Shown one piece after another: positions 1 through 64,000 of a DNA stretch of 64,000 nucleotides. Location of the stretch: the NCBI GenBank assembly GCA_947503785.1, contig CANNFB010000011.1, positions 1 through 64,000 of the forward strand, given 5' to 3'. The position numbers and the translations under genes are program-made. The notes under the pieces were generated by a model. That model worked only from the letters and a program-made list of their open reading frames with translations, had not been told where the DNA came from and ran no database searches. Positions within the stretch are counted from its first letter, which is position 1. Every line of letters begins with the position of its first letter. This DNA is from an uncultured Campylobacterales bacterium. Its GTDB lineage: Bacteria > Campylobacterota > Campylobacteria > Campylobacterales > Arcobacteraceae.

Positions 1-19
1 TTTTTTAGCCCTTTTTTTA

Positions 20-964
20 CTATTTATATGAACTCTTATTAAAATATATCCCTAAATTAAATCTTATTGCATATCTTGGTTTGAAATTATCATCATAACT
101 ATAATAGTTTTCAGGAATACTATCTACATATAACCAGTTTTTTATATAGTGTCTATATTTGATTTGAGCACTATGTCTTTTTAATCTAAGGTTAGTATCA
201 ATATTATCAATATTTGAGCTAAAACTATACGTTAAATGATTTTTAGCATCAATTTTTTGCTTTAGATGAATAGATGGTAATATTTGACTATCTCTACTTT
301 CACTTGAATGCCAATAGTATTCAGTATATTGATGAAGTGAATAATAATCATTAAACTTTTTTACAACTTCATAATAGGAAGTTGTTTCTAATTTTTTAAT
401 TACTGATTGTTTTACATCTTGGCCTATAACGAAATCTAAACCATTTACATCTTCCCATGTTTTCTTTGCACTAAGTTTTATAAATGGATCTAATTTCGAT
501 CTTAATTTTATTCCAACCTTTGCTTTAAGTTCTGCATATTTTTTTAATGTTTGATAACTAAGTGCTAAATTGAAATCATCATTTTTATTAGAATTCTTTT
601 TTTCAATATAATCTTTATTTTCATCTATATCATCGCTTTCAAAAACTAATCTAAATTTATCTTTTAATTTTGGTAATTTTAATTTTATCTTTACTCTTTG
701 ATCAAAGTTTATATTATCATGTTGATTTTGAAAAGCTGATAACTCTATTAATCCATATGCAGAAGCATACTCTTTTCTATTTATGATAGTATCTTCATCA
801 TTCATTAAATTGTCTACATTAGTTGACAAACTAACTATATAATTATGGATATCTTTTCTATGATCATTTGTATCGGAAATAAAGGTTTCTAGGAAAGAAG
901 GTTCTTCTTTTGCTAAAACATTTATACTATTTATTAGGATTAAGGGTAATAATAATTTTTTCAT
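20..964 (-). CDS. secreted protein, probable outer-membrane beta-barrel, function unknown
   Basis: 314 aa. I do not recognise a family. Residues 1-18 form a signal peptide (MKKLLLPLILINSINVLA, then KEE). The mature part alternates charged and hydrophobic residues in strand-like segments (for example KIKLKLPKLKDKFRLVF) and ends in RFNLGIYFNKSSYK, rich in aromatics. This suggests a barrel or lipid-facing beta protein, although the last residue is Lys rather than the Phe typical of BAM substrates. It lies 27 bases downstream of the yihY-like gene on the same strand and could be the last gene of the long minus-strand operon. The ATG is preceded by AT-rich sequence with no strong ribosome site. 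Function remains open; an alternative is a periplasmic soluble protein. Confidence 0.7.
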   Translation of the reverse strand: MKKLLLPLILINSINVLAKEEPSFLETFISDTNDHRKDIHNYIVSLSTNVDNLMNDEDTIINRKEYASAYGLIELSAFQNQHDNINFDQRVKIKLKLPKLKDKFRLVFESDDIDENKDYIEKKNSNKNDDFNLALSYQTLKKYAELKAKVGIKLRSKLDPFIKLSAKKTWEDVNGLDFVIGQDVKQSVIKKLETTSYYEVVKKFNDYYSLHQYTEYYWHSSESRDSQILPSIHLKQKIDAKNHLTYSFSSNIDNIDTNLRLKRHSAQIKYRHYIKNWLYVDSIPENYYSYDDNFKPRYAIRFNLGIYFNKSSYK

Positions 965-991
965 GATTTATTGTACATTAGTACATATTAA

Positions 992-1789
992 TTATTCTAT
1001 ATTTTTATTAAGTAATGCTTTTAAATTTAACTTATGACACATTTTTATCCCATATAAATAAATTATCCATGATATATAAATCCAAAGAAATGTAAATAAT
1101 AATGTCGCTAATGAACCATAAATTGTTGTATATGTTTTATTATAAATTACATAGTATATAAATAAGTTTTTAGTAATTGAAAGGCTTATTAGTGTCATTA
1201 ATGATGAAACTAAAGCTGCTTTATTATCTATCTTTCTATTTACGCTTAGTTTAAATAAAGAATAGAATAGTAACCAAGAAAATAAATATGATATAAATAT
1301 ATTAAAAAGATTGTTATTATAAATAGAAATCATAATATTTAGAGCTATAAATATTATAGGAATTAAAACTAAAAATATAGAATAAAAAATAAATGAAATA
1401 TGAATTGATTTTCTTTTTGTTTTATGTATTTTATTTACTATATATTCATAATCTTTAATAAACATAATAAATACAAAAAGCATATAAACAATTCCAAGAG
1501 TGCCTAATTGACTTGAGTTTGATATATAGTTTTTTAAAGAACTAACTATATCTTTCGAATGTGTAGGGTTTATCATATCAAAGATGTAAGAGGTAAATAT
1601 TTCTAAGTAGCTATCAAACTCTTGGAAATTTGATACTATTGCAATAAGAAGTGCAATAATAGGTAGAATTGAAAATATAGTAAAAAAGCTTAGTGATGCT
1701 GCATAATATGTAGTATCATCATTAAAAAAAGAATCTAAAAGATTTAGAGTTTTTTTAGTTAAACTTTTTTTACTATTATTTTCATTCAT
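992..1789 (-). CDS. YihY/BrkB family inner-membrane protein
   Basis: 265 aa, close to the usual family length. The N-terminus carries the family signature: a soluble helix followed by TYYAASLSFFTIFSILPIIALLIAI at residues 27-51, which matches the A-SLS-ytl-s-lP core of YihY/BrkB/UPF0761 proteins. About six hydrophobic segments follow, as expected for this integral membrane family. The biochemical role of the family is not settled; the old link to RNase BN was withdrawn. It starts 7 bases after the glcD-like stop codon, so it is probably cotranscribed with it. Confidence 0.85.
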   Translation of the reverse strand: MNENNSKKSLTKKTLNLLDSFFNDDTTYYAASLSFFTIFSILPIIALLIAIVSNFQEFDSYLEIFTSYIFDMINPTHSKDIVSSLKNYISNSSQLGTLGIVYMLFVFIMFIKDYEYIVNKIHKTKRKSIHISFIFYSIFLVLIPIIFIALNIMISIYNNNLFNIFISYLFSWLLFYSLFKLSVNRKIDNKAALVSSLMTLISLSITKNLFIYYVIYNKTYTTIYGSLATLLFTFLWIYISWIIYLYGIKMCHKLNLKALLNKNIE

Positions 1790-1796
1790 AATTTCA

Positions 1797-3182
1797 TTAT
1801 AATCCCATTTTATTTGGATTTAAAATATTTTTTGGATCAAAAGCTTTTTTAATACTTCTAAATAGCTCCATTTCAGCTTCATTAAAAGCAATTGACATAA
1901 ATGGAGCTTTTGATGTTCCTATTCCATGCTCACCACTTAATGTTCCACCCATATCAACAACTAATTGGAATATCTCTTCAATTGCTTTATGTCCATCTTC
2001 CATCTCTTTTTCATTGTCTTTATCTTTTACCATTACATTAACATGAATATTTCCATCACCTGCATGACCAAAACATGGAACTTGGAAACCATATTTATCT
2101 CCAATAGCATAAATAGCTGCTAGTGCTTCTGGAAGCATAGATCTTGGAACTGAGATATCTTCATTTAATTTTTTTGTTCCGTATATTGTAACAGCTGGAG
2201 ATGCATTTCTTCTTGCAAACCAAAGTTTATTACCTTCTTCTTCATTTTCAGCAATTATAAATTCACTAGCACCATTTTCTTTAAATGATTCATTTAGTGT
2301 ATTTAGCTGGAAAGTTACTTCATCTTCAAGGTTTCCATCTACATCACCAATTAAAATTGCACCAGCTTCTTCTGGTAAATCTACATTTAACTTATCTCTT
2401 AATGCTTTAATTACTAGTGCATCTAAGAATTCCATGGCAACTGGATTTGCACCTTTTGCAAGTGATTTAAATACTGCATTCATTGCATTTTCAACACTTG
2501 GAAAGATTCCCATATAAGTTTTTTTGTGTCTTGGTTTTGGAATTAATTTTAATGTAATTTCTGTGATTACAGCTAAAGTACCTTCGCTTGCTATTAAAAT
2601 TCCAGCAGTATTATATCCAGCTACATCTTTAATAGTTTTTTTACCTGCTTTTATAATTTCACCATTTGGTAAAACAGCTCTTAATGCCATTACATAATCT
2701 TTTGTAATACCATATTTTGCAGCTCTCATACCTCCTGCATTCTCAGAAACATTTCCACCTAAAGTAGAATAGTTCTCACTAGCAGGATCTGGCGGATAAA
2801 ATAATCCAACAGCTTCAACAGCTTTTTGAAAATCCATATTAATAAGTCCTGGTTGAACAACTCCAACCATATTTTCCATATCTATTTCAAGAAGTTTATC
2901 CATATGTCTTTCAAGTGAAAGTGTAATTCCACCATTTGCTGGAAGTGCTCCACCTGTAAATCCAGAACCTGCACCTCTTGGAACAATAATAACTTCATGT
3001 TCATTACAATATTTTAAGATTTCTGAGATTTCTTGTTCATTTCTTGGAAAAACAACTGCATCTGGTTCAAACCTTGATTTTGTTGCATCATAAGAATATG
3101 CAATTAAGTGAGCTTTGTCACTTTTCATATTTTCTTCGCCAACAATTTTTGATATGAAATCTAAATGTTTTTGCTCAATCAT
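1797..3182 (-). CDS. glcD: FAD-linked oxidase, GlcD-type (glycolate/D-lactate dehydrogenase-like)
   Basis: 461 aa. The N-terminal FAD_binding_4 (PCMH) domain is seen at about residues 40-220, with the FAD motif PRGAGSGFTGG at 68-78 and the GGNVSENAGG loop near 142. The C-terminal FAD-oxidase domain contains GHAGDGNIHVN near residue 375 and SGEHGIG near 415, both diagnostic of GlcD, DLD and LDHD enzymes. It should oxidise a 2-hydroxy acid such as glycolate or D-lactate. The partner subunits GlcE and GlcF are not in the window; in Campylobacterota glcD often stands without glcE. Its ATG overlaps the stop of the pgbA-like gene by one base (TAATG), which indicates translational coupling. The exact substrate cannot be read from sequence. 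Confidence 0.9.
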   Translation of the reverse strand: MIEQKHLDFISKIVGEENMKSDKAHLIAYSYDATKSRFEPDAVVFPRNEQEISEILKYCNEHEVIIVPRGAGSGFTGGALPANGGITLSLERHMDKLLEIDMENMVGVVQPGLINMDFQKAVEAVGLFYPPDPASENYSTLGGNVSENAGGMRAAKYGITKDYVMALRAVLPNGEIIKAGKKTIKDVAGYNTAGILIASEGTLAVITEITLKLIPKPRHKKTYMGIFPSVENAMNAVFKSLAKGANPVAMEFLDALVIKALRDKLNVDLPEEAGAILIGDVDGNLEDEVTFQLNTLNESFKENGASEFIIAENEEEGNKLWFARRNASPAVTIYGTKKLNEDISVPRSMLPEALAAIYAIGDKYGFQVPCFGHAGDGNIHVNVMVKDKDNEKEMEDGHKAIEEIFQLVVDMGGTLSGEHGIGTSKAPFMSIAFNEAEMELFRSIKKAFDPKNILNPNKMGL

Positions 3183-4168
3183 TATTTTAATCCTAATATT
3201 TTTTTATAATATTGATCATATGTCAAGTTTTCTCTATCTGAAAATATTTCTAGATCTAAATTTGAAGTTTCAATATCTGTAACTCTAGTATAAAATGGCA
3301 TTTCAGTTTTTTTAGCATTATAAGATATTTTATAACTTGTTAATACTTTTAAAGTTTTTGTATCTAAAACATAAATATTTTGATTTGCAACTATAAAAAT
3401 AGTTCCTAAATTTTGAGAAATTGCATATTTTTGGATATATTTTTTTGTTAAATAAGGCATATTATCTTGTTTAAGTTTTGTAGCAAATATATCTGAATGC
3501 AAGAAGTTGTTATATTTAAAGTTTTCTCTAATTGTTTGAAAAGTATCTAAATCTGGTGCAATTAAAAGTGATGCAGTATATAAATAGTTTAAAACTAAAA
3601 TATCATTTTTTTCTACATTTCTATTAGATGTTGGAATTGCATTTTGAACTAAGTCATTAAACTTTGAAAACTTAATTACTGATGTTGATTCATTTGATTC
3701 AATAACTTCTGCATTTGCAACGATTAATCTCTTGTCATTGTCATAGATATGAATTACAACACCACTTTGACCAATAATAAGATTACCAACATTTATTGTT
3801 GTTTTATTATCTTCAACGCCATCTACTTTTACACCAATTGGTTTAAAAGATAATTGTCTTTGTGTGTTTGTATTCTCTTGAATTTGAACTTGTTGAACTT
3901 GATTTGACTCTATTCTTCTATCATTTGTTAATAAGTATTGATAGCTTAGATTATTTTGTTCTGAATCTATTTTTATATCTAGAATGCTCCAGCCCATTTT
4001 TTTCATTTGTTCAAGTGAATATTTACTTTGACAAGCTCCACCATCTAATGGTGCAGTTTCAATTGTAGAGGGCGAACTCCAGTCTTTTTTGAAACAAACA
4101 GTTGTTTTTGCATTTGCTACTGTAATTGATAATAATATTGTTATACTAATTAGTAAAAGTTTATTCAT
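3182..4168 (-). CDS. PgbA-like secreted protein with plasminogen-binding N-terminal domain
   Basis: 328 aa from the ATG chosen here. That ATG starts a clean signal peptide (MNKLLLISITILLSITVANA) and follows a TAGGAT ribosome site; an in-frame upstream ATG at 4222 would only add a charged leader overlapping bcp. After a short Cys-containing region and a Gln/Asn-rich linker, residues from about 100 match the PgbA_N fold of Helicobacter and Campylobacter proteins. Visible landmarks are KPIGVKV, LLIAPDLDTFQTIRENF, FLHSDIFATKL and LGTIFIVANQNIYVLDTKTLKVL. In H. pylori pgbA adjoins glcD, as here. Plasminogen binding is known only for the Helicobacter protein, whose Lys-rich tail is absent here, so a general envelope role is more likely. 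Confidence 0.8.
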   Translation of the reverse strand: MNKLLLISITILLSITVANAKTTVCFKKDWSSPSTIETAPLDGGACQSKYSLEQMKKMGWSILDIKIDSEQNNLSYQYLLTNDRRIESNQVQQVQIQENTNTQRQLSFKPIGVKVDGVEDNKTTINVGNLIIGQSGVVIHIYDNDKRLIVANAEVIESNESTSVIKFSKFNDLVQNAIPTSNRNVEKNDILVLNYLYTASLLIAPDLDTFQTIRENFKYNNFLHSDIFATKLKQDNMPYLTKKYIQKYAISQNLGTIFIVANQNIYVLDTKTLKVLTSYKISYNAKKTEMPFYTRVTDIETSNLDLEIFSDRENLTYDQYYKKILGLK

Positions 4169-4181
4169 TTTATTTATCCTA

Positions 4182-4688
4182 TTAATTTGATTGTAATTCT
4201 TGAAGTTTTTCTTTAACTTCATTTACATGTAAAATTTCTATTTTTTCACCTTTTACAGTTTTCTTTTTTCTTACACTTACTTTTTCCCAAACAGCAGCAA
4301 TCTTTCCTTCTGGCGAGATAATAAAAGTACTTCTTACTACTCCCATATATTCTTTCCCCATGAATTTTTTAAGTTGCCATACTCCATAATCTTCACAAAT
4401 CTTTTTATCTTCATCTGCAAGTAATGTAATTGATAAATCATGCTTTTCAATAAATTTTCTATGTTTTGCAGTATCATCTGGAGAAACTCCCAAAATAACA
4501 GCGTCTAAATCATCAAATTCTAAATGAGATGTCGTAAAGTCACAAGCTTGAGTTGTGCATCCTGGTGTTAAATCTTTTGGATAAAAATATAATACTATCC
4601 ATTTTCCATCTAAATCTCTTGAACAAATCTCTACATCATCTTGATTTGGTGCACAAAAATCTGGTGCTTTATTTCCTACTTCTAACAT
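4182..4688 (-). CDS. bcp: thioredoxin-dependent thiol peroxidase, Bcp/PrxQ peroxiredoxin
   Basis: 168 aa. Reduces hydroperoxides with electrons from thioredoxin. Residues 35-51 read FYPKDLTPGCTTQACDF, placing the peroxidatic Cys at 44 and the resolving Cys at 49, the five-residue spacing typical of the alpha-type 2-Cys Bcp subgroup. The AhpC/TSA fold continues with VILGVSPDD and the later arginine segment VVRSTFIISPEGKI. It is in a minus-strand run 21 bases downstream of cmoA and 13 bases upstream of the pgbA-like start. Length and motifs are normal. Confidence 0.95.
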   Translation of the reverse strand: MLEVGNKAPDFCAPNQDDVEICSRDLDGKWIVLYFYPKDLTPGCTTQACDFTTSHLEFDDLDAVILGVSPDDTAKHRKFIEKHDLSITLLADEDKKICEDYGVWQLKKFMGKEYMGVVRSTFIISPEGKIAAVWEKVSVRKKKTVKGEKIEILHVNEVKEKLQELQSN

Positions 4689-4709
4689 ATAATTAAATCC
4701 TTTAGTTTT

Positions 4710-5417
4710 CTATTTTATTGCAATAAATGTTGCGAAATTTACCCATTTAAAAATTGTCTCACAATATGAGAATCCTGCGTCTAATATCATTTTTTTGTTT
4801 TCTTCTTCTGTATATGGTATTAAAACATTTTCTAAAGCTTCTCTTTTTTGAGATATCTCAAATTCTGAGTAGCCTTGTGTTTTTTTAAATTCATAATATT
4901 CATCTATACTTTGTTTGTTTAATTTTGAATTTGAAGATATTACTTTTTCACTAAAAATAAATATTCCTTCATCTTTTAATGAATTAAAAACTTTTTTCAC
5001 TAATTTTTCTCTTTGAAGTGGTCTTATAAATTGTAATGTATAGTTTGAGAGAATTAGTTTGGCATTTGTATAATTTACATCATGTAAATCTGAATTAATC
5101 AACTCAATATCTACACCAAATGCTTTAGCTTTTTTTGCAGCTCTATTTAACATAGCAGTAGAATTATCAATACCAATTAGTTCTAAGTTATGCTCGCAAT
5201 GTTTACTTAACTCTATTAGAGTTGAAGCTGTAGAGCAACCTAAGTCATAAACCTTGTCTTTTTCATTTAAAAAATTACATGCAAAATTTATTGATAACCT
5301 TTGCATTTCTTTATAAAAAGGAACAGACCTGTTTAACATATCATCAAATACTGAAGCTACTTCTTCATCGAATTCGAACTGTTTTATTATTGATTTTTCA
5401 AATACTTTATCTACCAT
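4710..5417 (-). CDS. cmoA: carboxy-S-adenosyl-L-methionine synthase
   Basis: 235 aa. CmoA converts SAM and prephenate to carboxy-SAM, the donor used by CmoB to make uridine-5-oxyacetic acid at tRNA position 34. The CmoA signature [18 protein letters not shown] lies at residues 24-41, followed by the class I methyltransferase motif [11 protein letters not shown] at 57-67 and acidic loop [10 protein letters not shown]. Length matches the family (about 235-247 aa). The order tlyA-ribF-cmoA is also found in Campylobacter. cmoB is not in the window. Confidence 0.93.
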
Positions 5418-5460
5418 AGTATTATTTTATCTAAATGCTTATTAATAAGTATTTATAGTA

Positions 5461-6312
5461 TTATATTTTATTTATAAAATATTTTTTTGCTTCTTTAATA
5501 TCATTTAAAATCTGTTTTTTCAAAACTTCAAAACTTCCAAACTTTTTATTATCCCGCAGCTTCTCAAAAAACTTAATCTCTATTTCATAATCGTCATTGA
5601 TTATATTTTTATCAAAAATATGTGTTTCAACAGCATATGAACTATCTGTAGTAACTCTATGTCCTAAAAATGTGATTGAGTTATATTCGATATCATTTAA
5701 TATGGTTTTAGTAATATATACACCATCTTGAGGTAATAAAAAATCTTCTATTTTTAGATTTATTGTTGGAACGAAACTTTTAGAGCCTAAGCCTTGACCT
5801 TTGATTTGAGTTCCATAGATTTTATACTCTTTATTTAAAAGTTTGTTTGCTGTTTTTAAATCTCCATTTGAGATATATTCTCTAATAGTTCTTGAATGAA
5901 CTGATATATTATCTATTTGAAATTCATCAATTACTATAACTTCTCCATTAAAGATATTCTTTAATTGCTCAATGCAGTAGCCTCTGTTTTTACCAAAGCA
6001 AAAATCAAAACCTACTACTATTTTTTTTAATTTTGGGTATTCTTCATTTAAAAGCTCAATAAATTTATTACCTTCTAGATGTTTTATTTCTTCTAGTACA
6101 TAATAATAAATTGGATATTTTGAATACTCTTGTCTATATTTTTTGGGAGTTAGTGTTGCATATCCTGATTCGATTGATAAAATGGCACCATTACTATCAA
6201 GTTGTTTAAATAGTTCTTGATGAGCTGCATGCATTCCATCAAAGCCACCAATTGCTAAAGATGTTATTGTATTTTTATTTACTAAAGTAGAAAAGTTCTT
6301 CTTCATTTCCAT
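5461..6312 (-). CDS. ribF: bifunctional riboflavin kinase / FAD synthetase
   Basis: 283 aa. Makes FMN from riboflavin and then FAD. The N-terminal nucleotidyltransferase domain has GGFDGMHAAH at residues 22-31 (family motif G-F-D-G-x-H-x-x-H) and VGFDFCFGKNR near 100. The C-terminal riboflavin kinase domain carries GQGLGSKSFVPTINL near 173, the equivalent of the usual G-x-x-x-G-x-P-T-A/I-N motif. The start overlaps the end of tlyA by 38 bases; a second ATG two codons on is equally possible. At 283 aa it is slightly shorter than the common 300-315 aa. Confidence 0.93.
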   Translation of the reverse strand: MEMKKNFSTLVNKNTITSLAIGGFDGMHAAHQELFKQLDSNGAILSIESGYATLTPKKYRQEYSKYPIYYYVLEEIKHLEGNKFIELLNEEYPKLKKIVVGFDFCFGKNRGYCIEQLKNIFNGEVIVIDEFQIDNISVHSRTIREYISNGDLKTANKLLNKEYKIYGTQIKGQGLGSKSFVPTINLKIEDFLLPQDGVYITKTILNDIEYNSITFLGHRVTTDSSYAVETHIFDKNIINDDYEIEIKFFEKLRDNKKFGSFEVLKKQILNDIKEAKKYFINKI

Positions 6313-6994
6313 CTTTCCCTTGTAGTTTACTCATTGATGAATATTTTAATTTCCAATTTAATTGTTCTGTATAAGCTAAGAACTTTTCTCTTGCTTTAAC
6401 AATTGCTTTTTTATCTTTGACAACACCTTTTTTATCTCTTTTTACATTTGTTCCAACTTCAAATTGGGGCTTAAAAAGAATGATAATATCTTTAGACGAT
6501 AATCTATTTATATCTTCAATAATATACAAAATTGAAATAAATGAAACATCGCAAGTTACTACTTCAAATATTTCTTTACTCTTAAAATTTCTTATATCTG
6601 TATTTTCAAAAAATGAAATTCTATCTTCATTTTTTATTTTCTCATGAAGTTGATTTGAACCTACATCAACACATGTTACTTTTTTTGCATCATTAAGTAA
6701 TAGTATTTGCGTAAATCCACCCGTACTACTTCCAATATCTAGTGTATTTTTATTTGTAATTGATAAATTGTCTACTTCTTTTAATTCTTCTAAAAAGTAT
6801 TTTAGTTTATAAGCTGCACGGCTTACAAAAAAGTCATCTTCAAGTATTTTTATTTGTGAAGATTCATCAACATAAAAAGAACTTTTTTTTACTATTTTTC
6901 CATCAACTTCTATCTTGCCTGCTTTTATTAGCTCAGCTGCTTTATTTCTACTTTGGATATCATAATTTATTGTTATATATTGGTCTAATCTCAT
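6275..6994 (-). CDS. tlyA: TlyA family rRNA (cytidine-2'-O)-methyltransferase
   Basis: 239 aa. Residues 1-60 form an S4 RNA-binding domain starting MRLDQYITINYDIQSRNKAAELIKAGKI. An FtsJ-type SAM-binding domain follows, with LDIGSSTGGFTQILL at 85-99 and VTCDVSF near 144. TlyA enzymes methylate 2'-O of cytidines in rRNA and affect capreomycin sensitivity; the protein is also annotated as hemolysin A. It is the first gene of the minus-strand run and is divergent from the yigZ-like gene. It has the normal length of the short (type I) form, without the extra N-terminal residues of mycobacterial TlyA. Confidence 0.92.
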   Translation of the reverse strand: MRLDQYITINYDIQSRNKAAELIKAGKIEVDGKIVKKSSFYVDESSQIKILEDDFFVSRAAYKLKYFLEELKEVDNLSITNKNTLDIGSSTGGFTQILLLNDAKKVTCVDVGSNQLHEKIKNEDRISFFENTDIRNFKSKEIFEVVTCDVSFISILYIIEDINRLSSKDIIILFKPQFEVGTNVKRDKKGVVKDKKAIVKAREKFLAYTEQLNWKLKYSSMSKLQGKDGNEEELFYFSK

Positions 6995-7068
6995 TTTGGC
7001 ATTATAGTTAAATTTTTATCAAGACTACTTTATATATACTTTTATTAGACTACTTATTGGGAAATATA

Positions 7069-7638
7069 TTGAAATACGTTCAAAATGAATTTGAAAATAC
7101 TTATGAAGAAAAAAAATCTAAATTTATAGCATATTTTATGCCTTATGATAGATTTGATGAAGTTATGAAAAACTTAAAAGAAAAACACCCAAAAGCAAGA
7201 CACTTTGTTTATGCCTATAGATTTTTAAATCAATTTGATCAAATAGTAGAAAACTGTAGTGATGATGGAGAACCTAGAGGAACTTCTGGAAAACCTTCTC
7301 TTGCTGTTTTAAGTGGTGCACAAATAATAAATACTGCAGTTATAATAGTGAGATATTTTGGTGGAGTAAAACTAGGAACTGGTGGTTTGGTTCGTGCTTA
7401 TTCTTCAAGTGTAAATGAAGTTATAAATATTAGTGAATTATTTGAATATAAAAAGCTTATAGACAAACAACTTTATTGTGAATATAGTGAGCTTTCAAAG
7501 CTAGAATATTTATTAAAAGAAGAAAATATAAATATAAAATCAAAAGAGTTTTTAACAAATATTACTTTAAATATTGAACTAACTTTAATTGAATGGGAAG
7601 AACTTCTAATAAAATTACCAATTAATATAAAAACTTAA
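7069..7638 (+). CDS. YigZ/IMPACT family protein
   Basis: 189 aa from the TTG chosen here. The track through this region is open from another TTG at 7057, but a GGGAAA site at 7059-7064 sits well before the 7069 TTG, and the protein then begins MKYVQNEFENTYEEKKSKF as in relatives. The UPF0029 N-terminal domain contains the signature CSDDGEPRGTSGKP (about residues 63-76) and RYFGGVKLGTGGLVRAYS. A shorter C-terminal domain follows. YigZ/IMPACT proteins are linked to translation control, but the bacterial function is not established. It is a single gene between tlyA (divergent) and the gsp operon. Confidence 0.85.
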   Translation: MKYVQNEFENTYEEKKSKFIAYFMPYDRFDEVMKNLKEKHPKARHFVYAYRFLNQFDQIVENCSDDGEPRGTSGKPSLAVLSGAQIINTAVIIVRYFGGVKLGTGGLVRAYSSSVNEVINISELFEYKKLIDKQLYCEYSELSKLEYLLKEENINIKSKEFLTNITLNIELTLIEWEELLIKLPINIKT

Positions 7639-7703
7639 TAGTTTAAGATAATAAATAGTTATTATTATTACATTTTAATTACCTAAATAACAGTACTTCT
7701 TTA

Positions 7704-7736
7704 TATAATTTTAAATATAATAATAAAAAATAAAGG
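7704..7736 (+). promoter_or_regulatory. probable promoter and ribosome site of the type II secretion operon
   Basis: A TATAAT hexamer at 7704-7709 lies in the 105-base gap before gspG, with no clear -35 box, as is common in Campylobacterota. AAGG at 7733-7736 precedes the TTG start at 7744 by 7 bases and supports that start. Confidence 0.45.
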
Positions 7737-7743
7737 TTCAAAT

Positions 7744-8118
7744 TTGAAAAAAGCATTTTCTTTAATGGAATTAATGGTTGTAATCATAATATTAGGATTA
7801 TTAGCAGCATTTGTATTGCCAAACCTTACTGGGAAAAGTGAAGAAGCAAAAGATAAAATTGTATGCATTCAAATGAAAAGTATAGCCCAAACATTAAAAA
7901 TGTTTAAACTTGATACTTCTTCTTATCCTCAAACAGAAGAGGGATTAGATATTTTAACTAAAAAGAAATATTTTGAAGATGGAAAATTACCAAAAGATGC
8001 CTGGGGAAATAAATTTATTTATATTCAGAATGAAGATAGCTTTGATTTAGTTTCAATGGGTTCAGATAAAAAAGAGAACACAAAAGACGATATTTATTAC
8101 TCAAAGTGTAATAAATAA
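7744..8118 (+). CDS. gspG: type II secretion major pseudopilin GspG
   Basis: 124 aa, starting with TTG at a good ribosome site. The prepilin leader is only MKKA, followed by the hydrophobic helix FSLMELMVVIIILGLLAAFVLP with Glu at position +5. Residue -1 is Ala instead of the usual Gly. The rest is diagnostic of GspG: IKMKSIA-like helix, LDTSSYPQTEEGLDIL, DAWGNKFIYI and a C-terminal calcium-loop-like stretch SMGSDKKENTKDDI. It would form the body of the periplasmic pseudopilus after processing by a prepilin peptidase encoded elsewhere. It is the first gene of the operon, 2 bases before the next. Confidence 0.93.
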   Translation: MKKAFSLMELMVVIIILGLLAAFVLPNLTGKSEEAKDKIVCIQMKSIAQTLKMFKLDTSSYPQTEEGLDILTKKKYFEDGKLPKDAWGNKFIYIQNEDSFDLVSMGSDKKENTKDDIYYSKCNK

Positions 8119-8120
8119 AA

Positions 8121-8663
8121 ATGAGTTTAAATAGAGTAAAAAAAGCTTTTACTCTAATCGAACTTATCATTGTAATAATTTTAATATCTATTTCTTATTA
8201 TTTGATTTTCTCAAACTCTAATTTTAAAATTACGAATGAAAAAGAAAATATTTCTTTAATAAATATTAAAAAGTACTTATTAAATAATTTTCAGTATAAA
8301 AACGAGTTATCTCTAGTTTGTATAAATGAAAAATTAACTTGTTATATTAAGATTGATGGAATAATAAATAAAGAAGTTAAAATAGAAAATTTATTTGGGA
8401 ATAAACCAGATGTATATAAATATCAAAAAGAAGAACAAGTAATAGATTATGAATCAATTGATATTGACAATATTTCACAAGATGTAATCTTTGAATTAAA
8501 AATAGACAATGATTACAAGTTCAATGATGTGGTAGTTGATACTTTAAATGATAAAGTGTATTTATTTAATTCAATTTTTAGTAATGTAAAAATATATAAT
8601 TCTTTACAAGAAGTTTTTGAAACTTTTAATAAAAATCAATTAGAGGTTCAAGATGCTTTTTAA
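8121..8663 (+). CDS. minor pseudopilin, GspH-like position
   Basis: 180 aa. The leader MSLNRVKKA is followed by FTLIELIIVIILISISYYLIF, a class III prepilin helix with Glu at +5 and Ala at -1. The globular part has no motif I can assign to GspH with certainty; the name rests on its place between gspG and gspF. It overlaps gspF by 11 bases, so translation is coupled. Minor pseudopilins are expected to prime assembly of the T2SS pseudopilus. Confidence 0.75.
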   Translation: MSLNRVKKAFTLIELIIVIILISISYYLIFSNSNFKITNEKENISLINIKKYLLNNFQYKNELSLVCINEKLTCYIKIDGIINKEVKIENLFGNKPDVYKYQKEEQVIDYESIDIDNISQDVIFELKIDNDYKFNDVVVDTLNDKVYLFNSIFSNVKIYNSLQEVFETFNKNQLEVQDAF

Positions 8664-9867
8664 ATATCAAGGTTTTGATTCAAATGGAAAAAAACTAAAA
8701 TCAAAAATAGAAGCTTTAAATTTAAGCGAAGCTAAATCTAAATTAAAATCAAAAAACATACTTTATACTTCTTTAATAGAAGAGGATTTTAGCTTCTCAA
8801 AATTCTCTTTAAAAAGAAAAAAAACTTTAAGTTTGTCTACTTTATCTTATTTAAGTAGAGACTTAAGTATTTATTTAAATTCTGGAATTTCATTAATCTC
8901 TGCAATAAATCTACTAAAGCAAAGATATAAAAATGACAAAGTTCTAAACTCATTTTTTGAATCAATTTCAACTTACTTAGATGAGGGAAAAAACTTTTAC
9001 GTGGCACTTGATTCTCAAAATGTCGTAAACCTTCCAGAATTTTATAAGCAATCAATAAAAATTAGTGAAAATGGAGGCTTATTAGAATCTGTGCTATTGG
9101 AATTATCAACATTTTTAAAAGAACAAGATAGAATAAAAAAACAAGTATCTGCAGCTTTAGCATATCCATTGTTTATTCTTTTTATATCTTTCTTTATGGT
9201 TGGATTTATGTTAAGTTTCATAGTTCCCAAAATTACAGATATATTTACTCAAATAGATCAAGAACTTCCACAAAGTACTAAAATAGTAATAGCTCTTGGA
9301 GATTTTTTCTCAAATAACTATATATATATTATTATAGTACTTTTTGCAGTTATAATTACTTTTTTATTACTAATAAAAAAATCAAAAACTTTCAAGTACG
9401 GCTTTGATAAATTTGTTTTAAAACTTCCATTTTTTTCAACTATGATTGAACAAGGTGAACTAGCAAGATTCTCATATATGAATTCTATTTTGATTAAATC
9501 AGGTGTTCCAATTGTTCAAGGAATAAACTTAAGTGCAAATATTCTAAAAAACTCTGTTATTAAAAGAGTGTTTGTAGAGGCTTCAAAAAGTGTAGTTGAG
9601 GGGAAAAAACTATCTGTATTATTAAGTACAAATAAGATATATAAAATTGATGAAGCTTTTATTCACTCTATTGCAATTGGTGAAGATACTAGCAAGTTAT
9701 CAGAAATACTTAGTAATTTAGCAATTTTATATAATGAAGCGAATAAAGATAAAACGGATATTTTTCTAGCACTACTTGAACCTATATTTATGCTATTTGT
9801 TGGTGTTACAATTGGATTTATTGTAATTTCAATGTTATTGCCAATTTTCTCGATGAACTTAAGTTAA
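8653..9867 (+). CDS. gspF: type II secretion inner-membrane platform protein GspF
   Basis: 404 aa, the typical length. It starts FKYQGFDSNGKKLKSKIEA, the standard opening of GspF/PilC proteins, followed by two T2SSF domains (about residues 65-185 and 265-390). Three hydrophobic segments are visible near 165-190, 215-240 and 372-398. The protein forms the inner-membrane platform that couples the GspE ATPase to pseudopilus assembly. Confidence 0.93.
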   Translation: MLFKYQGFDSNGKKLKSKIEALNLSEAKSKLKSKNILYTSLIEEDFSFSKFSLKRKKTLSLSTLSYLSRDLSIYLNSGISLISAINLLKQRYKNDKVLNSFFESISTYLDEGKNFYVALDSQNVVNLPEFYKQSIKISENGGLLESVLLELSTFLKEQDRIKKQVSAALAYPLFILFISFFMVGFMLSFIVPKITDIFTQIDQELPQSTKIVIALGDFFSNNYIYIIIVLFAVIITFLLLIKKSKTFKYGFDKFVLKLPFFSTMIEQGELARFSYMNSILIKSGVPIVQGINLSANILKNSVIKRVFVEASKSVVEGKKLSVLLSTNKIYKIDEAFIHSIAIGEDTSKLSEILSNLAILYNEANKDKTDIFLALLEPIFMLFVGVTIGFIVISMLLPIFSMNLS

Positions 9868-9886
9868 CTCAAGTGTATAAACAAAT

Positions 9887-10561
9887 ATGAAAAAATCTAT
9901 TGTTTTATTGATTTCACTTTTTTTTATTTCTGCTTTATCTATTTTGATTATTAAAAACCTAGAAGATACAAGTACCTTCATAGAAGAAAAAAATCATAAA
10001 ATAAATAGAGTTCAATTACTTACATCAATTAATAATATTCAAACTGAAATAAGTAAGATATTTAACAACAACAAAAAAAGAATTGATGATATTATTGTTA
10101 AATTAAATTCTGAATATATTCCAATAAATGTAAAAAATATCTTAATTTCATTTACTATAACTAAATATAACAAAGTTGATATAAACCTATTATCAAATAA
10201 AGATAATAAAAAATATCAAGAAATAAATAGCTTATTTAATGACTATAAAATTAGTGATTTTGATACTTTTCGATATGTTTTTAAGACAATAAAAGATGAG
10301 TATAAAAACACTAGAACTTCTGGTGTAGAGTTTATAAAAAATCATAAGCAAATTGATGATATAATAAAAATATTTATTAAAGAAACTTATAATGATGAAA
10401 TCTTAAATATCAAAGATAAATTAGGTTTTATTAAAAAAGAAAAAGATGAAAAGTTATATGAACTTTTTGTAAAAGTTAATTATTTAACTGATTTTGCGAA
10501 GGCTTATTATATTCTTAATGAAAAAGGGGAAGTAAAATATTTTGAGTCTAGTTTCAAGTAA
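9887..10561 (+). CDS. probable GspK-like minor pseudopilin
   Basis: 224 aa. It starts MKKSIVLLISLFFISALSILII: a short basic leader and a single helix that lacks the Glu at +5, as is typical for GspK, the pseudopilus tip subunit. The remainder is Lys/Ile/Asn-rich and helical. It is shorter than classical GspK (about 300 aa or more), and I see no further GspK motif, so the name rests on the helix and on its position directly before gspL. It ends overlapping the next gene by 20 bases. Confidence 0.55.
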   Translation: MKKSIVLLISLFFISALSILIIKNLEDTSTFIEEKNHKINRVQLLTSINNIQTEISKIFNNNKKRIDDIIVKLNSEYIPINVKNILISFTITKYNKVDINLLSNKDNKKYQEINSLFNDYKISDFDTFRYVFKTIKDEYKNTRTSGVEFIKNHKQIDDIIKIFIKETYNDEILNIKDKLGFIKKEKDEKLYELFVKVNYLTDFAKAYYILNEKGEVKYFESSFK

Positions 10562-11456
10562 TAATAAGAAAGTATTTTTATCAACTAATACAAAGATAAC
10601 TAGTACTGAAAAAGTTAATATTATACTCTCTCCTGAATTATATTGGGTTAGAATATTTGATATACCTGTAAAAAACACTACACATGCTAGACATGTTTTG
10701 CCTACCTTATTTGAAGATATTTTAAGTGATATATCTGAACTATCATATCAAGTAGTAAAGCTTGAAGAAAATAAATATTTATGTTTTGCATATATAAATA
10801 AAACTATATATGAAGCAATTAAAAAATCTGGAATACCTTTATCTTTAGTAGATAATATTTATTTTGCACAAAATGAGTGTGAGAAAATAAAAGAGTTTAC
10901 TTTTGATAATAAAAGTTTTATCTACTCACCTGACAATATTTTGATCAAAGTTCCAAATATAATGCTTTCAAATCCTATAAATCTGAATGAAAATATAAAT
11001 AAAATAGAGTTGTCATCACATAAAATTGATATAAAACTATATAACAATGTTTTGTCTTCAAAACAAGTTTATTCAATACTAGCGATTATATTATGTATTA
11101 GTATTATTAATATTTACAAATTGTTTGATTGTAAAGCACAGAGTTCTAAAATCGAAAATGAAATTGATATACAAAAGGAACAGAGTAATCTTCCCTCAAG
11201 TATCTTACAAACAAATTCAATATTAAAAAAATATGAATCAATTGAAAATAAAGATATCAAAAAAAGAGATTTCCTAGAATATCTATTATCAAATAAAACA
11301 TTTAAAATAGATAAAATAAATTTAAATAAAGATATATTTTTTATTACATTTAACAGTAGTGATAAAGTAAGAGTAGAGAAGTATATATCAAAAAAGTATA
11401 AAATTATCTCAAGTAAAGTAAAAGCTTTAGATATCCAAGTACAGGTTAAATTATGA
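10542..11456 (+). CDS. GspL-like type II secretion assembly protein
   Basis: 304 aa with a TTG start; a GGGGA site lies 11 bases upstream. Residues 1-160 resemble the cytoplasmic actin-like domain of GspL/PilM (LSPELYWVRIFDIPVKN, then HARHVLPTLFEDIL). One membrane segment lies near 176-192 (SILAIILCISIINIYKL), followed by a periplasmic coiled-coil and a small ferredoxin-like domain. GspL links the GspE ATPase to GspM and GspC. The stop overlaps the following ATG by four bases (ATGA). Confidence 0.75.
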   Translation: MSLVSSNNKKVFLSTNTKITSTEKVNIILSPELYWVRIFDIPVKNTTHARHVLPTLFEDILSDISELSYQVVKLEENKYLCFAYINKTIYEAIKKSGIPLSLVDNIYFAQNECEKIKEFTFDNKSFIYSPDNILIKVPNIMLSNPINLNENINKIELSSHKIDIKLYNNVLSSKQVYSILAIILCISIINIYKLFDCKAQSSKIENEIDIQKEQSNLPSSILQTNSILKKYESIENKDIKKRDFLEYLLSNKTFKIDKINLNKDIFFITFNSSDKVRVEKYISKKYKIISSKVKALDIQVQVKL

Positions 11457-11848
11457 AGAGAATAAATCCTTTATATTTAATTGCTTTAACATTAACCTTT
11501 TTATTTATATCTTTATATTCTTTAAATAATGAGAAATTATCTTTTATAGAAAAAAAAGATGAATTAAACTTAATAAAACAAAAAGCAAAAGATTATAAGT
11601 CATATAAAGAATCTTGGAACAATGAAGCTTTTGTAAGTAAAACATTAGACAATATCTTAAAAAGTCGTCAATTTTCTAATCAAAAAGTATTAAGAGTAAA
11701 AACTAAAAACAGTGTAAAAGTTAAAATACAATCAAATGATCAAAATATTTTAAATGCATTTTTAAATAAGATTTTGAATAAAAAACTAATTATAAGAAAA
11801 CTTGCAATAGAAAAAAGTTTTGTTAATGTAGAAATAGGAATCAACTAA
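11453..11848 (+). CDS. GspM-like type II secretion protein
   Basis: 131 aa. A short cytoplasmic start, one membrane helix (about residues 5-23, LYLIALTLTFLFISLYSL), a coiled-coil and a small alpha/beta C-terminal domain. This layout, and its place between a GspL-like and a GspN-like gene, is that of GspM, the GspL partner. Sequence motifs are weak at this divergence. The stop shares one base with the next ATG (TAATG). Confidence 0.65.
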   Translation: MKRINPLYLIALTLTFLFISLYSLNNEKLSFIEKKDELNLIKQKAKDYKSYKESWNNEAFVSKTLDNILKSRQFSNQKVLRVKTKNSVKVKIQSNDQNILNAFLNKILNKKLIIRKLAIEKSFVNVEIGIN

Positions 11849-12375
11849 TGAAAAAGATTTTTAAACTACTTATATATGTTGTATCTTTTATAGCTTGTAC
11901 TTTAGTTTTTTTGCCAAAAGCATCTATTTATAATTTATTAGAGCAAGAATTATCAAAACAAAATATTATAATCTCAGATGAAAAAAGAGATGAAAAACTT
12001 TTAAGTTTAGATATAAGTGATGCAAAGGTTTATTATCAAGATATAGAGGGTGCAAATATAAATAGCATCAATTTCTTCTCTTCGGTCTTTTATTCAAAAA
12101 TAGAAGTTAGTGATGTTAAATTATTACAAAGCTTGGCATCATTTTTCCCTCCTCATATTAAAAAAGTTGAATTAAAATATTCAGCCTTAGATTATAAAAA
12201 TATAAATATTTATTCACTTGGAGATTTCGGTGTATTAAATGGAAATATTAATTTAATAGATAGAACTTTAATACTTAAACTAGAAGCCTCAAATAAAATG
12301 AAAAGAGAATATTCAAGAGTATTAAAACAAATGAAATTAGATGAAGGGATATATGTTTATGAATATAGATTTTAA
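11848..12375 (+). CDS. GspN-like type II secretion protein
   Basis: 175 aa. An N-terminal signal-anchor (about residues 4-25) is followed by a beta-rich periplasmic domain of the GspN/AsmA kind: LLSLDISDAKVYYQDIEGANINSI and VELKYSALDYKNINIYSLGDFGVLNG-type strands. GspN is optional in T2SS and of unclear function; it is shorter here than the usual 230-250 aa. It overlaps the gspC-like gene by 17 bases or more. Confidence 0.55.
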   Translation: MKKIFKLLIYVVSFIACTLVFLPKASIYNLLEQELSKQNIIISDEKRDEKLLSLDISDAKVYYQDIEGANINSINFFSSVFYSKIEVSDVKLLQSLASFFPPHIKKVELKYSALDYKNINIYSLGDFGVLNGNINLIDRTLILKLEASNKMKREYSRVLKQMKLDEGIYVYEYRF

Positions 12376-13177
12376 TAAATTAATTCAAAAATTAATTCCA
12401 TATGCTTTTATTTTATTACTAGCATATTTAATTTCAACAATAATCTTTATATATTTGCCTAAAAATGGAGTAGATTTTATAGATAATTCAATACAAACTT
12501 TAGAGTATAGAAAATATGATGGTTTTTATTCTAATGCTAAAGCAATAATTAAAAAGAAAGAAGTTAAAAAAGTTGTAAAACAAAAAACACTTTCTAATTA
12601 TACTTTAAAAGCAATTTACTCAACTACTTCAAATAGTGGCTGGATTACTATTGAAAATAAGCAAAATAGAAAAAGCTATATTCTCTCACAATTTGAAGAA
12701 ATTGATGGATATATTCTTACTAAACTTTTTAAAAACTATATAGTTTTAGAAAAACAAGCTAAAGAGTATCGATTAGATATAAAACAAGCAAATGAAAAAG
12801 TTGCGTATAAGGTGACTAATGTTGTAAATAATATAAAGGAAAATATTGTAGTTGAGGGAAATAGTGTAGTAATAAATAGAGATTATTTAAACTCTTATGT
12901 TAATGATATTGATAAAGTATGGAATAATATAGCTATAAATGAAATTAGAGCCAATGGTAAAATAGAAGGTTTTAAAGTTATGCGAGTTACAAAGAAATCT
13001 GTTTTTGGTAAACTTGGTTTAAAAAAGAATGATGTTATAAAATCTATTAATAATAATATTTTAACATCGTATGCTGATGCTTTTAAAGTTTATAATAATA
13101 TCAGTAATACAAAATATTTAAATTTAGAAATTTTAAGAAATAATGAAATATTGGAGTTAAATTATGAGATTGATTAG
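12359..13177 (+). CDS. gspC: GspC-like protein with C-terminal PDZ domain
   Basis: 272 aa from this ATG. AAGGGA at 12344-12349 fits the ATG at 12359 (spacing 9) better than those at 12341 or 12353. One membrane helix near residues 10-32 is followed by a homology region (ALKAIYSTTSNSGWITIENKQ-like, with LSQFEEIDGYILTKLF) and a PDZ domain at about 190-270: GKIEGFKVMRVTKKSVFGKLGLKKND, then VIKSINNN. GspC connects the inner-membrane platform to the secretin and takes part in substrate recognition. It overlaps gspD by 14 bases. Confidence 0.8.
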   Translation: MNIDFNKLIQKLIPYAFILLLAYLISTIIFIYLPKNGVDFIDNSIQTLEYRKYDGFYSNAKAIIKKKEVKKVVKQKTLSNYTLKAIYSTTSNSGWITIENKQNRKSYILSQFEEIDGYILTKLFKNYIVLEKQAKEYRLDIKQANEKVAYKVTNVVNNIKENIVVEGNSVVINRDYLNSYVNDIDKVWNNIAINEIRANGKIEGFKVMRVTKKSVFGKLGLKKNDVIKSINNNILTSYADAFKVYNNISNTKYLNLEILRNNEILELNYEID

Positions 13178-15131
13178 AGTTGTACTATTAGTTTTTTTAC
13201 TAAATTTTATATCACAAGCAGATGAAAAAATAAATATAAATTTTAAAGATTTAAAAATAATGGATTTAGTAAAAATCACATCAAAAATCATTGATAAAAA
13301 TATTTTAGTAACTCAAGAAATAAAAGGAAATGTTGACTTTATTTCTACTAAGCCTTTAGAAAAAAAAGAGTTAGTTAAAATTTTAATCTATTCACTTGAA
13401 GCTAAAGGTTTTACAATTGTTCAAAGTGACGATATTATGAGAATAGTAAAGTTATCTGAGAGTGCAAAAAACAATGTACCTATAATAAATGGCAATCAAG
13501 AAAAACTTTACTATCAAATGGTAACAGAAATATTTTCTGTACACAATGCTAATGCTGATTACATAGCTTCGAAAGTTAGACATCTTATTTCAAAGACTGC
13601 AAAACTTGTGACAAACAAAGAATCAAATACTTTAGTAATTACAGACTTTAAAGATAATATTAAAACTATTAAAAAAGTTGTAAGTGTTATGACTTATGGA
13701 GCTAAGAAAAGTATTGAAATTATTGAGCTTAAAAATATAAAGGCGTCAGAAGCTAAGAAAAATCTAGATGCAGTAGCAAAATCAATTTTTAATGCGAAAA
13801 TTGAGACTGAAAAGGTTTCCATTATTGCAAATGCTGATAATAACTCTTTAGTAATAGTAGGGAAAAGTCAAAATATTAAGTATCTAAAAAAATATGTAAA
13901 AAATATTGATAGTAATGATTCTTTAATTAAAAGAGTTGTGGAAGTTCACTCTCTAAAAAATGTTGAAGCAATAAATGTAATCAAAATAATTGATGGAATA
14001 ATAGGTAAGAAAAAGTATTTAGATCCAAATGCAAAACCTTTATCTTCAGTTGATGAAGAATCAAATTCAATTGTTTTAATGGGGCCTTCTGATGAATTAG
14101 AATATATTAAAGCTATATTATTTGAATTAGATAAGGAAAAAGCTCAAGTTTATGTTCAAGCTAGAATTATAGAAGTAACAAATAGTTTAGTTGATGAAGT
14201 AGGTATTAAATATGGTATTTTAGGTGGAAAATCTGGAAGTAAAGGTTTAGGTACTTTTGCATCAAATTTAAATGGGGGTAGTTCAATTGCCTTTACTCCA
14301 GGAGATATTGGACTAACAATACCAACAATTACAGCAGGACTTGCTCTTGGTGCATCAATCAGTTTACTGGACCAAGATGGTGCTTTAGATATTGTTTCTG
14401 AACCTTCTATTTTAGCAATTAATAATAAAGAAAGTTCTATATATGTTGGAGAAACAATTTCTGTTAAAACTTCATCTTCTGTTACTGATGGAGGAACAAC
14501 TAATGAAAACTTTAAGAGAGAAGATGTTGGACTTACTTTGAAAGTAAAACCTAGAATATCAAATGATAATAAAGTTACTTTAGAAATTAATACAATTTTA
14601 GAAGATGTTAAAACAACTGCAACTAATAGTGGAAATGCTGATACTACAAAAAAAGAAATAAAGACAACTGCAATAGTTAAAAATGGAGAGTCAGTAATAC
14701 TTGGTGGACTAATTGAAGATAAAGAAGAATCAACAGATAGTAGTGTTCCTGGATTAGGTTCTCTCCCTATTATAGGCAATCTATTTTCTCATGATAAAAC
14801 TGATATTAGAAAGCGAAGTTTAGTAATTATTGTAACGCCATATATTATTCCTAAATCAAAAGATTTAACATATGTTAGAAATAAATTATCTGAATTAAAA
14901 CTATTAGAAGATAAATACTTAAAAGATTCTCTTATTAGATTAAAACAAAAACAAATTTTAGATTTAAAAGAAAATAATTCTTATGAGTTAAAGATAAAAG
15001 AACTAGAAGTAGAGTATCAAAAAGCTAAAAATTTAAAGAATGAAGACTTGAATAGTAATATCTCTTATGACAAAGAAAATAATAAACAAAGAGACCATCA
15101 AAAAAGAGTATCAGAGATGTTAGGAAACTAG
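13164..15131 (+). CDS. gspD: type II secretion outer-membrane secretin GspD
   Basis: 655 aa. A signal peptide (MRLIRVVLLVFLLNFISQADE) leads to the N0 domain (INFKDLKIMDLVKITSKIID), then three N-domain repeats with the recurring Asn-x-L-x-I/V-x-G/D signature (NTLVITD, NSLVIVG, NSIVLMG). The secretin core at about 330-560 ends VPGLGSLPIIGNLFS and RKRSLVIIVTPYII, the secretin hallmark. A Lys/Glu-rich coiled-coil tail of roughly 80 residues follows. The protein forms the multimeric outer-membrane channel. No GspS pilotin is visible nearby. The large antisense reading frame within it is an artefact of composition. Confidence 0.95.
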   Translation: MRLIRVVLLVFLLNFISQADEKININFKDLKIMDLVKITSKIIDKNILVTQEIKGNVDFISTKPLEKKELVKILIYSLEAKGFTIVQSDDIMRIVKLSESAKNNVPIINGNQEKLYYQMVTEIFSVHNANADYIASKVRHLISKTAKLVTNKESNTLVITDFKDNIKTIKKVVSVMTYGAKKSIEIIELKNIKASEAKKNLDAVAKSIFNAKIETEKVSIIANADNNSLVIVGKSQNIKYLKKYVKNIDSNDSLIKRVVEVHSLKNVEAINVIKIIDGIIGKKKYLDPNAKPLSSVDEESNSIVLMGPSDELEYIKAILFELDKEKAQVYVQARIIEVTNSLVDEVGIKYGILGGKSGSKGLGTFASNLNGGSSIAFTPGDIGLTIPTITAGLALGASISLLDQDGALDIVSEPSILAINNKESSIYVGETISVKTSSSVTDGGTTNENFKREDVGLTLKVKPRISNDNKVTLEINTILEDVKTTATNSGNADTTKKEIKTTAIVKNGESVILGGLIEDKEESTDSSVPGLGSLPIIGNLFSHDKTDIRKRSLVIIVTPYIIPKSKDLTYVRNKLSELKLLEDKYLKDSLIRLKQKQILDLKENNSYELKIKELEVEYQKAKNLKNEDLNSNISYDKENNKQRDHQKRVSEMLGN

Positions 15132-16634
15132 ATGAATATTCAAGAAATACACAATATAAACTTATTACCTTATGAAGTTGAAAATTATTCTCTTGCTTTA
15201 AAAAGTTATGTACTTTTTTCACAAATTGATGACAAAATTGTAATTGCAATATCTAAAGATTATATGAGTGTTTCTTTTGATTATCTTTCAAAGTTTGAAT
15301 ATGAATATGAAGTAATATTTTTAAGTGAAATATCTTATGAAAGACTTTACAATAAATTTTTAGAAATAAAAACAGATAAAGAAATGAGTGAAATTCAACA
15401 AGAGCAAGAAGATGCAACTGTTGAAGATGAAGATTTTTCAGTAAGTGAGTTTTTAAAAGTTGGAAGTGATATTTTAACATCTGAAGAATCTGCTCCAATT
15501 ATTAAGTTTGTAAATTCACTATTTTACCAAGCCATAAAGAAAAAAGCTTCAGATATTCATATAGAAATGCATGAATTTAGAGCAGAAGTAAGATATAGAG
15601 TAGATGGTGTTTTAGTTAAGCATATTGAGCTAGATAAAAATATAATGTCTTTAGTAATATCTAGAATTAAAGTTATCTCAAATTTAGATATTAGTGAAAA
15701 AAGAATTCCACAAGATGGACGAACACAAATAAAAATTGCAGGAAAAACTTTAGATATTAGGGTTTCTATTCTTCCTACTTTTTATGGGGAAAGAGTTGTA
15801 ATGAGAATCTTGATGCAAAGTGAAGATATCTTATCAGTTAAAGACCTAGGTTTTCCTTCTTATATTACAGATGAGTTAGAAAAAGTACTACGAAACTCGT
15901 ATGGAATGGTATTAGTAACGGGTCCAACTGGAAGTGGAAAGTCTACGACTCTTCACTCACTTTTACATCAAGTTGTAAGTGAAGAAAAAAACATAATTAC
16001 TGTTGAAGATCCAGTTGAGTATAAATCAAATAAATTCTCTCAAATTCAAGTTAATGAAAAAGTAGGGCTTACATTTGCCAGTGGATTAAGATCGATTTTA
16101 AGACAAGATCCAGATATTATAATGCTAGGTGAGATTAGAGATCAAGAAACGGCTTCTATTGCTATTCAATCTGCTTTAACAGGACACTTACTCTTTTCTA
16201 CTCTTCACACAAATAGAGCACCTGCAGCAATTACAAGACTTATTGATATGGGAGTTGAAAAGTTTTTAATCTCTTCTTCATTGCTTGCTGTATTAGCTCA
16301 AAGACTTGTTCGTAAACTTTGCACTTCTTGTAAGTGTGAAGATGATTCAGATGCTTCATATAAACTTTTCTCTTTATCACCTAATACTAAACTTTATAAA
16401 CCAAATGGTTGTAAAGAGTGTAATTTTACAGGATATGCAGGTCGTATTGCGATTGGTGAATTATTTATTATTGATGATGAGATTAAAGAGTATTTAAAAA
16501 CAGATGTTGATGATAATACCTTAATGAATTTAGGACTTAAAAGTGGAATGATTTCTTTAGATAAACAATTAAAACAAATGCTAGAAAATGGAGACACTTC
16601 AGTTTCAGAAGCTGTGAGAATAGGTTTAAAATAA
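15132..16634 (+). CDS. gspE: type II secretion ATPase GspE
   Basis: 500 aa. It has the GspE/PilB order: a short N-terminal domain, then an NTPase core with DIHIEMHEFRAEVRYRVDGV near 140, Walker A GPTGSGKST near 262-270, Asp box EDPVEY, Walker B IIMLGEIRD near 330 and the His box LLFSTLHTNRA. A tetracysteine zinc element follows (CTSC, then CKEC near 395-430). It powers pseudopilus assembly. Its ATG follows the gspD stop directly, with no gap. There is no PilT-like ATPase in the cluster, which supports T2SS over a twitching pilus. Confidence 0.95.
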   Translation: MNIQEIHNINLLPYEVENYSLALKSYVLFSQIDDKIVIAISKDYMSVSFDYLSKFEYEYEVIFLSEISYERLYNKFLEIKTDKEMSEIQQEQEDATVEDEDFSVSEFLKVGSDILTSEESAPIIKFVNSLFYQAIKKKASDIHIEMHEFRAEVRYRVDGVLVKHIELDKNIMSLVISRIKVISNLDISEKRIPQDGRTQIKIAGKTLDIRVSILPTFYGERVVMRILMQSEDILSVKDLGFPSYITDELEKVLRNSYGMVLVTGPTGSGKSTTLHSLLHQVVSEEKNIITVEDPVEYKSNKFSQIQVNEKVGLTFASGLRSILRQDPDIIMLGEIRDQETASIAIQSALTGHLLFSTLHTNRAPAAITRLIDMGVEKFLISSSLLAVLAQRLVRKLCTSCKCEDDSDASYKLFSLSPNTKLYKPNGCKECNFTGYAGRIAIGELFIIDDEIKEYLKTDVDDNTLMNLGLKSGMISLDKQLKQMLENGDTSVSEAVRIGLK

Positions 16635-16635
16635 A

Positions 16636-17031
16636 ATGAAAAAATCTTTTTCTTTAATGGAAGTAATTATTGCTGTTGTGATGCTAAGTGTTGTAATGCT
16701 TACTTTATTACAAATAAAAAGTGATAGTATTTTTATTGTAAGTAAAAACAATGAACAAAGTAAACTAATTGATTATATGCAACTAGTAGTAAATATGAGT
16801 AATGAAGAAAAAAAGAATGAAAATATTTTTTTAGATAGAATTTATAACTTTGATAATGATGAGATTAGAAAAGAGTTTAAAGATATTAAAATCAAAGTTA
16901 AAAGTGAGCAAGTAGATTCCCAAGATTATAATACAGATAGCGTGAATTTTAAAATAATTACAAATGCAAATTCATATTCGATTAATGCTGATATAAAAAA
17001 GAATATTTATACTTTTAAGATTGAGTTATAA
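16636..17031 (+). CDS. minor pseudopilin, GspI-like
   Basis: 131 aa. Prepilin leader MKKS followed by FSLMEVIIAVVMLSVVMLTLL, with Glu at +5 and Ser at -1. Size and the short globular domain suit GspI. It follows gspE by one base and precedes the next prepilin by two. The assignment to I rather than H rests on position next to the GspJ-like gene. Confidence 0.7.
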   Translation: MKKSFSLMEVIIAVVMLSVVMLTLLQIKSDSIFIVSKNNEQSKLIDYMQLVVNMSNEEKKNENIFLDRIYNFDNDEIRKEFKDIKIKVKSEQVDSQDYNTDSVNFKIITNANSYSINADIKKNIYTFKIEL

Positions 17032-17033
17032 AA

Positions 17034-17549
17034 ATGAAGAAAGCTTTTACATTATTAGAAGTTGTTATTTCTATTACAATTTTTATGATTTTATTGATTT
17101 TTTTATATAAAACTTTAGACCAAACTAAACATTCAAACCAGCAGTTTTCAAAATATTCTGAAAACTTAAAATATAAAAATGAATTAAATGATATATTTTT
17201 AGAAGATATATTGGAATCAAAAAGTAAAATTGAGATAAAAAAAGATAATGATAAAAATTCATTATTAAGATTTGAAAGTTCTAATAGCTATCATAATTCA
17301 TTTTTTAATCATATTACATATATGATATCTTCAAATGATAAATTAATTAGAATAGAAAGCAAGGATAAGTTTAACTTAGCTGAAACGCAAATAGATTTTT
17401 ATGATTACTCTTTTATTGATGTCTTATTAGAAGATATTGAGTATTTTGAAGTAAAAGAAAATGGTAAAAAGAGTAATCACAACTATGTTTTTGTTATAAA
17501 ACAAAAAGATAAAGAAAGAATTATTTTTAATACATATAAATTTAAATAA
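17034..17549 (+). CDS. minor pseudopilin, GspJ-like
   Basis: 171 aa. Leader MKKA and helix FTLLEVVISITIFMILLIFLYK with Glu at +5 and Ala at -1. The longer globular domain (NSLLRFESSNSYHNSFFNHITYMIS, then KLIRIESKDKF) follows the GspJ pattern of a beta-rich domain describing a table of strands. Together with the GspI- and GspK-like proteins it would form the pseudopilus tip. It ends 11 bases before the SH3b gene. Confidence 0.7.
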   Translation: MKKAFTLLEVVISITIFMILLIFLYKTLDQTKHSNQQFSKYSENLKYKNELNDIFLEDILESKSKIEIKKDNDKNSLLRFESSNSYHNSFFNHITYMISSNDKLIRIESKDKFNLAETQIDFYDYSFIDVLLEDIEYFEVKENGKKSNHNYVFVIKQKDKERIIFNTYKFK

Positions 17550-17560
17550 AAAGGAAATAG

Positions 17561-18133
17561 ATGAAGCTAATAATAAGTTTTTTATTAAGTATAAATATTT
17601 TAATTGCAAGTGAATCAAATATTGTAAAAACTTCTGAATTAGAGCTTTTTTTATTTAAAGTAGGTTTTGAATCTTTATTAAAAGATGTTGATATTACAAA
17701 ACATAAGTCTAATTTAAATGAAAGTGAAGTAGAAAAATTAAACTCTAAAATAGAAATAATCATGGAAGAATTATATAAGGATAAAAGAGTTCTAAGAGAT
17801 GACTCAAAGAATATTGGAATTACTTATAATATTGATGAAGATGTAAAAAAAGAGATTTCTATTCTTAAAGATGAAGTTAGTTTATTAAAAAATCAAATTA
17901 ATAAACTATTATTAAATAAAAAGCCTGATGTAAAAAAAGTGGTATTAAATATACAGGAGTATAAGATAAAAGTAAACTCTGCAAATATTAGGGCTAGAGC
18001 TTTTCCTAGTTCAGAAATTATTGAGATATTACCTAAGGGTACTTTAGTTTCTGTTGAGTACTGTAATAAATTTGGCTGGTGTAAATTAAAAAATGAAAAG
18101 AAGTTTGTGTCAAGATTCTTACTTGAAAAGTAG
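17561..18133 (+). CDS. secreted protein with coiled coil and C-terminal SH3b domain
   Basis: 190 aa. Signal peptide MKLIISFLLSINILIAS, a central helical part with a heptad-like stretch (DVKKEISILKDEVSLLKNQI, about residues 105-125), and a bacterial SH3 domain at about 138-188: VNSANIRARAFPSSEIIEIL, PKGTLVSVEY and GWCKLKNEKKFVSRFL. AAGGA lies before the ATG. SH3b domains commonly bind peptidoglycan or proteins. It is the last gene of the gsp operon, so it may be a periplasmic accessory of the secretion machine, for example a wall-spanning factor. This is an inference from position. Confidence 0.75.
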   Translation: MKLIISFLLSINILIASESNIVKTSELELFLFKVGFESLLKDVDITKHKSNLNESEVEKLNSKIEIIMEELYKDKRVLRDDSKNIGITYNIDEDVKKEISILKDEVSLLKNQINKLLLNKKPDVKKVVLNIQEYKIKVNSANIRARAFPSSEIIEILPKGTLVSVEYCNKFGWCKLKNEKKFVSRFLLEK

Positions 18134-18134
18134 T

Positions 18135-18749
18135 TTATCCTTGAACATACTTCATAAGTGCATCATTTAAATGTAAAGATGCGATACTACTTTTAGGGTT
18201 GTTAGAGTTTAATACTTTATTACAATCTGAACATAATATAATGATATTTTCAAAATTGTACCCACCACCTTTTGCGATATCTTTAGCAAAAGTTGTAAAT
18301 ACATCTTCTAGTTTTATCTCTGTACCACATCTATTACATTTATTTCTATCTCTTTGCCAAGCTAAATCACGACGTTCTTGCCAATCTATTGGTGTTTTTG
18401 GATTTGAAAAAGATTTCTCTTCATATCCTGTCCAAAGTTTATCTCTAGGAATTCCTTTTTGAGTATTTTTTTCATACTCATAATAAAAAAATTGATTTAT
18501 GATATCTTCAACTATTAGAGTTTCTCTAATTCTAATATCTTTTTCATCTTTTGTTTTTTCTATTATTGAGTAATCAAAAGATATTTTAGGATGATTTTTT
18601 TGCATATGTAGTTTTAAGTCTTGTATGAAAAAGTCTAAAGAGCCTTTTTTATAAGCAAAAGAAAAAACTTTTTGCCTATAAATATAAAGAGGTATTAAAC
18701 AAATTGTTAATAATGTTGCAAATATTTCAAAAGTTGAATCTAATATCAC
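18135..18749 (-). CDS. membrane-anchored HNH-fold protein lacking the catalytic histidine
   Basis: 204 aa. Residues 6-26 form one membrane segment. The C-terminal treble-clef domain has zinc-ligand pairs CNRC (138-141) and CSDC (173-176), followed by Asn177, plus GGGYNFENIIILC. In active HNH enzymes the segment before Gly-Gly contains the D/H-H-I-x-P motif; here it reads VFTTFAKDIAKGGG without any His. The nuclease is therefore probably inactive or uses other residues. The segment ERRDLAWQRDRNKC is normal for the family. It lies 12 bases after the DUF5644-like gene and is convergent with the T2SS operon. Confidence 0.75.
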   Translation of the reverse strand: MILDSTFEIFATLLTICLIPLYIYRQKVFSFAYKKGSLDFFIQDLKLHMQKNHPKISFDYSIIEKTKDEKDIRIRETLIVEDIINQFFYYEYEKNTQKGIPRDKLWTGYEEKSFSNPKTPIDWQERRDLAWQRDRNKCNRCGTEIKLEDVFTTFAKDIAKGGGYNFENIIILCSDCNKVLNSNNPKSSIASLHLNDALMKYVQG

Positions 18750-18761
18750 TTTTTTTAAACC

Positions 18762-19856
18762 TTATATTATTTCAGGATTAATTTGATGCTTAAGAAGTGT
18801 TTCATTCGCAGCTTTGTGCTCACCCGTTGCTAACTTTTGTAACTCATTTACATGAATTACAGGTAAGATTACTTCTCTTCCTGAACACTTTTCTAATGCT
18901 TTTCTATTGTAATCAAAAATATAAAAATCATGGTCATTATCAACAAGTAAAAAATCAGCATTATTATCAAATGCATCTAAGATAATTGTAGTTGCAACGC
19001 AGTATGTGATTTCTTGGTTTTTATTAAATGTATTTTTTGCTAAGTCTAATTTTAAAGTCTCTAAATTTAAATTATTTGCATCTAACTTATTTAATAAAGA
19101 AGTTGCTTCTTTATTGTTTTCAGAAGGATAATAAGCAATGTTAAAACCTTTAAAATCATGTTTGATTTCTATATTTTCTTCTAGTTTCCCAAAGTCAATA
19201 ATTAGTGTATTTTTAATTCTAAAGTTTGTTTCTTCTTCTTTATTTAATAAGTTAAGTTTTTTTTGAATACTAACTATTTTTTCTTCAATTGAAATATCAA
19301 AGTTAAGTATTCTTTTTTCTAAACTTGTATGAAATGAAGCTCCAACTTCTTGTTCTTTTAAAACATCAAGTATTGCTTTTTCATTTTCTTTATTTGCTTC
19401 AATTAAATCAGCTGCTAAAAGTAAAATAGAATCACCAATATAATCACTTTTGTGATTTAGTGTATTTGAAGAGTAGTAATATTGTTTTAAATTTTGATAA
19501 TTTTTTTTATCCTCTTCAGATGTAAAATCATTTAAGATATTTAACTTTTGGTTAAAATCATTTTCATTAATTATTAGATCATTTCCCGCACGTCTAACTG
19601 AAATTGGTTCTATTGTTAAATCTTTGCCAAAGTTTTCAACTAAGTCTTCAATTTTTGTAGATGCTTTTAAATATGTTCCATTTACAACAAGATCAAAGTT
19701 TTCATCATTTTCATATCCAAATGGATTTTCATTATTGATTGTATTTAAAATATCTAATAATGTGATTTCAGTATTGATTTTTAAAAAATGCTTAGTGTAA
19801 AATGGTAAATAATCAGAGTTCTTGTCAAATTTGAATAAAGAGATTTCTAGTTTCAT
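18762..19856 (-). CDS. DUF5644-like Campylobacterota protein, function unknown
   Basis: 364 aa, no signal peptide or membrane segment. The first 100 residues (MKLEISLFKFDKNSDYLPFY, LLDILNTINNENPFGY, LVVNGTYLKASTKIEDL, LTIEPISVRR) have the pattern of the ubiquitin-like ferredoxin fold found at the start of succinate dehydrogenase SdhB, but without the cluster cysteines. The second part (IAYYPSENNKEATSLLNKLD, TYCVATTIILDAFDNNADFLLVDNDHDFYIF) resembles the cytosolic part of a CCG-type or DUF5644 protein. I recognise the combination from Campylobacterota but know no proven role. It starts 108 bases from the murA stop. Confidence 0.65.
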   Translation of the reverse strand: MKLEISLFKFDKNSDYLPFYTKHFLKINTEITLLDILNTINNENPFGYENDENFDLVVNGTYLKASTKIEDLVENFGKDLTIEPISVRRAGNDLIINENDFNQKLNILNDFTSEEDKKNYQNLKQYYYSSNTLNHKSDYIGDSILLLAADLIEANKENEKAILDVLKEQEVGASFHTSLEKRILNFDISIEEKIVSIQKKLNLLNKEEETNFRIKNTLIIDFGKLEENIEIKHDFKGFNIAYYPSENNKEATSLLNKLDANNLNLETLKLDLAKNTFNKNQEITYCVATTIILDAFDNNADFLLVDNDHDFYIFDYNRKALEKCSGREVILPVIHVNELQKLATGEHKAANETLLKHQINPEII

Positions 19857-19919
19857 ATTAATAGTTTCACCTTTTGTATATGTATAATTGTTATGATTTT
19901 ATTTAATTTATACTTAAAG

Positions 19920-19953
19920 AAATGATAAGTTACAAGTTTTTAACTTATCATTT
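19920..19953 (-). terminator. hairpin terminator after murA
   Basis: Perfect 13-base arms, AAATGATAAGTTA at 19920-19932 and its complement at 19941-19953, with an 8-base loop. It starts 12 bases beyond the murA stop; T-rich sequence (TTTCTTTAA) flanks it on the minus strand. Confidence 0.6.
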
Positions 19954-19964
19954 TAAATGCTGCG

Positions 19965-21230
19965 CTATTCAGTAAACCTTTTTACATCAGCACCAATATT
20001 CGTAAGCTTTCCTTCAAGGTCTTGATATCCTCTATCTAAATGATAAATTCTATGAATACTTGTTTCCCCTTTTGCAACTAATGCTGCAAGAACCAAAGCA
20101 GATGAAGCTCTTAAATCTGTAGCCATTACATCTGTACCATTTAGTGTTCCTTTTTTTCCATTTATTGTTGCAGTGTTTCCATTTAAATGAATGTCCGCAC
20201 CTAATCTTAATAATTCACTAACATGCATAAATCTATTTTCAAATAATCTCTCATCAATAGTACTTGTACCATTTGCTTGAGTTGCTAGTGCCATAAATTG
20301 TGCTTGCATATCTGTAGGAAATCCTGGATATTCTGTTGTAATAATATTTACAGGTTTGATTTCATTTGTAGGAAGAATAGTTACACTTGTTTCGTCTTGT
20401 AATACTTCAAAATTCATTTCTTCAAGTTTTGATGTAATCGCATCTAAGTGTAAAGGAATAACGTTATTGATTTTTATCTTTTGATTTGTAATTGCTGCTG
20501 CACACATATAAGTACCAGCTTCAATTCTATCTGGTATTACATCAAAGTCTTTTATCTCTAGAAGTTCTTTATTTGTTCCTGTAATTTTTAATGTTGAAGT
20601 ACCAATACCTTCTATTTGAACTCCTGCACTTGCAATTACTTCACAAAGTTGAACAATTTCAGGTTCTTTAGCTGCATTTACAATTGTTGTAGTACCTTGT
20701 GCTAAAGCTGCTGCCATAACAATATTTTCAGTTCCACCAACAGTTACTTTATCAAATACAATTTTTGCACCCTTTAAACCTTCTGGCGCAGTAGCTTCAA
20801 TATAACCATGATTAATTACAATTTTTGCACCCATTGCTTCTAATGCTTTTAAATGTAAATCAACAGGTCTTTGACCAATTGCACAACCACCTGGAAGTGA
20901 AACTTCACAGTGTCCAAATCTTGCTAAAATTGGTCCTAGAACTAAAATTGAAGCTCTCATTGTTTTTACAATATCATAAGTTGCAGTTGTATTATTCATT
21001 GCAGATGTTGATATATTTGCTGTGTTCCCTTCTTTTGTAAAAGTTCCACCAAGTTTACCAATAAGTTTTAAAAATGTATTGATATCCACAACGTCGGGTA
21101 AGTTACCCATTTTGATTTCATTTTTTGCTAAAATTGTACATGCGATTAAAGGTAATGCTGCATTCTTTGCACCTGAAATGCTAACTTCTCCTGAAAGTTT
21201 TTTTTCTCCAAGAATCTTTAAATATTCCAT
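19965..21230 (-). CDS. murA: UDP-N-acetylglucosamine 1-carboxyvinyltransferase MurA
   Basis: 421 aa, the normal length. First committed step of peptidoglycan synthesis, enolpyruvyl transfer from PEP to UDP-GlcNAc. The start [20 protein letters not shown] contains the conserved Lys-Asn pair (22-23). The active-site loop [16 protein letters not shown] places the catalytic Cys at 116, the residue targeted by fosfomycin. [22 protein letters not shown] near 365-385 is also diagnostic. It is a single gene with its own hairpin terminator. Confidence 0.97.
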
Positions 21231-21366
21231 ATTATTCCTACTATAAATATATTGTTATTTTATATAAAGTATACATTTTACCTAAAGTATGCTTTAAAGA
21301 ATAAAACTAATAATCTTTGTTTAATATATATAGGAATACAATTGCGATTTTAATTTAGGAATGATA

Positions 21367-22251
21367 ATGGATAATCAAGTACTTCAAGGTGCTAAATATA
21401 TGATATTTGCTTCTTTGCTTTTTGCATTTATGGGTGCAGTTGCAAAAGAACTAAGTGACTCAATGAGTTCTATTGAAGTAGTTTTCTTCAGAAACGTATT
21501 TGGTGTTTTTTTAATTTTAATTTCAATTTATAGAAAACCTTTATCTCAAGTTGGAGGTAAGTTTTGGCTATTAGTTTTTAGAGGAATGGCAGGATTTATT
21601 GCCTTACTATTTTTCTTTTATAATATCTCACAAATACCTTTGGCTGAAGCTATGACTTTTTCTAAAACTTCTACAATTTTTTCTGCAATCTTTGCATATT
21701 TATTTGTACAAGAAAAACTTGGATTTAAAGGTTGGTTAGGAGTTTTTGTAGGTTTTATAGGAATACTTTTTATGACAGGCTTTAATCCAGATAATCTAGA
21801 AAAAACAGATTATTTAGGAATACTTTGTGGAGTAGGAGCGGGACTTGCCTATACTTCTATTAGAGAACTTCGAAAATTTTATGATTCAAGAGCAATAGTA
21901 TTATCTTTTATGACTATAGGAACTATAGGACCTTTAATTTTACTAATAATTGGTTCTTTTTACCAAAATCCTAGTTTAGACTTTCTATTTGCTACCTTTG
22001 TTATGCCAAAAGCAAATGATTGGTATTATATTATTTTATTAGGAATTTTTGCGACAATGGCACAAATTTATATGACAAAAGCATACTCTTGCGCTAAAGC
22101 AGGGATTATTGGAACTATTTCTTACTCAAATATTATATTTTCAATTATTTTAGGAGTTATTTTAGGTGATGCCTTCCCTGATATTTGGATTTCTTTTGGT
22201 ATACTACTTATAGTTTTAAGTGGACTTTTAGTCTCTAGTAAAAAAAGCTAA
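21367..22251 (+). CDS. DMT superfamily transporter with two EamA domains
   Basis: 294 aa. TTAGGA at 21354-21359 suits the ATG at 21367 (MDNQVLQGAKYM) and is too close to the in-frame ATG at 21361. About ten hydrophobic segments in two repeats are visible; the first repeat ends SKTSTIFSAIFAYLFVQEKLGFKGWLGVF-like sequence, the second ends SYSNIIFSIILGVILGDAFPD, the typical EamA glycine/proline pattern. Substrate cannot be inferred; relatives export amino acids or metabolites. It precedes the glutamate synthase-like gene by 11 bases and may share its transcript. Confidence 0.88.
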   Translation: MDNQVLQGAKYMIFASLLFAFMGAVAKELSDSMSSIEVVFFRNVFGVFLILISIYRKPLSQVGGKFWLLVFRGMAGFIALLFFFYNISQIPLAEAMTFSKTSTIFSAIFAYLFVQEKLGFKGWLGVFVGFIGILFMTGFNPDNLEKTDYLGILCGVGAGLAYTSIRELRKFYDSRAIVLSFMTIGTIGPLILLIIGSFYQNPSLDFLFATFVMPKANDWYYIILLGIFATMAQIYMTKAYSCAKAGIIGTISYSNIIFSIILGVILGDAFPDIWISFGILLIVLSGLLVSSKKS

Positions 22252-22262
22252 TAAGGATAATT

Positions 22263-23990
22263 ATGGATTTAGAATTAAGTACTATAGAATGGATTTTATT
22301 TGCACTTGTAATTTTTGCATGGTTTATTTATGATAAATATGTTCAAAGAGAACATCAATTATTAGTAAATTATCCAATAATTGGAAGACTTAGGTTTGTA
22401 TTAGAAGAAGCACGAGAACCTTTTAGGCAATATTTTGGTGATGAAAAGTTTTATGAATCTAAGGACAAATTAGATTGGGTTTATAAGGCTGCTAGTGATG
22501 TTCCAAATTACGCATCATTTTCTCCTGCTCAACCTTTACCTAATCCAAAATTTATGATTAAACATGCAAATATTGTACTTAATGATGATGAGGTAGATAA
22601 AGATTTTGAAGTTGTATTTGGAGAAAATAGAAAAAAACCTTATGTAGCAAAATCTATAATTGCAAGATCTGCCATGAGTGATGGATCTATTTCTCCTGAG
22701 GGTACTAGAGCTTTTGTTCGTGGTGCTTATATGGGAGGCTTTCCTATTAATTCGGGTGAGGGGGGAGTTACTTCTAACTTCTTTATTACACATCAAGAGT
22801 ATAAACCTGAATATATGAAAATTGTTCATGGATCAGTAATTGCAAAAAAAGTAAAAGATATAGTAAGCTTTTTCTTTAACGGTGCAATGGCAGCGGATGT
22901 TTATAGAAGTATGGTTTTTGGAAAAGATAAAGAAGCAGAAACTTACGTATTTGATTTAAAATCTCAACTGTTTCATAGAATTAATTGGGATGCTCCAATA
23001 GAGAACTTTCCTAAAGAAGTTCCTTCTGATATGGCTGACATAATTTTACAGTTAAGTTCAGGTCTTTATGGTGCAAGAGATAAAGATGGAAATTTTGATC
23101 CAGATAGATATGAAAAAACAATGAGATTTTGTCAAATGACTGAAATCAAAATTGCTCAAGGTGCAAAGCAAACAGGTGGAAAATTAGCAGCTCATAAAGT
23201 AACCCCTGCAATTGCATATTATAGAAATGTAGAAGCTTATAAAGATGTCTTTTCTCCAAATAGATTCCCTTATGCAAATACAATTGAAGAGTTATTCGAT
23301 TTTATTGGAACTTTACAAAAAATATCAGGTAAACCAGTAGGTATAAAAATAGTAATTTCAGATGTGGAAAATATTGAACCTTTTGCAATTGAAATGAAAA
23401 ATAGAATTGATGCTGGAGATGATAGATATCCTGATTTTATTTCTATAGATGGAGGATCAGGAGGAAGTGCTACTGCACCTATTGAAATGATGGAAAGGGT
23501 TGGATTAAGTATTAGGGATTCAATTTATTTAGTTGATAAAGTATTACTCGATTATGGCATTAGACAGCATGTAAAACTTGTTGCTAGTGGTAAGGTATTA
23601 ACTCCTGATGATATTATAGTTATTATGTCTTTAGGTGCTGATTTTATTCAAATAGCACGTGGATTTATGATGAGTGCAGGGTGTATTCGTGCACGATATT
23701 GTTCAGGTACAACTGGTCATGTTTGTCCAGTTGGCCTTGCTACTCAAGATAAGAGTAAAAGAAAAAAATATTTCGTATATAAACAAGCTAAAAAAGTAAG
23801 AAATTATCATAACAACTTATTAAAAAGTGTTAAAGGTATGTTAGCAATTATGGGTTTAAAAAATATAAACCAATTAAATAAAAAAAGCATAATATTTATT
23901 GATAAAAATTCAAAAATTCATGATGATATTCATAAAGTATTTGAAAGAAGACATGATATTAAAAAAGATAAAAAAGGGGAAGTATCATGA
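22263..23990 (+). CDS. membrane-tethered FMN-binding glutamate synthase-like protein
   Basis: 575 aa. One N-terminal membrane segment (IEWILFALVIFAWFIYDKYV, about residues 8-27) precedes a glutamate synthase FMN barrel. Landmarks are SAMSDGSISPEGTRAF (near 135), EIKIAQGAKQTGGKL-type loop near 295-305, ISIDGGSGGSATAPIEM near 395 and CIRARYCSGTTGHVCPVGLATQ near 475, the Cys-rich site that binds a 3Fe-4S cluster in GltB. It lacks the amidotransferase and NADPH (GltD) parts, so electron and ammonia donors are unknown. The stop overlaps the next ATG by four bases. A glutamate-forming or FMN-redox role at the membrane is an inference. Confidence 0.88.
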   Translation: MDLELSTIEWILFALVIFAWFIYDKYVQREHQLLVNYPIIGRLRFVLEEAREPFRQYFGDEKFYESKDKLDWVYKAASDVPNYASFSPAQPLPNPKFMIKHANIVLNDDEVDKDFEVVFGENRKKPYVAKSIIARSAMSDGSISPEGTRAFVRGAYMGGFPINSGEGGVTSNFFITHQEYKPEYMKIVHGSVIAKKVKDIVSFFFNGAMAADVYRSMVFGKDKEAETYVFDLKSQLFHRINWDAPIENFPKEVPSDMADIILQLSSGLYGARDKDGNFDPDRYEKTMRFCQMTEIKIAQGAKQTGGKLAAHKVTPAIAYYRNVEAYKDVFSPNRFPYANTIEELFDFIGTLQKISGKPVGIKIVISDVENIEPFAIEMKNRIDAGDDRYPDFISIDGGSGGSATAPIEMMERVGLSIRDSIYLVDKVLLDYGIRQHVKLVASGKVLTPDDIIVIMSLGADFIQIARGFMMSAGCIRARYCSGTTGHVCPVGLATQDKSKRKKYFVYKQAKKVRNYHNNLLKSVKGMLAIMGLKNINQLNKKSIIFIDKNSKIHDDIHKVFERRHDIKKDKKGEVS

Positions 23991-24364
23991 ATTTGGATAA
24001 GGTAATATCTGGATTTTTTATTATTTTAGCAATGACTGTTAACTTTGGGTTTTTCTATGGAGATATGCACTCTTTAGAATCACATAGCAAATATGAGTTA
24101 TTTGCAGCAATTATTATAAATGTAATTGCAACAACATTAAAATTAGGTGATAAAACGCAAATGGGCTCAGTATTATTAGCAACATCACTTGTTGCAGATA
24201 TTCAGCTTTTAGCTGCTGCAATTATATGGACAGTTGCAGCTTATGTTTATGTTGTAGATGCTGAGATTATTGGAACAATTGTTTCTTTATCTGGAGGAGC
24301 ATTATTAGCAAATATTGTATCAGTATTATTATATGTAGGTGATACATTAAAATCAAAAAGATAA
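23987..24364 (+). CDS. DUF6394-like small integral membrane protein
   Basis: 125 aa. Three or four hydrophobic segments: VISGFFIILAMTVNFGFFYG, LFAAIIINVIATTLKL, QLLAAAIIWTVAAYVYV and GGALLANIVSVLLYV. A conserved HSLESHSKYELFAA stretch links the first two. I recognise the type from Campylobacterota, where it stands before a potassium channel gene, but no function is known. It overlaps the upstream gene by four bases and precedes the channel gene by 15, so the three form a coupled unit. Confidence 0.75.
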   Translation: MNLDKVISGFFIILAMTVNFGFFYGDMHSLESHSKYELFAAIIINVIATTLKLGDKTQMGSVLLATSLVADIQLLAAAIIWTVAAYVYVVDAEIIGTIVSLSGGALLANIVSVLLYVGDTLKSKR

Positions 24365-24379
24365 AAATAGGTTTTAATT

Positions 24380-26068
24380 TTGGAAAATAGTTCATTATTT
24401 ATAATATTACATAGAATGAGAATACCATTTTTAGTAATTATTATAACCTATACAATTGCAATTGTAGGTCTAATATTAATAGAAGGAGTAGATACTCAAG
24501 GTAATCCTCATCACATGGGAATCTTTGATGCTTTCTATTTTATAACATATACAGCTACTACAATTGGGTTTGGTGAAACGCCTTATGAGTTTAATTATTC
24601 TCAAAGAATTTGGGTGACTTTTTCAATTTACTTAACTGTTTTAGGTTGGTTTTATGGAATTGGTTCACTAGTTTCCTTACTACAGGATAAACTATTTTTA
24701 CAAGAGATTGAAAAAGCTAAGTTTACTAGACAAATAAAAGGTTTAAAAGAAAGATTTATTATTATTCTAGGTTATAATCAAATTACAAGTGAAATTATTA
24801 ATAAAGCTTTAAAGCAGGGGGTTAGAACTGTAGTAATAGAAAAAGATAAAAATAGAATAAATCATCTTATTTTAGAAAGTTTTACTCCTACTGTTCCTGT
24901 TTTATTTTCAGAAAGTTATAGTTTAAAAGCTTTAGAACTAGCTGGAATAAAAAAAAATAATTGTAAGGCAATTGTATCTTTATTTGAAGATGATGCTTTA
25001 AATTTAAAAATATCATTAATTGCAAGATTATTAAATAAAAATGTAAAAATTGCAGCAAAATCCACAACAACAAATCATAGTGAGAATTTAAAAGATTTAG
25101 ATGTTGAAATAATTGCAAATCCTTTCTCAATAATCTCCTCAGAAGTAAATATGGCATTAATTGCTCCAAACTTATTAAAGCTTGAAAAATGGCTTTATCG
25201 AATTGATAACTTAAGTGCAAAACTTCCATCTTTCCCAAGTGGAAAGTATATTATTTGTGGTTATGGAAGAATGGGCAGAAAAATTTATGAGAAACTAAAA
25301 AAGAATAATATCGAAGTTGAACTAGTTGAAATAAATAAAAGTAATATAAATATCTTTACTAAAGAAGAAATGGAACATATTAACTTTGGTGATGCTGATG
25401 ATAAAGAGATGTTATTAGAAATAGGGATTAAAGAATCTGTCGCAATTATTGCTGCAACTAATGATGACACAACAAACTTATCTGTTTTAGCAACTGCAAA
25501 GAAACTAAACCCCGAAATTATGACAATAGTACGTGAAAATGAAATGGAAGATTTTTCCATTTTTGATAATGCCAATATTGATCATATCTTTATGCCTTCA
25601 AAAATATTAATTAATAAAACAGCAAATGCTTTAATTAATCCACTTTCAGATAAGTTTATTAGATTGATTCTAAAGAAAGATGAAAATTGGGCAGCAAAAG
25701 TTGTAAGAAGGTTAGTTGAAGATATAAATGACAACCCAACACTTATAGAATTTAGTATAAATCAAAAATATACACCCCAAATATATAATCATTTAGATGA
25801 AGATAATAGCTTGACTTTAGATTTATTAGCTACGTCTTTACATAATAAAGAACAGAGAAATAATGTGGTACCATTATTACTACAAAGAGAAGATAATATA
25901 ACTCTTCTGCCTATATTTGAACACAATTTAAAAATAGGGGATAAAATTTTATTAGCCTGTGATGAGCATGCTAAAGATGATATTGAATATATTTGTCAAA
26001 ATATTTATGAATTTCATTATGCCTTAACTGGGGAAGAAAAGAAAATGATTTTTAAAGGAAAAAAATGA
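24380..26068 (+). CDS. two-TM potassium channel with two RCK (TrkA-N/TrkA-C) modules
   Basis: 562 aa with a TTG start. Two membrane helices flank a pore loop with selectivity filter TTIGFGE at residues 60-66 (canonical T-x-G-Y/F-G-D/E). Two tandem Rossmann RCK modules follow: the first begins [15 protein letters not shown] near 130, the second [17 protein letters not shown] near 290, with TrkA-C-like tails up to the C-terminus ([22 protein letters not shown]). It should be a ligand-gated potassium channel of the MthK/Kch group, probably sensing a nucleotide or ion. The stop overlaps kdsA by four bases. Confidence 0.9.
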
Positions 26069-26865
26069 AAATATTAACAGGACCATGTGTTTTAGAAGAT
26101 AGAGACACTGTAATGAGAATTGCTGAAAAATTACAACCATTAAGTGAAGATAAAAGAGTTGAATTTTATTTTAAAGCTTCATTTGATAAAGCGAATAGAA
26201 CGAGTTTAGACTCATATAGAGGACCTGGACTTGAAGAAGGTTTAAAATTATTTCAAGAGATAAAAGAACAGTTTGGTTATAAATTAGTAACAGATATTCA
26301 TGAATCATGCCAAGCAAAACCTGCTGGTGAAGTATTAGATATTTTACAAATACCAGCATTTTTATGTAGACAAACTGATTTATTAGTTGAAGCTGCAAAA
26401 ACAAACTGTACTATTAATATCAAAAAAGGACAGTTTTTAGCAGCTGGAAGTATGAAGCATCCTGTTGAAAAAGTTTTAAGAACTAGAGGAATTAACGAAG
26501 TTAATTATGAAAACTCTGATAAAAATGGTGTATGGCTTTGTGAAAGAGGAAATGTATTTGGATATGGAGCATTAGTAGTTGATATGAAAAACTTAATTGC
26601 TATGAGAGAATATGCACCAGTAATTTTTGATGCAACTCACTCAGCACAAGTTCCAAGTACGGGTGGAACTACAGGAGGAAACTCTGCACTAGTTCCAAGC
26701 TTAGCAAAAGCAGCAGCTGCTGTTGGTGTTGATGGTTTCTTCTTTGAAACACACACAGACCCAAGTGTTGCTTTAAGTGATGGACCAAATATGGTACAAG
26801 TTGATGAGTTATATAAAGTAATCAATGACTTATTTGCTATTCAAAATGCACTAAACTATAAATAA
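26065..26865 (+). CDS. kdsA: 3-deoxy-8-phosphooctulonate synthase (KDO-8-P synthase)
   Basis: 266 aa. Condenses PEP with arabinose 5-phosphate for LPS inner core. It starts at GPCVLEDRD, then has [48 protein letters not shown] and [13 protein letters not shown], all conserved in KdsA. Both GPCVLE and the CRQTD metal/substrate site are intact. The order kdsA-ribH-nusB-pyrF is the same as in Campylobacter jejuni. Confidence 0.97.
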
Positions 26866-26880
26866 CATATTTATAATACA

Positions 26881-26900
26881 AGAGGACATAAAGTCCTTTT
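26881..26900 (+). terminator. short hairpin terminator after kdsA
   Basis: AGAGGAC, loop ATAAA, GTCCTTTT: a seven-pair stem (one G-T) merging into four T residues, 16 bases beyond the kdsA stop. It is modest in strength. Confidence 0.45.
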
Positions 26901-26946
26901 GTAAACTACTTAAAACATCTTTTCTTAAAACTAATCAAACTTTAGA

Positions 26947-27010
26947 TATAATCGCAAAATATAAATAAATATAATAAGTAATTTTTTTGTTATTACTTAT
27001 TTTTTTGGAG
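26947..27010 (+). promoter_or_regulatory. ribH promoter with terminator-like hairpin in the leader
   Basis: TATAAT at 26947-26952 is the likely -10 box. The leader then contains ATAAGTAAT (26974-26982) and its perfect complement ATTACTTAT (26992-27000), followed at once by TTTTTT and the GGAG ribosome site (27007-27010) of ribH. As RNA this is a nine-pair stem with a U run, the form of an intrinsic terminator, between promoter and first gene. It may act as an attenuator or simply modulate expression. It is far too short for an FMN riboswitch. Confidence 0.45.
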
Positions 27011-27016
27011 AATTAA

Positions 27017-27487
27017 ATGAACATTATAGAAGGTAACTTAAGTCTTAATGGTAGTGAAAAAATTGCTATTATTAATGGAAGATTTAACCACATTATTACA
27101 GATAGATTAGTTGAAGGTGCACAAGATGCATTTAAAAGACATGGTGGAAATATAGATAACTTAGAGCTAATTTTAGTTCCAGGTGCTTTTGAAATTCCTT
27201 TTGCTTTAGATAAAGCATTAGCAAGTGGAAAGTATGATGCAGTTTGTTGTGTTGGTGCAGTAATTCGTGGAGCAACTCCTCATTTTGATTATATATCAGC
27301 AGAAGCTACAAAAGGTATTGCAACAGTTGCTTTAAACTATGGAAAACCTGTATCAAATGGTGTTTTAACTACTGACACTATTGAGCAAGCAATTGAGAGA
27401 GCTGGTTCAAAAGTTGGAAATAAAGGTGCTGAAGCAATGGTTACTATCATTGAAATGTTAGACCTTTACTCTAAGATGGAGAAATAA
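27017..27487 (+). CDS. ribH: 6,7-dimethyl-8-ribityllumazine synthase
   Basis: 156 aa. Penultimate step of riboflavin synthesis. Conserved segments are [18 protein letters not shown] (start of the alpha/beta sandwich), [14 protein letters not shown], the catalytic loop [18 protein letters not shown] with His at residue 89, and [16 protein letters not shown] with the phosphate-binding region. Good GGAG ribosome site. It is followed by nusB after one base. Confidence 0.97.
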
Positions 27488-27488
27488 T

Positions 27489-27887
27489 TTGGCAACTAGA
27501 ACACAAGCACGTGAATCTGTAATCGGGCTTTTATACGCTTATGATTTAGGAAATGAAGGTATTGTTAAATTTGTTGATGAAATTTTAGAAGATAAGAAAA
27601 TAAGAAATAAACAAAAAGAGTTTGCACTGAATCTTTTTAACGGTGTTGTTGAAAATATTGTAAAAATTGATGAAGAGATTGTTTCTCATTTAAATCAAGG
27701 TATTTTATCTGATATTGGTTCAGTTGAAAAATCTATTTTAAGATTAGCAGTTTATGAAATTCAATACGCAGAACTTGAAAAAGCTATTATTATCAATGAA
27801 GCAATAGAACTAGCTAAAAAATTAGCAAGTGATGGTGCTCCAAAGTTTATGAATGGCTTACTAGATAAAGTTGAAAAGCTTAAATAA
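27489..27887 (+). CDS. nusB: transcription antitermination factor NusB
   Basis: 132 aa, TTG start. NusB with NusE (S10) binds boxA and allows rRNA antitermination. Family landmarks are TRTQARESVIGLLYAYDLG at the start, VEKSILRLAVYEIQYAE near 80 and INEAIELAKKLASDGAPKFMNGLLDKV at the end, the most conserved part. Its stop overlaps the pyrF ATG (TAATG). Confidence 0.96.
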   Translation: MATRTQARESVIGLLYAYDLGNEGIVKFVDEILEDKKIRNKQKEFALNLFNGVVENIVKIDEEIVSHLNQGILSDIGSVEKSILRLAVYEIQYAELEKAIIINEAIELAKKLASDGAPKFMNGLLDKVEKLK

Positions 27888-28585
27888 TGAATAATTCTAT
27901 GAAACTTTGTGTATCTTTAGATTTGCCAACAGCAAAAGAAAATCTTGAACTTGTTAAAACAATTAAAGATTTTGACGTATGGTTAAAAGTTGGATTTAGA
28001 TCTTATATAAGAGATGGAAAGAAGTTTCTAGAAGATATAAAAGCTATAAATCCTAATTTTAAAATATTTTTAGATTTAAAACTTTATGATATTCCAAATA
28101 CTATGGCTGATGCTGCAGAAGAAATTGCAAAGTTTGGTATTGTAGATATGTTTAACGTTCATGCAAGTGCTGGAGTTAATGCTATGACTACTGTAATGGA
28201 AAGAATTAAAGATATTCCAAATAAACCTCTTGTATTAGCTGTAACTGCGCTTACATCTTTTGATAATGAATCATTTAAAGCTATTTACAATGAAGACATT
28301 TCTTCAAAAGCTACGCAATTTGCAAAAGATACTCATGTTTCTGGAATTGATGGTGTTGTTTGTTCTGCTTTTGAAAGTTTAGATATTAAAAACAATACTT
28401 CTTTAGATTTTATTACTTTATGCCCAGGAATTAGGCCTTTTGGTGAAGATGCTGGGGATCAAAAAAGAGTTGCTGATATTCCTTTTTCAAAAGAAAATAA
28501 AGTTGATTTTATTGTTGTAGGACGACCGATATATAAAGCTACTAATCCAAGAGATGTAGTAGAAAAAATATTATCAAATATATAA
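27887..28585 (+). CDS. pyrF: orotidine 5'-phosphate decarboxylase
   Basis: 232 aa. Last step of UMP synthesis. The active-site tetrad region FLDLKLYDIPNTM lies at residues 61-73 (Asp63, Lys65, Asp68). The phosphate loop IVVGRPIYKATNPRDVV is near the C-terminus. A second in-frame ATG four codons on (MKLCVSLDLP) may be the true start. It is the last gene of the kdsA-ribH-nusB-pyrF block and is convergent with the diguanylate cyclase. Confidence 0.96.
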   Translation: MNNSMKLCVSLDLPTAKENLELVKTIKDFDVWLKVGFRSYIRDGKKFLEDIKAINPNFKIFLDLKLYDIPNTMADAAEEIAKFGIVDMFNVHASAGVNAMTTVMERIKDIPNKPLVLAVTALTSFDNESFKAIYNEDISSKATQFAKDTHVSGIDGVVCSAFESLDIKNNTSLDFITLCPGIRPFGEDAGDQKRVADIPFSKENKVDFIVVGRPIYKATNPRDVVEKILSNI

Positions 28586-28595
28586 AAAGAGAAAT

Positions 28596-30062
28596 CTAGC
28601 CTTCAACAGTTTGATTTCTACCTTGATCTTTTGCTTTATAAAGTAAAAGATCTACTCTGTTTATAAAACTATCAAGTTCTTCTTCTTTCTTATATTCTGT
28701 ACATCCAATACTTATGGTAATTTTTAAATCAGTATTTTCAATGCTTAAGTTACTTATCTCTTTTCTAATTCTTTCAGCAAGTGAATAAGCACTTTTACTA
28801 TTTGAATTTGATAGCATAATAAGAAATTCTTCTCCTCCATATCTTGAAACCAAATCAGATTCTCTAGTATTTTTACTTAATATTTTAGCTACTTCTTTTA
28901 TAGTTAAATCTCCTATATGATGTCCATAGGTATCATTTACATTTTTAAATAAGTCTATGTCTAGTAATAAAAGTGATATATCTTGATTATATCTATTCGC
29001 TATATTTACTAATTTTTCAGATTCCCTTCTCATAGCCCTTCTATTTAAGAGAGAACTTAAAGAATCTCTATTTGCTAATTTTTCTACTTTTCTATTTAAA
29101 ATAATTAAATAACACAACATGTATATAATAGATAAAATAAATATTAACAATAGCACTTGAACGAGAGAGTTTTTTATTATTGATATGGTTTTTTCTTTAT
29201 GGTTTTCGATATATACAAGTTTTATCATATCATTAAAGATTGATAATTCAAAAGTAGTATTATTCTGTTCTAAAACATCATTTAATTTAAAATTTTCGCT
29301 ACTTGCAATAATTTCATTATCTTCATTTACTAAGTATAGTTCACCTGATAAATTATCTTGATGAATCATACTATTTAATGTTTTAAGACCAATATCAATT
29401 GATAATACACCCATAAACTGCTCATTATTTACTATAGGTAAGGATAAAGTAGCTAGATAACCTTTTCCTGCAGAATCTTGATACAGTTTTGTAAGTATAA
29501 GCTCATTAGCTGGGTTATTACTTGGACTTGCTTCTGTCCAAGATTCTTTTTTATAAATATTAGTTAAAAAATCTTTTTTCCATACTTCGTTTGAAGGAGC
29601 AATGTATAAAAAGTTTTTTGCTGATGTGTAATAAACCCATTGTATATCATGCATAGAATTTAAAATAGTTTTAAATAATGGCTTTAAATATAAAACTGAA
29701 TGTAATTCTTGAACTATATCTAAATCAAGTTCTTCTAGTTTACCTATTCCACTAAGAGAGGATTCTATATTATCTAATACACATAATATATTGTATGTAT
29801 CTTCTTTTTCTTTTATTTCACTGTATGCTGGATGACTTAATTCATTTATTTGTAAGTTGTTTGTTAAAATATCTTTTAAAGAAAAAATAAATGCTTTATT
29901 TATTGAAAAATATTCATTTATATATTTTGTTTTATCTGTAAGTTTTTGCAGTTTATTTTTATTGAAATTAGTTTCTTCTTTTATATAAATATAGTTTAAT
30001 CCAATAAAAAGAACTATAAGTAATAGTATGAAAATATTGAATAATCTAAATATATTTTTCAA
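28596..30062 (-). CDS. membrane diguanylate cyclase with periplasmic Cache-type sensor
   Basis: 488 aa. A first membrane helix (residues 7-27) and a second near 300-325 enclose a periplasmic domain of about 270 residues. Segments such as WVYYTSAKNFLYIAPSN, ILTKLYQDSAGKGYLATLSLPIVN and FMGVLSIDIGLKTLNSMI are typical of dCache sensors. The GGDEF domain occupies about 335-488; the active site reads RYGGEEFLIML near 404, with DIDLFKNVNDTYGHHIGD upstream, so it should be catalytically active. I see no RxxD inhibitory site five residues before GGEEF (sequence is SDLVSRYGGEEF). It makes c-di-GMP in response to an unknown ligand. Confidence 0.92.
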   Translation of the reverse strand: MKNIFRLFNIFILLLIVLFIGLNYIYIKEETNFNKNKLQKLTDKTKYINEYFSINKAFIFSLKDILTNNLQINELSHPAYSEIKEKEDTYNILCVLDNIESSLSGIGKLEELDLDIVQELHSVLYLKPLFKTILNSMHDIQWVYYTSAKNFLYIAPSNEVWKKDFLTNIYKKESWTEASPSNNPANELILTKLYQDSAGKGYLATLSLPIVNNEQFMGVLSIDIGLKTLNSMIHQDNLSGELYLVNEDNEIIASSENFKLNDVLEQNNTTFELSIFNDMIKLVYIENHKEKTISIIKNSLVQVLLLIFILSIIYMLCYLIILNRKVEKLANRDSLSSLLNRRAMRRESEKLVNIANRYNQDISLLLLDIDLFKNVNDTYGHHIGDLTIKEVAKILSKNTRESDLVSRYGGEEFLIMLSNSNSKSAYSLAERIRKEISNLSIENTDLKITISIGCTEYKKEEELDSFINRVDLLLYKAKDQGRNQTVEG

Positions 30063-30163
30063 AGTTGATCCTTAAATATATGTTTTTATTATACTACTTT
30101 CTTCATTTATAATATATTTATTTTAAAAGGTTTTATTTAAGTATGTTTTAAGTGATTTACTAT

Positions 30164-30169
30164 TATAAT
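30164..30169 (+). promoter_or_regulatory. possible -10 box of the tRNA cluster
   Basis: TATAAT 41 bases before the first tRNA gene, in AT-rich DNA without a clear -35 box. The position suits a promoter for the eight-tRNA array. Confidence 0.35.
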
Positions 30170-30209
30170 TCCCATCCAAATTTCATCATATATGAAACTT
30201 GTAAAACGC

Positions 30210-30300
30210 GGACAGTTGGGTGAGCTGGCTTAAACCATATCCCTGCTAAGGATACGTACTGGCAACGGTACCGAGGGTTCGAATCCCTCACTGTCCGCCA
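30210..30300 (+). tRNA. tRNA-Ser (GCT)
   Basis: Acceptor GGACAGT pairs with ACTGTCC, discriminator G, CCA encoded. Anticodon loop CTGCTAA gives GCT. The long variable arm (class II) confirms serine. Confidence 0.95.
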
Positions 30301-30309
30301 CTTTAACCA

Positions 30310-30386
30310 GGGTCTATAGCTCAGCTGGTTAGAGCACTCGGCTCATAACCGAGTGGTCGAAGGTTCGAGTCCTTCTAGACCCACCA
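30310..30386 (+). tRNA. tRNA with CAT anticodon, probably tRNA-Ile2 (lysidine-modified)
   Basis: GGGTCTA pairs with TAGACCC; CCA encoded; anticodon loop CTCATAA. It is not an initiator, since position 1 pairs. The GGCTCATAACC anticodon arm is like bacterial Ile2 genes, whereas the other elongator CAT gene (30718) looks like Met. The call between Ile2 and Met is an inference. Confidence 0.85.
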
Positions 30387-30397
30387 CTATAATGTAT

Positions 30398-30474
<77 letters not shown>

Positions 30475-30529
30475 TTATCTAAGTAGAAGTTGTAATACTA
30501 TTTAGGTTGATTTTTTATTACTATAGTGT

Positions 30530-30606
<77 letters not shown>

Positions 30607-30628
30607 CTTTTTTAAATTATTTTGTTAA

Positions 30629-30705
<77 letters not shown>

Positions 30706-30717
30706 ATATAGCCATGT

Positions 30718-30794
30718 GTCAAGGTAGCTCAGCTGGCTAGAGCGCTGGTCTCATAAGCCGGAGGTCGAGGGTTCGAGTCCCTCTCTTGACACCA
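30718..30794 (+). tRNA. tRNA with CAT anticodon, probably elongator tRNA-Met
   Basis: GTCAAGG pairs with TCTTGAC (last pair G-T), discriminator A, CCA encoded. Anticodon loop CTCATAA within GGTCTCATAAGCC, the form common in bacterial elongator tRNA-Met. Confidence 0.88.
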
Positions 30795-30840
30795 CTTTTA
30801 ATTTCACAATAGTGATTTTAAAACTTAAATTTTTATTGTT

Positions 30841-30918
30841 GCTGGTGTAGCTCAGCTTGGCTAGAGCAGCTGATTTGTAATCAGCAGGTCGGGGGTTCAA
30901 GTCCCTTCACCAGCTCCA
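30841..30918 (+). tRNA. tRNA-Thr (TGT)
   Basis: GCTGGTG pairs with CACCAGC, discriminator T, CCA encoded; anticodon loop TTTGTAA inside the stem GCTGA/TCAGC. Confidence 0.95.
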
Positions 30919-30953
30919 TTAAATAAAAACTGCAAATATACAAACTTAGTTCT

Positions 30954-31028
30954 TGGGGTATGGCCAAGTGGTAAGGCAACGGCTTTTGGTGCCGTCATTC
31001 GTAGGTTCGAATCCTACTACCCCATCCA
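30954..31028 (+). tRNA. tRNA-Gln (TTG)
   Basis: TGGGGTA pairs with TACCCCA, discriminator T, CCA encoded; anticodon loop TTTTGGT inside ACGGC/GCCGT. Last gene of the array. Confidence 0.95.
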
Positions 31029-31174
31029 CTATTTAAGCAATCCTAACTTACAATTCAATTTAAAATCAACTTATTTAATACTATTTTTTTGCAAAGTCAT
31101 AACAAAGTCTTGTTTTATTTAGGTCTTGAAATGGCTCTTTTTCTATAAAATCTTTCAATAATAAAATCTATAAC

Positions 31175-31203
31175 TTGCATTTAAATATAAAAAGTGATAC
31201 AAT
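31175..31203 (+). promoter_or_regulatory. near-consensus sigma-70 promoter of a small transcript
   Basis: TTGCAT (31175-31180) and TACAAT (31198-31203) are separated by exactly 17 bases. This is one of the best promoters in the window; most genes here lack a -35 box. The start would be near 31210. Confidence 0.6.
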
Positions 31204-31233
31204 TTTAATAACATAAATAATATGGAGGTGTTA

Positions 31234-31257
31234 ATGACGAAGGTTATACATTTTTAG
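31234..31257 (+). CDS. seven-codon ORF, MTKVIHF
   Basis: ATG to TAG, with GGAGGTG ending five bases upstream, a nearly perfect ribosome site, stronger than that of most full genes here. It may be a leader peptide. Nothing about its function can be read from the sequence. Confidence 0.3.
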   Translation: MTKVIHF

Positions 31258-31340
31258 TATTGTTAAAAGACTAATTAAAAATAATTTACTATAAAGTAAA
31301 TAGTATAAATATATATTTTTATTTATACCATATTGAATTA

Positions 31341-31377
31341 AAGGGGAAAAGGTTTGAAATCTTTTCCCCTTTTTTTG
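31341..31377 (+). terminator. strong intrinsic terminator
   Basis: AAGGGGAAAAG, loop of nine bases, CTTTTCCCCTT: eleven perfect pairs followed by six more T residues. It ends the small transcript that starts near 31210. Confidence 0.85.
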
Positions 31378-31383
31378 TCATAA

Positions 31384-31515
31384 GAATATTATGATAACTT
31401 AATTGCATTAGATGATATTGGTGAAGGTTACTCAAGTTTAAACATGCTAATAAAGCTTAGACCAAATATTATTAAAATAGATAGAAATATCATAGATGGA
31501 ATTGATATTGTATAA
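31384..31515 (+). pseudogene. remnant of an EAL-domain c-di-GMP phosphodiesterase
   Basis: The reading frame after the TAA at 31381 encodes ALDDIGEGYSSLNML (31405 on), then LRPNIIKIDRNIIDG and a TAA at 31513. This matches the EAL core in which DDFGTGYSSL is followed by a strand ending in IKID. The part before it (EAL motif, first metal ligands) and after it is missing, and no start codon is present, so it is a decayed fragment. It stands between the small transcript and the enoyl-CoA hydratase gene. Confidence 0.75.
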
Positions 31516-31527
31516 AAGGATAATGAA

Positions 31528-32307
31528 ATGAATTATAAATACATTATTGTAGAGAAAAAAGAGAATAAGGTAGGCTTAATTATTTTAAATCGACCAGATG
31601 CTTATAATGCTTTATCAAGAGCTTTAATAAATGAAGTTTCAAGTGCAATTACAAAGTTTGAAGAAGATAGAAATATTGCTGCGATTGTTTTAACAGGTGG
31701 TAATAAAGTGTTTGCAGCGGGTGCTGATATTAAAGAGTTGGCAAAATTAGATTTTGCAAGTGCTTATAATAATGAATTTATTACTAAAGAGTGGAAAGCC
31801 TTAGAAAATCACAATAAGCCAATAATTGCAGCAGTTGCAGGTTTTGCACTAGGTGGAGGATGTGAGCTTTCTTTATTATGTGATATTACTATTTGTGATT
31901 CAAGTGCAAAATTTGGACAACCAGAGGTTAAAATAGGCACAATGCCAGGAATTGGTGGAACTCAAAGGCTAACAAGAGCAGTTGGAAAATCAAAAGCTAT
32001 GTTAATGTGTTTAACTGGTGATTTGATTGATGCAAAGGAAGCATTGGCTTATGGTCTTGTTTCGAAAGTTAGTATTGAGGGAGAAGTGGTAAATGATGCC
32101 CTTGAAATTGCTTTAAAAATTGCTTCTATGAGTCAGCCCGTAGTTAGACTTATAAAAGAATCTGTGAACAATGTTTATGAGACTAGTTTGCAAGTAGGAT
32201 TAGAAAATGAAAGAAAGTCTTTTTATTCAACATTCTCTTTATCAGATAAAAATGAGGGAATGAATGCTTTTCTTGAAAAAAGAAAAGCTAATTTTACGGA
32301 TAAATAG
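31528..32307 (+). CDS. enoyl-CoA hydratase/isomerase (crotonase) family protein
   Basis: 259 aa. Crotonase fold: LNRPDAYNALSRALINEV at the start, AAGADIKELAKL (first oxyanion-hole segment), AVAGFALGGGCELSLLCD with the first catalytic Glu, and FGQPEVKIGTMPGIGGTQRLTRAVG with the second. Both Glu residues are present, so hydratase activity is likely. No other beta-oxidation genes are nearby; the gene sits between remnants of c-di-GMP genes, which suggests an insertion or rearrangement. The ribosome site is AAAGGA. Confidence 0.92.
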   Translation: MNYKYIIVEKKENKVGLIILNRPDAYNALSRALINEVSSAITKFEEDRNIAAIVLTGGNKVFAAGADIKELAKLDFASAYNNEFITKEWKALENHNKPIIAAVAGFALGGGCELSLLCDITICDSSAKFGQPEVKIGTMPGIGGTQRLTRAVGKSKAMLMCLTGDLIDAKEALAYGLVSKVSIEGEVVNDALEIALKIASMSQPVVRLIKESVNNVYETSLQVGLENERKSFYSTFSLSDKNEGMNAFLEKRKANFTDK

Positions 32308-32309
32308 AG

Positions 32310-32393
32310 ATTGTAGAAAATATTTCTTACAGTTATGATAAGGTAAAATATAAAGGTGCAAAGTTTACTGTTGCATTAAATCATATTAGATAA
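32310..32393 (+). pseudogene. possible remnant of a GGDEF domain C-terminus
   Basis: An open stretch directly after the crotonase stop encodes VENISYSYDKVKYKGAKFTV, then ALNHIR and TAA, without a start codon. The pattern (helix end, F/Y-x-y-k-g-x-k-f-T-V) resembles the strand of GGDEF domains that precedes the SIG motif. The match is short and weak, but it agrees with the EAL remnant on the other side of the crotonase gene. Confidence 0.25.
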
Positions 32394-32406
32394 AAAAAGG
32401 ATTTTT

Positions 32407-33630
32407 TTGAATTATAGTTTTGATGATATTTTAATACTAATAGTTGCCAATAAGAAAGAAGATAGAGATATTCTTAAAAATATTCTTTCTAAATATTTTA
32501 AATATATAGATGAAGCAGAAAATGGAAAAATAGCTTTTGAAAAATTTAGAGAAAATAAAAATATTGATATTATTATTTCAGATATAAATATATCTGAAAT
32601 TGATGGAATTAATTTATTAAAATTAGTTAGAATGTCGAATTTTAATATACCTTTTCTTCTTACAACTGAAAAAATTGATACAGAAGTACTTCTTAAAGCT
32701 GTTGAACTTAATGTAAGTTCTTTCTTATTAAAGCCAGTTGCTTTTTCAAAATTATTAGAAAAAGTTGATCTTTTTTGTGAACAAAGAATTATGGAAAAAA
32801 GACTTATTTTAAAAAAAGAAGAAATAAAAAATTATCTAGAAGCTGTTGATAAAGTTTCTTTAATATATAAAATGTATGAAAATGGGAAAATAACATACAT
32901 GAATGAAAGTATGAAAGAAGTTACAAAATATAATGATGAAGATATAAAAGAATTAAATTTCAGTGATATTATACATCCCGATATTACAAAAAAAAGTATA
33001 GAAGATACTTGGACACAAATCAAAAGTAATAAATTATGGAGAGGAAACACAAAGTTTATATCAAAAGATAAAGAAGTGTTCTATTTAAATAATACTATTT
33101 TTAAAATTAACAATTTACTAGAAGATGAATATATTACAATCTCTTTTTTAAATACAAAAGAAAATCTAGAAAAAAGAGATTTTCATAAAAAGGTATTATT
33201 AAAAATTCAAGAAGCAAATAAAAAAGAATTTGAACTTAAAAAGATAAATAATAAATTAAGTGAGGAATTAGAAGATTGTAAAAATATTATTTCAAATTGT
33301 AATGAGGATAAATTAATTAATCTAGAAAATAATTTGACTTCTAAAGAGAAAAAAATAAAACTCTTAGAATCTGAAATCCTTGAATTTCAAGAGAAATACA
33401 CAAAAATGCTTCAAAATAAAAAAGATGAATTAGAACATCATATTAACAATGTACAAAAGCATAGAATGCTTATGGATAAGATTAAAAATGAAATCAAAAA
33501 TCAAAACATAGAACTAGATGCAGCTCATGATAAAATCAAAGTATCATTAGCTGACATTACAAGAAAAGATAAAATTATTAAAGATTTAAGATTTATTATT
33601 GAGGAGATGGAAAATAATTTAGGACAGTAA
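32407..33630 (+). CDS. response-regulator receiver protein with PAS domain and coiled coil
   Basis: 407 aa, TTG start. Receiver domain at 1-120 with acidic pair Glu18-Asp19, phosphoacceptor Asp59 (IIISD) and Lys110 (LLKP). A PAS domain follows at about 145-260 (MYENGKITYMNESMKEVTKY, then NFSDIIHPDITKKSIED). The last 140 residues are a long Lys/Glu-rich coiled coil (KKINNKLSEELEDCKNII, then LENNLTSKEKKIKLLESEIL). There is no output enzyme or DNA-binding domain, so it likely works by protein contact. No kinase gene is adjacent. Confidence 0.88.
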   Translation: MNYSFDDILILIVANKKEDRDILKNILSKYFKYIDEAENGKIAFEKFRENKNIDIIISDINISEIDGINLLKLVRMSNFNIPFLLTTEKIDTEVLLKAVELNVSSFLLKPVAFSKLLEKVDLFCEQRIMEKRLILKKEEIKNYLEAVDKVSLIYKMYENGKITYMNESMKEVTKYNDEDIKELNFSDIIHPDITKKSIEDTWTQIKSNKLWRGNTKFISKDKEVFYLNNTIFKINNLLEDEYITISFLNTKENLEKRDFHKKVLLKIQEANKKEFELKKINNKLSEELEDCKNIISNCNEDKLINLENNLTSKEKKIKLLESEILEFQEKYTKMLQNKKDELEHHINNVQKHRMLMDKIKNEIKNQNIELDAAHDKIKVSLADITRKDKIIKDLRFIIEEMENNLGQ

Positions 33631-33681
33631 TAAAGTTATTTAAGTAGTAGTCACTATTTAGCTTAGCTATACTAGAATATC

Positions 33682-33727
33682 TTTCATAAAAGCTATTATT
33701 TTCATAAAAGCTATTATTTTCATAAGC
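33682..33727 (+). repeat. 18-base tandem repeat, about 2.5 copies, in a gene-free gap
   Basis: The unit TTCATAAAAGCTATTATT recurs with period 18 in the 294-base gap 33631-33924. I see no gene, RNA or promoter signature in that gap. Short readable stretches on the minus strand (33 codons starting near 33832) have no ribosome site at proper spacing. Confidence 0.7.
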
Positions 33728-33924
33728 CATTTATTTGGAATTATTAACCAAGCCCAATTTATTTTGAAAGTACTTTTTTACTATATGGATAGTTAGTGAT
33801 AAACGCATCAGTACATTTTGCTTAGGCTTCATCCTAATAATTAAAAAGAAGTTTTTTTCTTTATTTTATAAGATAAGTCTTTTAGTACAGAAATTCAAAA
33901 ATATAGTTTTTCAACAGTATCTTT

Positions 33925-34974
33925 TTATTCTATACTTTCTTCTTTTTTTAATTCACTAAATTCACTTGTTTCTATTGCATCTTCATTATAGTATTCCATT
34001 TTGTTTTCTGCCGTTTCTAAGTCTTTTAATTGTGCAATATGAAAAATAGCATCACCTTCTTGAATTAAAGGTATTTCAGATTTTCCAATAATAACACCAT
34101 CAAAAGTCGCTTTAATTTCAAAGCTTTCATCACCTAATGGCTCATCAACATAAGCTATTGTTTCGCCTTCTGTTACCATATCACCTAAAGCTTTAATCGT
34201 TCTAATAATACCACTTTCAGTAGATCTAATCCACTGGCTACTTCTTGTAATAATTGGATTTTTAAACTTTTTCTTAGTAGATACAGAAGGAAGCATTTGA
34301 GATTCTCTTAAGATATTAACAATACCTTTTACTCCAATTCTAATAGATGTTTCATCAAATCGTAAAGCTTCTCCTGCTTCATATAAAAGTACAGGAATAC
34401 CTTTCTCTTGAGCTTCAGCTCTTAATGAACCATCTCTTAATTCAGAATGCAAAACAATTGGTGCTTCAAATACTTTTGCTAGATTATAAGTAAACTCATT
34501 ATCTAAATTTGTTCTAACTTGTGGTAAGTTTGATTTATGAATTGCTGCTGTGTGTAAGTCTATTCCAAAATCACATTTAGACACGATTTCATCGAAAAAA
34601 ACTTTTGCAACACGACTTGCTAATGAACCTTTTTTAGTTCCAGGAAAAGATCTATTTAAATCTCTTCTATCTGGCATATATCTAGATAGTGTCATCACTC
34701 CATAGATATTTACAATTGGAATTAGAACTATAGTTCCTTTAAGTCTTTTTAATATATTTAACTTTCTAAATCTTCTTATTATTTCAATTCCGTTTAGTTC
34801 ATCTCCATGAATTGCTGCACTAATAAACATAGTAGGGCCATCTTTTTTACCTCTAATTACTCTTATTGGTAAATCCATTGGAGAATGGTAAAGTTTTGGT
34901 AATTCTAGGTTTATAGTTACATTTGTACCTTTTAATATTTGTTTACCTGCAAATTCTATATTCTTATGCTCCAA
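33925..34974 (-). CDS. succinylglutamate desuccinylase/aspartoacylase family metallohydrolase (M14-like)
   Basis: 349 aa. Zinc site: AAIHGDELNGIEIIRRF at residues 53-69, with His56 and Glu59 as ligands; a third His is in FGIDLHTAAIHK near 138-148. PDRRDLNRSFPG near 115 is the Arg/Asn substrate-binding signature. A C-terminal beta-barrel of biotinyl type (SGIIRTIKALGDMVTEGE, IPLIQEGDAIFHIA) is typical of this group. It overlaps the rimK end by 11 bases. With RimK (adds Glu) and a RimB-like protease it probably acts on glutamyl products; the true substrate is unknown. Confidence 0.88.
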   Translation of the reverse strand: MEHKNIEFAGKQILKGTNVTINLELPKLYHSPMDLPIRVIRGKKDGPTMFISAAIHGDELNGIEIIRRFRKLNILKRLKGTIVLIPIVNIYGVMTLSRYMPDRRDLNRSFPGTKKGSLASRVAKVFFDEIVSKCDFGIDLHTAAIHKSNLPQVRTNLDNEFTYNLAKVFEAPIVLHSELRDGSLRAEAQEKGIPVLLYEAGEALRFDETSIRIGVKGIVNILRESQMLPSVSTKKKFKNPIITRSSQWIRSTESGIIRTIKALGDMVTEGETIAYVDEPLGDESFEIKATFDGVIIGKSEIPLIQEGDAIFHIAQLKDLETAENKMEYYNEDAIETSEFSELKKEESIE

Positions 34975-35890
34975 TATTGTCTCTTTTAATTTTTCTTTTC
35001 TTTGTCGGATCTGCTGGTGTTACACTTTTTTCAATGTAATCCATAATCTTTCCTGCAATATCAAGTTTAGTAGATTTTTCAATTCCTTCTAATCCTGGAG
35101 ATGAGTTAACTTCCATAACTAGTGGACCTCTGCTTGAAGGAATCATATCAACACCACAAAGTCCTAATCCCATAGCTTTAGCAGCTGCAAGAGCAGTTGA
35201 TTTTTCTTTTCTATTTAATTTATAAGCTGTTGCACTTCCACCTTGGTGCAAGTTTGATCTAAAATCACCTTCAGCACCTTGTCTTTTCATGGCACCAACT
35301 ACTTCCCCACCAACAACTAATGCACGAATATCAGCTCCACCAGCTTCTTCAATAAACTCTTGAACAAGTAAGTTTACATCCATTCCATAAAATGCATCAA
35401 GTACTGATTTTGCAGCTTTTTCACTATCTACTAGAACAACACCAACACCTTGCGTACCTTCAAGGATTTTTAAAACTAAAGGAGCTCCACCACTTAAAGC
35501 AATAACGTCTTTAGCGTTTGATTTATTTGATGCAAAAACAGTTTTAGGCATATCAACATCATTTTTAGATAAAACTTGTAAACTTCTCAGTTTATCTCTA
35601 CTTCTAGCAATTGCTAAGTTTCCTGAAGTAGAAAATACATCCATCATTTCAAAGTGTCTAACCATAGCAGTACCATAAAATGTTCTACTTGCACCAATTC
35701 TTGGAATAATTGCATCAGGAGTTGGTAAAACTTTTCCTAGGTAATTAATTACTAATTCACCTTTCATGATTTCAATTGTACATTTTAAATAGTCAATTAC
35801 TCTTACATCCCAGTTCTTTTCATTTGCTGCTTCAACTAATCTTTTAGTTGAATATAAGTTTGGGTTTCTTGATAATATATATACTTTCAT
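34964..35890 (-). CDS. rimK: RimK family alpha-L-glutamate ligase (ATP-grasp)
   Basis: 308 aa. RimK adds Glu residues to the C-terminus of ribosomal protein S6. ATP-grasp landmarks are ARSRDKLRSLQVLSKNDVDMPKT (start of the A domain), VLKILEGTQGVGVVLVDS (Gly-rich loop near 140-160), LVQEFIEEAGGADIRALVVGG and LCGVDMIPSSRGPLVMEVNSSPGLEGIE (magnesium site near 255-275). A C-terminal basic tail is also typical. It follows the RimB-like gene without a gap. Relatives also make other glutamyl peptides, so S6 as substrate is the likeliest, not certain. Confidence 0.92.
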   Translation of the reverse strand: MKVYILSRNPNLYSTKRLVEAANEKNWDVRVIDYLKCTIEIMKGELVINYLGKVLPTPDAIIPRIGASRTFYGTAMVRHFEMMDVFSTSGNLAIARSRDKLRSLQVLSKNDVDMPKTVFASNKSNAKDVIALSGGAPLVLKILEGTQGVGVVLVDSEKAAKSVLDAFYGMDVNLLVQEFIEEAGGADIRALVVGGEVVGAMKRQGAEGDFRSNLHQGGSATAYKLNRKEKSTALAAAKAMGLGLCGVDMIPSSRGPLVMEVNSSPGLEGIEKSTKLDIAGKIMDYIEKSVTPADPTKKRKIKRDNIGA

Positions 35891-36313
35891 TTACTTGCCT
35901 TTTTGTGATAAATTTTCTTTAGATACATCTACTAGAAATCTATCTTTTAAGAATCTTCGTCCTATTAACATAGGAAACTTCATATCTGCTCTATTTGTTA
36001 AAGATATTATACTCTTATACTTCTTTCCAAAAAAATCTACTGTAACTTTTATTGAAGGACGAAGCTGTATTTCTCCATTTGAACTTTTTACTTTTTTTAC
36101 TTTATAAAGTGGCATAGACATTCTTTTCCCATGATAAGATTCATGAACTTCATCTAGTAGACAAAAGTGAACCATATCACCTTCAATTACGATATTGTCA
36201 CAATGTAATGCATTTGAATCTGCACCTGTATCTACTTTTGCATCTAAATCAATTAAGCTAATATCTAGAATTGAAATAATTTCTCTTCTACCTACTATTT
36301 TTTTGTCATTCAT
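35891..36313 (-). CDS. RimB-like retropepsin-type protease (ATP-dependent zinc protease family)
   Basis: 140 aa. The aspartic protease triad region AKVDTGADSNALHC lies at residues 25-38 (Asp-Thr-Gly-Ala at 28-31), as in retropepsins; RRFLKDRFLVDVS near the end is the second psi-loop-like motif of the family. In Pseudomonas the RimB homologue shortens the poly-glutamate tail that RimK puts on S6. The position directly before rimK agrees with that role. The family label zinc protease is historical; a DTGA motif suggests aspartic chemistry. Confidence 0.85.
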   Translation of the reverse strand: MNDKKIVGRREIISILDISLIDLDAKVDTGADSNALHCDNIVIEGDMVHFCLLDEVHESYHGKRMSMPLYKVKKVKSSNGEIQLRPSIKVTVDFFGKKYKSIISLTNRADMKFPMLIGRRFLKDRFLVDVSKENLSQKGK

Positions 36314-36337
36314 CCATATCCTTCTTAATAATTAATA

Positions 36338-36754
36338 CTATTTAGCTGAGTTATCTAATTGTTTAATTAGAGTATTTAAATCACCTAATACCCATACACT
36401 TTTTATTTTGCCTTCACTAAATTTAAAAAAAGTAGCTCCATTATAGCAAATTTTATTGTTTGTTGCTTCATAAGATAAAAGTTTGCCCGTATGTTTTCCT
36501 GTATATAAAGCTCGAACTGCTATATTTTCATTATCAACAACTATATCAATAATACTATGAAATAATGCTGGTATTGCCGTTTGAATCATATCCATATATT
36601 GTTCGAACTCTTTCTTTCCATTTGAAGAAAGACCTAATGAACCGTGAAAAATAATATCATCGTCAAAAAGAACATCAATATATTCTTTATTCTTTTTATT
36701 CCACAGTTCTTCATAATATAAGTTTACTAAATCTTTATTTGTTAACTTTTTCAT
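36338..36754 (-). CDS. NTF2-like / SnoaL-type small fold protein
   Basis: 138 aa. It follows the polyketide cyclase SnoaL pattern: LVNLYYEELWNKKNKEYIDVLFDDDIIFHG at the start, KKEFEQYMDMIQTAIPALFHSIIDIVVDNENIAVRALYTGKHTG in the middle and KFSEGKIKSVWVLGDLNTLIKQL at the end. Such proteins are one-domain cone-shaped folds with many functions; the substrate cannot be guessed. It precedes the RimB-like gene by 24 bases on the same strand. Confidence 0.8.
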   Translation of the reverse strand: MKKLTNKDLVNLYYEELWNKKNKEYIDVLFDDDIIFHGSLGLSSNGKKEFEQYMDMIQTAIPALFHSIIDIVVDNENIAVRALYTGKHTGKLLSYEATNNKICYNGATFFKFSEGKIKSVWVLGDLNTLIKQLDNSAK

Positions 36755-36909
36755 TTTCCTACCATTTTGTTAATAATTACATTTTAATATGGAATTATAA
36801 GTCATAAAAAATATTTTTAACTAAAAGTTTTCTTAATTTTTTTTTACTCTAATTAAAGACCGATAAATTGGCTTTTTCTTTAATTAATTTTCTTTAAATT
36901 CTTTTATAT

Positions 36910-38745
36910 TTAAGAGCTTGGAATTTCATTTGAATCTCTTTTTACGTGTAAATCTAATTGAGGGAATGGAATCTCAATTTGGTGTTTGTATAAACAATTA
37001 TATATTAGTGTTAAAAAATCTGATTTTATTGAGTTAGCGTTTATCTTATCATTTGCTTTTACCCAAACTAATAATTCAAAATCTATGCTACTTGTATTCA
37101 TGTTTTCAAATCTAATATCAGGTTTTTTATTTTCATCATTTCTTACATAAATTAAATCACTTGTTTTTAGTTCATCTAGAACTACTTCTTTTATTTTTTC
37201 GATTTTTGTTCCATAAGCAACCCCAAAAGCTATATGCAATCTTCTTGTTGGGTCATCTAAAGTCCAGTTAATTACATTGTTTTGAATAAATGATGAGTTT
37301 GGAATAACGATATCAATATTGTCAAAGGTCTTAATAGTTGTTGATCTAATTCTTATATCAGTAACGGTACCTTTTAGTAAGTCAGTTATTTCTATAATAT
37401 CTCCAATTCTAATAGTTCTTTCGAACATTAAAATTATTCCTGCAATTAGATTTGAAACTACTGTTTGTAAACCAAAACCAATACCAATAGATAAAGCTCC
37501 TGCGATTAAAGATATAGAGGACATATCAATCCCAAGACTACTCATTGATATCATAATAGTAATAAACACAATTAGATAAAAACCTACATTTGATGTTAGT
37601 TTTAATGACATTTGGCTCATATTTGGCCATTTTAATGAAATTTTATTTATCCATCTTTTATATAAGGAGCCAATTGCAAAACCTATAGTTATTAAAAATA
37701 AAGCTCTTATAATACTAAGTAAACTTATTGCTTGTTCATTAAAAACAAAAAGAGTAGTAGTAAAAAGATTTTTAAACTCTTCATAATAGTTTATACTTTG
37801 AGTTAATGAATTTCCTAAAAAGATTTTTGTATTTCCTAAAATCTTTTTTGCTATATCTTTAATTATATTGTTTTGTTCAATATAAGTATCTTTTAAATCA
37901 CCTTGTAATAATAAAAGTAAAGAGTCAACTTCCTTTTGTCTTTCTAAATATTCTTTATGTTTACTTTGTATCAAATTACTAATAATTGTCTTATTTATTA
38001 AATCGATTTTTTCTATATATACTTTTTGGATTAAGTTTTCATATTTTGCAGTCTCTTTTATTAATTGTTCTTTATTCTTGATATTTTCATTTATAATTTC
38101 TTTTTCTAGTTCAATCTCAGAACTAGTTTTCTGTAAAACTAACTTTTTTATTTTTTCTTCTAATGAAGCTAATTCTATTTGTGTATCAATTTCAAAAAGC
38201 TTTGCTTCTTTTTCAAAAGTATTAAGTATAGAGTTCAAGACAGCATCTTTATTTTTTACAAATAAATCTATTCTCTTTTGTATATTATTTTTTTGAAGTC
38301 TATAATAAGCATATTGTAATTGATAAGTTAATAAATATTTTTTATCATCCTCAACTATATTTTCTATTCTTTTTTTTAGCAAAGATAGTTTGTTTTGAAC
38401 TTGAATAGACAATTGAATTTGATTTCTTTCTTTTATTTTAAGTTCAGAAATATAAAATAATGCTTTTAAAAGAGAGTCTAATAAGTCTTTTTCTTGATTG
38501 AATAAACTTAGATTAAACTCTTTGATACTACTTTTTATTGAATAAACTTCCAGTAATTGTTTTAAATGTTTCTTTTCAGTGTCTATTATTTCAATATCTT
38601 TTGACTTATCTATTTCTGATTTGGATATTGAAGTTTCTATTTCTTTTAGATAGTTGCTATCTTGAATATTTTCAAATAACTTTGTGTCTATTTGTGCTGA
38701 TAATAAACTAGTTATTGTAAAAAAAAGAAATAATATATATTTCAT
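36910..38745 (-). CDS. large MscS-family mechanosensitive channel
   Basis: 611 aa. Signal peptide (MKYILFLFFTITSLLSAQ) and about 300 residues of periplasmic coiled-coil helices. Membrane helices follow near 340-360, 380-405 and 415-445. The last is the pore helix AGALSIGIGFGLQTVVSNLI, then the beta domain FERTIRIGDIIEITDLLKGTV and IRSTTIKTFDNIDIVIPNSSF, all MscS hallmarks. It should release solutes on hypo-osmotic shock. The extended N-terminus is of the MscK/YbdG-like kind. The gene stands alone. Confidence 0.92.
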   Translation of the reverse strand: MKYILFLFFTITSLLSAQIDTKLFENIQDSNYLKEIETSISKSEIDKSKDIEIIDTEKKHLKQLLEVYSIKSSIKEFNLSLFNQEKDLLDSLLKALFYISELKIKERNQIQLSIQVQNKLSLLKKRIENIVEDDKKYLLTYQLQYAYYRLQKNNIQKRIDLFVKNKDAVLNSILNTFEKEAKLFEIDTQIELASLEEKIKKLVLQKTSSEIELEKEIINENIKNKEQLIKETAKYENLIQKVYIEKIDLINKTIISNLIQSKHKEYLERQKEVDSLLLLLQGDLKDTYIEQNNIIKDIAKKILGNTKIFLGNSLTQSINYYEEFKNLFTTTLFVFNEQAISLLSIIRALFLITIGFAIGSLYKRWINKISLKWPNMSQMSLKLTSNVGFYLIVFITIMISMSSLGIDMSSISLIAGALSIGIGFGLQTVVSNLIAGIILMFERTIRIGDIIEITDLLKGTVTDIRIRSTTIKTFDNIDIVIPNSSFIQNNVINWTLDDPTRRLHIAFGVAYGTKIEKIKEVVLDELKTSDLIYVRNDENKKPDIRFENMNTSSIDFELLVWVKANDKINANSIKSDFLTLIYNCLYKHQIEIPFPQLDLHVKRDSNEIPSS

Positions 38746-38947
38746 ATATAAAGGCCTTATACTAAGATGCTTAATTATAGTATATTTTTTATATTTTTAT
38801 AGTTCAAATTCTTTCTTTAAATTGAATCAAATAGTTAATCTTAAATATAATAGAAGTTTGTTATACTGAATACTCAAAGAGGATATGGTTTCAAAACTAA
38901 AATCTTTGATAAAAAATGATTTAAAATATAAAAAAAGAGGATTACTA

Positions 38948-39088
38948 ATGGCTAAAATAAACTACAATTATGAAAAACGAGCTCGTGAAATAGAAAAAGA
39001 GAAGAAAAAAGAAGAAAAAAGAAAGAAAAAACTAGCGAAAAACAATGATGAAGCTAGTACTTCAGAAGACGAATCTCCTAAAGAATAA
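38948..39088 (+). CDS. 46-aa highly charged protein
   Basis: Starts MAKINYNYEKRAREIEKEKK and continues Lys/Glu/Arg-rich, ending in an acidic tail (EASTSEDESPKE). The ATG at 38948 follows GAGGA at 38937-38941; an in-frame upstream ATG at 38885 has no ribosome site. It is probably a single charged helix. Function unknown. It converges on another tiny basic ORF across a perfect hairpin. Confidence 0.6.
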   Translation: MAKINYNYEKRAREIEKEKKKEEKRKKKLAKNNDEASTSEDESPKE

Positions 39089-39103
39089 TCACAATACTTA
39101 AAT

Positions 39104-39134
39104 AAACTTTGATGTCATCTTAACATCAAAGTTT
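39104..39134. terminator. bidirectional hairpin between two convergent small ORFs
   Basis: AAACTTTGATGT (39104-39115) and its perfect complement (39123-39134), loop of seven bases. T residues follow on the minus-strand side. It lies midway between the stops at 39088 and 39147. Confidence 0.65.
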
Positions 39135-39146
39135 CTCTATATACTA

Positions 39147-39248
39147 TTACTTTCCAGCTTTTTTTGCTTTTTTTTCTGCTCTTTTTTCTTTTAATGATTT
39201 TGTTGATGCAGTTTTTACAGATTTTTGAACGTCTTTACCTTTTGCCAT
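39147..39248 (-). CDS. 33-aa basic protein
   Basis: MAKGKDVQKSVKTASTKSLK, then EKRAEKKAKKAGK. A strong AAAGGAGAT ribosome site lies before the ATG, and the hairpin at 39104-39134 lies after the stop. The composition (10 or more Lys) suggests nucleic acid or ribosome contact. Too short for general gene callers; expression is likely from its signals. Confidence 0.6.
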   Translation of the reverse strand: MAKGKDVQKSVKTASTKSLKEKRAEKKAKKAGK

Positions 39249-39393
39249 AATATCTCCTTTATTCGATTTGTATCAGTATATCCTAAAATGATATAAGTGT
39301 AATTAAATAATTGTATAATTAGAAGTTACATGAAGATGAATTTAAAAAGAATTATAATAAAATCTAATACTTAATAATAGTAAAAGGATATAA

Positions 39394-40314
39394 ATGTTAA
39401 AAAAATTAATTTTGTCAAGTATTATATTATCTACATCTTTGTTAGCTTTTAATTATGACTTAAAACCTAAAAAAATTACAGATAATGTTTGGTGCTTTCT
39501 AGGAGATCTAAATGCTCCAACAGTAAAAAATGGTGGCTTTATGTCAAATAGTTGTTATATTAAAACTAAGAGCTCTTATATTTTAGTGGATAGTGGTTCA
39601 AACTATCTTTTTGCAAAGCAAGCTTATAAAATAATGAGTAAGATTGAAAAACTTCCAGTGAGTCATGTAATAATAACTCATGTTCATGATGATCATTGGT
39701 TAGGTAATAGTTTTTATAAGCAAAGGTTTAACTCAAAGATATTAGGTCCTTCGATTATAAATAAAGAGCATAAAGTTGGTCAAAAAACAAGAATGATGAA
39801 TATCTTGCCTGAAGATATAATGATAAATACAAAAGTAACTAAAGTAGATGATGAAATTATAGAAACAAGAACATTAGTAGTAGATGATACAAAAATAGAA
39901 ATATTACCAATTGGTTTTAAAGCACATACTTCTGATGATTTATTAATCTTTTTACCAAAAGAAAAAGCTATGTTTACTGGTGATCTTGTTATGAATGGAA
40001 GAGTTACTTCAAATAGGGATGGAAGTTTATTGGGTCAAATAAAAGCACTTGATAAGATTGATTCTATGAAATGGGATCATCTAATAGCTGGACATGGATA
40101 TGATACTTCAAAGAATGCAACAAAAGAGATTAGAAAATATTTTACACTTTTAAAACTAAGAATTCTGGAGGCTATAGAAAATGAAGTTGAAGTACAAAAT
40201 ATATCAAAAGTAGTAACACTTCAAGAATTTAAAGATTTACCTATGTACGATATTTTTAATAAGAGAAATGTTTTTGATGCTTTTGGTGAATTAGAATTTT
40301 ATGAAGAGGAATAA
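39394..40314 (+). CDS. exported MBL-fold metallohydrolase
   Basis: 306 aa. Signal peptide MLKKLILSSIILSTSLLA. The metallo-beta-lactamase zinc motif THVHDDH is at residues 95-101, with MFTGDLVMNGR near 190 and LIAGHGYDTSK near 225. The arrangement matches the quinoprotein relay / SoxH-like periplasmic MBL group (similar to B3-like folds). The substrate is not evident; antibiotic hydrolysis is not implied. A single gene with AAAAGGA ribosome site. Confidence 0.88.
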   Translation: MLKKLILSSIILSTSLLAFNYDLKPKKITDNVWCFLGDLNAPTVKNGGFMSNSCYIKTKSSYILVDSGSNYLFAKQAYKIMSKIEKLPVSHVIITHVHDDHWLGNSFYKQRFNSKILGPSIINKEHKVGQKTRMMNILPEDIMINTKVTKVDDEIIETRTLVVDDTKIEILPIGFKAHTSDDLLIFLPKEKAMFTGDLVMNGRVTSNRDGSLLGQIKALDKIDSMKWDHLIAGHGYDTSKNATKEIRKYFTLLKLRILEAIENEVEVQNISKVVTLQEFKDLPMYDIFNKRNVFDAFGELEFYEEE

Positions 40315-40426
40315 TTTCTTAATAATAGTTATTAAAAAATTAAAATATCGTAGTGTTGTTAGAAGTAAAGTTATTTAGAGTAAATTTATCATATAATAAG
40401 TATATATAAATAAAATAGGACTCTTA

Positions 40427-43400
40427 ATGGCGAAAAAGTTTATATTTCTTATAACTATACTACTTTTTACAAATCTTTTTGGGCATTCTAATCATAATCA
40501 TACATTAAAAGTTAATTTAACACCAAAAGAAAAAGATTGGCTAAAGTCTAATCCTACTATTACACTAGGTTCAGATGAACAGTGGTCTCCTTATATTATA
40601 AAAAATAAAAGTGGTAATATATCTGGCTATGATAAGGATATACTAGATTTAGTTAATCAAAATACGGGTGCTAATTTTAAAATTATTACAGGTTCTTGGA
40701 GTGAAGTTCTAAAAAGAGCAAAGAAAAAAGAGATTGATGGATTAAGTACTAGTGCTGCTCATAAAAGTAGAGAAGAGTACTTCAACTTTTCAAAAGCTTA
40801 TATCTCATCAAAAAAATTATTAATTGTTGCAAATACTAACCCTAAAAATATTAATTCACTAGATGACCTAAAGGGAAAGAGAATAGCTTATCAAGATAAA
40901 AATTTATTTGATAAAAAGTTAGTTTCAAAATATGCAGAATCTATTTTAGTTCCTTTAGAATCTTTGGAAGAAACAATAAATAAATTAATAAAAGGCGAAG
41001 TTGATGCTGTTATTGGTAGTGCTACAGTAATTTATTTAGCAAACAAATTAGAATTACCTTATATAAAAATAATTGACTATATTCCAAATAGTACACTTAA
41101 TTTAGTTTTTTCAATAAGAAAAGATATTCCTGAAGCTATTTCAATTTTAAATAAAGGATTAGATTCCATCTCTAAGTTTGAAAAAAAGAAACTAGAAGAT
41201 AAATGGTTTTTTAGTAAATCAGAACAAATGACTTCTCTTAATAATGGTAAAGAATTATTATCAAGTTTTACAAAGGAAGAGCAAGAATATCTAAAAGAAA
41301 AAAAAGAGATTAAAATCTGTGTTTTACCTAATTGGCTTCCTTTTGAACAAATTGATGAAAATGGAATGCACAAAGGAATTGGTGCTGATATTATGAAATT
41401 AATTTCTAAGCAAATTAATTTACCAATTACCTTAGTTCCTACAAAAGAATGGCCTAAATCATTAGAAAATATAAAGAAGAGAAAATGTGATGTTTTACCA
41501 GTTGCTATGGATATTCCTAGTCGTAGAATAAGTATGAATTTTACAAATGCTTATACTTCTGAACCTTTTGTAATTGCTACAAAACTAAATCAACTTTTTA
41601 TAAAAGATAGTAAAGGTATTGGAAGACAAAAAGTTGGAATAGTAAAGGGTTATGCTTTTGTTGATGTCTTAAAAGAAAGGAATCCTAAGATTCAAATTGT
41701 TTTAGTTGAAAATGCCGAAGAAGGACTTGCTAAAGTTCAAAATGATGAGTTATTTGGTTATATAGATGTTATGGCTGCGATTGGGTATAACATGCAAAAG
41801 CATGGAATGTATGATTTGAAAATTGCAGGAAAATTAGAGTTTGATATAAAGTTAAGTATTGCTTCACGAAATGATGAACCTATTTTAAATACTATAATGC
41901 AAAAGTCCTTAAATAAAATCAGTCAAGAACAGCTACGTACAATAGTAAAAAGATGGATTGAAATTAAAGTTGAAGAAACGATTGATTATACTAAAATTTT
42001 ATATCTAAGCGCTTTTTTTATTATCCTTTTATTATTAGTACTTTATAAAAATAGATCTATTTATTTGATAAATAAAAAACTAACAATTGCAAATAATAAA
42101 ATTCTAGAACAACATAATATGGTTAATAAATATGTGCTGATTTTATCTACAGATTTAAAAGGGATTATAATTGATGCAAACGAGGCTTACTGTAATGCAT
42201 CAGGCTTTAGTAAAGAAGAACTAATAGGTAAAACTCATAAAATCATGAGACATAAAGATACAAGTGATAAGATTATAGAAGATATATGGAATACCATTGA
42301 GAATAATAAAACATGGATTGGGCAACTTAAAAATTATACAAAAGATAAAAAAACTAAATATTTTAATCTTTATATGGAACCTTTATATCTTGATAATAAA
42401 AAGGTAGGTTATCGTTCAATTTCAGAAGATATTACAGATAAGAGTATTCTTGAAGAACTTAATCAATATCAAGAAAGTATTCTTTCTTTCTTTAATAAAG
42501 GTGATACTGTTCTTTTCAAATGGAAAAATGATGAGAGCAAAAGTATTGAATATGTATCTGAAAGTGTTTATAATCTATGTGGATATAAAGATGATGACTT
42601 TATATCTGGAAATATAACCTATTTATCTTTAATAAATAAAGAAGATTGGAAAAATACTTACACAGAATATAAAAATGCAGTAAGTGAAAAAATCAATTAT
42701 ATTAAACATGAACCATATCGAATAAATACTAAAGACGGAAAAGAAAAATGGGTTTTAAGTAATACTGTAATCCTATATGTAGATGGGGTAGCAGTTCATT
42801 ATCTAGGATATATCACTGATATCACAGAGCATATTTTACAGCAAAGAATGGTTTTTCAACAATCAAGAACTTCTGCCGTTGGAGAGATGATTGGAAATAT
42901 TGCACACCAATGGAGACAGCCTCTATCTGTGATTTCAACAGTAGCAACTGGCTTAAAATTGAATTTAGAACTTGATGAAGATTTTGACAAAAAAGATATT
43001 TCCCATAGTCTTGATAAAATTAATAAACATACTCAGTATCTTTCAAATACAATTGATGATTTTAGAAGTTTTTTTAAAGACAATCTAAATACTGTAGAAC
43101 ATAAAAATTTAAAAGATACTATAAAAAGAGTTCGAGAACTTACGATTGATAGTTTTAATAATAACTTTATTGAATATATTGAAGATGTTGAAGATTTATT
43201 TCATCAGTATAATGAAAATATTTTAATTCAAGCCTTATTAAATTTATATAATAATTCAAAAGATGCTTTATGTGATAAAAAATATGATAGGTATTTTAAT
43301 ATTGAAATTAAAAAAGATAAAAAAACAATAGTTCTTAAAATTAAGGATAATGGTGGTGGTATAAAACAAGAGCTTATAGAAAAAATCTTCGAGCCTTACT

Positions 43401-43573
43401 TTACTACAAAACATGAATCAGTTGGTACAGGAATTGGATTATATATGACTAATCAAATTATTACTAAACAACTAAAAGGTTCAATCTATGCGCATAATAT
43501 AGAATTTAAGCATAATAGTATTGATTATAAAGGAGTAGAGTTTGTGATCTCTATTCCTCTAAGTGCTGATTAG
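40427..43573 (+). CDS. sensor histidine kinase with two periplasmic SBP_bac_3 domains and two PAS domains
   Basis: 1048 aa. Signal segment (MAKKFIFLITILLFTNLFG), two amino-acid-binding-protein-like domains (about 30-270 and 280-510; each opens with WLKSNPTITLGSDEQWSPY- and IKICVLPNWLPFEQI-type sequence), one membrane helix near 527-545, two PAS domains (about 565-690 and 690-815), a dimerisation region with the phospho-His in NIAHQWRQPLSV at about 826, and an ATPase domain with DNGGGI and GTGIGLYM. There is no receiver and no regulator gene next to it. TATAAT at 40392-40397 is a likely promoter. Ligand unknown. Confidence 0.92.
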   Translation: MAKKFIFLITILLFTNLFGHSNHNHTLKVNLTPKEKDWLKSNPTITLGSDEQWSPYIIKNKSGNISGYDKDILDLVNQNTGANFKIITGSWSEVLKRAKKKEIDGLSTSAAHKSREEYFNFSKAYISSKKLLIVANTNPKNINSLDDLKGKRIAYQDKNLFDKKLVSKYAESILVPLESLEETINKLIKGEVDAVIGSATVIYLANKLELPYIKIIDYIPNSTLNLVFSIRKDIPEAISILNKGLDSISKFEKKKLEDKWFFSKSEQMTSLNNGKELLSSFTKEEQEYLKEKKEIKICVLPNWLPFEQIDENGMHKGIGADIMKLISKQINLPITLVPTKEWPKSLENIKKRKCDVLPVAMDIPSRRISMNFTNAYTSEPFVIATKLNQLFIKDSKGIGRQKVGIVKGYAFVDVLKERNPKIQIVLVENAEEGLAKVQNDELFGYIDVMAAIGYNMQKHGMYDLKIAGKLEFDIKLSIASRNDEPILNTIMQKSLNKISQEQLRTIVKRWIEIKVEETIDYTKILYLSAFFIILLLLVLYKNRSIYLINKKLTIANNKILEQHNMVNKYVLILSTDLKGIIIDANEAYCNASGFSKEELIGKTHKIMRHKDTSDKIIEDIWNTIENNKTWIGQLKNYTKDKKTKYFNLYMEPLYLDNKKVGYRSISEDITDKSILEELNQYQESILSFFNKGDTVLFKWKNDESKSIEYVSESVYNLCGYKDDDFISGNITYLSLINKEDWKNTYTEYKNAVSEKINYIKHEPYRINTKDGKEKWVLSNTVILYVDGVAVHYLGYITDITEHILQQRMVFQQSRTSAVGEMIGNIAHQWRQPLSVISTVATGLKLNLELDEDFDKKDISHSLDKINKHTQYLSNTIDDFRSFFKDNLNTVEHKNLKDTIKRVRELTIDSFNNNFIEYIEDVEDLFHQYNENILIQALLNLYNNSKDALCDKKYDRYFNIEIKKDKKTIVLKIKDNGGGIKQELIEKIFEPYFTTKHESVGTGIGLYMTNQIITKQLKGSIYAHNIEFKHNSIDYKGVEFVISIPLSAD

Positions 43574-44067
43574 AAAATAGGTACTAGTTTATAGCCTTGT
43601 GTTTGCCAACCAATTAAAGATATAAAACCATCAGCTACTATATTCATTTCTTTTGGAATAGTGCTATTGTCTATATTAAAAACTTTTGTAGCAACTGCAC
43701 ATACTTCAAGTCTTACACCTAATTTTGATAAGTTTTGAATAGAATTTTGAATAGAGATTAAATGCTCTTCATTTTCCATTTCAAAAGCTTCATCTTGTTT
43801 TGTACTTAAATATTTCACTGTTTTACCAATAAATACTAAAACTAAATCAGGATTAACATTTTGTTTTATAAAACCCTTATGCGTTCCTTCAATAATTTTT
43901 AAATAAAAAGCAGTAGTTTTAACATCAGTAAAGTCTATTAGAAATACACCTTTTGCTTCTTTTATACCATTTAATGATGCTTTATCATTAATCTCTTCGG
44001 CACTTATAGTAGAGTTAAATAAAGCTATAGTAGCTATAAAGAACAATATTTTACTAATTAATTTCAT
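43570..44067 (-). CDS. exported DsrE-family-like protein
   Basis: 165 aa from ATG at 44067, preceded by AAGGAAAAT; the longer frame from TTG at 44088 has no such site. Signal peptide MKLISKILFFIATIALFNSTISA. The rest fits a DsrE/DsrF Rossmann-like fold: GVFLIDFTDVKTTAFYLKII, LVLVFIGKTVKYLST and LSKLGVRLEVCAVATKVF, with one Cys where sulfur carriers bind. ADGFISLIGWQTQGYKLVPIF is the usual C-terminal end of periplasmic DsrE homologues. Its stop overlaps the kinase stop in convergent orientation by four bases. Confidence 0.75.
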   Translation of the reverse strand: MKLISKILFFIATIALFNSTISAEEINDKASLNGIKEAKGVFLIDFTDVKTTAFYLKIIEGTHKGFIKQNVNPDLVLVFIGKTVKYLSTKQDEAFEMENEEHLISIQNSIQNLSKLGVRLEVCAVATKVFNIDNSTIPKEMNIVADGFISLIGWQTQGYKLVPIF

Positions 44068-44216
44068 TTTATTTTCCTTGTTTTTCAATATCTTATTATA
44101 ACAAAATATTATAATATGTTCTTTTGTTGCTCTTATGAAATAAGAAAATATATTTAAATAGAATCAAATTAAAAATAATTTTTTGATATAATATAAAAAT
44201 TTTAATAAGGTATTAT

Positions 44217-44753
44217 ATGAGCGATAGATTACATGAAATAATTGCAGAAATTGGTGTATTACATAAAGAGTTGATTGATAATAAAAAAATAGAAGATGCA
44301 AATGAAGTTTTTGATTATATTGAAGATTTTGATAGTGATGTTAAAGAGCATTATTTAAATTTATTATTACAGTACTATTTTCAAGAAAATGATTTAAAAA
44401 ACCTACAAGAAGTTCTTTTAGTCGGTGCAAAGTTTGATATGACATTTTTAGATGTTAAAAATGCATTTTTAAATATTAAAGATAGTGGTGAAAATGTTAT
44501 AGAATTTATGGAAGAATCAGTAGTTTTTTTAAAAGATACAAAATTAGAAGAGTCTTTAAATGAGATGTACTTATACTACACTCAAAATGAGTCTTTACAA
44601 GTAAATTTAGAAGAAGCTATTGAATTAATCAAAAGAAATAGGTATGTTTGTGCTAGTTGTTATAAAAATGATGATAAAGCTTATTCTAAACTTTTTTTAA
44701 ATGAAGACTTATTAGAGAGTCTAAAGCGTGATTTGCCTTATTTATTAGGTTAA
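44217..44753 (+). CDS. helical cytoplasmic protein of unknown function
   Basis: 178 aa; no signal, no membrane segment. Mostly acidic helices (VFDYIEDFDSDVKEHYLNLLLQYY). A C-terminal CASCY motif is notable, but a second Cys pair for zinc binding is missing. No family recognised. It precedes the membrane protein at 44757 by three bases. Confidence 0.6.
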   Translation: MSDRLHEIIAEIGVLHKELIDNKKIEDANEVFDYIEDFDSDVKEHYLNLLLQYYFQENDLKNLQEVLLVGAKFDMTFLDVKNAFLNIKDSGENVIEFMEESVVFLKDTKLEESLNEMYLYYTQNESLQVNLEEAIELIKRNRYVCASCYKNDDKAYSKLFLNEDLLESLKRDLPYLLG

Positions 44754-44756
44754 TAA

Positions 44757-45494
44757 ATGCCTCCTTTAGAGTTAGTAGTTCCTGAGAGTTTTTTATTTAT
44801 ACCAGCAAATTTATCTTATATCTCTTTTTGCTTTTTTATTAGTTTTCTCTTTTTTAGGCTATTTAAAAGTATTATAGTTTTTATTCTTGTATTGCTTGGT
44901 TTTTTAAGTTTGATGTATTCGGATTTGATACTTAAGTATGGAATAAAAAACTATTATGAGATTATAAAGGAAAATAGCACAATTTATTCTTATCCTATAA
45001 AAAATGAAGAAGGTAAAATTGATAGCTTATCTACAAGTAGAGTTTATAATTTTCCTTTAACAAAATCATCATTATCAAAAAGTGAGAAAGATAATATAGT
45101 TCAATTACATGAATTATATATAAGTAAGTTTATAGATATAACAACCGTAAGATATAGATACAATAAATATTTCTATAATGATAAAAGAATATTTTTAAAT
45201 GTATATAAATACGATAACTCTTTTTTAGAAGATGTAAATCAAAAAGCAAAATATACAATTAGAAGAGATCAAAAAGAAAGTTCTTATCCAAGTCTTTATA
45301 GTAAGTTTGAATATAAGTTTATTGATAACTGGACAAATGATACTTTAGCAACAGCTTATAGTCTTAGTTTTCCAATTAGTACAAATAAATTAAGAAATAG
45401 GTTTTTATATTGGACTAAAGAAAAAGAGTTAGAATTTAGTTTAGATAGTGTTCAAAATTTTGATACTATTTATAAAAAACTGTTTATTGATTAA
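44757..45494 (+). CDS. membrane-anchored protein of unknown function
   Basis: 245 aa. Two hydrophobic segments (about residues 14-36 and 38-58) precede a basic, Tyr-rich domain probably in the periplasm. The soluble part (YYEIIKENSTIYSYPIKNEE, RDQKESSYPSLYSKFEYKF) has a strand-rich look. No family recognised. Coupled with the preceding gene by a three-base gap; convergent with the next. Confidence 0.6.
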   Translation: MPPLELVVPESFLFIPANLSYISFCFFISFLFFRLFKSIIVFILVLLGFLSLMYSDLILKYGIKNYYEIIKENSTIYSYPIKNEEGKIDSLSTSRVYNFPLTKSSLSKSEKDNIVQLHELYISKFIDITTVRYRYNKYFYNDKRIFLNVYKYDNSFLEDVNQKAKYTIRRDQKESSYPSLYSKFEYKFIDNWTNDTLATAYSLSFPISTNKLRNRFLYWTKEKELEFSLDSVQNFDTIYKKLFID

Positions 45495-45518
45495 TAGTTG
45501 ATTTAATGAAATGGAGAA

Positions 45519-45842
45519 TTAAAAAATATTTCCCATTTCATCATTTAAGTAAGCATCTATCTTTTTTATAAATTCATCAAAGCTTTTATTCCCTTGTTTA
45601 TTAAAAACAACAATCTCTTCACCAAAATCATCTTGAATATAGTGATCTTCTTTTAAAATCTTTTTATATAACTCTTGTAATTCATCATCACTTTCTTGCT
45701 TATTAAATAAAAACCAGTTAGCCGTATCTTCTTCGATTCTAACTAAACCATAAGTTTTTCTTTCATCAATATAGTCTTGTATTGTTCCATTTTCAAATGA
45801 TGCACCAACAACTAAATCATTTTCGTTTAAAATCATTTCCAT
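45519..45842 (-). CDS. small acidic cytoplasmic protein, unknown
   Basis: 107 aa from ATG at 45842, chosen because AAAGG stands about nine bases upstream; the longer frame to 45866 has no site. Sequence MEMILNENDLVVGASFENGT, then acidic helices. No motif recognised. Divergent from the radical SAM gene. Confidence 0.6.
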   Translation of the reverse strand: MEMILNENDLVVGASFENGTIQDYIDERKTYGLVRIEEDTANWFLFNKQESDDELQELYKKILKEDHYIQDDFGEEIVVFNKQGNKSFDEFIKKIDAYLNDEMGNIF

Positions 45843-45901
45843 TTTATACCTTTTGTTAAAACGCAATTATAATCAAAGCTTGGTTATTTCTTGATTAGGT
45901 A

Positions 45902-46852
45902 TTGTTGTCAGGTTATTGCGTGTATTTTATTAAGGATTTGATACAATCACAAGAAAATATTATTAAGGTTAGAATTATTAAAAAATTTAGAAAAGTTCAT
46001 ATTGAAATTACAAATATATGTAACTTAAAATGTACATTTTGTCCTCCAAAAACAAAGCCAAATGGAGTTATGTCTTTAGAAGATTTTGATGATATAAACA
46101 AGCAACTAAAGCCCTTTACTAAAGAGTTAGCTTACCATATAGTTGGTGACCCACTAGTTCTTAAAAACTTAAATGAATACTTAGATATTAGTTTAAAGCA
46201 TGACTTAAAAGTAAATATCACAACAACAGCAAATAAAATATCTTCAAATGATTATGATGCTTTAATGAACAAAACAATAAAACAAATAAATTTTTCAATA
46301 AACTCATACAACGCAAACTCACATAAAAAATCTTTAGATGAGTATTTAGATCCCATTTTAGATTTTGTAAAATATGCACAAGAACAAACACATGAATATT
46401 TTATAAACTTTAGAATATGGAATTTAGATGAAAGTAAAAGTGCAAGAAATTTTAACACTCAAGTTTTTAAAAAAGTAAATGAGTGTTTTAATACAGATAT
46501 AAATATTGATGATGTTTATAATGAAAGACCAAAAAATATAAGAATAGCAAAAAAATTGTTTTTTAATTTTGATGAATATTTTAACTGGCCTAGTTTAGAA
46601 AATAACTTTGTTTCAGATAAAGGTTTTTGTTATGGATTAGATTCTCACTTTGGTATTTTAACTTCTGGAGATGTAGTTCCCTGTTGCTTAGATCAAAATG
46701 CATGTATCAATCTTGGAAATACAAATGATTCACAATTAAAAGATATCCTAACTTCCTCTAGAGTTAAAACTATTCAAAATGGTTTTAAAGAAGGAAAAGT
46801 GGTAGAAGAACTTTGCCAAAAATGTGAATACCGAACTAGATTTGATAAATAA
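45902..46852 (+). CDS. radical SAM / SPASM domain protein
   Basis: 316 aa as drawn. The radical SAM cluster motif CNLKCTFCPP is at residues 40-49 (Cys40, 44, 47), followed by a TIM-barrel of normal size. A short SPASM-type tail has GDVVPCCLDQNA and CQKCEYR. The start is unclear: TTG at 45902 has no ribosome site; homologues usually start a few residues before KVHIEITNICNLKC. A TAAGG site near 45963 stands before ATT codons, which would need a rare AUU start. Such proteins modify peptides or make cofactors; no precursor peptide gene is obvious nearby. Confidence 0.85.
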   Translation: MLSGYCVYFIKDLIQSQENIIKVRIIKKFRKVHIEITNICNLKCTFCPPKTKPNGVMSLEDFDDINKQLKPFTKELAYHIVGDPLVLKNLNEYLDISLKHDLKVNITTTANKISSNDYDALMNKTIKQINFSINSYNANSHKKSLDEYLDPILDFVKYAQEQTHEYFINFRIWNLDESKSARNFNTQVFKKVNECFNTDINIDDVYNERPKNIRIAKKLFFNFDEYFNWPSLENNFVSDKGFCYGLDSHFGILTSGDVVPCCLDQNACINLGNTNDSQLKDILTSSRVKTIQNGFKEGKVVEELCQKCEYRTRFDK

Positions 46853-46865
46853 AAAAGGAATAAAC

Positions 46866-47723
46866 TTGAGAGAAACAGATATATTTTCAAAAAGTATAAA
46901 AGACTTCTTAACACCAAAAATGTTAAAACTTTCATTGATACCTTTAATAGTTACGATGATTTTATTATATATACTATTTTTTGCAGCTGCTGATTTTGGG
47001 ATTACATCTTTACAAGAAATAGCAAAAGCTTCTCAAAATGGAGAAGAAATAGTTATTGATGAAAGTGCGCCATTTTATTTTGTGTGGACTACATATCTAA
47101 TAGTATTTTTATTTAAATACTCATTTACTTCGTATATTGCAGGATTTTTATTATATACAGTTGGAACAATTATTGTATTAAAAATATCAGTGATTTTAAC
47201 TATTGTTGTAATTGGATTTTTAACACCAATGATTTTAAAGGTAATACATAAAAAACATTACTCCCATTTAACTTTACATGGACATGGAACTTTGCTTTCG
47301 CCTGTTTGGGTGTTAGTAAAAAGTTCTTTAATGATGATATTGTTATTTATACTTTTTATTCCTTTGTATTTTATTCCACTTTTAAATATAATTGCTTTTT
47401 CTTTGCCTTTTTACTATTTCTTTCATAAGTTGTTAAATTATGATGTTTCATCAACACTTTTAAGTGAAGAAGAATTTAGAGTAATATATGAAAAAGAATC
47501 AGGAAAAGTAAGACTTAGAACATTACTTTTATATTTTATTTCAATGATTCCTTTTATTACACTATTTACTGCAGTTTTTTATATTATATATTTAGGACAT
47601 GGATATTTTATAAAACTTGAAGAGATGTATAAATTAGATATCCCAGATTCAAAAGTAGATGAAGAAAATAAAAAAGAAGAAGTAAAAGAATTAGAGATAA
47701 GAAAACAAATAAGTAACTCGTAA
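46866..47723 (+). CDS. EI24/CysZ-like membrane protein
   Basis: 285 aa from TTG at 46866 (MRETDIFSKSIKDFLTPKML), which follows AAAAAAGGA; the frame opens further upstream inside the radical SAM gene. Segments at about 22-45, 80-100, 105-135, 165-190 and 225-250 are hydrophobic. The DIFSKSIKDFLTPKMLKLSLIP start is typical of EI24 domain proteins in Campylobacterota. The CysZ group moves sulfate, but this Campylobacterota branch is unproven. The C-terminus is charged (KVDEENKKEEVKELEIRK). Confidence 0.82.
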   Translation: MRETDIFSKSIKDFLTPKMLKLSLIPLIVTMILLYILFFAAADFGITSLQEIAKASQNGEEIVIDESAPFYFVWTTYLIVFLFKYSFTSYIAGFLLYTVGTIIVLKISVILTIVVIGFLTPMILKVIHKKHYSHLTLHGHGTLLSPVWVLVKSSLMMILLFILFIPLYFIPLLNIIAFSLPFYYFFHKLLNYDVSSTLLSEEEFRVIYEKESGKVRLRTLLLYFISMIPFITLFTAVFYIIYLGHGYFIKLEEMYKLDIPDSKVDEENKKEEVKELEIRKQISNS

Positions 47724-47737
47724 GAGTAGTTACTTAT
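47709..47737. terminator. hairpin between convergent genes
   Basis: ATAAGTAACT (47709-47718) and AGTTACTTAT (47728-47737), ten perfect pairs, nine-base loop. It overlaps the ends of both convergent genes, so it can serve both. Confidence 0.6.
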
Positions 47738-48420
47738 TCTCTTATTAATCTATAACCTGTTCCTTGGATATTTTTCAAAGATTTTTCAGGTAGTTTTTTT
47801 CTAAAGTTTTTTATAAATAATCTCATAGCGTTTGGTGTCATTACTGAGTCTTCATCCCAAATAAGATTTTCCATTTGCTCGTAGGTAATTATTCTATCTT
47901 TTGTGATTAATTGCTTTAAAAATAGGGCTTCTTTTTTTGTTAAATCAAACTCTTCTTCATTGTTTGAAATTATTGATTTACTAAAATCAAATAACCATTT
48001 TTCATCAAGATTGTAAATTTTATTATCATCATAACTTTTAATGAATGCTTCTAGTGCATCAATTAATTTTTCATGTGTAATTGGTTTAACTATGTATTTA
48101 ATCAAATGTAATTCAGTAGCTTGTAGCATGTAATCTAAATCAGTAAATGCAGAAGTGATAATAATTCTTGTTTTTGAATCAGATTCTCTAATTCTTCTAA
48201 TTAAATCAAGTCCATTTTCAGCACCCATTTGTATATCAGTAATAATTAAATCAGGCTTATTTTGAATATATTTTAAGTAAGCATCATTTGCATTTTTTGC
48301 ACTATAAGTTTCTTTAAAATAATGTTCTAATATCACTTTGATATTTTCTCTTATGCCGTCTTCATCTTCCACATATAATACTCTATATGCATTTAGTTTA
48401 TTGCTTAATATTTCTTGCAT
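47734..48420 (-). CDS. OmpR/CheY-type response regulator with winged helix
   Basis: 228 aa. Receiver domain with acidic cluster Glu18-Asp19-Glu20, phosphoacceptor Asp62 (LIITD) and Lys112 (VKP). The C-terminal DNA-binding domain (about 140-228) reads FDLTKKEALFLKQLITKD, MENLIWDEDSVMTPNAMRLFIKNFRKKL and IQGTGYRLI, the Trans_reg_C signature. It is divergent from a histidine kinase gene only 64 bases away, its probable partner. Confidence 0.92.
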   Translation of the reverse strand: MQEILSNKLNAYRVLYVEDEDGIRENIKVILEHYFKETYSAKNANDAYLKYIQNKPDLIITDIQMGAENGLDLIRRIRESDSKTRIIITSAFTDLDYMLQATELHLIKYIVKPITHEKLIDALEAFIKSYDDNKIYNLDEKWLFDFSKSIISNNEEEFDLTKKEALFLKQLITKDRIITYEQMENLIWDEDSVMTPNAMRLFIKNFRKKLPEKSLKNIQGTGYRLIRE

Positions 48421-48445
48421 ATACTAAAAATCCTTGTTAGAAAAG

Positions 48446-48464
48446 TTATGTTATCATAACATAA
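48446..48464. promoter_or_regulatory. perfect 9-1-9 palindrome, candidate operator of the two-component pair
   Basis: TTATGTTAT, C, ATAACATAA in the 64-base gap between the divergent regulator and kinase genes. The position suits autoregulation by the regulator, although OmpR-type proteins usually bind direct repeats. Confidence 0.5.
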
Positions 48465-48484
48465 TTAAGGTTACAAGGAAAAGT

Positions 48485-50050
48485 TTGAAGCTAATAACTG
48501 AAAAAAATCTATCTAAAATAATCATTTATATATTTATTATAATCATGTCATCTATGATTTTTATGATTACATACTTTTATGTAAAAAATACCTATGAAAA
48601 CTTTGAAACAGAGATGAAAATATTTAAAGATGAATATTATGAAATAAAGAAAAAAACACTAAAAAAAGAAGTTGATACTGTATTAGATATTTTTAATTAT
48701 AATATTACAAAAGAATATATAGACAATCAAGAACAGAAAAATGAAGCTATTCGATTACTTAATAATATCAGATTTGAAAAAAACAAAAGTAACTATTTCT
48801 TTGTGTATGAAATTAAAAATATGCAAGGTGGCGATGATTTTGCAAAACTTCTTGTAAATCCTAATAGACCCGATATTGTCGGAAGTTTAATCTCTACAAA
48901 TTATAAAGATGATAATGGAAAAAAATTCAGAGAAATATTTTTAAAAGATATTAGAGAAAAAAAAGAATCTTATACTCAATATACTTATAAAAAACCAGGA
49001 ACAAATGAAATAAAACAAAAATTGTCATACTTTAAATACTACAAAACTTGGAATTGGGTTTTAGCTGTTGGCGTGTACACAGATGATATTGAAAATGAAA
49101 TTGCCTTAAAAAGAGAACTTTTAGAATCACGAATAAAAAAGCAAGTAGGGCAAAATGTAGTTTTATTTATTATGTTCTTATCTCTTGCTATTTTAATATC
49201 TATTGCAGTTTCTCAAAAAATTGATGAAGTATTAAAAACCTATGAAGAAAAAGTTAAAGCTAAAACACATGAGCTTGAAAACTTAAATACAAGTTTGGAA
49301 AATAAGGTGAAAGAAGAGCTTGAAAAAAATAGAGAAAAAGAGCAGCTTTTAGTTCAAAAGTCAAAATTTATAGCGCTTGGTGAAATGATATCGAATATCG
49401 CACATCAGTGGCGACAGCCATTATCAGAGTTATCATCAATCTTAATGTATATAAAATTTAAACATAGTATTAACAAACTTGATGATAAAACAATGCAAGT
49501 AAAAGCAGAAGAGGCTGATAAGGTTTTAGATTACATGTCACATACAATTGATGATTTTAGAAATTTCTTTATGCCTAAAAAAGAAAAAGAAGAGTTTTCC
49601 TTATATAAAGCTATTGACTCTGTTATGACTATTGTTTCAAGCTCTTTAAAAAGTGATATGATTAATGTTGAAATTAATATTAACAAAAACATTAAACTTA
49701 CAACATATTTAAATGAATATGAACAAGTAATATTAAATATATTAAAAAATGCAAAAGATGCTTTGATTGAAAAAAATATTAAAAATCCTAGTATTAAACT
49801 TACTGCTTATGAAGAATCACAATATGTAGTATTGTTCATAGAAGATAATGCAGGCGGAATTACAGTAGAACCAAAAGGAAAGATATTTGAGCCATACTTT
49901 ACTACAAAAGATGATAGTAATGGAACAGGAATTGGTTTATATATGTCAAAAATCATTATAGATAAAAATATGAAAGGTAAACTAAGAGTCCGAAATACTA
50001 AATTTGGAGCAAAGTTTGGGATTCATGTGCCAAAGAGTAATGAAACATAA
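48485..50050 (+). CDS. sensor histidine kinase with Cache domain
   Basis: 521 aa from TTG at 48485, which follows AAGGAAAAG; the frame opens further upstream but through the operator region. First membrane helix at about 10-33, periplasmic single-Cache domain (about 45-200; SNYFFVYEIKN, LLVNPNRPDIVGS, YFKYYKTWNWVLAVGVYTDDI), second helix near 220-240, coiled coil, then phospho-His in NIAHQWRQPLSEL at about 307 and ATPase motifs DNAGGI and GTGIGLYM. It is the likely partner of the divergent regulator. Confidence 0.92.
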   Translation: MKLITEKNLSKIIIYIFIIIMSSMIFMITYFYVKNTYENFETEMKIFKDEYYEIKKKTLKKEVDTVLDIFNYNITKEYIDNQEQKNEAIRLLNNIRFEKNKSNYFFVYEIKNMQGGDDFAKLLVNPNRPDIVGSLISTNYKDDNGKKFREIFLKDIREKKESYTQYTYKKPGTNEIKQKLSYFKYYKTWNWVLAVGVYTDDIENEIALKRELLESRIKKQVGQNVVLFIMFLSLAILISIAVSQKIDEVLKTYEEKVKAKTHELENLNTSLENKVKEELEKNREKEQLLVQKSKFIALGEMISNIAHQWRQPLSELSSILMYIKFKHSINKLDDKTMQVKAEEADKVLDYMSHTIDDFRNFFMPKKEKEEFSLYKAIDSVMTIVSSSLKSDMINVEININKNIKLTTYLNEYEQVILNILKNAKDALIEKNIKNPSIKLTAYEESQYVVLFIEDNAGGITVEPKGKIFEPYFTTKDDSNGTGIGLYMSKIIIDKNMKGKLRVRNTKFGAKFGIHVPKSNET

Positions 50051-50115
50051 GTTTTATAAAAATTATAGATATATTAATATCTATATTTTGTAGATTATAT
50101 AAATACTAAAATTTT

Positions 50116-50235
50116 TTAATCTTTTTTATTCTCATCTTCAAATCTTTTTTGTAGTTTAGAAGTAAAAAAAGCCAACATTATCACAACAATAGCAATTATA
50201 GTAAAGCCAATTAATTCAGAGATTAAATCATTCAT
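50116..50235 (-). CDS. 39-aa single-TM protein coupled to a small lipoprotein
   Basis: MNDLISELIGFTIIAIVVIM, then LAFFTSKLQKRFEDENKKD: one membrane helix and a charged tail. The ATG follows directly after the TAA of the upstream lipoprotein gene (TAAATG), suggesting coupled translation. It is too short for standard callers. Function unknown. Confidence 0.55.
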   Translation of the reverse strand: MNDLISELIGFTIIAIVVIMLAFFTSKLQKRFEDENKKD

Positions 50236-50427
50236 TTAAAAGGGAATTACCGCATCAATTATTTCACCAGTTCCAGAGATACTATCTCCTACTACATCTG
50301 GTGTTACTGTATTTACAACAGCTCCTACAACTTTAAAAGGTGCTGATACAACAGTTCCTACCATACATCCTTGAATTGTTAGAGTAATAAAACAAATAAA
50401 TAGTATTTGTAGTAGTTTAATTCTCAT
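50236..50427 (-). CDS. small DUF6726-like lipoprotein
   Basis: 63 aa. Lipobox TIQGC with the lipidated Cys at 21, followed by MVGTVVSAPFKVVGAVVNTV, a small hydrophobic repeat pattern found in short lipoproteins of the DUF6726 kind. It is divergent from the ferritin/iron operon and shares its Fur-like promoter region. Role unknown. Confidence 0.65.
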   Translation of the reverse strand: MRIKLLQILFICFITLTIQGCMVGTVVSAPFKVVGAVVNTVTPDVVGDSISGTGEIIDAVIPF

Positions 50428-50487
50428 TTATTCCCTTGAAATTTTTTTGTAAGTATATCAAAAAATTATTAACAAATAGTTATATTT

Positions 50488-50503
50488 AATGATAATCATT
50501 ATT
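50488..50503 (+). promoter_or_regulatory. Fur-box-like site 1 of the iron operon
   Basis: AATGATAATCATTATT is the core of the classic 19-base iron box GATAATGATAATCATTATC (three end positions differ when aligned). It precedes a TATAAA (50513) near the likely ferritin promoter. It lies between the divergent lipoprotein gene and the ferritin operon. Confidence 0.7.
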
Positions 50504-50554
50504 GGTATTAAGTATAAATTAAGAATGATATTACTAGAATGTCACAAATCATTT

Positions 50555-50570
50555 ATGATAATAATTATTA
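50555..50570 (+). promoter_or_regulatory. Fur-box-like site 2
   Basis: ATGATAATAATTATTA, containing the 12-base perfect palindrome TAATAATTATTA, 15 bases before the ferritin ATG. Weaker than site 1; it would lie in the transcribed leader. Confidence 0.45.
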
Positions 50571-50584
50571 ATACAGGAATTAGA

Positions 50585-51082
50585 ATGTTAAAAAAAGAAG
50601 TTTTAGACTTATTAAACAAACAAGTAAATTTAGAGAATTATTCTTCAAATTTGTATCTTGCTATGTCATCTTGGTGCAATGCACAAGGATTAGAAGGTTC
50701 TGCTAGTTTTCTTGCAAAGCACTCCCAAGAAGAGTTACAGCATATGCATAAACTTTTTAACTATATAAACGAAACTGGTTCTCAATCACTTATTCATTCA
50801 GTTGATGCTCCTGAGAATATATTTAAAGATATAAAAGAAGTGTTTAAATTAACTTTTCAACATGAGCAACATATAACAAATAAAATAAACGAACTAGTTG
50901 ATTTTACACTAGAGAAAAAAGATTATGCAACATTTAACTTTTTACAATGGTATGTATCTGAACAGCATGAAGAAGAAGCATTATTCAAATCTATTTTAGA
51001 CAAGATAGAAATTATTGGTTTAGATGGTAGAGGTTTACATTTAGTAGATAAAGAAATTGGAAAATTGGTTCAAGGAAAATAA
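50585..51082 (+). CDS. ftn: bacterial non-heme ferritin
   Basis: 165 aa from ATG at 50585 (AGGAATT upstream). The in-frame extension to 50489 would cover the Fur-like sites and is not credible. Ferroxidase residues Glu17, Glu50 and His53 match E. coli FtnA (MLKKEVLDLLNKQVNLENYS, then AKHSQEELQHMHKLF). QHEQHIT and YVSEQHEEEALFKSIL contribute the remaining ligands. Stores iron in the cytoplasm. As first gene of an iron operon behind Fur-like sites it is unusual, since ferritins are often induced by iron rather than repressed. Confidence 0.94.
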   Translation: MLKKEVLDLLNKQVNLENYSSNLYLAMSSWCNAQGLEGSASFLAKHSQEELQHMHKLFNYINETGSQSLIHSVDAPENIFKDIKEVFKLTFQHEQHITNKINELVDFTLEKKDYATFNFLQWYVSEQHEEEALFKSILDKIEIIGLDGRGLHLVDKEIGKLVQGK

Positions 51083-52423
51083 ATGAAAAAAACAAAATTA
51101 TTAGTAATATCACTTAGCTTAGCAACAGCATTAGCGTTAGTAGCTTGTTCATCAAATACACAAAATATTGTAAATGTTGAAAAAACACAAATGAAAAACT
51201 CTCCTATTTTAGAGTCTTATTCAAAAATTGCACAAGTAAATTATACTGATGCCTTAAATGATGCAAAAAAATTACAAATGGCAATTGATAACTTTACATC
51301 AAATCCTACAGAAAAAACTTTTTCAAATGCAAAAATTGCTTGGTTAAATTCAAGAGAATCTTATGGTCAAACAGAAATTTTTAGACTAGCAAATGGTCCT
51401 ATTGATGCAGAAGAAGGTTGGGTTGCTGACACTTATGGTTCATTAGAAGGACAACTTAATGCTTGGCCTTTAGATGAAAATATGATTGATTACACTATTG
51501 ATGCAAATGGAAAAAAAACTTCTGGAAATATTATTGATACAAAAGGTTCATTTAATCCAGGTGGCGAAGATTCAAGTACTGTAAATGTTTCAAATATTAC
51601 AGTTGATGCAATCACTGCCCTAAATGAAAATGGCGGAGATGCCAACGTTGCAACTGGTTATCATGCTATTGAGTTTTTATTATGGGGACAAGATCAAGAT
51701 TATTCTAACTTTGTAAAAGATTCTATTACAAATGGTGCAAAAACTGCAGGACAAAGACCTCTAAGTGATTATACATCAGAGCAAAATGCTCCTAGAAGAA
51801 TCGCATTTTTAAAAGCAGCATCTGCAAAAATTGTAGCTGATTTAGAAACTATTTCAAATGCATGGAATAATGATGGTTTATATAAAAATGCATTCTTAGG
51901 GAAATTAAATGGTTCAGATGCTTCAAAAAATATTGCTTCAAGTGATGCTTTTAAACAAGTAATAGCTGGAATGGGTGTATTTATGAAATCTGAACTTGCA
52001 AATGAAAGAATTGCAGTTGCAGTTTTAACTCCAAGTGAAGAAGATGAACATTCTTGTTTCTCTGATAATACACATAGAGATATTACGACAAACTATTTAG
52101 GTTTTAGAAATGTATTGACATCGACTTATAAGGGTCAGTCTTATGGTAAATCTATGTTAGATGCAGTATCAATTGAAGATAAAAAAAGAATCCTTTCTTT
52201 AATGAAATCAATTGAAACAAAAATCGAAAGTATAAATAAAGTTGCAATGACTAGCGCACACTTTGATTATCAAATTCAGCCTGATAATCCTCAAGCAAAA
52301 GTTATCGTAAAACTTAAAAACCAAATGAGAAAATTAGGTGATGAGATGGTAATTGTTGCAAATGCAAATGGTATTTCTTTAACACAAGAAGACGTAACAG
52401 ACGCTGATGAAACTAAAATCTAA
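51083..52423 (+). CDS. imelysin-family lipoprotein (iron-regulated, M75-like)
   Basis: 446 aa. Lipobox LVAC with lipidated Cys at 22. The imelysin motif GxHxxE is present as GYHAIEFLLWGQD near 192-204, and YGQTEIFRLANGPID plus CFSDNTHRDI are also typical. Imelysins (IrpA, EfeO C-terminus) bind or handle iron in the periplasm; protease activity is doubtful. It starts directly after the ferritin stop and overlaps the next gene by 17 bases. Confidence 0.92.
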   Translation: MKKTKLLVISLSLATALALVACSSNTQNIVNVEKTQMKNSPILESYSKIAQVNYTDALNDAKKLQMAIDNFTSNPTEKTFSNAKIAWLNSRESYGQTEIFRLANGPIDAEEGWVADTYGSLEGQLNAWPLDENMIDYTIDANGKKTSGNIIDTKGSFNPGGEDSSTVNVSNITVDAITALNENGGDANVATGYHAIEFLLWGQDQDYSNFVKDSITNGAKTAGQRPLSDYTSEQNAPRRIAFLKAASAKIVADLETISNAWNNDGLYKNAFLGKLNGSDASKNIASSDAFKQVIAGMGVFMKSELANERIAVAVLTPSEEDEHSCFSDNTHRDITTNYLGFRNVLTSTYKGQSYGKSMLDAVSIEDKKRILSLMKSIETKIESINKVAMTSAHFDYQIQPDNPQAKVIVKLKNQMRKLGDEMVIVANANGISLTQEDVTDADETKI

Positions 52424-53795
52424 TTTATTTTTTAGAACTATTTACACTATTAGAATAAAAAGCCTTGTCGCAATATTTGCTACAGGGCTTTTTGTCGTTA
52501 ATAGTTTTGCAAATGATATTTCAAATATAAAAGATAAATCACTTCTTTTAAAACCAATAAAAAACTTAAATGATGAGAAATATGATAAGTTTATACTAGG
52601 CAGAAGTTTCTTTGTTATTCCATGGGTTGAAGCTCCAAGTGCAACAACAGCAAGAGATGGATTAGGCCCTTTATTTAATGCAAATACATGTGTTTCATGT
52701 CATCCTTCAAATGGCAGAGGAACTTTATATAATAAAAATATGCAGTTTTCCAGAAGTTTAATAGCAAAGCTATCTATTCCTTCTTCTAATTCAATAGAAC
52801 ATAAAGAAATACTAAAAACAAGTCCTTTAATTGTTGAACCAACTTATGGTGGACAAGTAGCAATAAATGGTATTCATGGTGTTAATTATGAAGCAAAACC
52901 TGACATAAAATATAAAAAAATAGAAGTAAAATTTCCTGATGGCGAAATTGATACACTTTTAAAACCTATATATATCCTAAAAGATTTACAATATGGAGAA
53001 CTTCATAAAGATACTATTATAACTTTTAGACTAGCTCCTAGTTTAAATGGATTAGGACTTATTGAAGATATATCAAATGAAGAAATTCTAAAGAATGTTG
53101 ATGAATTTGATAAGGATAAAGATGGCATTTCAGGTCGTGCTAATTATACATATTCTCCAATCACAGAAAAAATGGAATTAGGAAAATATAGCTGGAAAGC
53201 TAGTACAACTTCTTTAAAGCATCAAAGTGCAGATGCTGCTATTAATGATATGGGATTAACAACTTCACTTTTTCCAAATGATAATTGTACGAAAAATCAA
53301 AAAGCTTGTAATCAGGCTCCTAAGCCACGAGATTTAATAGATCTTACAGATGAAAGGTTAGATGCTATTAGTTTTTATATAAAAAATAGAAAAACATATA
53401 GCGCTAAAAAAACAAAAAGCTATAAAGAAGGTCTAGAAATCTTTAAATCAATCTCTTGTGCTAAATGTCATATCGATAGTTTTACTACAAAAAGTGGAGT
53501 TAAAATTTCACCATTTTCTGATATGTTACTTCATGATATGGGTGAGGGTTTAGCTGATGGAAGAAGTGAATTTAAGGCAAATGGTAAGGAATGGAGAACT
53601 CCTCCTTTATGGGGATTATCTCTACATGAAAAGATAAATAAAAAAAGCCCACGACTTTTACATGACGGACGTGCAAGAACTTTCCAAGAAGCAATACTTT
53701 GGCATGGTGGAGAAGCTAATGGGGCAAAAGATAAGTATATGAATCTTGATAAACAATCAAGAGAAAAATTAATAAAATTTTTAAAAGAGGTATAA
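52407..53795 (+). CDS. di-heme oxidoreductase, thiol-oxidoreductase-like (DUF1111)
   Basis: 462 aa. An N-terminal signal helix (about 18-36, ending NSFA) is followed by NANTCVSCHPSNGRG (heme 1, Cys95, Cys98, His99) and ISCAKCHIDSF near 350 (heme 2). FDKDKDGISGRANY, DAAINDMGLTTSLFPN and WRTPPLWGLSLH with LLHDGRARTFQEAILWHGGEA are typical for this family, which stands with imelysins in many iron operons. It probably transfers electrons for iron reduction or oxidation in the periplasm. Confidence 0.92.
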   Translation: MKLKSNLFFRTIYTIRIKSLVAIFATGLFVVNSFANDISNIKDKSLLLKPIKNLNDEKYDKFILGRSFFVIPWVEAPSATTARDGLGPLFNANTCVSCHPSNGRGTLYNKNMQFSRSLIAKLSIPSSNSIEHKEILKTSPLIVEPTYGGQVAINGIHGVNYEAKPDIKYKKIEVKFPDGEIDTLLKPIYILKDLQYGELHKDTIITFRLAPSLNGLGLIEDISNEEILKNVDEFDKDKDGISGRANYTYSPITEKMELGKYSWKASTTSLKHQSADAAINDMGLTTSLFPNDNCTKNQKACNQAPKPRDLIDLTDERLDAISFYIKNRKTYSAKKTKSYKEGLEIFKSISCAKCHIDSFTTKSGVKISPFSDMLLHDMGEGLADGRSEFKANGKEWRTPPLWGLSLHEKINKKSPRLLHDGRARTFQEAILWHGGEANGAKDKYMNLDKQSREKLIKFLKEV

Positions 53796-53796
53796 A

Positions 53797-54795
53797 ATGA
53801 ATGTAATTAAAAATCTACTATTAGTAGGAATGTTATGTATAACAACTGCATTTGCAAATGATGTAAGTGATGAAAAAGAAAACAAAGAGATATTAAGCAC
53901 TTTATATGAAAAAGTAATTGTTGCAGATGTAAAAAGAGCTTTAGTAGATATCAAAAGTTTAAAAAAAGATGTTCTTAATAAAAATGTAAAAAAATCAAAA
54001 GAGAATTTTTCAAAGCTTGTTAACTCATGGAAAAGTGTTGAAACTTTTTATCTTTTAGGAGACATAAATGAAGATTTTATAGATACCCCAAGATACATAG
54101 ATATTTTTCATAATGGAAATGAAGATATTACAGAACAACTTGATAGGGCAATTAAAAGTAAAGATGAACTTAGAGTTGTATTGTTTAAAAATTCATTAAA
54201 ATCTATAAACGCTTTAGAATATATGCTATTTTCAAAAGATATTAAAAATATAAGAGAAAATAAAATCACACTTGCTATTTTAAATAAAATTACAAGCCAT
54301 TTAAATGATATAAAAGATGAGTATATTGCGCAAAAGCAAAACTTTTTAAAAAGCTTAAAAAAAGCAAATGCTATAACTATAAATACAATCATTCAAAATA
54401 CATATAAATTGAAAGAATGGAGAGTAGGTGATATTGCTGGATTTACTAAAAAGTATGAAGATAATCCTGATAATAAAAGAGCTGAGTATTTTTTGAGTAA
54501 AAATTCTGCAAATGCGATTGAGGCTATTTTAAGTACATATAAAAACATATTAGATAATGAAAAATCTATTGATTATGGGGATTATTTGATTAGACTAACT
54601 GATGGAACAGAGATGAAAAGATTAAGAAAGTCTTTACGAAAATCCTTAGTGTTAGTAAAAGAGATTAAAAATGATGACTTTTCAAATTCAAAGGAGTTAT
54701 ATGAGAATATAAATACTATTCATGTAGTACTTTTTGTAGAGATGTTAGAAGAGTTATCAATAAATGCAAAAATCTTAGATGCAGATGGTGACTAA
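53797..54795 (+). CDS. second imelysin-family protein with degenerate motif
   Basis: 332 aa. Signal peptide MNVIKNLLLVGMLCITTAFA. It has the imelysin two-bundle layout (KRALVDIKSLKKDVL, SWKSVETFYLLGDI, SINALEYMLFSKD), but the GxHxxE motif reads SINALE, so Gly and His are lost. Second imelysins of this kind follow the di-heme protein in related operons. It may be a structural or binding partner of the first imelysin. Confidence 0.85.
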   Translation: MNVIKNLLLVGMLCITTAFANDVSDEKENKEILSTLYEKVIVADVKRALVDIKSLKKDVLNKNVKKSKENFSKLVNSWKSVETFYLLGDINEDFIDTPRYIDIFHNGNEDITEQLDRAIKSKDELRVVLFKNSLKSINALEYMLFSKDIKNIRENKITLAILNKITSHLNDIKDEYIAQKQNFLKSLKKANAITINTIIQNTYKLKEWRVGDIAGFTKKYEDNPDNKRAEYFLSKNSANAIEAILSTYKNILDNEKSIDYGDYLIRLTDGTEMKRLRKSLRKSLVLVKEIKNDDFSNSKELYENINTIHVVLFVEMLEELSINAKILDADGD

Positions 54796-54797
54796 AC

Positions 54798-55712
54798 TTG
54801 GATAGTTACTTTTATACTTTTTTACAAGAGTATTTAATAAACCCAGATAAGAGAACTTACTGGGTTTATTTACTTTCATCAATTGCAATAGCTTTTGTTT
54901 ATTTGTACTTTAATAAAAAGCAAAGTAGGGTTGTTTTTAGTTCAAAACTTTGGCTACATCCAAGTGCAAAGTTGGATTATTCTTACTTTATACTTTCTTA
55001 CTTTATAAAAATAGCGATGATTATTCCAATAGTAATTAGTGCGAAATCTATTGCATTTTTTATAAATAAAAACCTTTATTATGAGTTTGGTTTTAATCAA
55101 GTTCAAAACTTTTCTTATGAAAATACACTTATTTTATATACTGTTACACTTTTTATTGTAAGTGATTTTACAAGATATTGGTTACACAGATTCTTACATA
55201 CAATACCATTTTTATGGGAGTTTCATAAGGTTCATCATAGTGCTAAAGTTTTAAATCCTTTAACTTTTTATAGGGTTCATCCTGTAGAAAATATTCTTTT
55301 TGGATTTAGGTATTCAATTTCTATTGGTTTTGTAACTGGTATATTTATTTACTTTTTTGGCTCAAAGATTGGACTTGTTGAGGTATTAGGTGCAAATGCT
55401 TTTATCTTTTTCTTTTCACTTTTTGGCTCAAACTTAAGGCATTCTCACATTCCATTAGCTTATTTTAAAGCTTTAGAAAAATGGTTTATTTCCCCAAAAC
55501 AACATCAAATACATCATAGTAAAAAGTATTTTAATAAAAATTATGGAGGATACTTAAGCGTTTGGGATAGAGTTTTTGGAACATTAAAACTTTCCTGCGA
55601 AGTGAAAGTTTTAAAATTTGGTCTAAGACATGAGCAAATGAAAAACTATACGACACTAACAAATATACTAATTTATCCATTTAAAAACATCTTAACAAGG
55701 AAGAAAAACTAA
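54798..55712 (+). CDS. fatty acid hydroxylase / sterol desaturase superfamily membrane enzyme
   Basis: 304 aa with a TTG start. About four membrane segments and the di-iron His boxes HRFLH (near 130), HKVHH (near 143) and HQIHH (near 236). Members of the superfamily hydroxylate or desaturate lipids; the substrate here is unknown. It lies 2 bases after the second imelysin gene and 1 before the cytochrome peroxidase, so it belongs to the iron operon. That is unusual: the fourth position is more often a DUF1513 protein. Confidence 0.9.
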   Translation: MDSYFYTFLQEYLINPDKRTYWVYLLSSIAIAFVYLYFNKKQSRVVFSSKLWLHPSAKLDYSYFILSYFIKIAMIIPIVISAKSIAFFINKNLYYEFGFNQVQNFSYENTLILYTVTLFIVSDFTRYWLHRFLHTIPFLWEFHKVHHSAKVLNPLTFYRVHPVENILFGFRYSISIGFVTGIFIYFFGSKIGLVEVLGANAFIFFFSLFGSNLRHSHIPLAYFKALEKWFISPKQHQIHHSKKYFNKNYGGYLSVWDRVFGTLKLSCEVKVLKFGLRHEQMKNYTTLTNILIYPFKNILTRKKN

Positions 55713-55713
55713 A

Positions 55714-56874
55714 ATGAAATATATAAATACATTAGCTATTATTACAAGTGCAGTACTTTTATGTGGCTGTACAAATACAACACTAAGTAAAGCTGAACTA
55801 GCAGAGCAAACAAAAAACAAAGAAGTATTAGGACAGGTTTTATTTTTTGATAAAAACCTATCGAAAAATAGAACACAATCTTGTGCAACTTGTCATAATC
55901 CAGAAGCAGGTTTTGTAGATGATAGAGATAATGGTATAGGTGCTATGGCATCACTTGGTGATGATGGGCATTCCTTAGGAGATAGGCAAGCTCCAAGTGC
56001 TGCTTATGCTATGTTTAGTCCAGAGTTTCACTATGATAAAAAAAAGAAACGCTATATTGGTGGACAGTTTTGGGATGGAAGAGAAACAAATCTTGCAGGA
56101 CAAGCAGGAGGTCCTCCTACAAATCCAATTGAAATGGGAATGGCATCTAAAGAAACTACAGTTAAAAGATTAAAAGAAAATTCATATTATGTGAGTACTT
56201 TTAAAAGTATTTATGGAGAGGATATATTTTCTACACCTATAAAAGCATATTCTGCAATGACTGATTCTCTTGCTAAGTTTGAAATGACAAAAGAATTCGC
56301 TCCTTTTGATTCTAAGTATGATAGATTTTTAAAAGGGGAATATGACTTAACACCTTTAGAAGATTTAGGAAGAACACTTTTTTTCTCAAACAATAACAAC
56401 TCTTGTGCAACTTGCCATGTTTTAAAGGGTGAAGATAAGCTAGGGGAAACATTTACAAATTATGAATACCATAATATTGGAACACCAATAAACCATGAAC
56501 TTCGAGCAAAAAATGGTGTAAATTCAATTGATATAGGACTTTTAAATAATCCAGCAGTAAATGATGAAAACGAAAAAGGAAAACATAAAGTTCCAACGTT
56601 ACGAAATGTAGCTGTAACTGCTCCTTATATGCATAATGGCGTATTTAAAGAGTTAAAAACAGTTGTAGAGTTTTATGATAAGTATAATAATAAAGAAAGA
56701 ATTTTAAACCCTGAAACAAATAAACCTTGGGATAAACCTGAAGTTAAAGAGACTATTTCATTAGATGAACTAAAAGCAAAAAAACAAAATAATAGAAAAG
56801 TTAAGTCTTTAGTAGCTTTTATGAAATTATTAACAGATAAAAGATATGAGCATCTTTTAGAAGAGAAAAAATAA
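55714..56874 (+). CDS. di-heme cytochrome c peroxidase family lipoprotein
   Basis: 386 aa. Lipobox LLCGC at 15-19. Heme motifs SCATCHNPEAGF (Cys57, Cys60, His61) and SCATCHVLKGE (near 230). KVPTLRNVAVTAPYMHNGVFKEL is the conserved C-terminal stretch of CCP/MauG proteins. It reduces hydrogen peroxide or oxidises a partner in the periplasm. It ends the iron operon ahead of a strong two-way terminator. Confidence 0.93.
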   Translation: MKYINTLAIITSAVLLCGCTNTTLSKAELAEQTKNKEVLGQVLFFDKNLSKNRTQSCATCHNPEAGFVDDRDNGIGAMASLGDDGHSLGDRQAPSAAYAMFSPEFHYDKKKKRYIGGQFWDGRETNLAGQAGGPPTNPIEMGMASKETTVKRLKENSYYVSTFKSIYGEDIFSTPIKAYSAMTDSLAKFEMTKEFAPFDSKYDRFLKGEYDLTPLEDLGRTLFFSNNNNSCATCHVLKGEDKLGETFTNYEYHNIGTPINHELRAKNGVNSIDIGLLNNPAVNDENEKGKHKVPTLRNVAVTAPYMHNGVFKELKTVVEFYDKYNNKERILNPETNKPWDKPEVKETISLDELKAKKQNNRKVKSLVAFMKLLTDKRYEHLLEEKK

Positions 56875-56899
56875 AAGAAGAGTTTTTCTCTTCTTTTAT
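56871..56899. terminator. bidirectional terminator between the peroxidase gene and nirD
   Basis: ATAAAAGAAGAG, loop TTTTT, CTCTTCTTTTAT: twelve perfect pairs with T runs on both strands. Confidence 0.85.
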
Positions 56900-56900
56900 A

Positions 56901-57209
56901 TTACATATTAATAAATATCATATTATCTTCTATTTTACTTTCATAAATATTAGTACAACCACTATCATTTCCTAATACTTCTCCACTTTTTAAATCCACG
57001 TCCCAGTTATGCATAGGGCAAGTTACAACTGATTCGTGTACTAATCCTTCACTTAGTTTCCCTTGTTTATGCGGACATTCATTGTTGATTGCAAAGATAG
57101 AGTTATCTCTTGTTTTAAAAATAGCTATTTCAATGTCACCATATTGTACTACTCTTGAACCCATTTTGGGAATATTTTCTACTTCTGTGATTTTAATCCA
57201 TTTTGACAT
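56901..57209 (-). CDS. nirD: nitrite reductase small subunit NirD (Rieske)
   Basis: 102 aa. Rieske ligands Cys45/His47 (NECPHKQGKL) and Cys64/His67 (TCPMHNWDV). Companion of NirB in the cytoplasmic NADH-dependent reduction of nitrite to ammonium. Its start shares one base with the nirB stop. Confidence 0.93.
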   Translation of the reverse strand: MSKWIKITEVENIPKMGSRVVQYGDIEIAIFKTRDNSIFAINNECPHKQGKLSEGLVHESVVTCPMHNWDVDLKSGEVLGNDSGCTNIYESKIEDNMIFINM

Positions 57210-59677
57210 TATATTATTTCCTTTGCTTCAAAGCTTTCTGAGTTTTCAGGGGCTATTACTATTGGGTTAAACTCTTCGGCAAAGCCATCTTTTCTTGATT
57301 CTTCCCATGGATCAATTTGTGCTGTTCTTTGTGATTCATCAAATCTAGCAGCATAAAAATCGATACCTGACTTATCTTTTAATAATGCATCTTTAACATA
57401 CTCTAAACCAACTCTCTCAACCCAATGAGCCGTTCTTTCTAAGTAGTATGCATCTTCTCTATAGAACTGCATTATTGCTTTAATATAATGAAATAACTCT
57501 TCATCTGTAGCAACTTTTGTAAAGAAGTCAGTAACTCTAACTTTAATACCACCATTTCCAGCAATATGTATTTCCCATCCTGAATCAACAGCAATAACAC
57601 CAATATCTTTGATAGTAGCTTCCGCACAGTTTCTTGGACATCCTGATACTGCAATTTTAAACTTATGTGGAGTCCATGAACCCCACGTCATTTTTTCAAT
57701 ATCAATACCTGTTTGCATAGCATCTTGAGTTCCGAACCTACACCATTGATTACCAACACATGTTTTTACAGTTCTTAAACCTTTTGCATAAGCTTGGCCA
57801 GATACAAAACCAGCATCATTTAAATCTTTCCACATAGGCGCTAATTGTTCTTTTTTAACACCTAACATATCAAGTCTTTGACCACCTGTAAATTTTACAG
57901 TTGGAACATCATACTTAACAGCAATATCTGCCATATCTTTTAGCTCTTTAGGAGAAGTTAATCCACCCCAAATTCGAGGAACTACTGAGTATGTACCATC
58001 TTTTTGTATATTTGCAAAAACTCTATCATTTACTAGTAGTGATCTTTTATCATTTTTATATTTATCATCGTTGTATTTAACTAATAAGTAGTAGTTTACT
58101 GCTGGACGACATTTAGTGCAGCCATCTTCTGTTTTCCAATCAAGTTTTCTAAATACATCATAAACATTATCAAATTCATTTGTATTCACGCACTCTTTAA
58201 TATCTTTATGACCAACATCACAACAGTCACAAATACCCTCTACTGTATCGTTATATTCATCACCTAAAGTATTTACAAGTATTTGCTCAACCAGTCCTAA
58301 ACACGAACCACATGAAGCACCTGCTTTAGTACAAGTCTTTACTTCACCTAATGTTTTTAAATCATTCTCTCTAATACCAGTTACAACTTGACCTTTAGTA
58401 ATTCCATTACAACCACAGATTTCTTCATCATCGCTCATAGCATTTATATCATTTCCACCATGACCAGCATCTCCAGAAAGTGCTGATTTACCAAAGAGTA
58501 TTTTTGTTCTTAAATCACTTATATCGGTATGCTCTTTTAGAAGTTTTAAATACCATGAAGCATCTGCCGTATCTCCATATAAAACAATACCAATAATTTT
58601 ATCTTGGTAAATTACAAGTTTTTTATAAACTCCAACTTTTTCATCAAGAAGGATTAATTCTTCAGTCGTTTCGTCACCTAAATAATCACCAGCAGAAAAT
58701 AAATCAACTCCAGAGATTTTAAGTCTAGTTGAAAGTGTAGAACCACTATACCCATCACTATCTTTTCCTGCTAGCTTCTTAGCACAAAACTTAGCTTGTT
58801 CGTAAAGTGGTGCAACTAAACCATATGTATTACCTTTATGTTCAGCACATTCACCAATAGCAAAGATATTTTCATCACTTGTTTGAAGGTGGTCGTTTAC
58901 TAAAATACCTTTTTTAGTTTTTAGACCTGTATCAATAGCAAGAGCTTTGTTTGGAATGATTCCCGTTGCAAATACTACGATATTTGATTCAACAGTTTGT
59001 CCATCAGTAAAAGTTACACTTTCAACTTTACTTTCACCTTCAATTTTTTCAATAGTAGTATTTAGTTTAAATTCTATTCCGTAAGATTCAAGATTTTTTT
59101 GAAGAAGTCTACCACCTGTTGAGTCAAGTTGTTGACTCATAATAGAACCACTTCTATGAACTAAAATAGTTTTAATTCCATGCATTGCAATACCATAAGC
59201 AGCTTCAAGTCCAAGAAGACCACCACCAACTACAACTGCTGTTTTATCTTTTGAGATTAAGTCTAAAATAGTATCACTATCAAGTTTTGTTCTAAAACCA
59301 ATTACATTTTTTAACTCACTACCAATTGTTTGAGGGATGAAAGAGTTTGAACCAGTAGCTATTAATAATTTATCATATGAAAGTTCTTTACCACTTTGAG
59401 AGATTACTTTTTTATCTTCTTTATTGATTTTGATTACTTTATCACCTTTGTGTAAAGTGATGTTATGTTCATCGTACCAAGTTTGGTGATTGATGATAGT
59501 TTCTTCAAAAGTTTTTTCACCTGATAAAAGGTACGATAACATGATTCTATTATAATTTACGTGAGGTTCTTCTCCAAAAATTGTAATATCATATTTGTCT
59601 TTTTTTATATCAAATAAATCTTCAATGGTTCTTAAACCACTCATTCCGTTACCAATAACTATTAGTTTCTCTTTCAT
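57209..59677 (-). CDS. nirB: NADH-dependent nitrite reductase large subunit NirB
   Basis: 822 aa. FAD/NAD domain at the start (VIGNGMSGLRTIEDL, later VVVGGGLLGLEAAYGIA). The BFD-type [2Fe-2S] region has CGCNGITKGQVV near 415 and CTKAGASCGSC. The C-terminal half is a siroheme/4Fe-4S domain with CVGNQWCRFGTQD and SGCPRNCAEATIKDIG near 650-700. Reduces nitrite to ammonium in the cytoplasm. It fits an assimilatory set with the nitrate reductase at 61.3 kb, separated from it by stress genes. Confidence 0.95.
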   Translation of the reverse strand: MKEKLIVIGNGMSGLRTIEDLFDIKKDKYDITIFGEEPHVNYNRIMLSYLLSGEKTFEETIINHQTWYDEHNITLHKGDKVIKINKEDKKVISQSGKELSYDKLLIATGSNSFIPQTIGSELKNVIGFRTKLDSDTILDLISKDKTAVVVGGGLLGLEAAYGIAMHGIKTILVHRSGSIMSQQLDSTGGRLLQKNLESYGIEFKLNTTIEKIEGESKVESVTFTDGQTVESNIVVFATGIIPNKALAIDTGLKTKKGILVNDHLQTSDENIFAIGECAEHKGNTYGLVAPLYEQAKFCAKKLAGKDSDGYSGSTLSTRLKISGVDLFSAGDYLGDETTEELILLDEKVGVYKKLVIYQDKIIGIVLYGDTADASWYLKLLKEHTDISDLRTKILFGKSALSGDAGHGGNDINAMSDDEEICGCNGITKGQVVTGIRENDLKTLGEVKTCTKAGASCGSCLGLVEQILVNTLGDEYNDTVEGICDCCDVGHKDIKECVNTNEFDNVYDVFRKLDWKTEDGCTKCRPAVNYYLLVKYNDDKYKNDKRSLLVNDRVFANIQKDGTYSVVPRIWGGLTSPKELKDMADIAVKYDVPTVKFTGGQRLDMLGVKKEQLAPMWKDLNDAGFVSGQAYAKGLRTVKTCVGNQWCRFGTQDAMQTGIDIEKMTWGSWTPHKFKIAVSGCPRNCAEATIKDIGVIAVDSGWEIHIAGNGGIKVRVTDFFTKVATDEELFHYIKAIMQFYREDAYYLERTAHWVERVGLEYVKDALLKDKSGIDFYAARFDESQRTAQIDPWEESRKDGFAEEFNPIVIAPENSESFEAKEII

Positions 59678-59903
59678 AAATCATCCTTCTTACTCTTATG
59701 CAATTATTATGACAAAGATGTAGGATTTATGATGAAAAAAAGTGTATATAAAATAGTCAATAGCTTAATTTTTAATTAAATATATTTTATTTTAGTGAAA
59801 ATAGTTGTAAAAATAAGTATTTATACTTAGTTTTACATTAATTGTATTAGTTGTGAGTTAATCGAAGAGCTATGAAAGCTCCTCGTAGTTTGTTAGTTAT
59901 GGA

Positions 59904-60413
59904 TTATTTATTGCCATTGTTATTAGAATTCATTTTGTTATTCATCATTGACATTCTTTTTTCTTTTTTTAAATCCATTAATACTTTAAACTGTTCTTTT
60001 TGACTTGGAGTTAAAACTTTATAAACTCTATCTATCATTTCAGCTTTAGCTTCTATTTTGTTATCTCTTTTTTGTCTCATTATTTCAATAAATTTTGCTT
60101 TATCAAATGAATTGTTTGTAAATGCTACATCTGGAGTAACTCTATTTTTCATCAAGTCTTGTTTAATATCACGAATTTGTTGAGTTTGCTCTGCTGTTAA
60201 GTTTAATTGTCTTAATAATGACATTGGTCCTTTTTGACCTTTATGGTGACCTTTTTTCATCATCATATGTTTTCCACCTTGCATTGCACAAGATTGATTA
60301 CCATTGTTCATTCCTTTTTTCATTATACCTTGAGATTGACCATTGCATGCGGCATAAAGACCTGTACTTAAAACTGCTGTTAACGCTGTTGCTACTAATA
60401 TTTTTGTTTTCAT
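59904..60413 (-). CDS. Spy/CpxP-like periplasmic protein with LTxxQ motifs
   Basis: 169 aa. Signal peptide MKTKILVATALTAVLSTGLYA. A His/Met-rich stretch (KHMMMKKGHHKGQKG) suggests metal binding. Two LTxxQ repeats, LTAEQTQQI and LTPSQKEQF, with helical spacing identify the Spy/CpxP fold, a chaperone-like or envelope-stress protein. The Met/Asn-rich C-terminus is disordered. It stands alone between nirB and the zinc ribbon gene, with 226 and 264 bases of gene-free DNA on the two sides in which I see no other clear feature. Confidence 0.88.
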   Translation of the reverse strand: MKTKILVATALTAVLSTGLYAACNGQSQGIMKKGMNNGNQSCAMQGGKHMMMKKGHHKGQKGPMSLLRQLNLTAEQTQQIRDIKQDLMKNRVTPDVAFTNNSFDKAKFIEIMRQKRDNKIEAKAEMIDRVYKVLTPSQKEQFKVLMDLKKEKRMSMMNNKMNSNNNGNK

Positions 60414-60677
60414 TTTATAACCTTTATAACGTTTTGTTATTTGCTACAGTGAAATTATGACATGAGTGTTTTAATCGTTTATGAATCTAATATTAATGCT
60501 ATATTAACGGAAGGGAAGTGATGTAAGTTTTTTTCTAACCATACTACAACAATAGATATTGTTTTTTTGAGAGTTTAAAAGTAAAATAAATTCTTTATTA
60601 GTAATTTAATGAGTTAAATATTTCAATATTAGTTTTTAAAAACATGCTACTATCTAGCAAATTATAAAGGAGGTAAA

Positions 60678-60872
60678 ATGAATCTTGAAGCGAAAATGAA
60701 TTGTCCTAATTGTAATAAAAACATTAGTGTTTTGATAAAAGAAATGATTCCCGGACGAAGAAAAAGATGTTCATCTTGTAATGCAGATATTAAGTTTTCA
60801 GGTGATGATGGTAGAAGAGCTCAAAAAGCTTTAGACGATTTTGAAAAGTCATTAAAAAATATGTTTAAATAA
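60678..60872 (+). CDS. 64-aa zinc ribbon protein
   Basis: Two Cys pairs, CPNC (9-12) and CSSC (31-34), in a small zinc ribbon, then a basic helix (RRAQKALDDFEKSLKNMF). Ribosome site AAAGGAGG upstream. Probably a nucleic-acid-binding or regulatory mini-protein. Confidence 0.75.
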   Translation: MNLEAKMNCPNCNKNISVLIKEMIPGRRKRCSSCNADIKFSGDDGRRAQKALDDFEKSLKNMFK

Positions 60873-60875
60873 ACC

Positions 60876-60904
60876 TTGACAAATATATACTCAAGTGTTA
60901 TAAT
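60876..60904 (+). promoter_or_regulatory. perfect consensus sigma-70 promoter
   Basis: TTGACA (60876-60881) and TATAAT (60899-60904) with a 17-base spacer. No other promoter in the window is as complete. It begins four bases after the zinc ribbon stop, and starts a transcript near 60911. Confidence 0.8.
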
Positions 60905-60908
60905 TATA

Positions 60909-60935
60909 TTAGCATTTCTAACCTTAGAGTGCTAA
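60909..60935 (+). promoter_or_regulatory. CIRCE-like HrcA operator
   Basis: TTAGCATTT, nine bases, GAGTGCTAA. The right arm equals the CIRCE consensus (TTAGCACTC-N9-GAGTGCTAA) in all nine positions; the left arm differs in two. It covers the expected start of the promoter just upstream, as CIRCE elements do. No groESL, dnaK or grpE gene is in the window. Confidence 0.6.
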
Positions 60936-61020
60936 AAAAGAAGTTTACTAAAATTTAAAAGTTATATTAAATATATACCTAATAAAGATTAGTTTTAGTG
61001 CAATTTATTGCAATTTTTTT
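60911..61020 (+). ncRNA. candidate short leader or sRNA behind the CIRCE-like promoter
   Basis: The transcript would run through TGCAA, loop TTTA, TTGCA and ATTTTTTT near 60998-61020, a short stem with a T run that could end it. There is no ATG with a ribosome site in this stretch. If the stem is read through, the next gene is the 42-aa ORF at 61198. The rest of the gap 61020-61197 holds no feature that I see. Confidence 0.35.
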
Positions 61021-61197
61021 ACATAATATGTAAAATATAATGTGTGAAGTTTATAAAGTTAAATTAAACTTATATTCATTTCTATTGGCATAGAGAGTAT
61101 AGGTTTAATATAATTAAATTTTTATTAATCTAATGAATTTATAATTTTATCTTTACAAAAAGTAGCACTTCCTATAATTATAAAGGAGATGAATAAT

Positions 61198-61326
61198 ATG
61201 GGATTAAAACCAGGACCAAAACCTAAAGCGAAATCTACAGGTAAATTAGATCAAAGACGTAGAGATAATAAAAGTACACCAGGTAATAAGCCAAGCTTAA
61301 AGCCATCTAAAAGTACAAAGAAATAA
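61198..61326 (+). CDS. 42-aa basic Pro/Lys-rich protein
   Basis: MGLKPGPKPKAKSTGKLDQR, then RRDNKSTPGNKPSLKPSKST and KK, ATG to TAA, with AAAGGAGAT before the start. Highly basic and probably disordered. It lies about 290 bases beyond the CIRCE-like promoter and converges on nasA. Function unknown. Confidence 0.55.
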   Translation: MGLKPGPKPKAKSTGKLDQRRRDNKSTPGNKPSLKPSKSTKK

Positions 61327-61348
61327 AAAAAGTCTTATGAAGGAGGTG

Positions 61349-63667
61349 TTATACCTCTTTCATCCGTTCATTTGAATAATATATTTCATCTTTTATAACT
61401 ATATGCTCCAACTCCCCAGCAATCTCTTCTTCAACAAACTTAATCCCATCAGGGACTTTTATACTATGAAGTTGAACTGCACATTGTTTATAGTTTGGTT
61501 CAAAAGATTTAGGGTCAAACTCTGCTTTTGTAATAGTGTTGATTAGTTGCTCACTATAATGGAAAGGTACGAAGATATTTCCCTCTCTTACATTTTGAGA
61601 CTCTCTTACAATTACATCTTTTATTCTTCCTCTCTGTGAGCTAATATCAAGTCTTTCACCACTTTTAACTTCTAGTTTTTTAGCATCTTCTGGATTGATT
61701 TCAATCCATGCTTCTGGTGCTAAATTATCTAGTATTGAGATAGTCTTTGTTTTAGTTCTTGTATGCCATTGCTCAACTGTACGTCCAGTATTAAGTATAA
61801 GTGGGAAAGAAGAACTTTGAGCTTCGCTCATCGGTAACCAATCAAGAGCTAATAGTTTTGCTTTTCCATCAGGTGTAGGACAAGGCATATTTTCATCATA
61901 TAGTCGTGCCGTTCCTTTTGGATTAGCTTCATTACATGGCCATTGAACTCCACCTAATTCTTCTATTAACTCATAAGTCATACTTGAGTAATCACAAAGT
62001 CTTCCTGCACTTACTTTTTTCCACTCATTAAATGCATCAATAGATTTCTTCCAATTTGGGAAAAGTCTTTCATTTACATCTTCAAAGTATTTTGAGAATT
62101 CTAATACAATATCAAAATCACTTTTAGTCTGTCCTAATGGTTCAACTGCTTTTCTAGCTCTATTACATCGCCTCTCAGAATTTGTATAAGTTCCTTCTTT
62201 CTCACTCCAAGTAGAAGCTGAAAATACAACATCCGCTTTAAATGCTGTTTCACTTTTAAATGCATCTTGAACTACAAGCAGTTCAAGTTTATTTAAAGCT
62301 CGTCTTAGTTTTTTCTGATCAGGAAATGATACTAAAGGATTAGTTGCTACTATCCATAAGGCTTTTATTTGACCTGCTTCAATTGCATCAATAATCTGAG
62401 GATAAGAATATCCTCTTTTCTGTGGTACATCTTCTACTGGAACATTTACAATTGTTGCATATTCTTCTCTATCATATGAAGAAGCATAGTTTCTATATCC
62501 TGGAATTGAAGAAGTAAATCCAGTTTCTCTTGTTCCCATTGCATTACACTGTCCTGTAATTGAAAGTGCAGTTGCACCTTTTCTTCCAAGATTTCCCGTA
62601 ATAAGTGCAAGGTTACAAATAGCACTAACTGTATCAGTTGCAATTGAACTTTGATTTACACCCATAGTCCAAGCTGACATAGCAGCTGGTGATTTTGCAT
62701 ATACACGAGCTAGTTCATAAAGGTCTTTTACTTCTATTCCTGTTGTAATTGCTACTTCTTGTGGAGTATAATTAGCCATGATATGTTTTCTAAAGTCTTT
62801 AAATCCAGTAGTTCTCTCATTTATAAACTTTTCATCTTCCCAACCTTGCTCTAAAATGATGTAACACAATCCATTCATTAAGGCTAAATCACTTCTTGGT
62901 TTAATAGGTACAAACATATCTGCCATTTTTGCAGTCTTTGAAAACCTTGGATCAATTACTATAATCTTAGGCTTTTTACCCGTAATTTTTTTATTCTTTG
63001 CAATATGTAGTTTTAAAATAGGGTGGTTATCTGCTATGTTTGCACCAATTAACATAATAGTATCAGCATATGAAAAATCTTCATAACATCCAAGAGGTCC
63101 ATCACTTCCAAAAGTTTGTTTATATCCCATAACAGCACTAGCCATACAAAGTGTTGTATTACCATCATAGTTATTTGTTTTAAGTCCAAGTTGTACAAAT
63201 TTGCCAAGAGTATAAAATTCTTCAGTTAGTAATTGTCCCGTTGATATAACTCCTACTGAAGTATTTCCATATTTTGCTTGTATTTCTTTAAATTTATCAC
63301 TTGTAGTTTTAAATGCTTCATCCCAAGAAGATTCTACTAATTGACCATTTTTTCTAATCATTGGTGTTGTATATCTATTTGGACTTTGAACCATTTCGTG
63401 TTCAGATAAACCTTTTGGACATAATGTCCCTTTGTTTACAGGATGTGCTGGATCACCTTTTACATATGTAGGCTTTCCATCTTTAACTCCAATATATAAA
63501 CCACATCCAACTCCACAATATCCACAAGTTGAACGAACCCATTTATCAGGAGCTTTTTGTTTTGCAACTTTTCCAAATACCTTATCATCAACTAGGGCAT
63601 ATTTGTCATTTTTGATATCTAGTCCTAAAAAATCTTTTACATTAAAGTTCTTAATTTTTTCTAACAT
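61349..63667 (-). CDS. nasA: molybdopterin assimilatory nitrate reductase catalytic subunit
   Basis: 772 aa from ATG at 63667, which follows AAAGGGG; the upstream in-frame ATG (63706) lies inside the preceding gene. The 4Fe-4S ligands are Cys48, 51, 55 and 83 (CGYCGVGC and GTLCPKG). Molybdopterin segments include GNTTLCMASAVMGY, GANIADNHPI and TGRTVEQWHTRTK. There is no twin-arginine signal, so it is cytoplasmic and of NasA/NarB type, not periplasmic NapA. Forms an assimilation path with NirBD. A hairpin (GAGGT / ACCTC) spans its stop codon. Confidence 0.9.
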   Translation of the reverse strand: MLEKIKNFNVKDFLGLDIKNDKYALVDDKVFGKVAKQKAPDKWVRSTCGYCGVGCGLYIGVKDGKPTYVKGDPAHPVNKGTLCPKGLSEHEMVQSPNRYTTPMIRKNGQLVESSWDEAFKTTSDKFKEIQAKYGNTSVGVISTGQLLTEEFYTLGKFVQLGLKTNNYDGNTTLCMASAVMGYKQTFGSDGPLGCYEDFSYADTIMLIGANIADNHPILKLHIAKNKKITGKKPKIIVIDPRFSKTAKMADMFVPIKPRSDLALMNGLCYIILEQGWEDEKFINERTTGFKDFRKHIMANYTPQEVAITTGIEVKDLYELARVYAKSPAAMSAWTMGVNQSSIATDTVSAICNLALITGNLGRKGATALSITGQCNAMGTRETGFTSSIPGYRNYASSYDREEYATIVNVPVEDVPQKRGYSYPQIIDAIEAGQIKALWIVATNPLVSFPDQKKLRRALNKLELLVVQDAFKSETAFKADVVFSASTWSEKEGTYTNSERRCNRARKAVEPLGQTKSDFDIVLEFSKYFEDVNERLFPNWKKSIDAFNEWKKVSAGRLCDYSSMTYELIEELGGVQWPCNEANPKGTARLYDENMPCPTPDGKAKLLALDWLPMSEAQSSSFPLILNTGRTVEQWHTRTKTKTISILDNLAPEAWIEINPEDAKKLEVKSGERLDISSQRGRIKDVIVRESQNVREGNIFVPFHYSEQLINTITKAEFDPKSFEPNYKQCAVQLHSIKVPDGIKFVEEEIAGELEHIVIKDEIYYSNERMKEV

Positions 63668-63668
63668 A

Positions 63669-64000
63669 TTAACCCCTTTGATTCCCAGCGAAGAAATTCC
63701 CAGCAAGACCTAAAGCCACTGCTGTTTTATAAAATAAAAGTCTTGATACTACTTCACTTGAAAATGAAATAACAATACTTAAGCCTAAAACTAAAATAGT
63801 ACTTGAATAATTCCCACTTGCAAGTAATAACATAGCTAGAATTGGTAATGCTAAAGCACCAATACTTAAAGATCTTTCTCTATAGTCATTATGTTTAGAA
63901 AAATTATCCTCGTATAAAATCTTTGTTTTATTTAATTGATAAAAGTTATTATCCTCTTCTTCTAAATCTTTATAAAAACTCTTTTGTTTAGTAAATTCTT
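63669..64000 (-). CDS. C-terminal part of a membrane anchor subunit, DmsC/NrfD-like
   Basis: Partial; the gene runs off the window edge. The last 110 residues are visible: a charged stretch (KDLEEEDNNFYQLNKTKILY), then two hydrophobic segments (SIGALALPILAMLLLASGNY, TILVLGLSIVISF) and an end FYKTAVALGLAGNFFAGNQ. The last motif is typical of dimethyl sulfoxide reductase anchor proteins. Its TAA lies one base before the nasA ATG, so it is in the same operon. An assimilatory nitrate reductase with a membrane anchor would take electrons from quinol. Confidence 0.6.
   Translation of the reverse strand, partial: EFTKQKSFYKDLEEEDNNFYQLNKTKILYEDNFSKHNDYRERSLSIGALALPILAMLLLASGNYSSTILVLGLSIVISFSSEVVSRLLFYKTAVALGLAGNFFAGNQRG

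Follow-up and report, generated by a model that had tools for sequence, protein, structure and literature searches.

Positions 7744-17549 of the window, by which we mean the whole 64,000-nucleotide stretch of Campylobacterales DNA that was analyzed, contain a type II secretion (gsp) cluster in which genes for G, H, F, K-like, L-like, M-like, N-like, C, D, E, I and J follow one another in a single run (Table 1). Membership of a type II secretion system is indicated by GspG and GspD, both of which pass their NCBIfam cut-offs. GspE, GspF, GspC and GspJ also match the corresponding Gsp models of NCBIfam, with scores under cut-off, and the Pfam models T2SSF (GspF) and PDZ_2 (GspC) are passed. The GspI-like protein scored 23.8 bits against PF07963 in the genome search and 17.9 bits, against a cut-off of 21.2, in the protein scan. 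In comparison with Gsp type II secretion systems, the cluster has the same G, H, F, K-like, C, D, E, I and J genes in one run, but its L, M and N genes are recognized by order only and it lacks GspO. NCBIfam and Pfam scans gave no family match for the K-like protein; it was named GspK-like because of its location, its missing Glu at +5 and a 37% identical gene at the matching place in a near relative, G150 (a Sulfurospirillum sp. MAG). The TTG start of GspG is preceded, seven bases upstream, by an AAGG that resembles a ribosome-binding site (7733-7746 of the window, by eye).

Table 1. Genes of the gsp cluster, in window coordinates; the slash in a leader precedes position +1
Feature	Coordinates	Strand	Leader	Remarks
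GspG major pseudopilin	7744..8118	+	MKKA/FSLMELM	Ala at −1; TTG start; TIGR01710 102.7 bits, above cut-off 88.85
GspH-like minor pseudopilin	8121..8663	+	MSLNRVKKA/FTLIELI	Ala at −1; PF07963 above cut-off; BLAST orthologue in two relatives
GspF inner-membrane protein	8653..9867	+		PF00482 E 1.1e-41; top NCBIfam match TIGR02120 under cut-off
GspK-like minor pseudopilin	9887..10561	+	MKKS/IVLLISL	Ser at −1, Ile at +1, without Glu5; named by position and leader
GspL-like	10542..11456	+		Named by gene order; no informative family match
GspM-like	11453..11848	+		Named by gene order
GspN-like	11848..12375	+		Named by gene order; no family match
GspC, PDZ type	12341..13177	+		PF13180 above cut-off; NF041515 under cut-off
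GspD secretin	13164..15131	+		TIGR02517 358.4 bits, above cut-off 351.35
GspE ATPase	15132..16634	+		Top match TIGR02533 556.7 bits, under cut-off 630.25
GspI-like minor pseudopilin	16636..17031	+	MKKS/FSLMEVI	Ser at −1; PF07963 match; BLAST orthologues
GspJ-like minor pseudopilin	17034..17549	+	MKKA/FTLLEVV	Ala at −1; PF07963 above cut-off; TIGR01711 under cut-off; BLAST orthologues

The original prediction held that all five prepilins of the cluster carry Ala or Ser, not Gly, before the cleavage site and that G, H, I and J have Glu at +5. Both statements agree with the sequences, which read KKA/F in G, H and J, KKS/F in I and KKS/I in the K-like protein, with Glu5 seen in all four of the proteins named. 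G, H, I and J possess the features of class III signal peptides, namely a small residue at −1, hydrophobic residues from +1 to +4, Glu or Asp at +5 and an uncharged helix; the K-like protein is without Glu5. When set against class III signal peptides as described by the PilFind motif [GAS]-x4-[DE], the cluster shares the short basic leader, the small −1 residue, Phe at +1, Glu at +5 and the uncharged helix, but differs in having Ala or Ser in place of the commonest residue, Gly, and in the K-like protein that lacks Glu5. Absence of Glu5 from GspK is usual elsewhere as well.

The accompanying claim that prepilin peptidases usually require Gly at −1 stood only in part. It was too strict in view of the PilFind pattern, for which the description in PMC3244431 allows [GAS], and of a passage in a 2023 review that gives Gly or Ala (PMC10191384); it agrees with a passage in a 2014 review, according to which the leader end is invariably Gly except in archaea and this last Gly is absolutely critical (PMC4471445). 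As a passage in PMC4877100 (citing Koomey 1991) reports that a G-1S change in Neisseria gonorrhoeae PilE stops cleavage by PilD, Ser at this position cannot be assumed harmless. Judged by titles and abstracts, searches of the open literature returned nothing that deals with the −1 residue in Campylobacterota, which does not in itself prove that such work is absent.

We next consider the enzyme. Consistent with the prediction that the peptidase is encoded elsewhere, searches of the genome with A24_N and A24 located one full prepilin peptidase of 265 residues on another contig (C8:72053-72850), between an uppS-like gene and a permease-like gene. Both of its domains score above cut-off (A24_N 51.4 bits, A24 116.4 bits), and the GSFLNV motif, the CxxC..CxxC zinc motif and the two catalytic Asp (D122, GEGD196) are intact; its closest named relative, from an Arcobacter sp. 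MAG, is 89% identical, and on this basis the genome is described as Arcobacter-like. The enzyme shares the A24_N and A24 domains, the C4 zinc motif and the two catalytic Asp with GspO/PilD of the A24 family, but it has GEGD-I-P, not GxGD-h-K, at the second Asp and is encoded away from the gsp cluster, adjoining the uppS-like gene. Two candidates for a second peptidase, both on contig C5, were rejected: an A24 match (E 0.92) lies within a TRAP-transporter-like gene, and an A24_N match falls in a frame of 64 residues that shows only CxxC pairs. A further A24_N match, on contig C1 (E 0.149), is a 71-residue frame. The AlphaFold model of the C8 peptidase has a mean pLDDT of 92.6. Foldseek gave no PDB match to it at E <= 0.001, presenilin-type chains stand among the middling VIA rows at Z 5.0 or less, and no close solved relative was found by sequence.

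A search of the genome with PF07963 gave 11 matches, 9 of them credible, four in the gsp cluster and five elsewhere. Among the latter, the prepilin on contig C4 has Gly at −1 (MKKMKKG/FSLLELIFAIVVIG, KKG/FSLLEL), those on C10 (MHKA/FSLLELL) and C23 (MKKA/FSLLEVLL) have Ala, and two on C7 (MRNS/FTLLEVI and MVKNS/FTLFETL) have Ser. Adding the K-like protein and, by eye, an additional C7 prepilin without Glu5 (MKKS/FSLLITI) brings the count to 11 prepilins, the −1 residue being Ala in five, Ser in five and Gly in one (by eye). Two weak N_methyl matches are excluded from this count, one on C16 (E 5.75) and one at C5:3016, which was rejected as a prepilin because it runs antisense to an FlhB-like gene. 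A type IV pilin with Gly at −1 served by the same single peptidase had been named in advance as evidence that would undo the idea of a co-adapted enzyme, and the C4 prepilin, together with the one full prepilin peptidase of the genome, is such a case.

Orthologues of the prepilins were identified by BLAST in G044 and G122, which belong to the same family, and in G150. Comparison of their leaders reveals that the −1 residue changes from gene to gene (Table 2), while the peptidases of this genome and these relatives are 52-70% identical pairwise and have a common GEGD[IL]P core. Such swaps fit a tolerant enzyme; a switch in specificity cannot follow them.

Table 2. Residue at −1 in orthologous prepilins
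Prepilin	This genome	G150	G044	G122	Identity
GspG	A	A	G		65 and 69%
GspH	A	S	A		
GspI	S	S	S		
GspJ	A	S	S		
K-like	S	S			37% (matching place in G150)
C4 pilin	G	S	-	A	59 and 44%
C10 prepilin	A	-	-	A	
C7a	S	-	-	A	
C7b	S	-	-	S	
C7c	S	-	-	S	
C23 prepilin	A	-	S	-	

We consider it likely, on these grounds, that the cluster encodes an ordinary pseudopilin set. The bifunctional C8 peptidase would cut the leaders of the gsp prepilins and would demand a small residue at −1, taking Ala, Ser or Gly, so that within orthologous genes under one enzyme the residue would drift among the three. If the gsp proteins are cleaved, both Ala and Ser have to be tolerated by the enzyme; the one full peptidase of this genome very probably accepts Ala, Ser and Gly.

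The frequency of −1 residues was then examined in 150 related genomes of the same family or order by a census in which the DNA patterns encoded [basic]-X-F-[S/T..]-h-h-E-h-h. Gly stood at X in 113 matches, Ala or Ser encoded by KCN (Ser = TCN) in 372 and Ser encoded by AGY in 15; reversed-pattern controls in the same genomes gave 4, 24 and 10, respectively, indicating that the Gly and KCN counts are mostly real and the AGY count mostly noise. Among the matches listed, the KCN class is nearly all Ala, with Ser commoner in this genome's family. Exactly one peptidase (PF06750) was found in 114 of the 150 genomes, and in these 366 Ala/Ser matches stand against 101 Gly, a share of 78%; the Ala/Ser total includes the noisy AGY matches (15, control 10), and the census totals include a chance match at C11:11403, on the minus strand and antisense in the L-like gene. 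Both kinds occur in 58 of the 114, Ala/Ser only in 50, Gly only in 3 and neither in 3. At this group frequency, and with relatedness ignored, five non-Gly residues in five leaders have a probability of about 0.30. Five non-Gly leaders in one cluster are thus statistically unsurprising. There is no special recoding of the gsp cluster: Ala or Ser at −1 is an ordinary habit of the whole bacterial group and is not confined to this cluster. In four genomes of the same family (G008, G030, G106, G127), no A24_N peptidase was found at E <= 1e-8, yet each has 1-3 matches to the prepilin pattern.

By contrast, 34 genomes of other phyla gave 125 Gly and 17 Ala/Ser, with reversed controls of 3 and 14, and for five Campylobacterota genomes included in that comparison the counts were 7 Gly and 19 Ala/Ser. 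The comparison genomes were picked through their peptidase loci by peptidase similarity, which makes the sample uneven. The 78% share of Ala/Ser is a real shift relative to other phyla and is unexplained by plain drift alone. A shift of this kind would be expected of the enzyme proposed originally, a co-adapted peptidase whose S1 site has been reshaped to prefer Ala or Ser over Gly. Against this, 61 of the 114 genomes with one peptidase, and this genome too, still carry Gly(−1) prepilins, orthologues swap the residue, and the trait is group-wide, so that we hold a co-adapted enzyme to be improbable and the proposal in that form was not upheld.

One difference between the enzymes does accord with co-adaptation. 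The Lys two residues past the catalytic Asp of GxGD/GxAD is absent from all 90 Campylobacterota peptidase loci examined (4 of them by eye), whereas in other phyla 28 of 34 peptidases have a Lys two residues past the second catalytic Asp. Outside Campylobacterota, the few enzymes that lack this Lys (in Gastranaerophilales and one Kiritimatiellae) occur with some Ala, which suggested loss of the Lys as the cause of Ala/Ser. The rule was examined in 39 genomes of Verrucomicrobiota type, 37 of them with one peptidase each, and Lys is kept in 29 of these 37 peptidases (28 of 36, plus L347). The −1 residue of their FTLIELL-type prepilins is Gly in 13 of 13 cases in G192. With Lys-bearing enzymes, it is Ala twice and Gly once in G226, Ala once and Gly once in G211, and also Ala in G200. 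It is almost anything, again with Lys-bearing enzymes and among the matches listed, in G225 (4 Gly, 8 Ser and 38 other among the 50 matches listed), in G207 (2 Gly among the 19 matches listed) and, by eye, in G213. Because Lys-bearing enzymes in this set coexist with Ala and with almost any residue, Lys is not a general determinant of the −1 rule; its loss was rejected as the cause, and the coexistence counts further against a co-adapted enzyme. Pro in GEGD[IL]P was likewise rejected as the cause of Ser, since Ser prepilins also occur alongside GEGDII, in a Nautiliales MAG. In all, comparison of the motif at the second Asp across Campylobacterota and other phyla yielded no peptidase change that tracks the −1 residue, and no substrate-bound or close solved structure was found by which S1 could be defined. 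The usual GxGD is replaced by GxAD at the second Asp in 36 of 86 Campylobacterota peptidases (L025, L031, L032, L044, L361 and others), and in 4 of 4 more by eye.

It is conceivable, although we think it rather unlikely, that the S1 site of the Campylobacterota peptidase was widened to take Ser besides Ala and Gly, unlike Neisseria PilD, freeing the −1 position of all prepilins in the group; such widening may involve the Lys-free motif (GxGD/GxAD, a hydrophobic residue, then Ile, Met, Pro, Val or Phe), though the motif makes no general rule.

It is very improbable that some members, above all the Ser(−1) I and K-like proteins, stay uncleaved or are cleaved slowly, with the residue limiting tip assembly: Ser is present in I and K, two of the three pseudopilins that are presumed to form the pseudopilus tip, is kept in GspI of both relatives and is described in a passage of PMC4877100 as blocking PilD in Neisseria, but the GspI protein keeps Glu5, and a wholesale loss of processing is unlikely because orthologues of GspJ and GspH also go from Ala to Ser and Ser is common in the genome's family.

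Gly at −1 is a minority in this large group, against textbook habit, and prepilin finders that accept Gly only would therefore miss most pilins here. Orthologues that carry Gly, Ala or Ser, with one enzyme each, constitute natural substrate sets for the specificity of prepilin peptidases. The remaining interest lies in Ser: prepilins of this genome carry it naturally, while in Neisseria it blocks PilD, a contrast that allows a clean test of specificity. Elsewhere in the comparison, six Verrucomicrobiota-type genomes, G225 (L311), G213 (L347), G207 (L323), G197 (L324), G199 (L313) and G190 (L316), show between about 50 and 180 matches apiece to prepilins of the FTLIELL type. Each of the six has a single peptidase, in which GWGD surrounds the second catalytic Asp. 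In the 2.0 Mb genome of a Gastranaerophilales MAG, G163 (L177), PF07963 is matched 108 times at E <= 0.001, and the peptidase has GEGDTF.

Follow-up and report, generated by a model that had tools for sequence, protein, structure and literature searches.

HspR and HrcA are known mainly as regulators of chaperone operons. The HspR operator, HAIR, reads CTTGAGT-N7-ACTCAAG, and in Campylobacter jejuni the Pgro and Phrc promoters, which drive groESL and hrcA-grpE-dnaK, have HAIR before the core promoter and CIRCE on the start site, with both repressors encoded by the organism (PMC7464140). On promoters laid out in this way HspR and HrcA bind cooperatively, and the DNA binding of C. jejuni HrcA is lost at 42 °C (PMC7464140, PMC8533110). 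HrcA affects non-chaperone genes as well: Cj0168c of C. jejuni is cited in PMC7464140 as a non-chaperone HrcA target, and the HrcA regulon of H. pylori comprises 49 genes, including non-chaperone genes that respond to HrcA (PMC6843607).

Here we describe a promoter with the Pgro/Phrc arrangement in the genome of an uncultured member of the Arcobacteraceae. It lies in a 64,000-nt stretch of DNA, here called the window. Unlike Pgro and Phrc, the window promoter is chaperone-free and sits in accessory DNA; and whereas Cj0168c and the H. pylori genes were found by expression changes, the window has a complete dual operator with no obvious gene. It is a real instance of a known promoter kind in a new setting, away from any chaperone, and its product is uncertain. 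We consider it likely from the sequence that a clpB-type heat-shock promoter within an accessory block serves no chaperone and yields mostly an RNA of about 210 nt, with some read-through into a gene for a 42-aa protein.

The promoter, its operators and the repressor genes

The plus strand of the window carries a sigma-70-type promoter with an extended -10 (TTGACA-17-TATAAT, 60876-60904; 12/12 matches), in which the -35 element occupies 60876-60881 and the -10 element 60899-60904. A HAIR-type operator with an exact core, spelled CTTGACA-AATATAT-ACTCAAG, lies over the -35 element and the spacer (60875-60895). The CIRCE operator, TTAGCATTT-N9-GAGTGCTAA (60909-60935), covers the transcription start, which we place at about 60911 from the position of the -10 element. 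It departs from the 18-base consensus at 2 positions and equals the clpB and hrcA operators of the same genome in quality. The left half, TTAGCATTT, is one base off the clpB and hrcA left half, which counts against our preferred reading. The right half, GAGTGCTAA, is the same as in both.

Both the consensus promoter and CIRCE had been reported in the initial annotation and were recovered exactly. Its description of a lone, HrcA-controlled operator holds in that HrcA control is well supported, but is incomplete, because the promoter also carries an overlooked operator for HspR, as do the dual-repressed promoters of the clpB/hrcA class. The annotation had further pointed to hrcA and to the groESL and hrcA promoters for comparison; the gene was found, and both promoters carry CIRCE, the right half being shared with hrcA.

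The HrcA-family protein (263 aa, L007, 5138-5929) is encoded between a CIRCE site and grpE-dnaK. Its match to NF003033 (E 1e-69, 234.9 bits) falls 13 bits short of the cut-off of 248, and its N-terminus is matched by TIGR00331; the Pfam HrcA model (PF01628) misses it. The assignment is based on the NF003033 match together with the gene position before grpE-dnaK. A PF03444 match was also considered as an HrcA candidate and was discarded, as it concerned a different ORF and NCBIfam settled the HrcA gene. With hrcA present in the genome, HrcA control does not fail for want of its repressor. HspR (130 aa) scores above the NF047375 cut-off and follows a 287-aa CbpA/DnaJ protein in a cbpA-hspR operon.

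Assignment of the promoter to the clpB class

Scanning of the whole genome for CIRCE with up to 3 mismatches gave six places, and a reversed control pattern gave none. Four of these are upstream of groESL, clpB, hrcA-grpE-dnaK and htpG, one is the window site and one is intragenic. The genome holds three exact copies of the HAIR core CTTGA-N9-ACTCAAG, located at cbpA-hspR, at clpB and at the window site, and the hrcA promoter has a HAIR core with one mismatch. At the base composition of the window, 0.056 CIRCE sites with up to 2 mismatches and 0.2 exact HAIR cores are expected per genome. A chance likeness of AT-rich DNA to a promoter with HAIR and CIRCE is thinkable for the core promoter by itself, since a genome of this composition should contain about 4 promoters with 12/12 matches by chance. 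Yet HAIR core, CIRCE and spacing are jointly expected about 1e-8 times per genome (the product of the separate expectations), and this, with the empty reversed-pattern scan, makes coincidence extremely improbable.

We also searched 104 genomes of the family with the DNA of 60660-61340, and the promoter part was present in most, with the leader absent. Among 71 of those promoter loci that were examined, 41 stand before hrcA and 24 before clpB, and six had no chaperone assignment. In all 65 loci thus assigned to clpB or hrcA, HAIR starts 33-35 nt ahead of CIRCE; in the window this distance is 34 nt, and the -10 element is placed as it is in the clpB and hrcA promoters. The Arcobacter-like clpB and hrcA-grpE-dnaK promoters have the same -35, HAIR, -10 and CIRCE as the window promoter, with identical spacing. 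They differ in what follows: in this genome clpB starts directly after CIRCE, and some 20 nt separate CIRCE from hrcA, whereas the nearest gene in the window is 262 nt away. The right HAIR arm ACTCAAG was seen in 13/25 clpB promoters vs. 0/42 hrcA promoters, and the closest-matching family promoter is a clpB promoter. Judged by its sequence, the window promoter is of the clpB type. Because both operators, both repressor genes, the family geometry and the clpB-type arm are all present, it is almost certainly a real heat-shock promoter, dual-repressed by HspR and HrcA and without a chaperone.

CIRCE matches in other genomes and in viral contigs included no good HAIR of this geometry; three weak HAIR cases among them (3 mismatches) resemble double CIRCE sites of Bacillota. 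The HAIR-promoter-CIRCE pattern had zero viral matches and the window promoter zero plasmid matches. In ten genomes of the genus, the classified good CIRCE sites belong to clpB, hrcA, groES and htpG, with the exception of the window site and of a pair at hsp20 in genome G091 (L078, 4623-5200), where a HAIR-like sequence accompanies the two CIRCE sites upstream of the gene. This hsp20 is the sole one detected in the ten genomes. A lost hsp20 was considered as the origin of the window promoter and was rejected, as hsp20 was detectable neither in this genome nor in the other eight of the genus.

By analogy with C. jejuni, we expect the promoter to be off at growth temperature and to be switched on by heat along with clpB. 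At normal temperature HspR would occupy HAIR across the -35 element and spacer and HrcA would occupy CIRCE at the start site, and the two would jointly shut out RNA polymerase. Heat or protein-folding stress would release both repressors, upon which the strong sigma-70 promoter would fire.

The accessory block, the leader and the 42-aa gene

The promoter is situated in a genome-specific block (approximately 60508-61384) that lies between a Spy-like (LTXXQ) gene and a molybdopterin oxidoreductase gene and is missing at this position in related genomes. In genome G095 the flanking genes can be aligned, and the interval corresponding to 60508-61384 of the window is an unaligned 107 bp; at this place G094 lacks the block, and different DNA is present in G093 and G097. 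Promoter and leader are conserved at this locus in none of the relatives examined, and selection on this copy therefore cannot be demonstrated. The Spy-like gene (59904-60413) is read in the opposite direction to the heat-shock promoter. A role of the promoter in serving this periplasmic chaperone gene was rejected on the grounds of that direction and of G095, in which the copy adjoins the oxidoreductase gene with the block absent. Within the block, a 64-aa zinc-ribbon protein is encoded at 60678-60872. It was found in this genome only, apart from one decayed relative in the family, in genome G063, and its PHROG matches are weak. The initial annotation had stated that no chaperone gene follows the promoter. 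None lies downstream, and no coding traces of clpB, groES, hrcA, dnaK or htpG were found in the 1000 nt after CIRCE.

Between 60911 and 61198 the plus strand runs for 287 nt with no ORF of at least 30 aa, in agreement with the ORF-free stretch of almost 290 bases, then a 42-aa peptide, described earlier. We regard 60911-61125 (plus strand) as a candidate untranslated leader or small RNA of about 210 nt. It has no Rfam match (Rfam matches in the window were tRNAs only), and no clear relatives were found in the 104 family genomes, just short AT-rich matches; the leader is structured yet unconserved. The early terminator proposed in the initial annotation corresponds to a hairpin at about 60999-61020, followed by a T run, which is present but weak (-3.3 kcal/mol, z -0.5). 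A stronger, AU-rich hairpin followed by TTTTTATTAA lies further on at 61053-61123 of the plus strand (-20.2 kcal/mol, z -3.9; 0/200 shuffles equalled its energy) and is the candidate terminator of the heat-shock transcript. The hairpin that follows clpB in the same genome has a similar energy (-18.5). Since its U tract is poor and it overlaps a promoter-like sequence, we infer rather than observe an RNA end at about 210 nt. The strength of this hairpin and the weakness of the early one suggest that the preferred product is the RNA of about 210 nt, probably untranslated. It would start near 60911 and mostly end at 61053-61123, and part of the transcripts would read through into the 42-aa gene at 61198. 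A heat-controlled small RNA or micropeptide, as proposed in the initial annotation, is what we infer as product, and any function of the RNA or peptide is put forward in the same conditional sense.

The 42-aa basic protein is encoded at 61198-61326 of the plus strand behind the RBS AAAGGAG and begins MGLKPGPKPxAKSTGKPDQRRRDNKSTPGN... Five further family genomes, 1435 plasmid records and one phage record contain relatives, among them plasmids of Enterobacterales, Rhizobiales, Acinetobacter and Campylobacter. The best of them have about 90% identity over residues 1-30, and relatives are often unannotated. Comparison of all pairs of copies, which are not independent, gave 1272 synonymous-only vs. 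602 non-synonymous codon differences. By these sequence comparisons, the ORF is a real, selected, mobile gene, conserved across phyla. No match was obtained in Pfam, NCBIfam or PADLOC families, and nothing relevant to the protein turned up in the papers searched. Some Campylobacter records label it small acid-soluble spore protein L. DNA conservation around the gene starts at the RBS. The gene has a candidate promoter of its own (TTGGCA-18-TATAAT, 61085-61114, plus strand; 11/12 matches), and most family copies show, by eye, a -10-like element upstream. In several gammaproteobacterial copies (L245, L246, L250, L252), a GAGGG...CCCTC-like stretch of similar sequence stands just ahead of the RBS and may be a regulatory hairpin. 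Downstream, the gene converges with the molybdopterin oxidoreductase gene (61349-63706, minus strand), and a terminator-like hairpin (61337-61363, plus strand) is common to both.

Possible products and a second promoter of the same kind

The heat-shock promoter could instead serve the 42-aa gene directly, with the 287-nt leader and the microprotein forming one heat-controlled mRNA, so that a mobile gene would have been placed under heat-shock control here. The gene is the first to follow on the same strand, has a good RBS, shows selection at the codon level across phyla and is itself followed by a terminator-like hairpin. We nevertheless think this unlikely, since two hairpins and the promoter-like sequence at 61085-61114 intervene, CIRCE within 4 mismatches was absent near all five other family copies, and DNA conservation begins only at the RBS. 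Among the family copies, the heat-shock link of this gene is seen only here. Somewhat easier to entertain, though still doubtful, is the view of the promoter as a relic. A transcription unit of clpB type, or of another chaperone, would have arrived with the block and lost its gene, leaving a promoter with no useful product and at most a titration of repressor. The clpB class of the promoter, its position in an accessory block beside a zinc-ribbon gene with a decayed relative elsewhere, and the short spacer ending in a terminator-like hairpin are all in line with such an origin. Against it, the promoter itself is undecayed and the 1000 nt after CIRCE hold no chaperone coding remnant. The reading we prefer remains that of a clpB-type promoter yielding mostly the RNA of about 210 nt, with some read-through.

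If the preferred reading is right, a heat-induced RNA without a chaperone would become testable in a species of Campylobacterota. The presence of a dual operator on accessory DNA, and of another on a defence-type operon, would wire mobile cargo into the heat-shock response. That second promoter was met among the 71 loci examined, in genome G014 (L300, 6469-6531), and has HAIR with one mismatch, TATAAT and an imperfect CIRCE. Like the window promoter, it belongs to the dual HAIR-CIRCE type and stands on accessory DNA without a chaperone, in a genome of this family. Its operon, however, starts about 20 nt after CIRCE and encodes a membrane protein, an MBL-fold protein and an E2-E1-JAB fusion (promoter and operon together, L300, 6469-10478), whereas the window has an ORF-free leader. 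As the same promoter kind stands on this E2-E1-JAB anti-phage operon, the capture of a dual heat-shock promoter by accessory DNA may recur. More tentatively, accessory DNA of the family might repeatedly capture the HspR/HrcA promoter, such that its cargo (an RNA and/or a microprotein here, the anti-phage operon in G014) is expressed when folding fails. The signal that turns on the cargo would then be proteotoxic stress, of which phage takeover may be one form. On heat-shock-controlled defence, the papers searched contained nothing relevant. A GmrSD restriction gene was also found near the E2-E1-JAB operon of G014.
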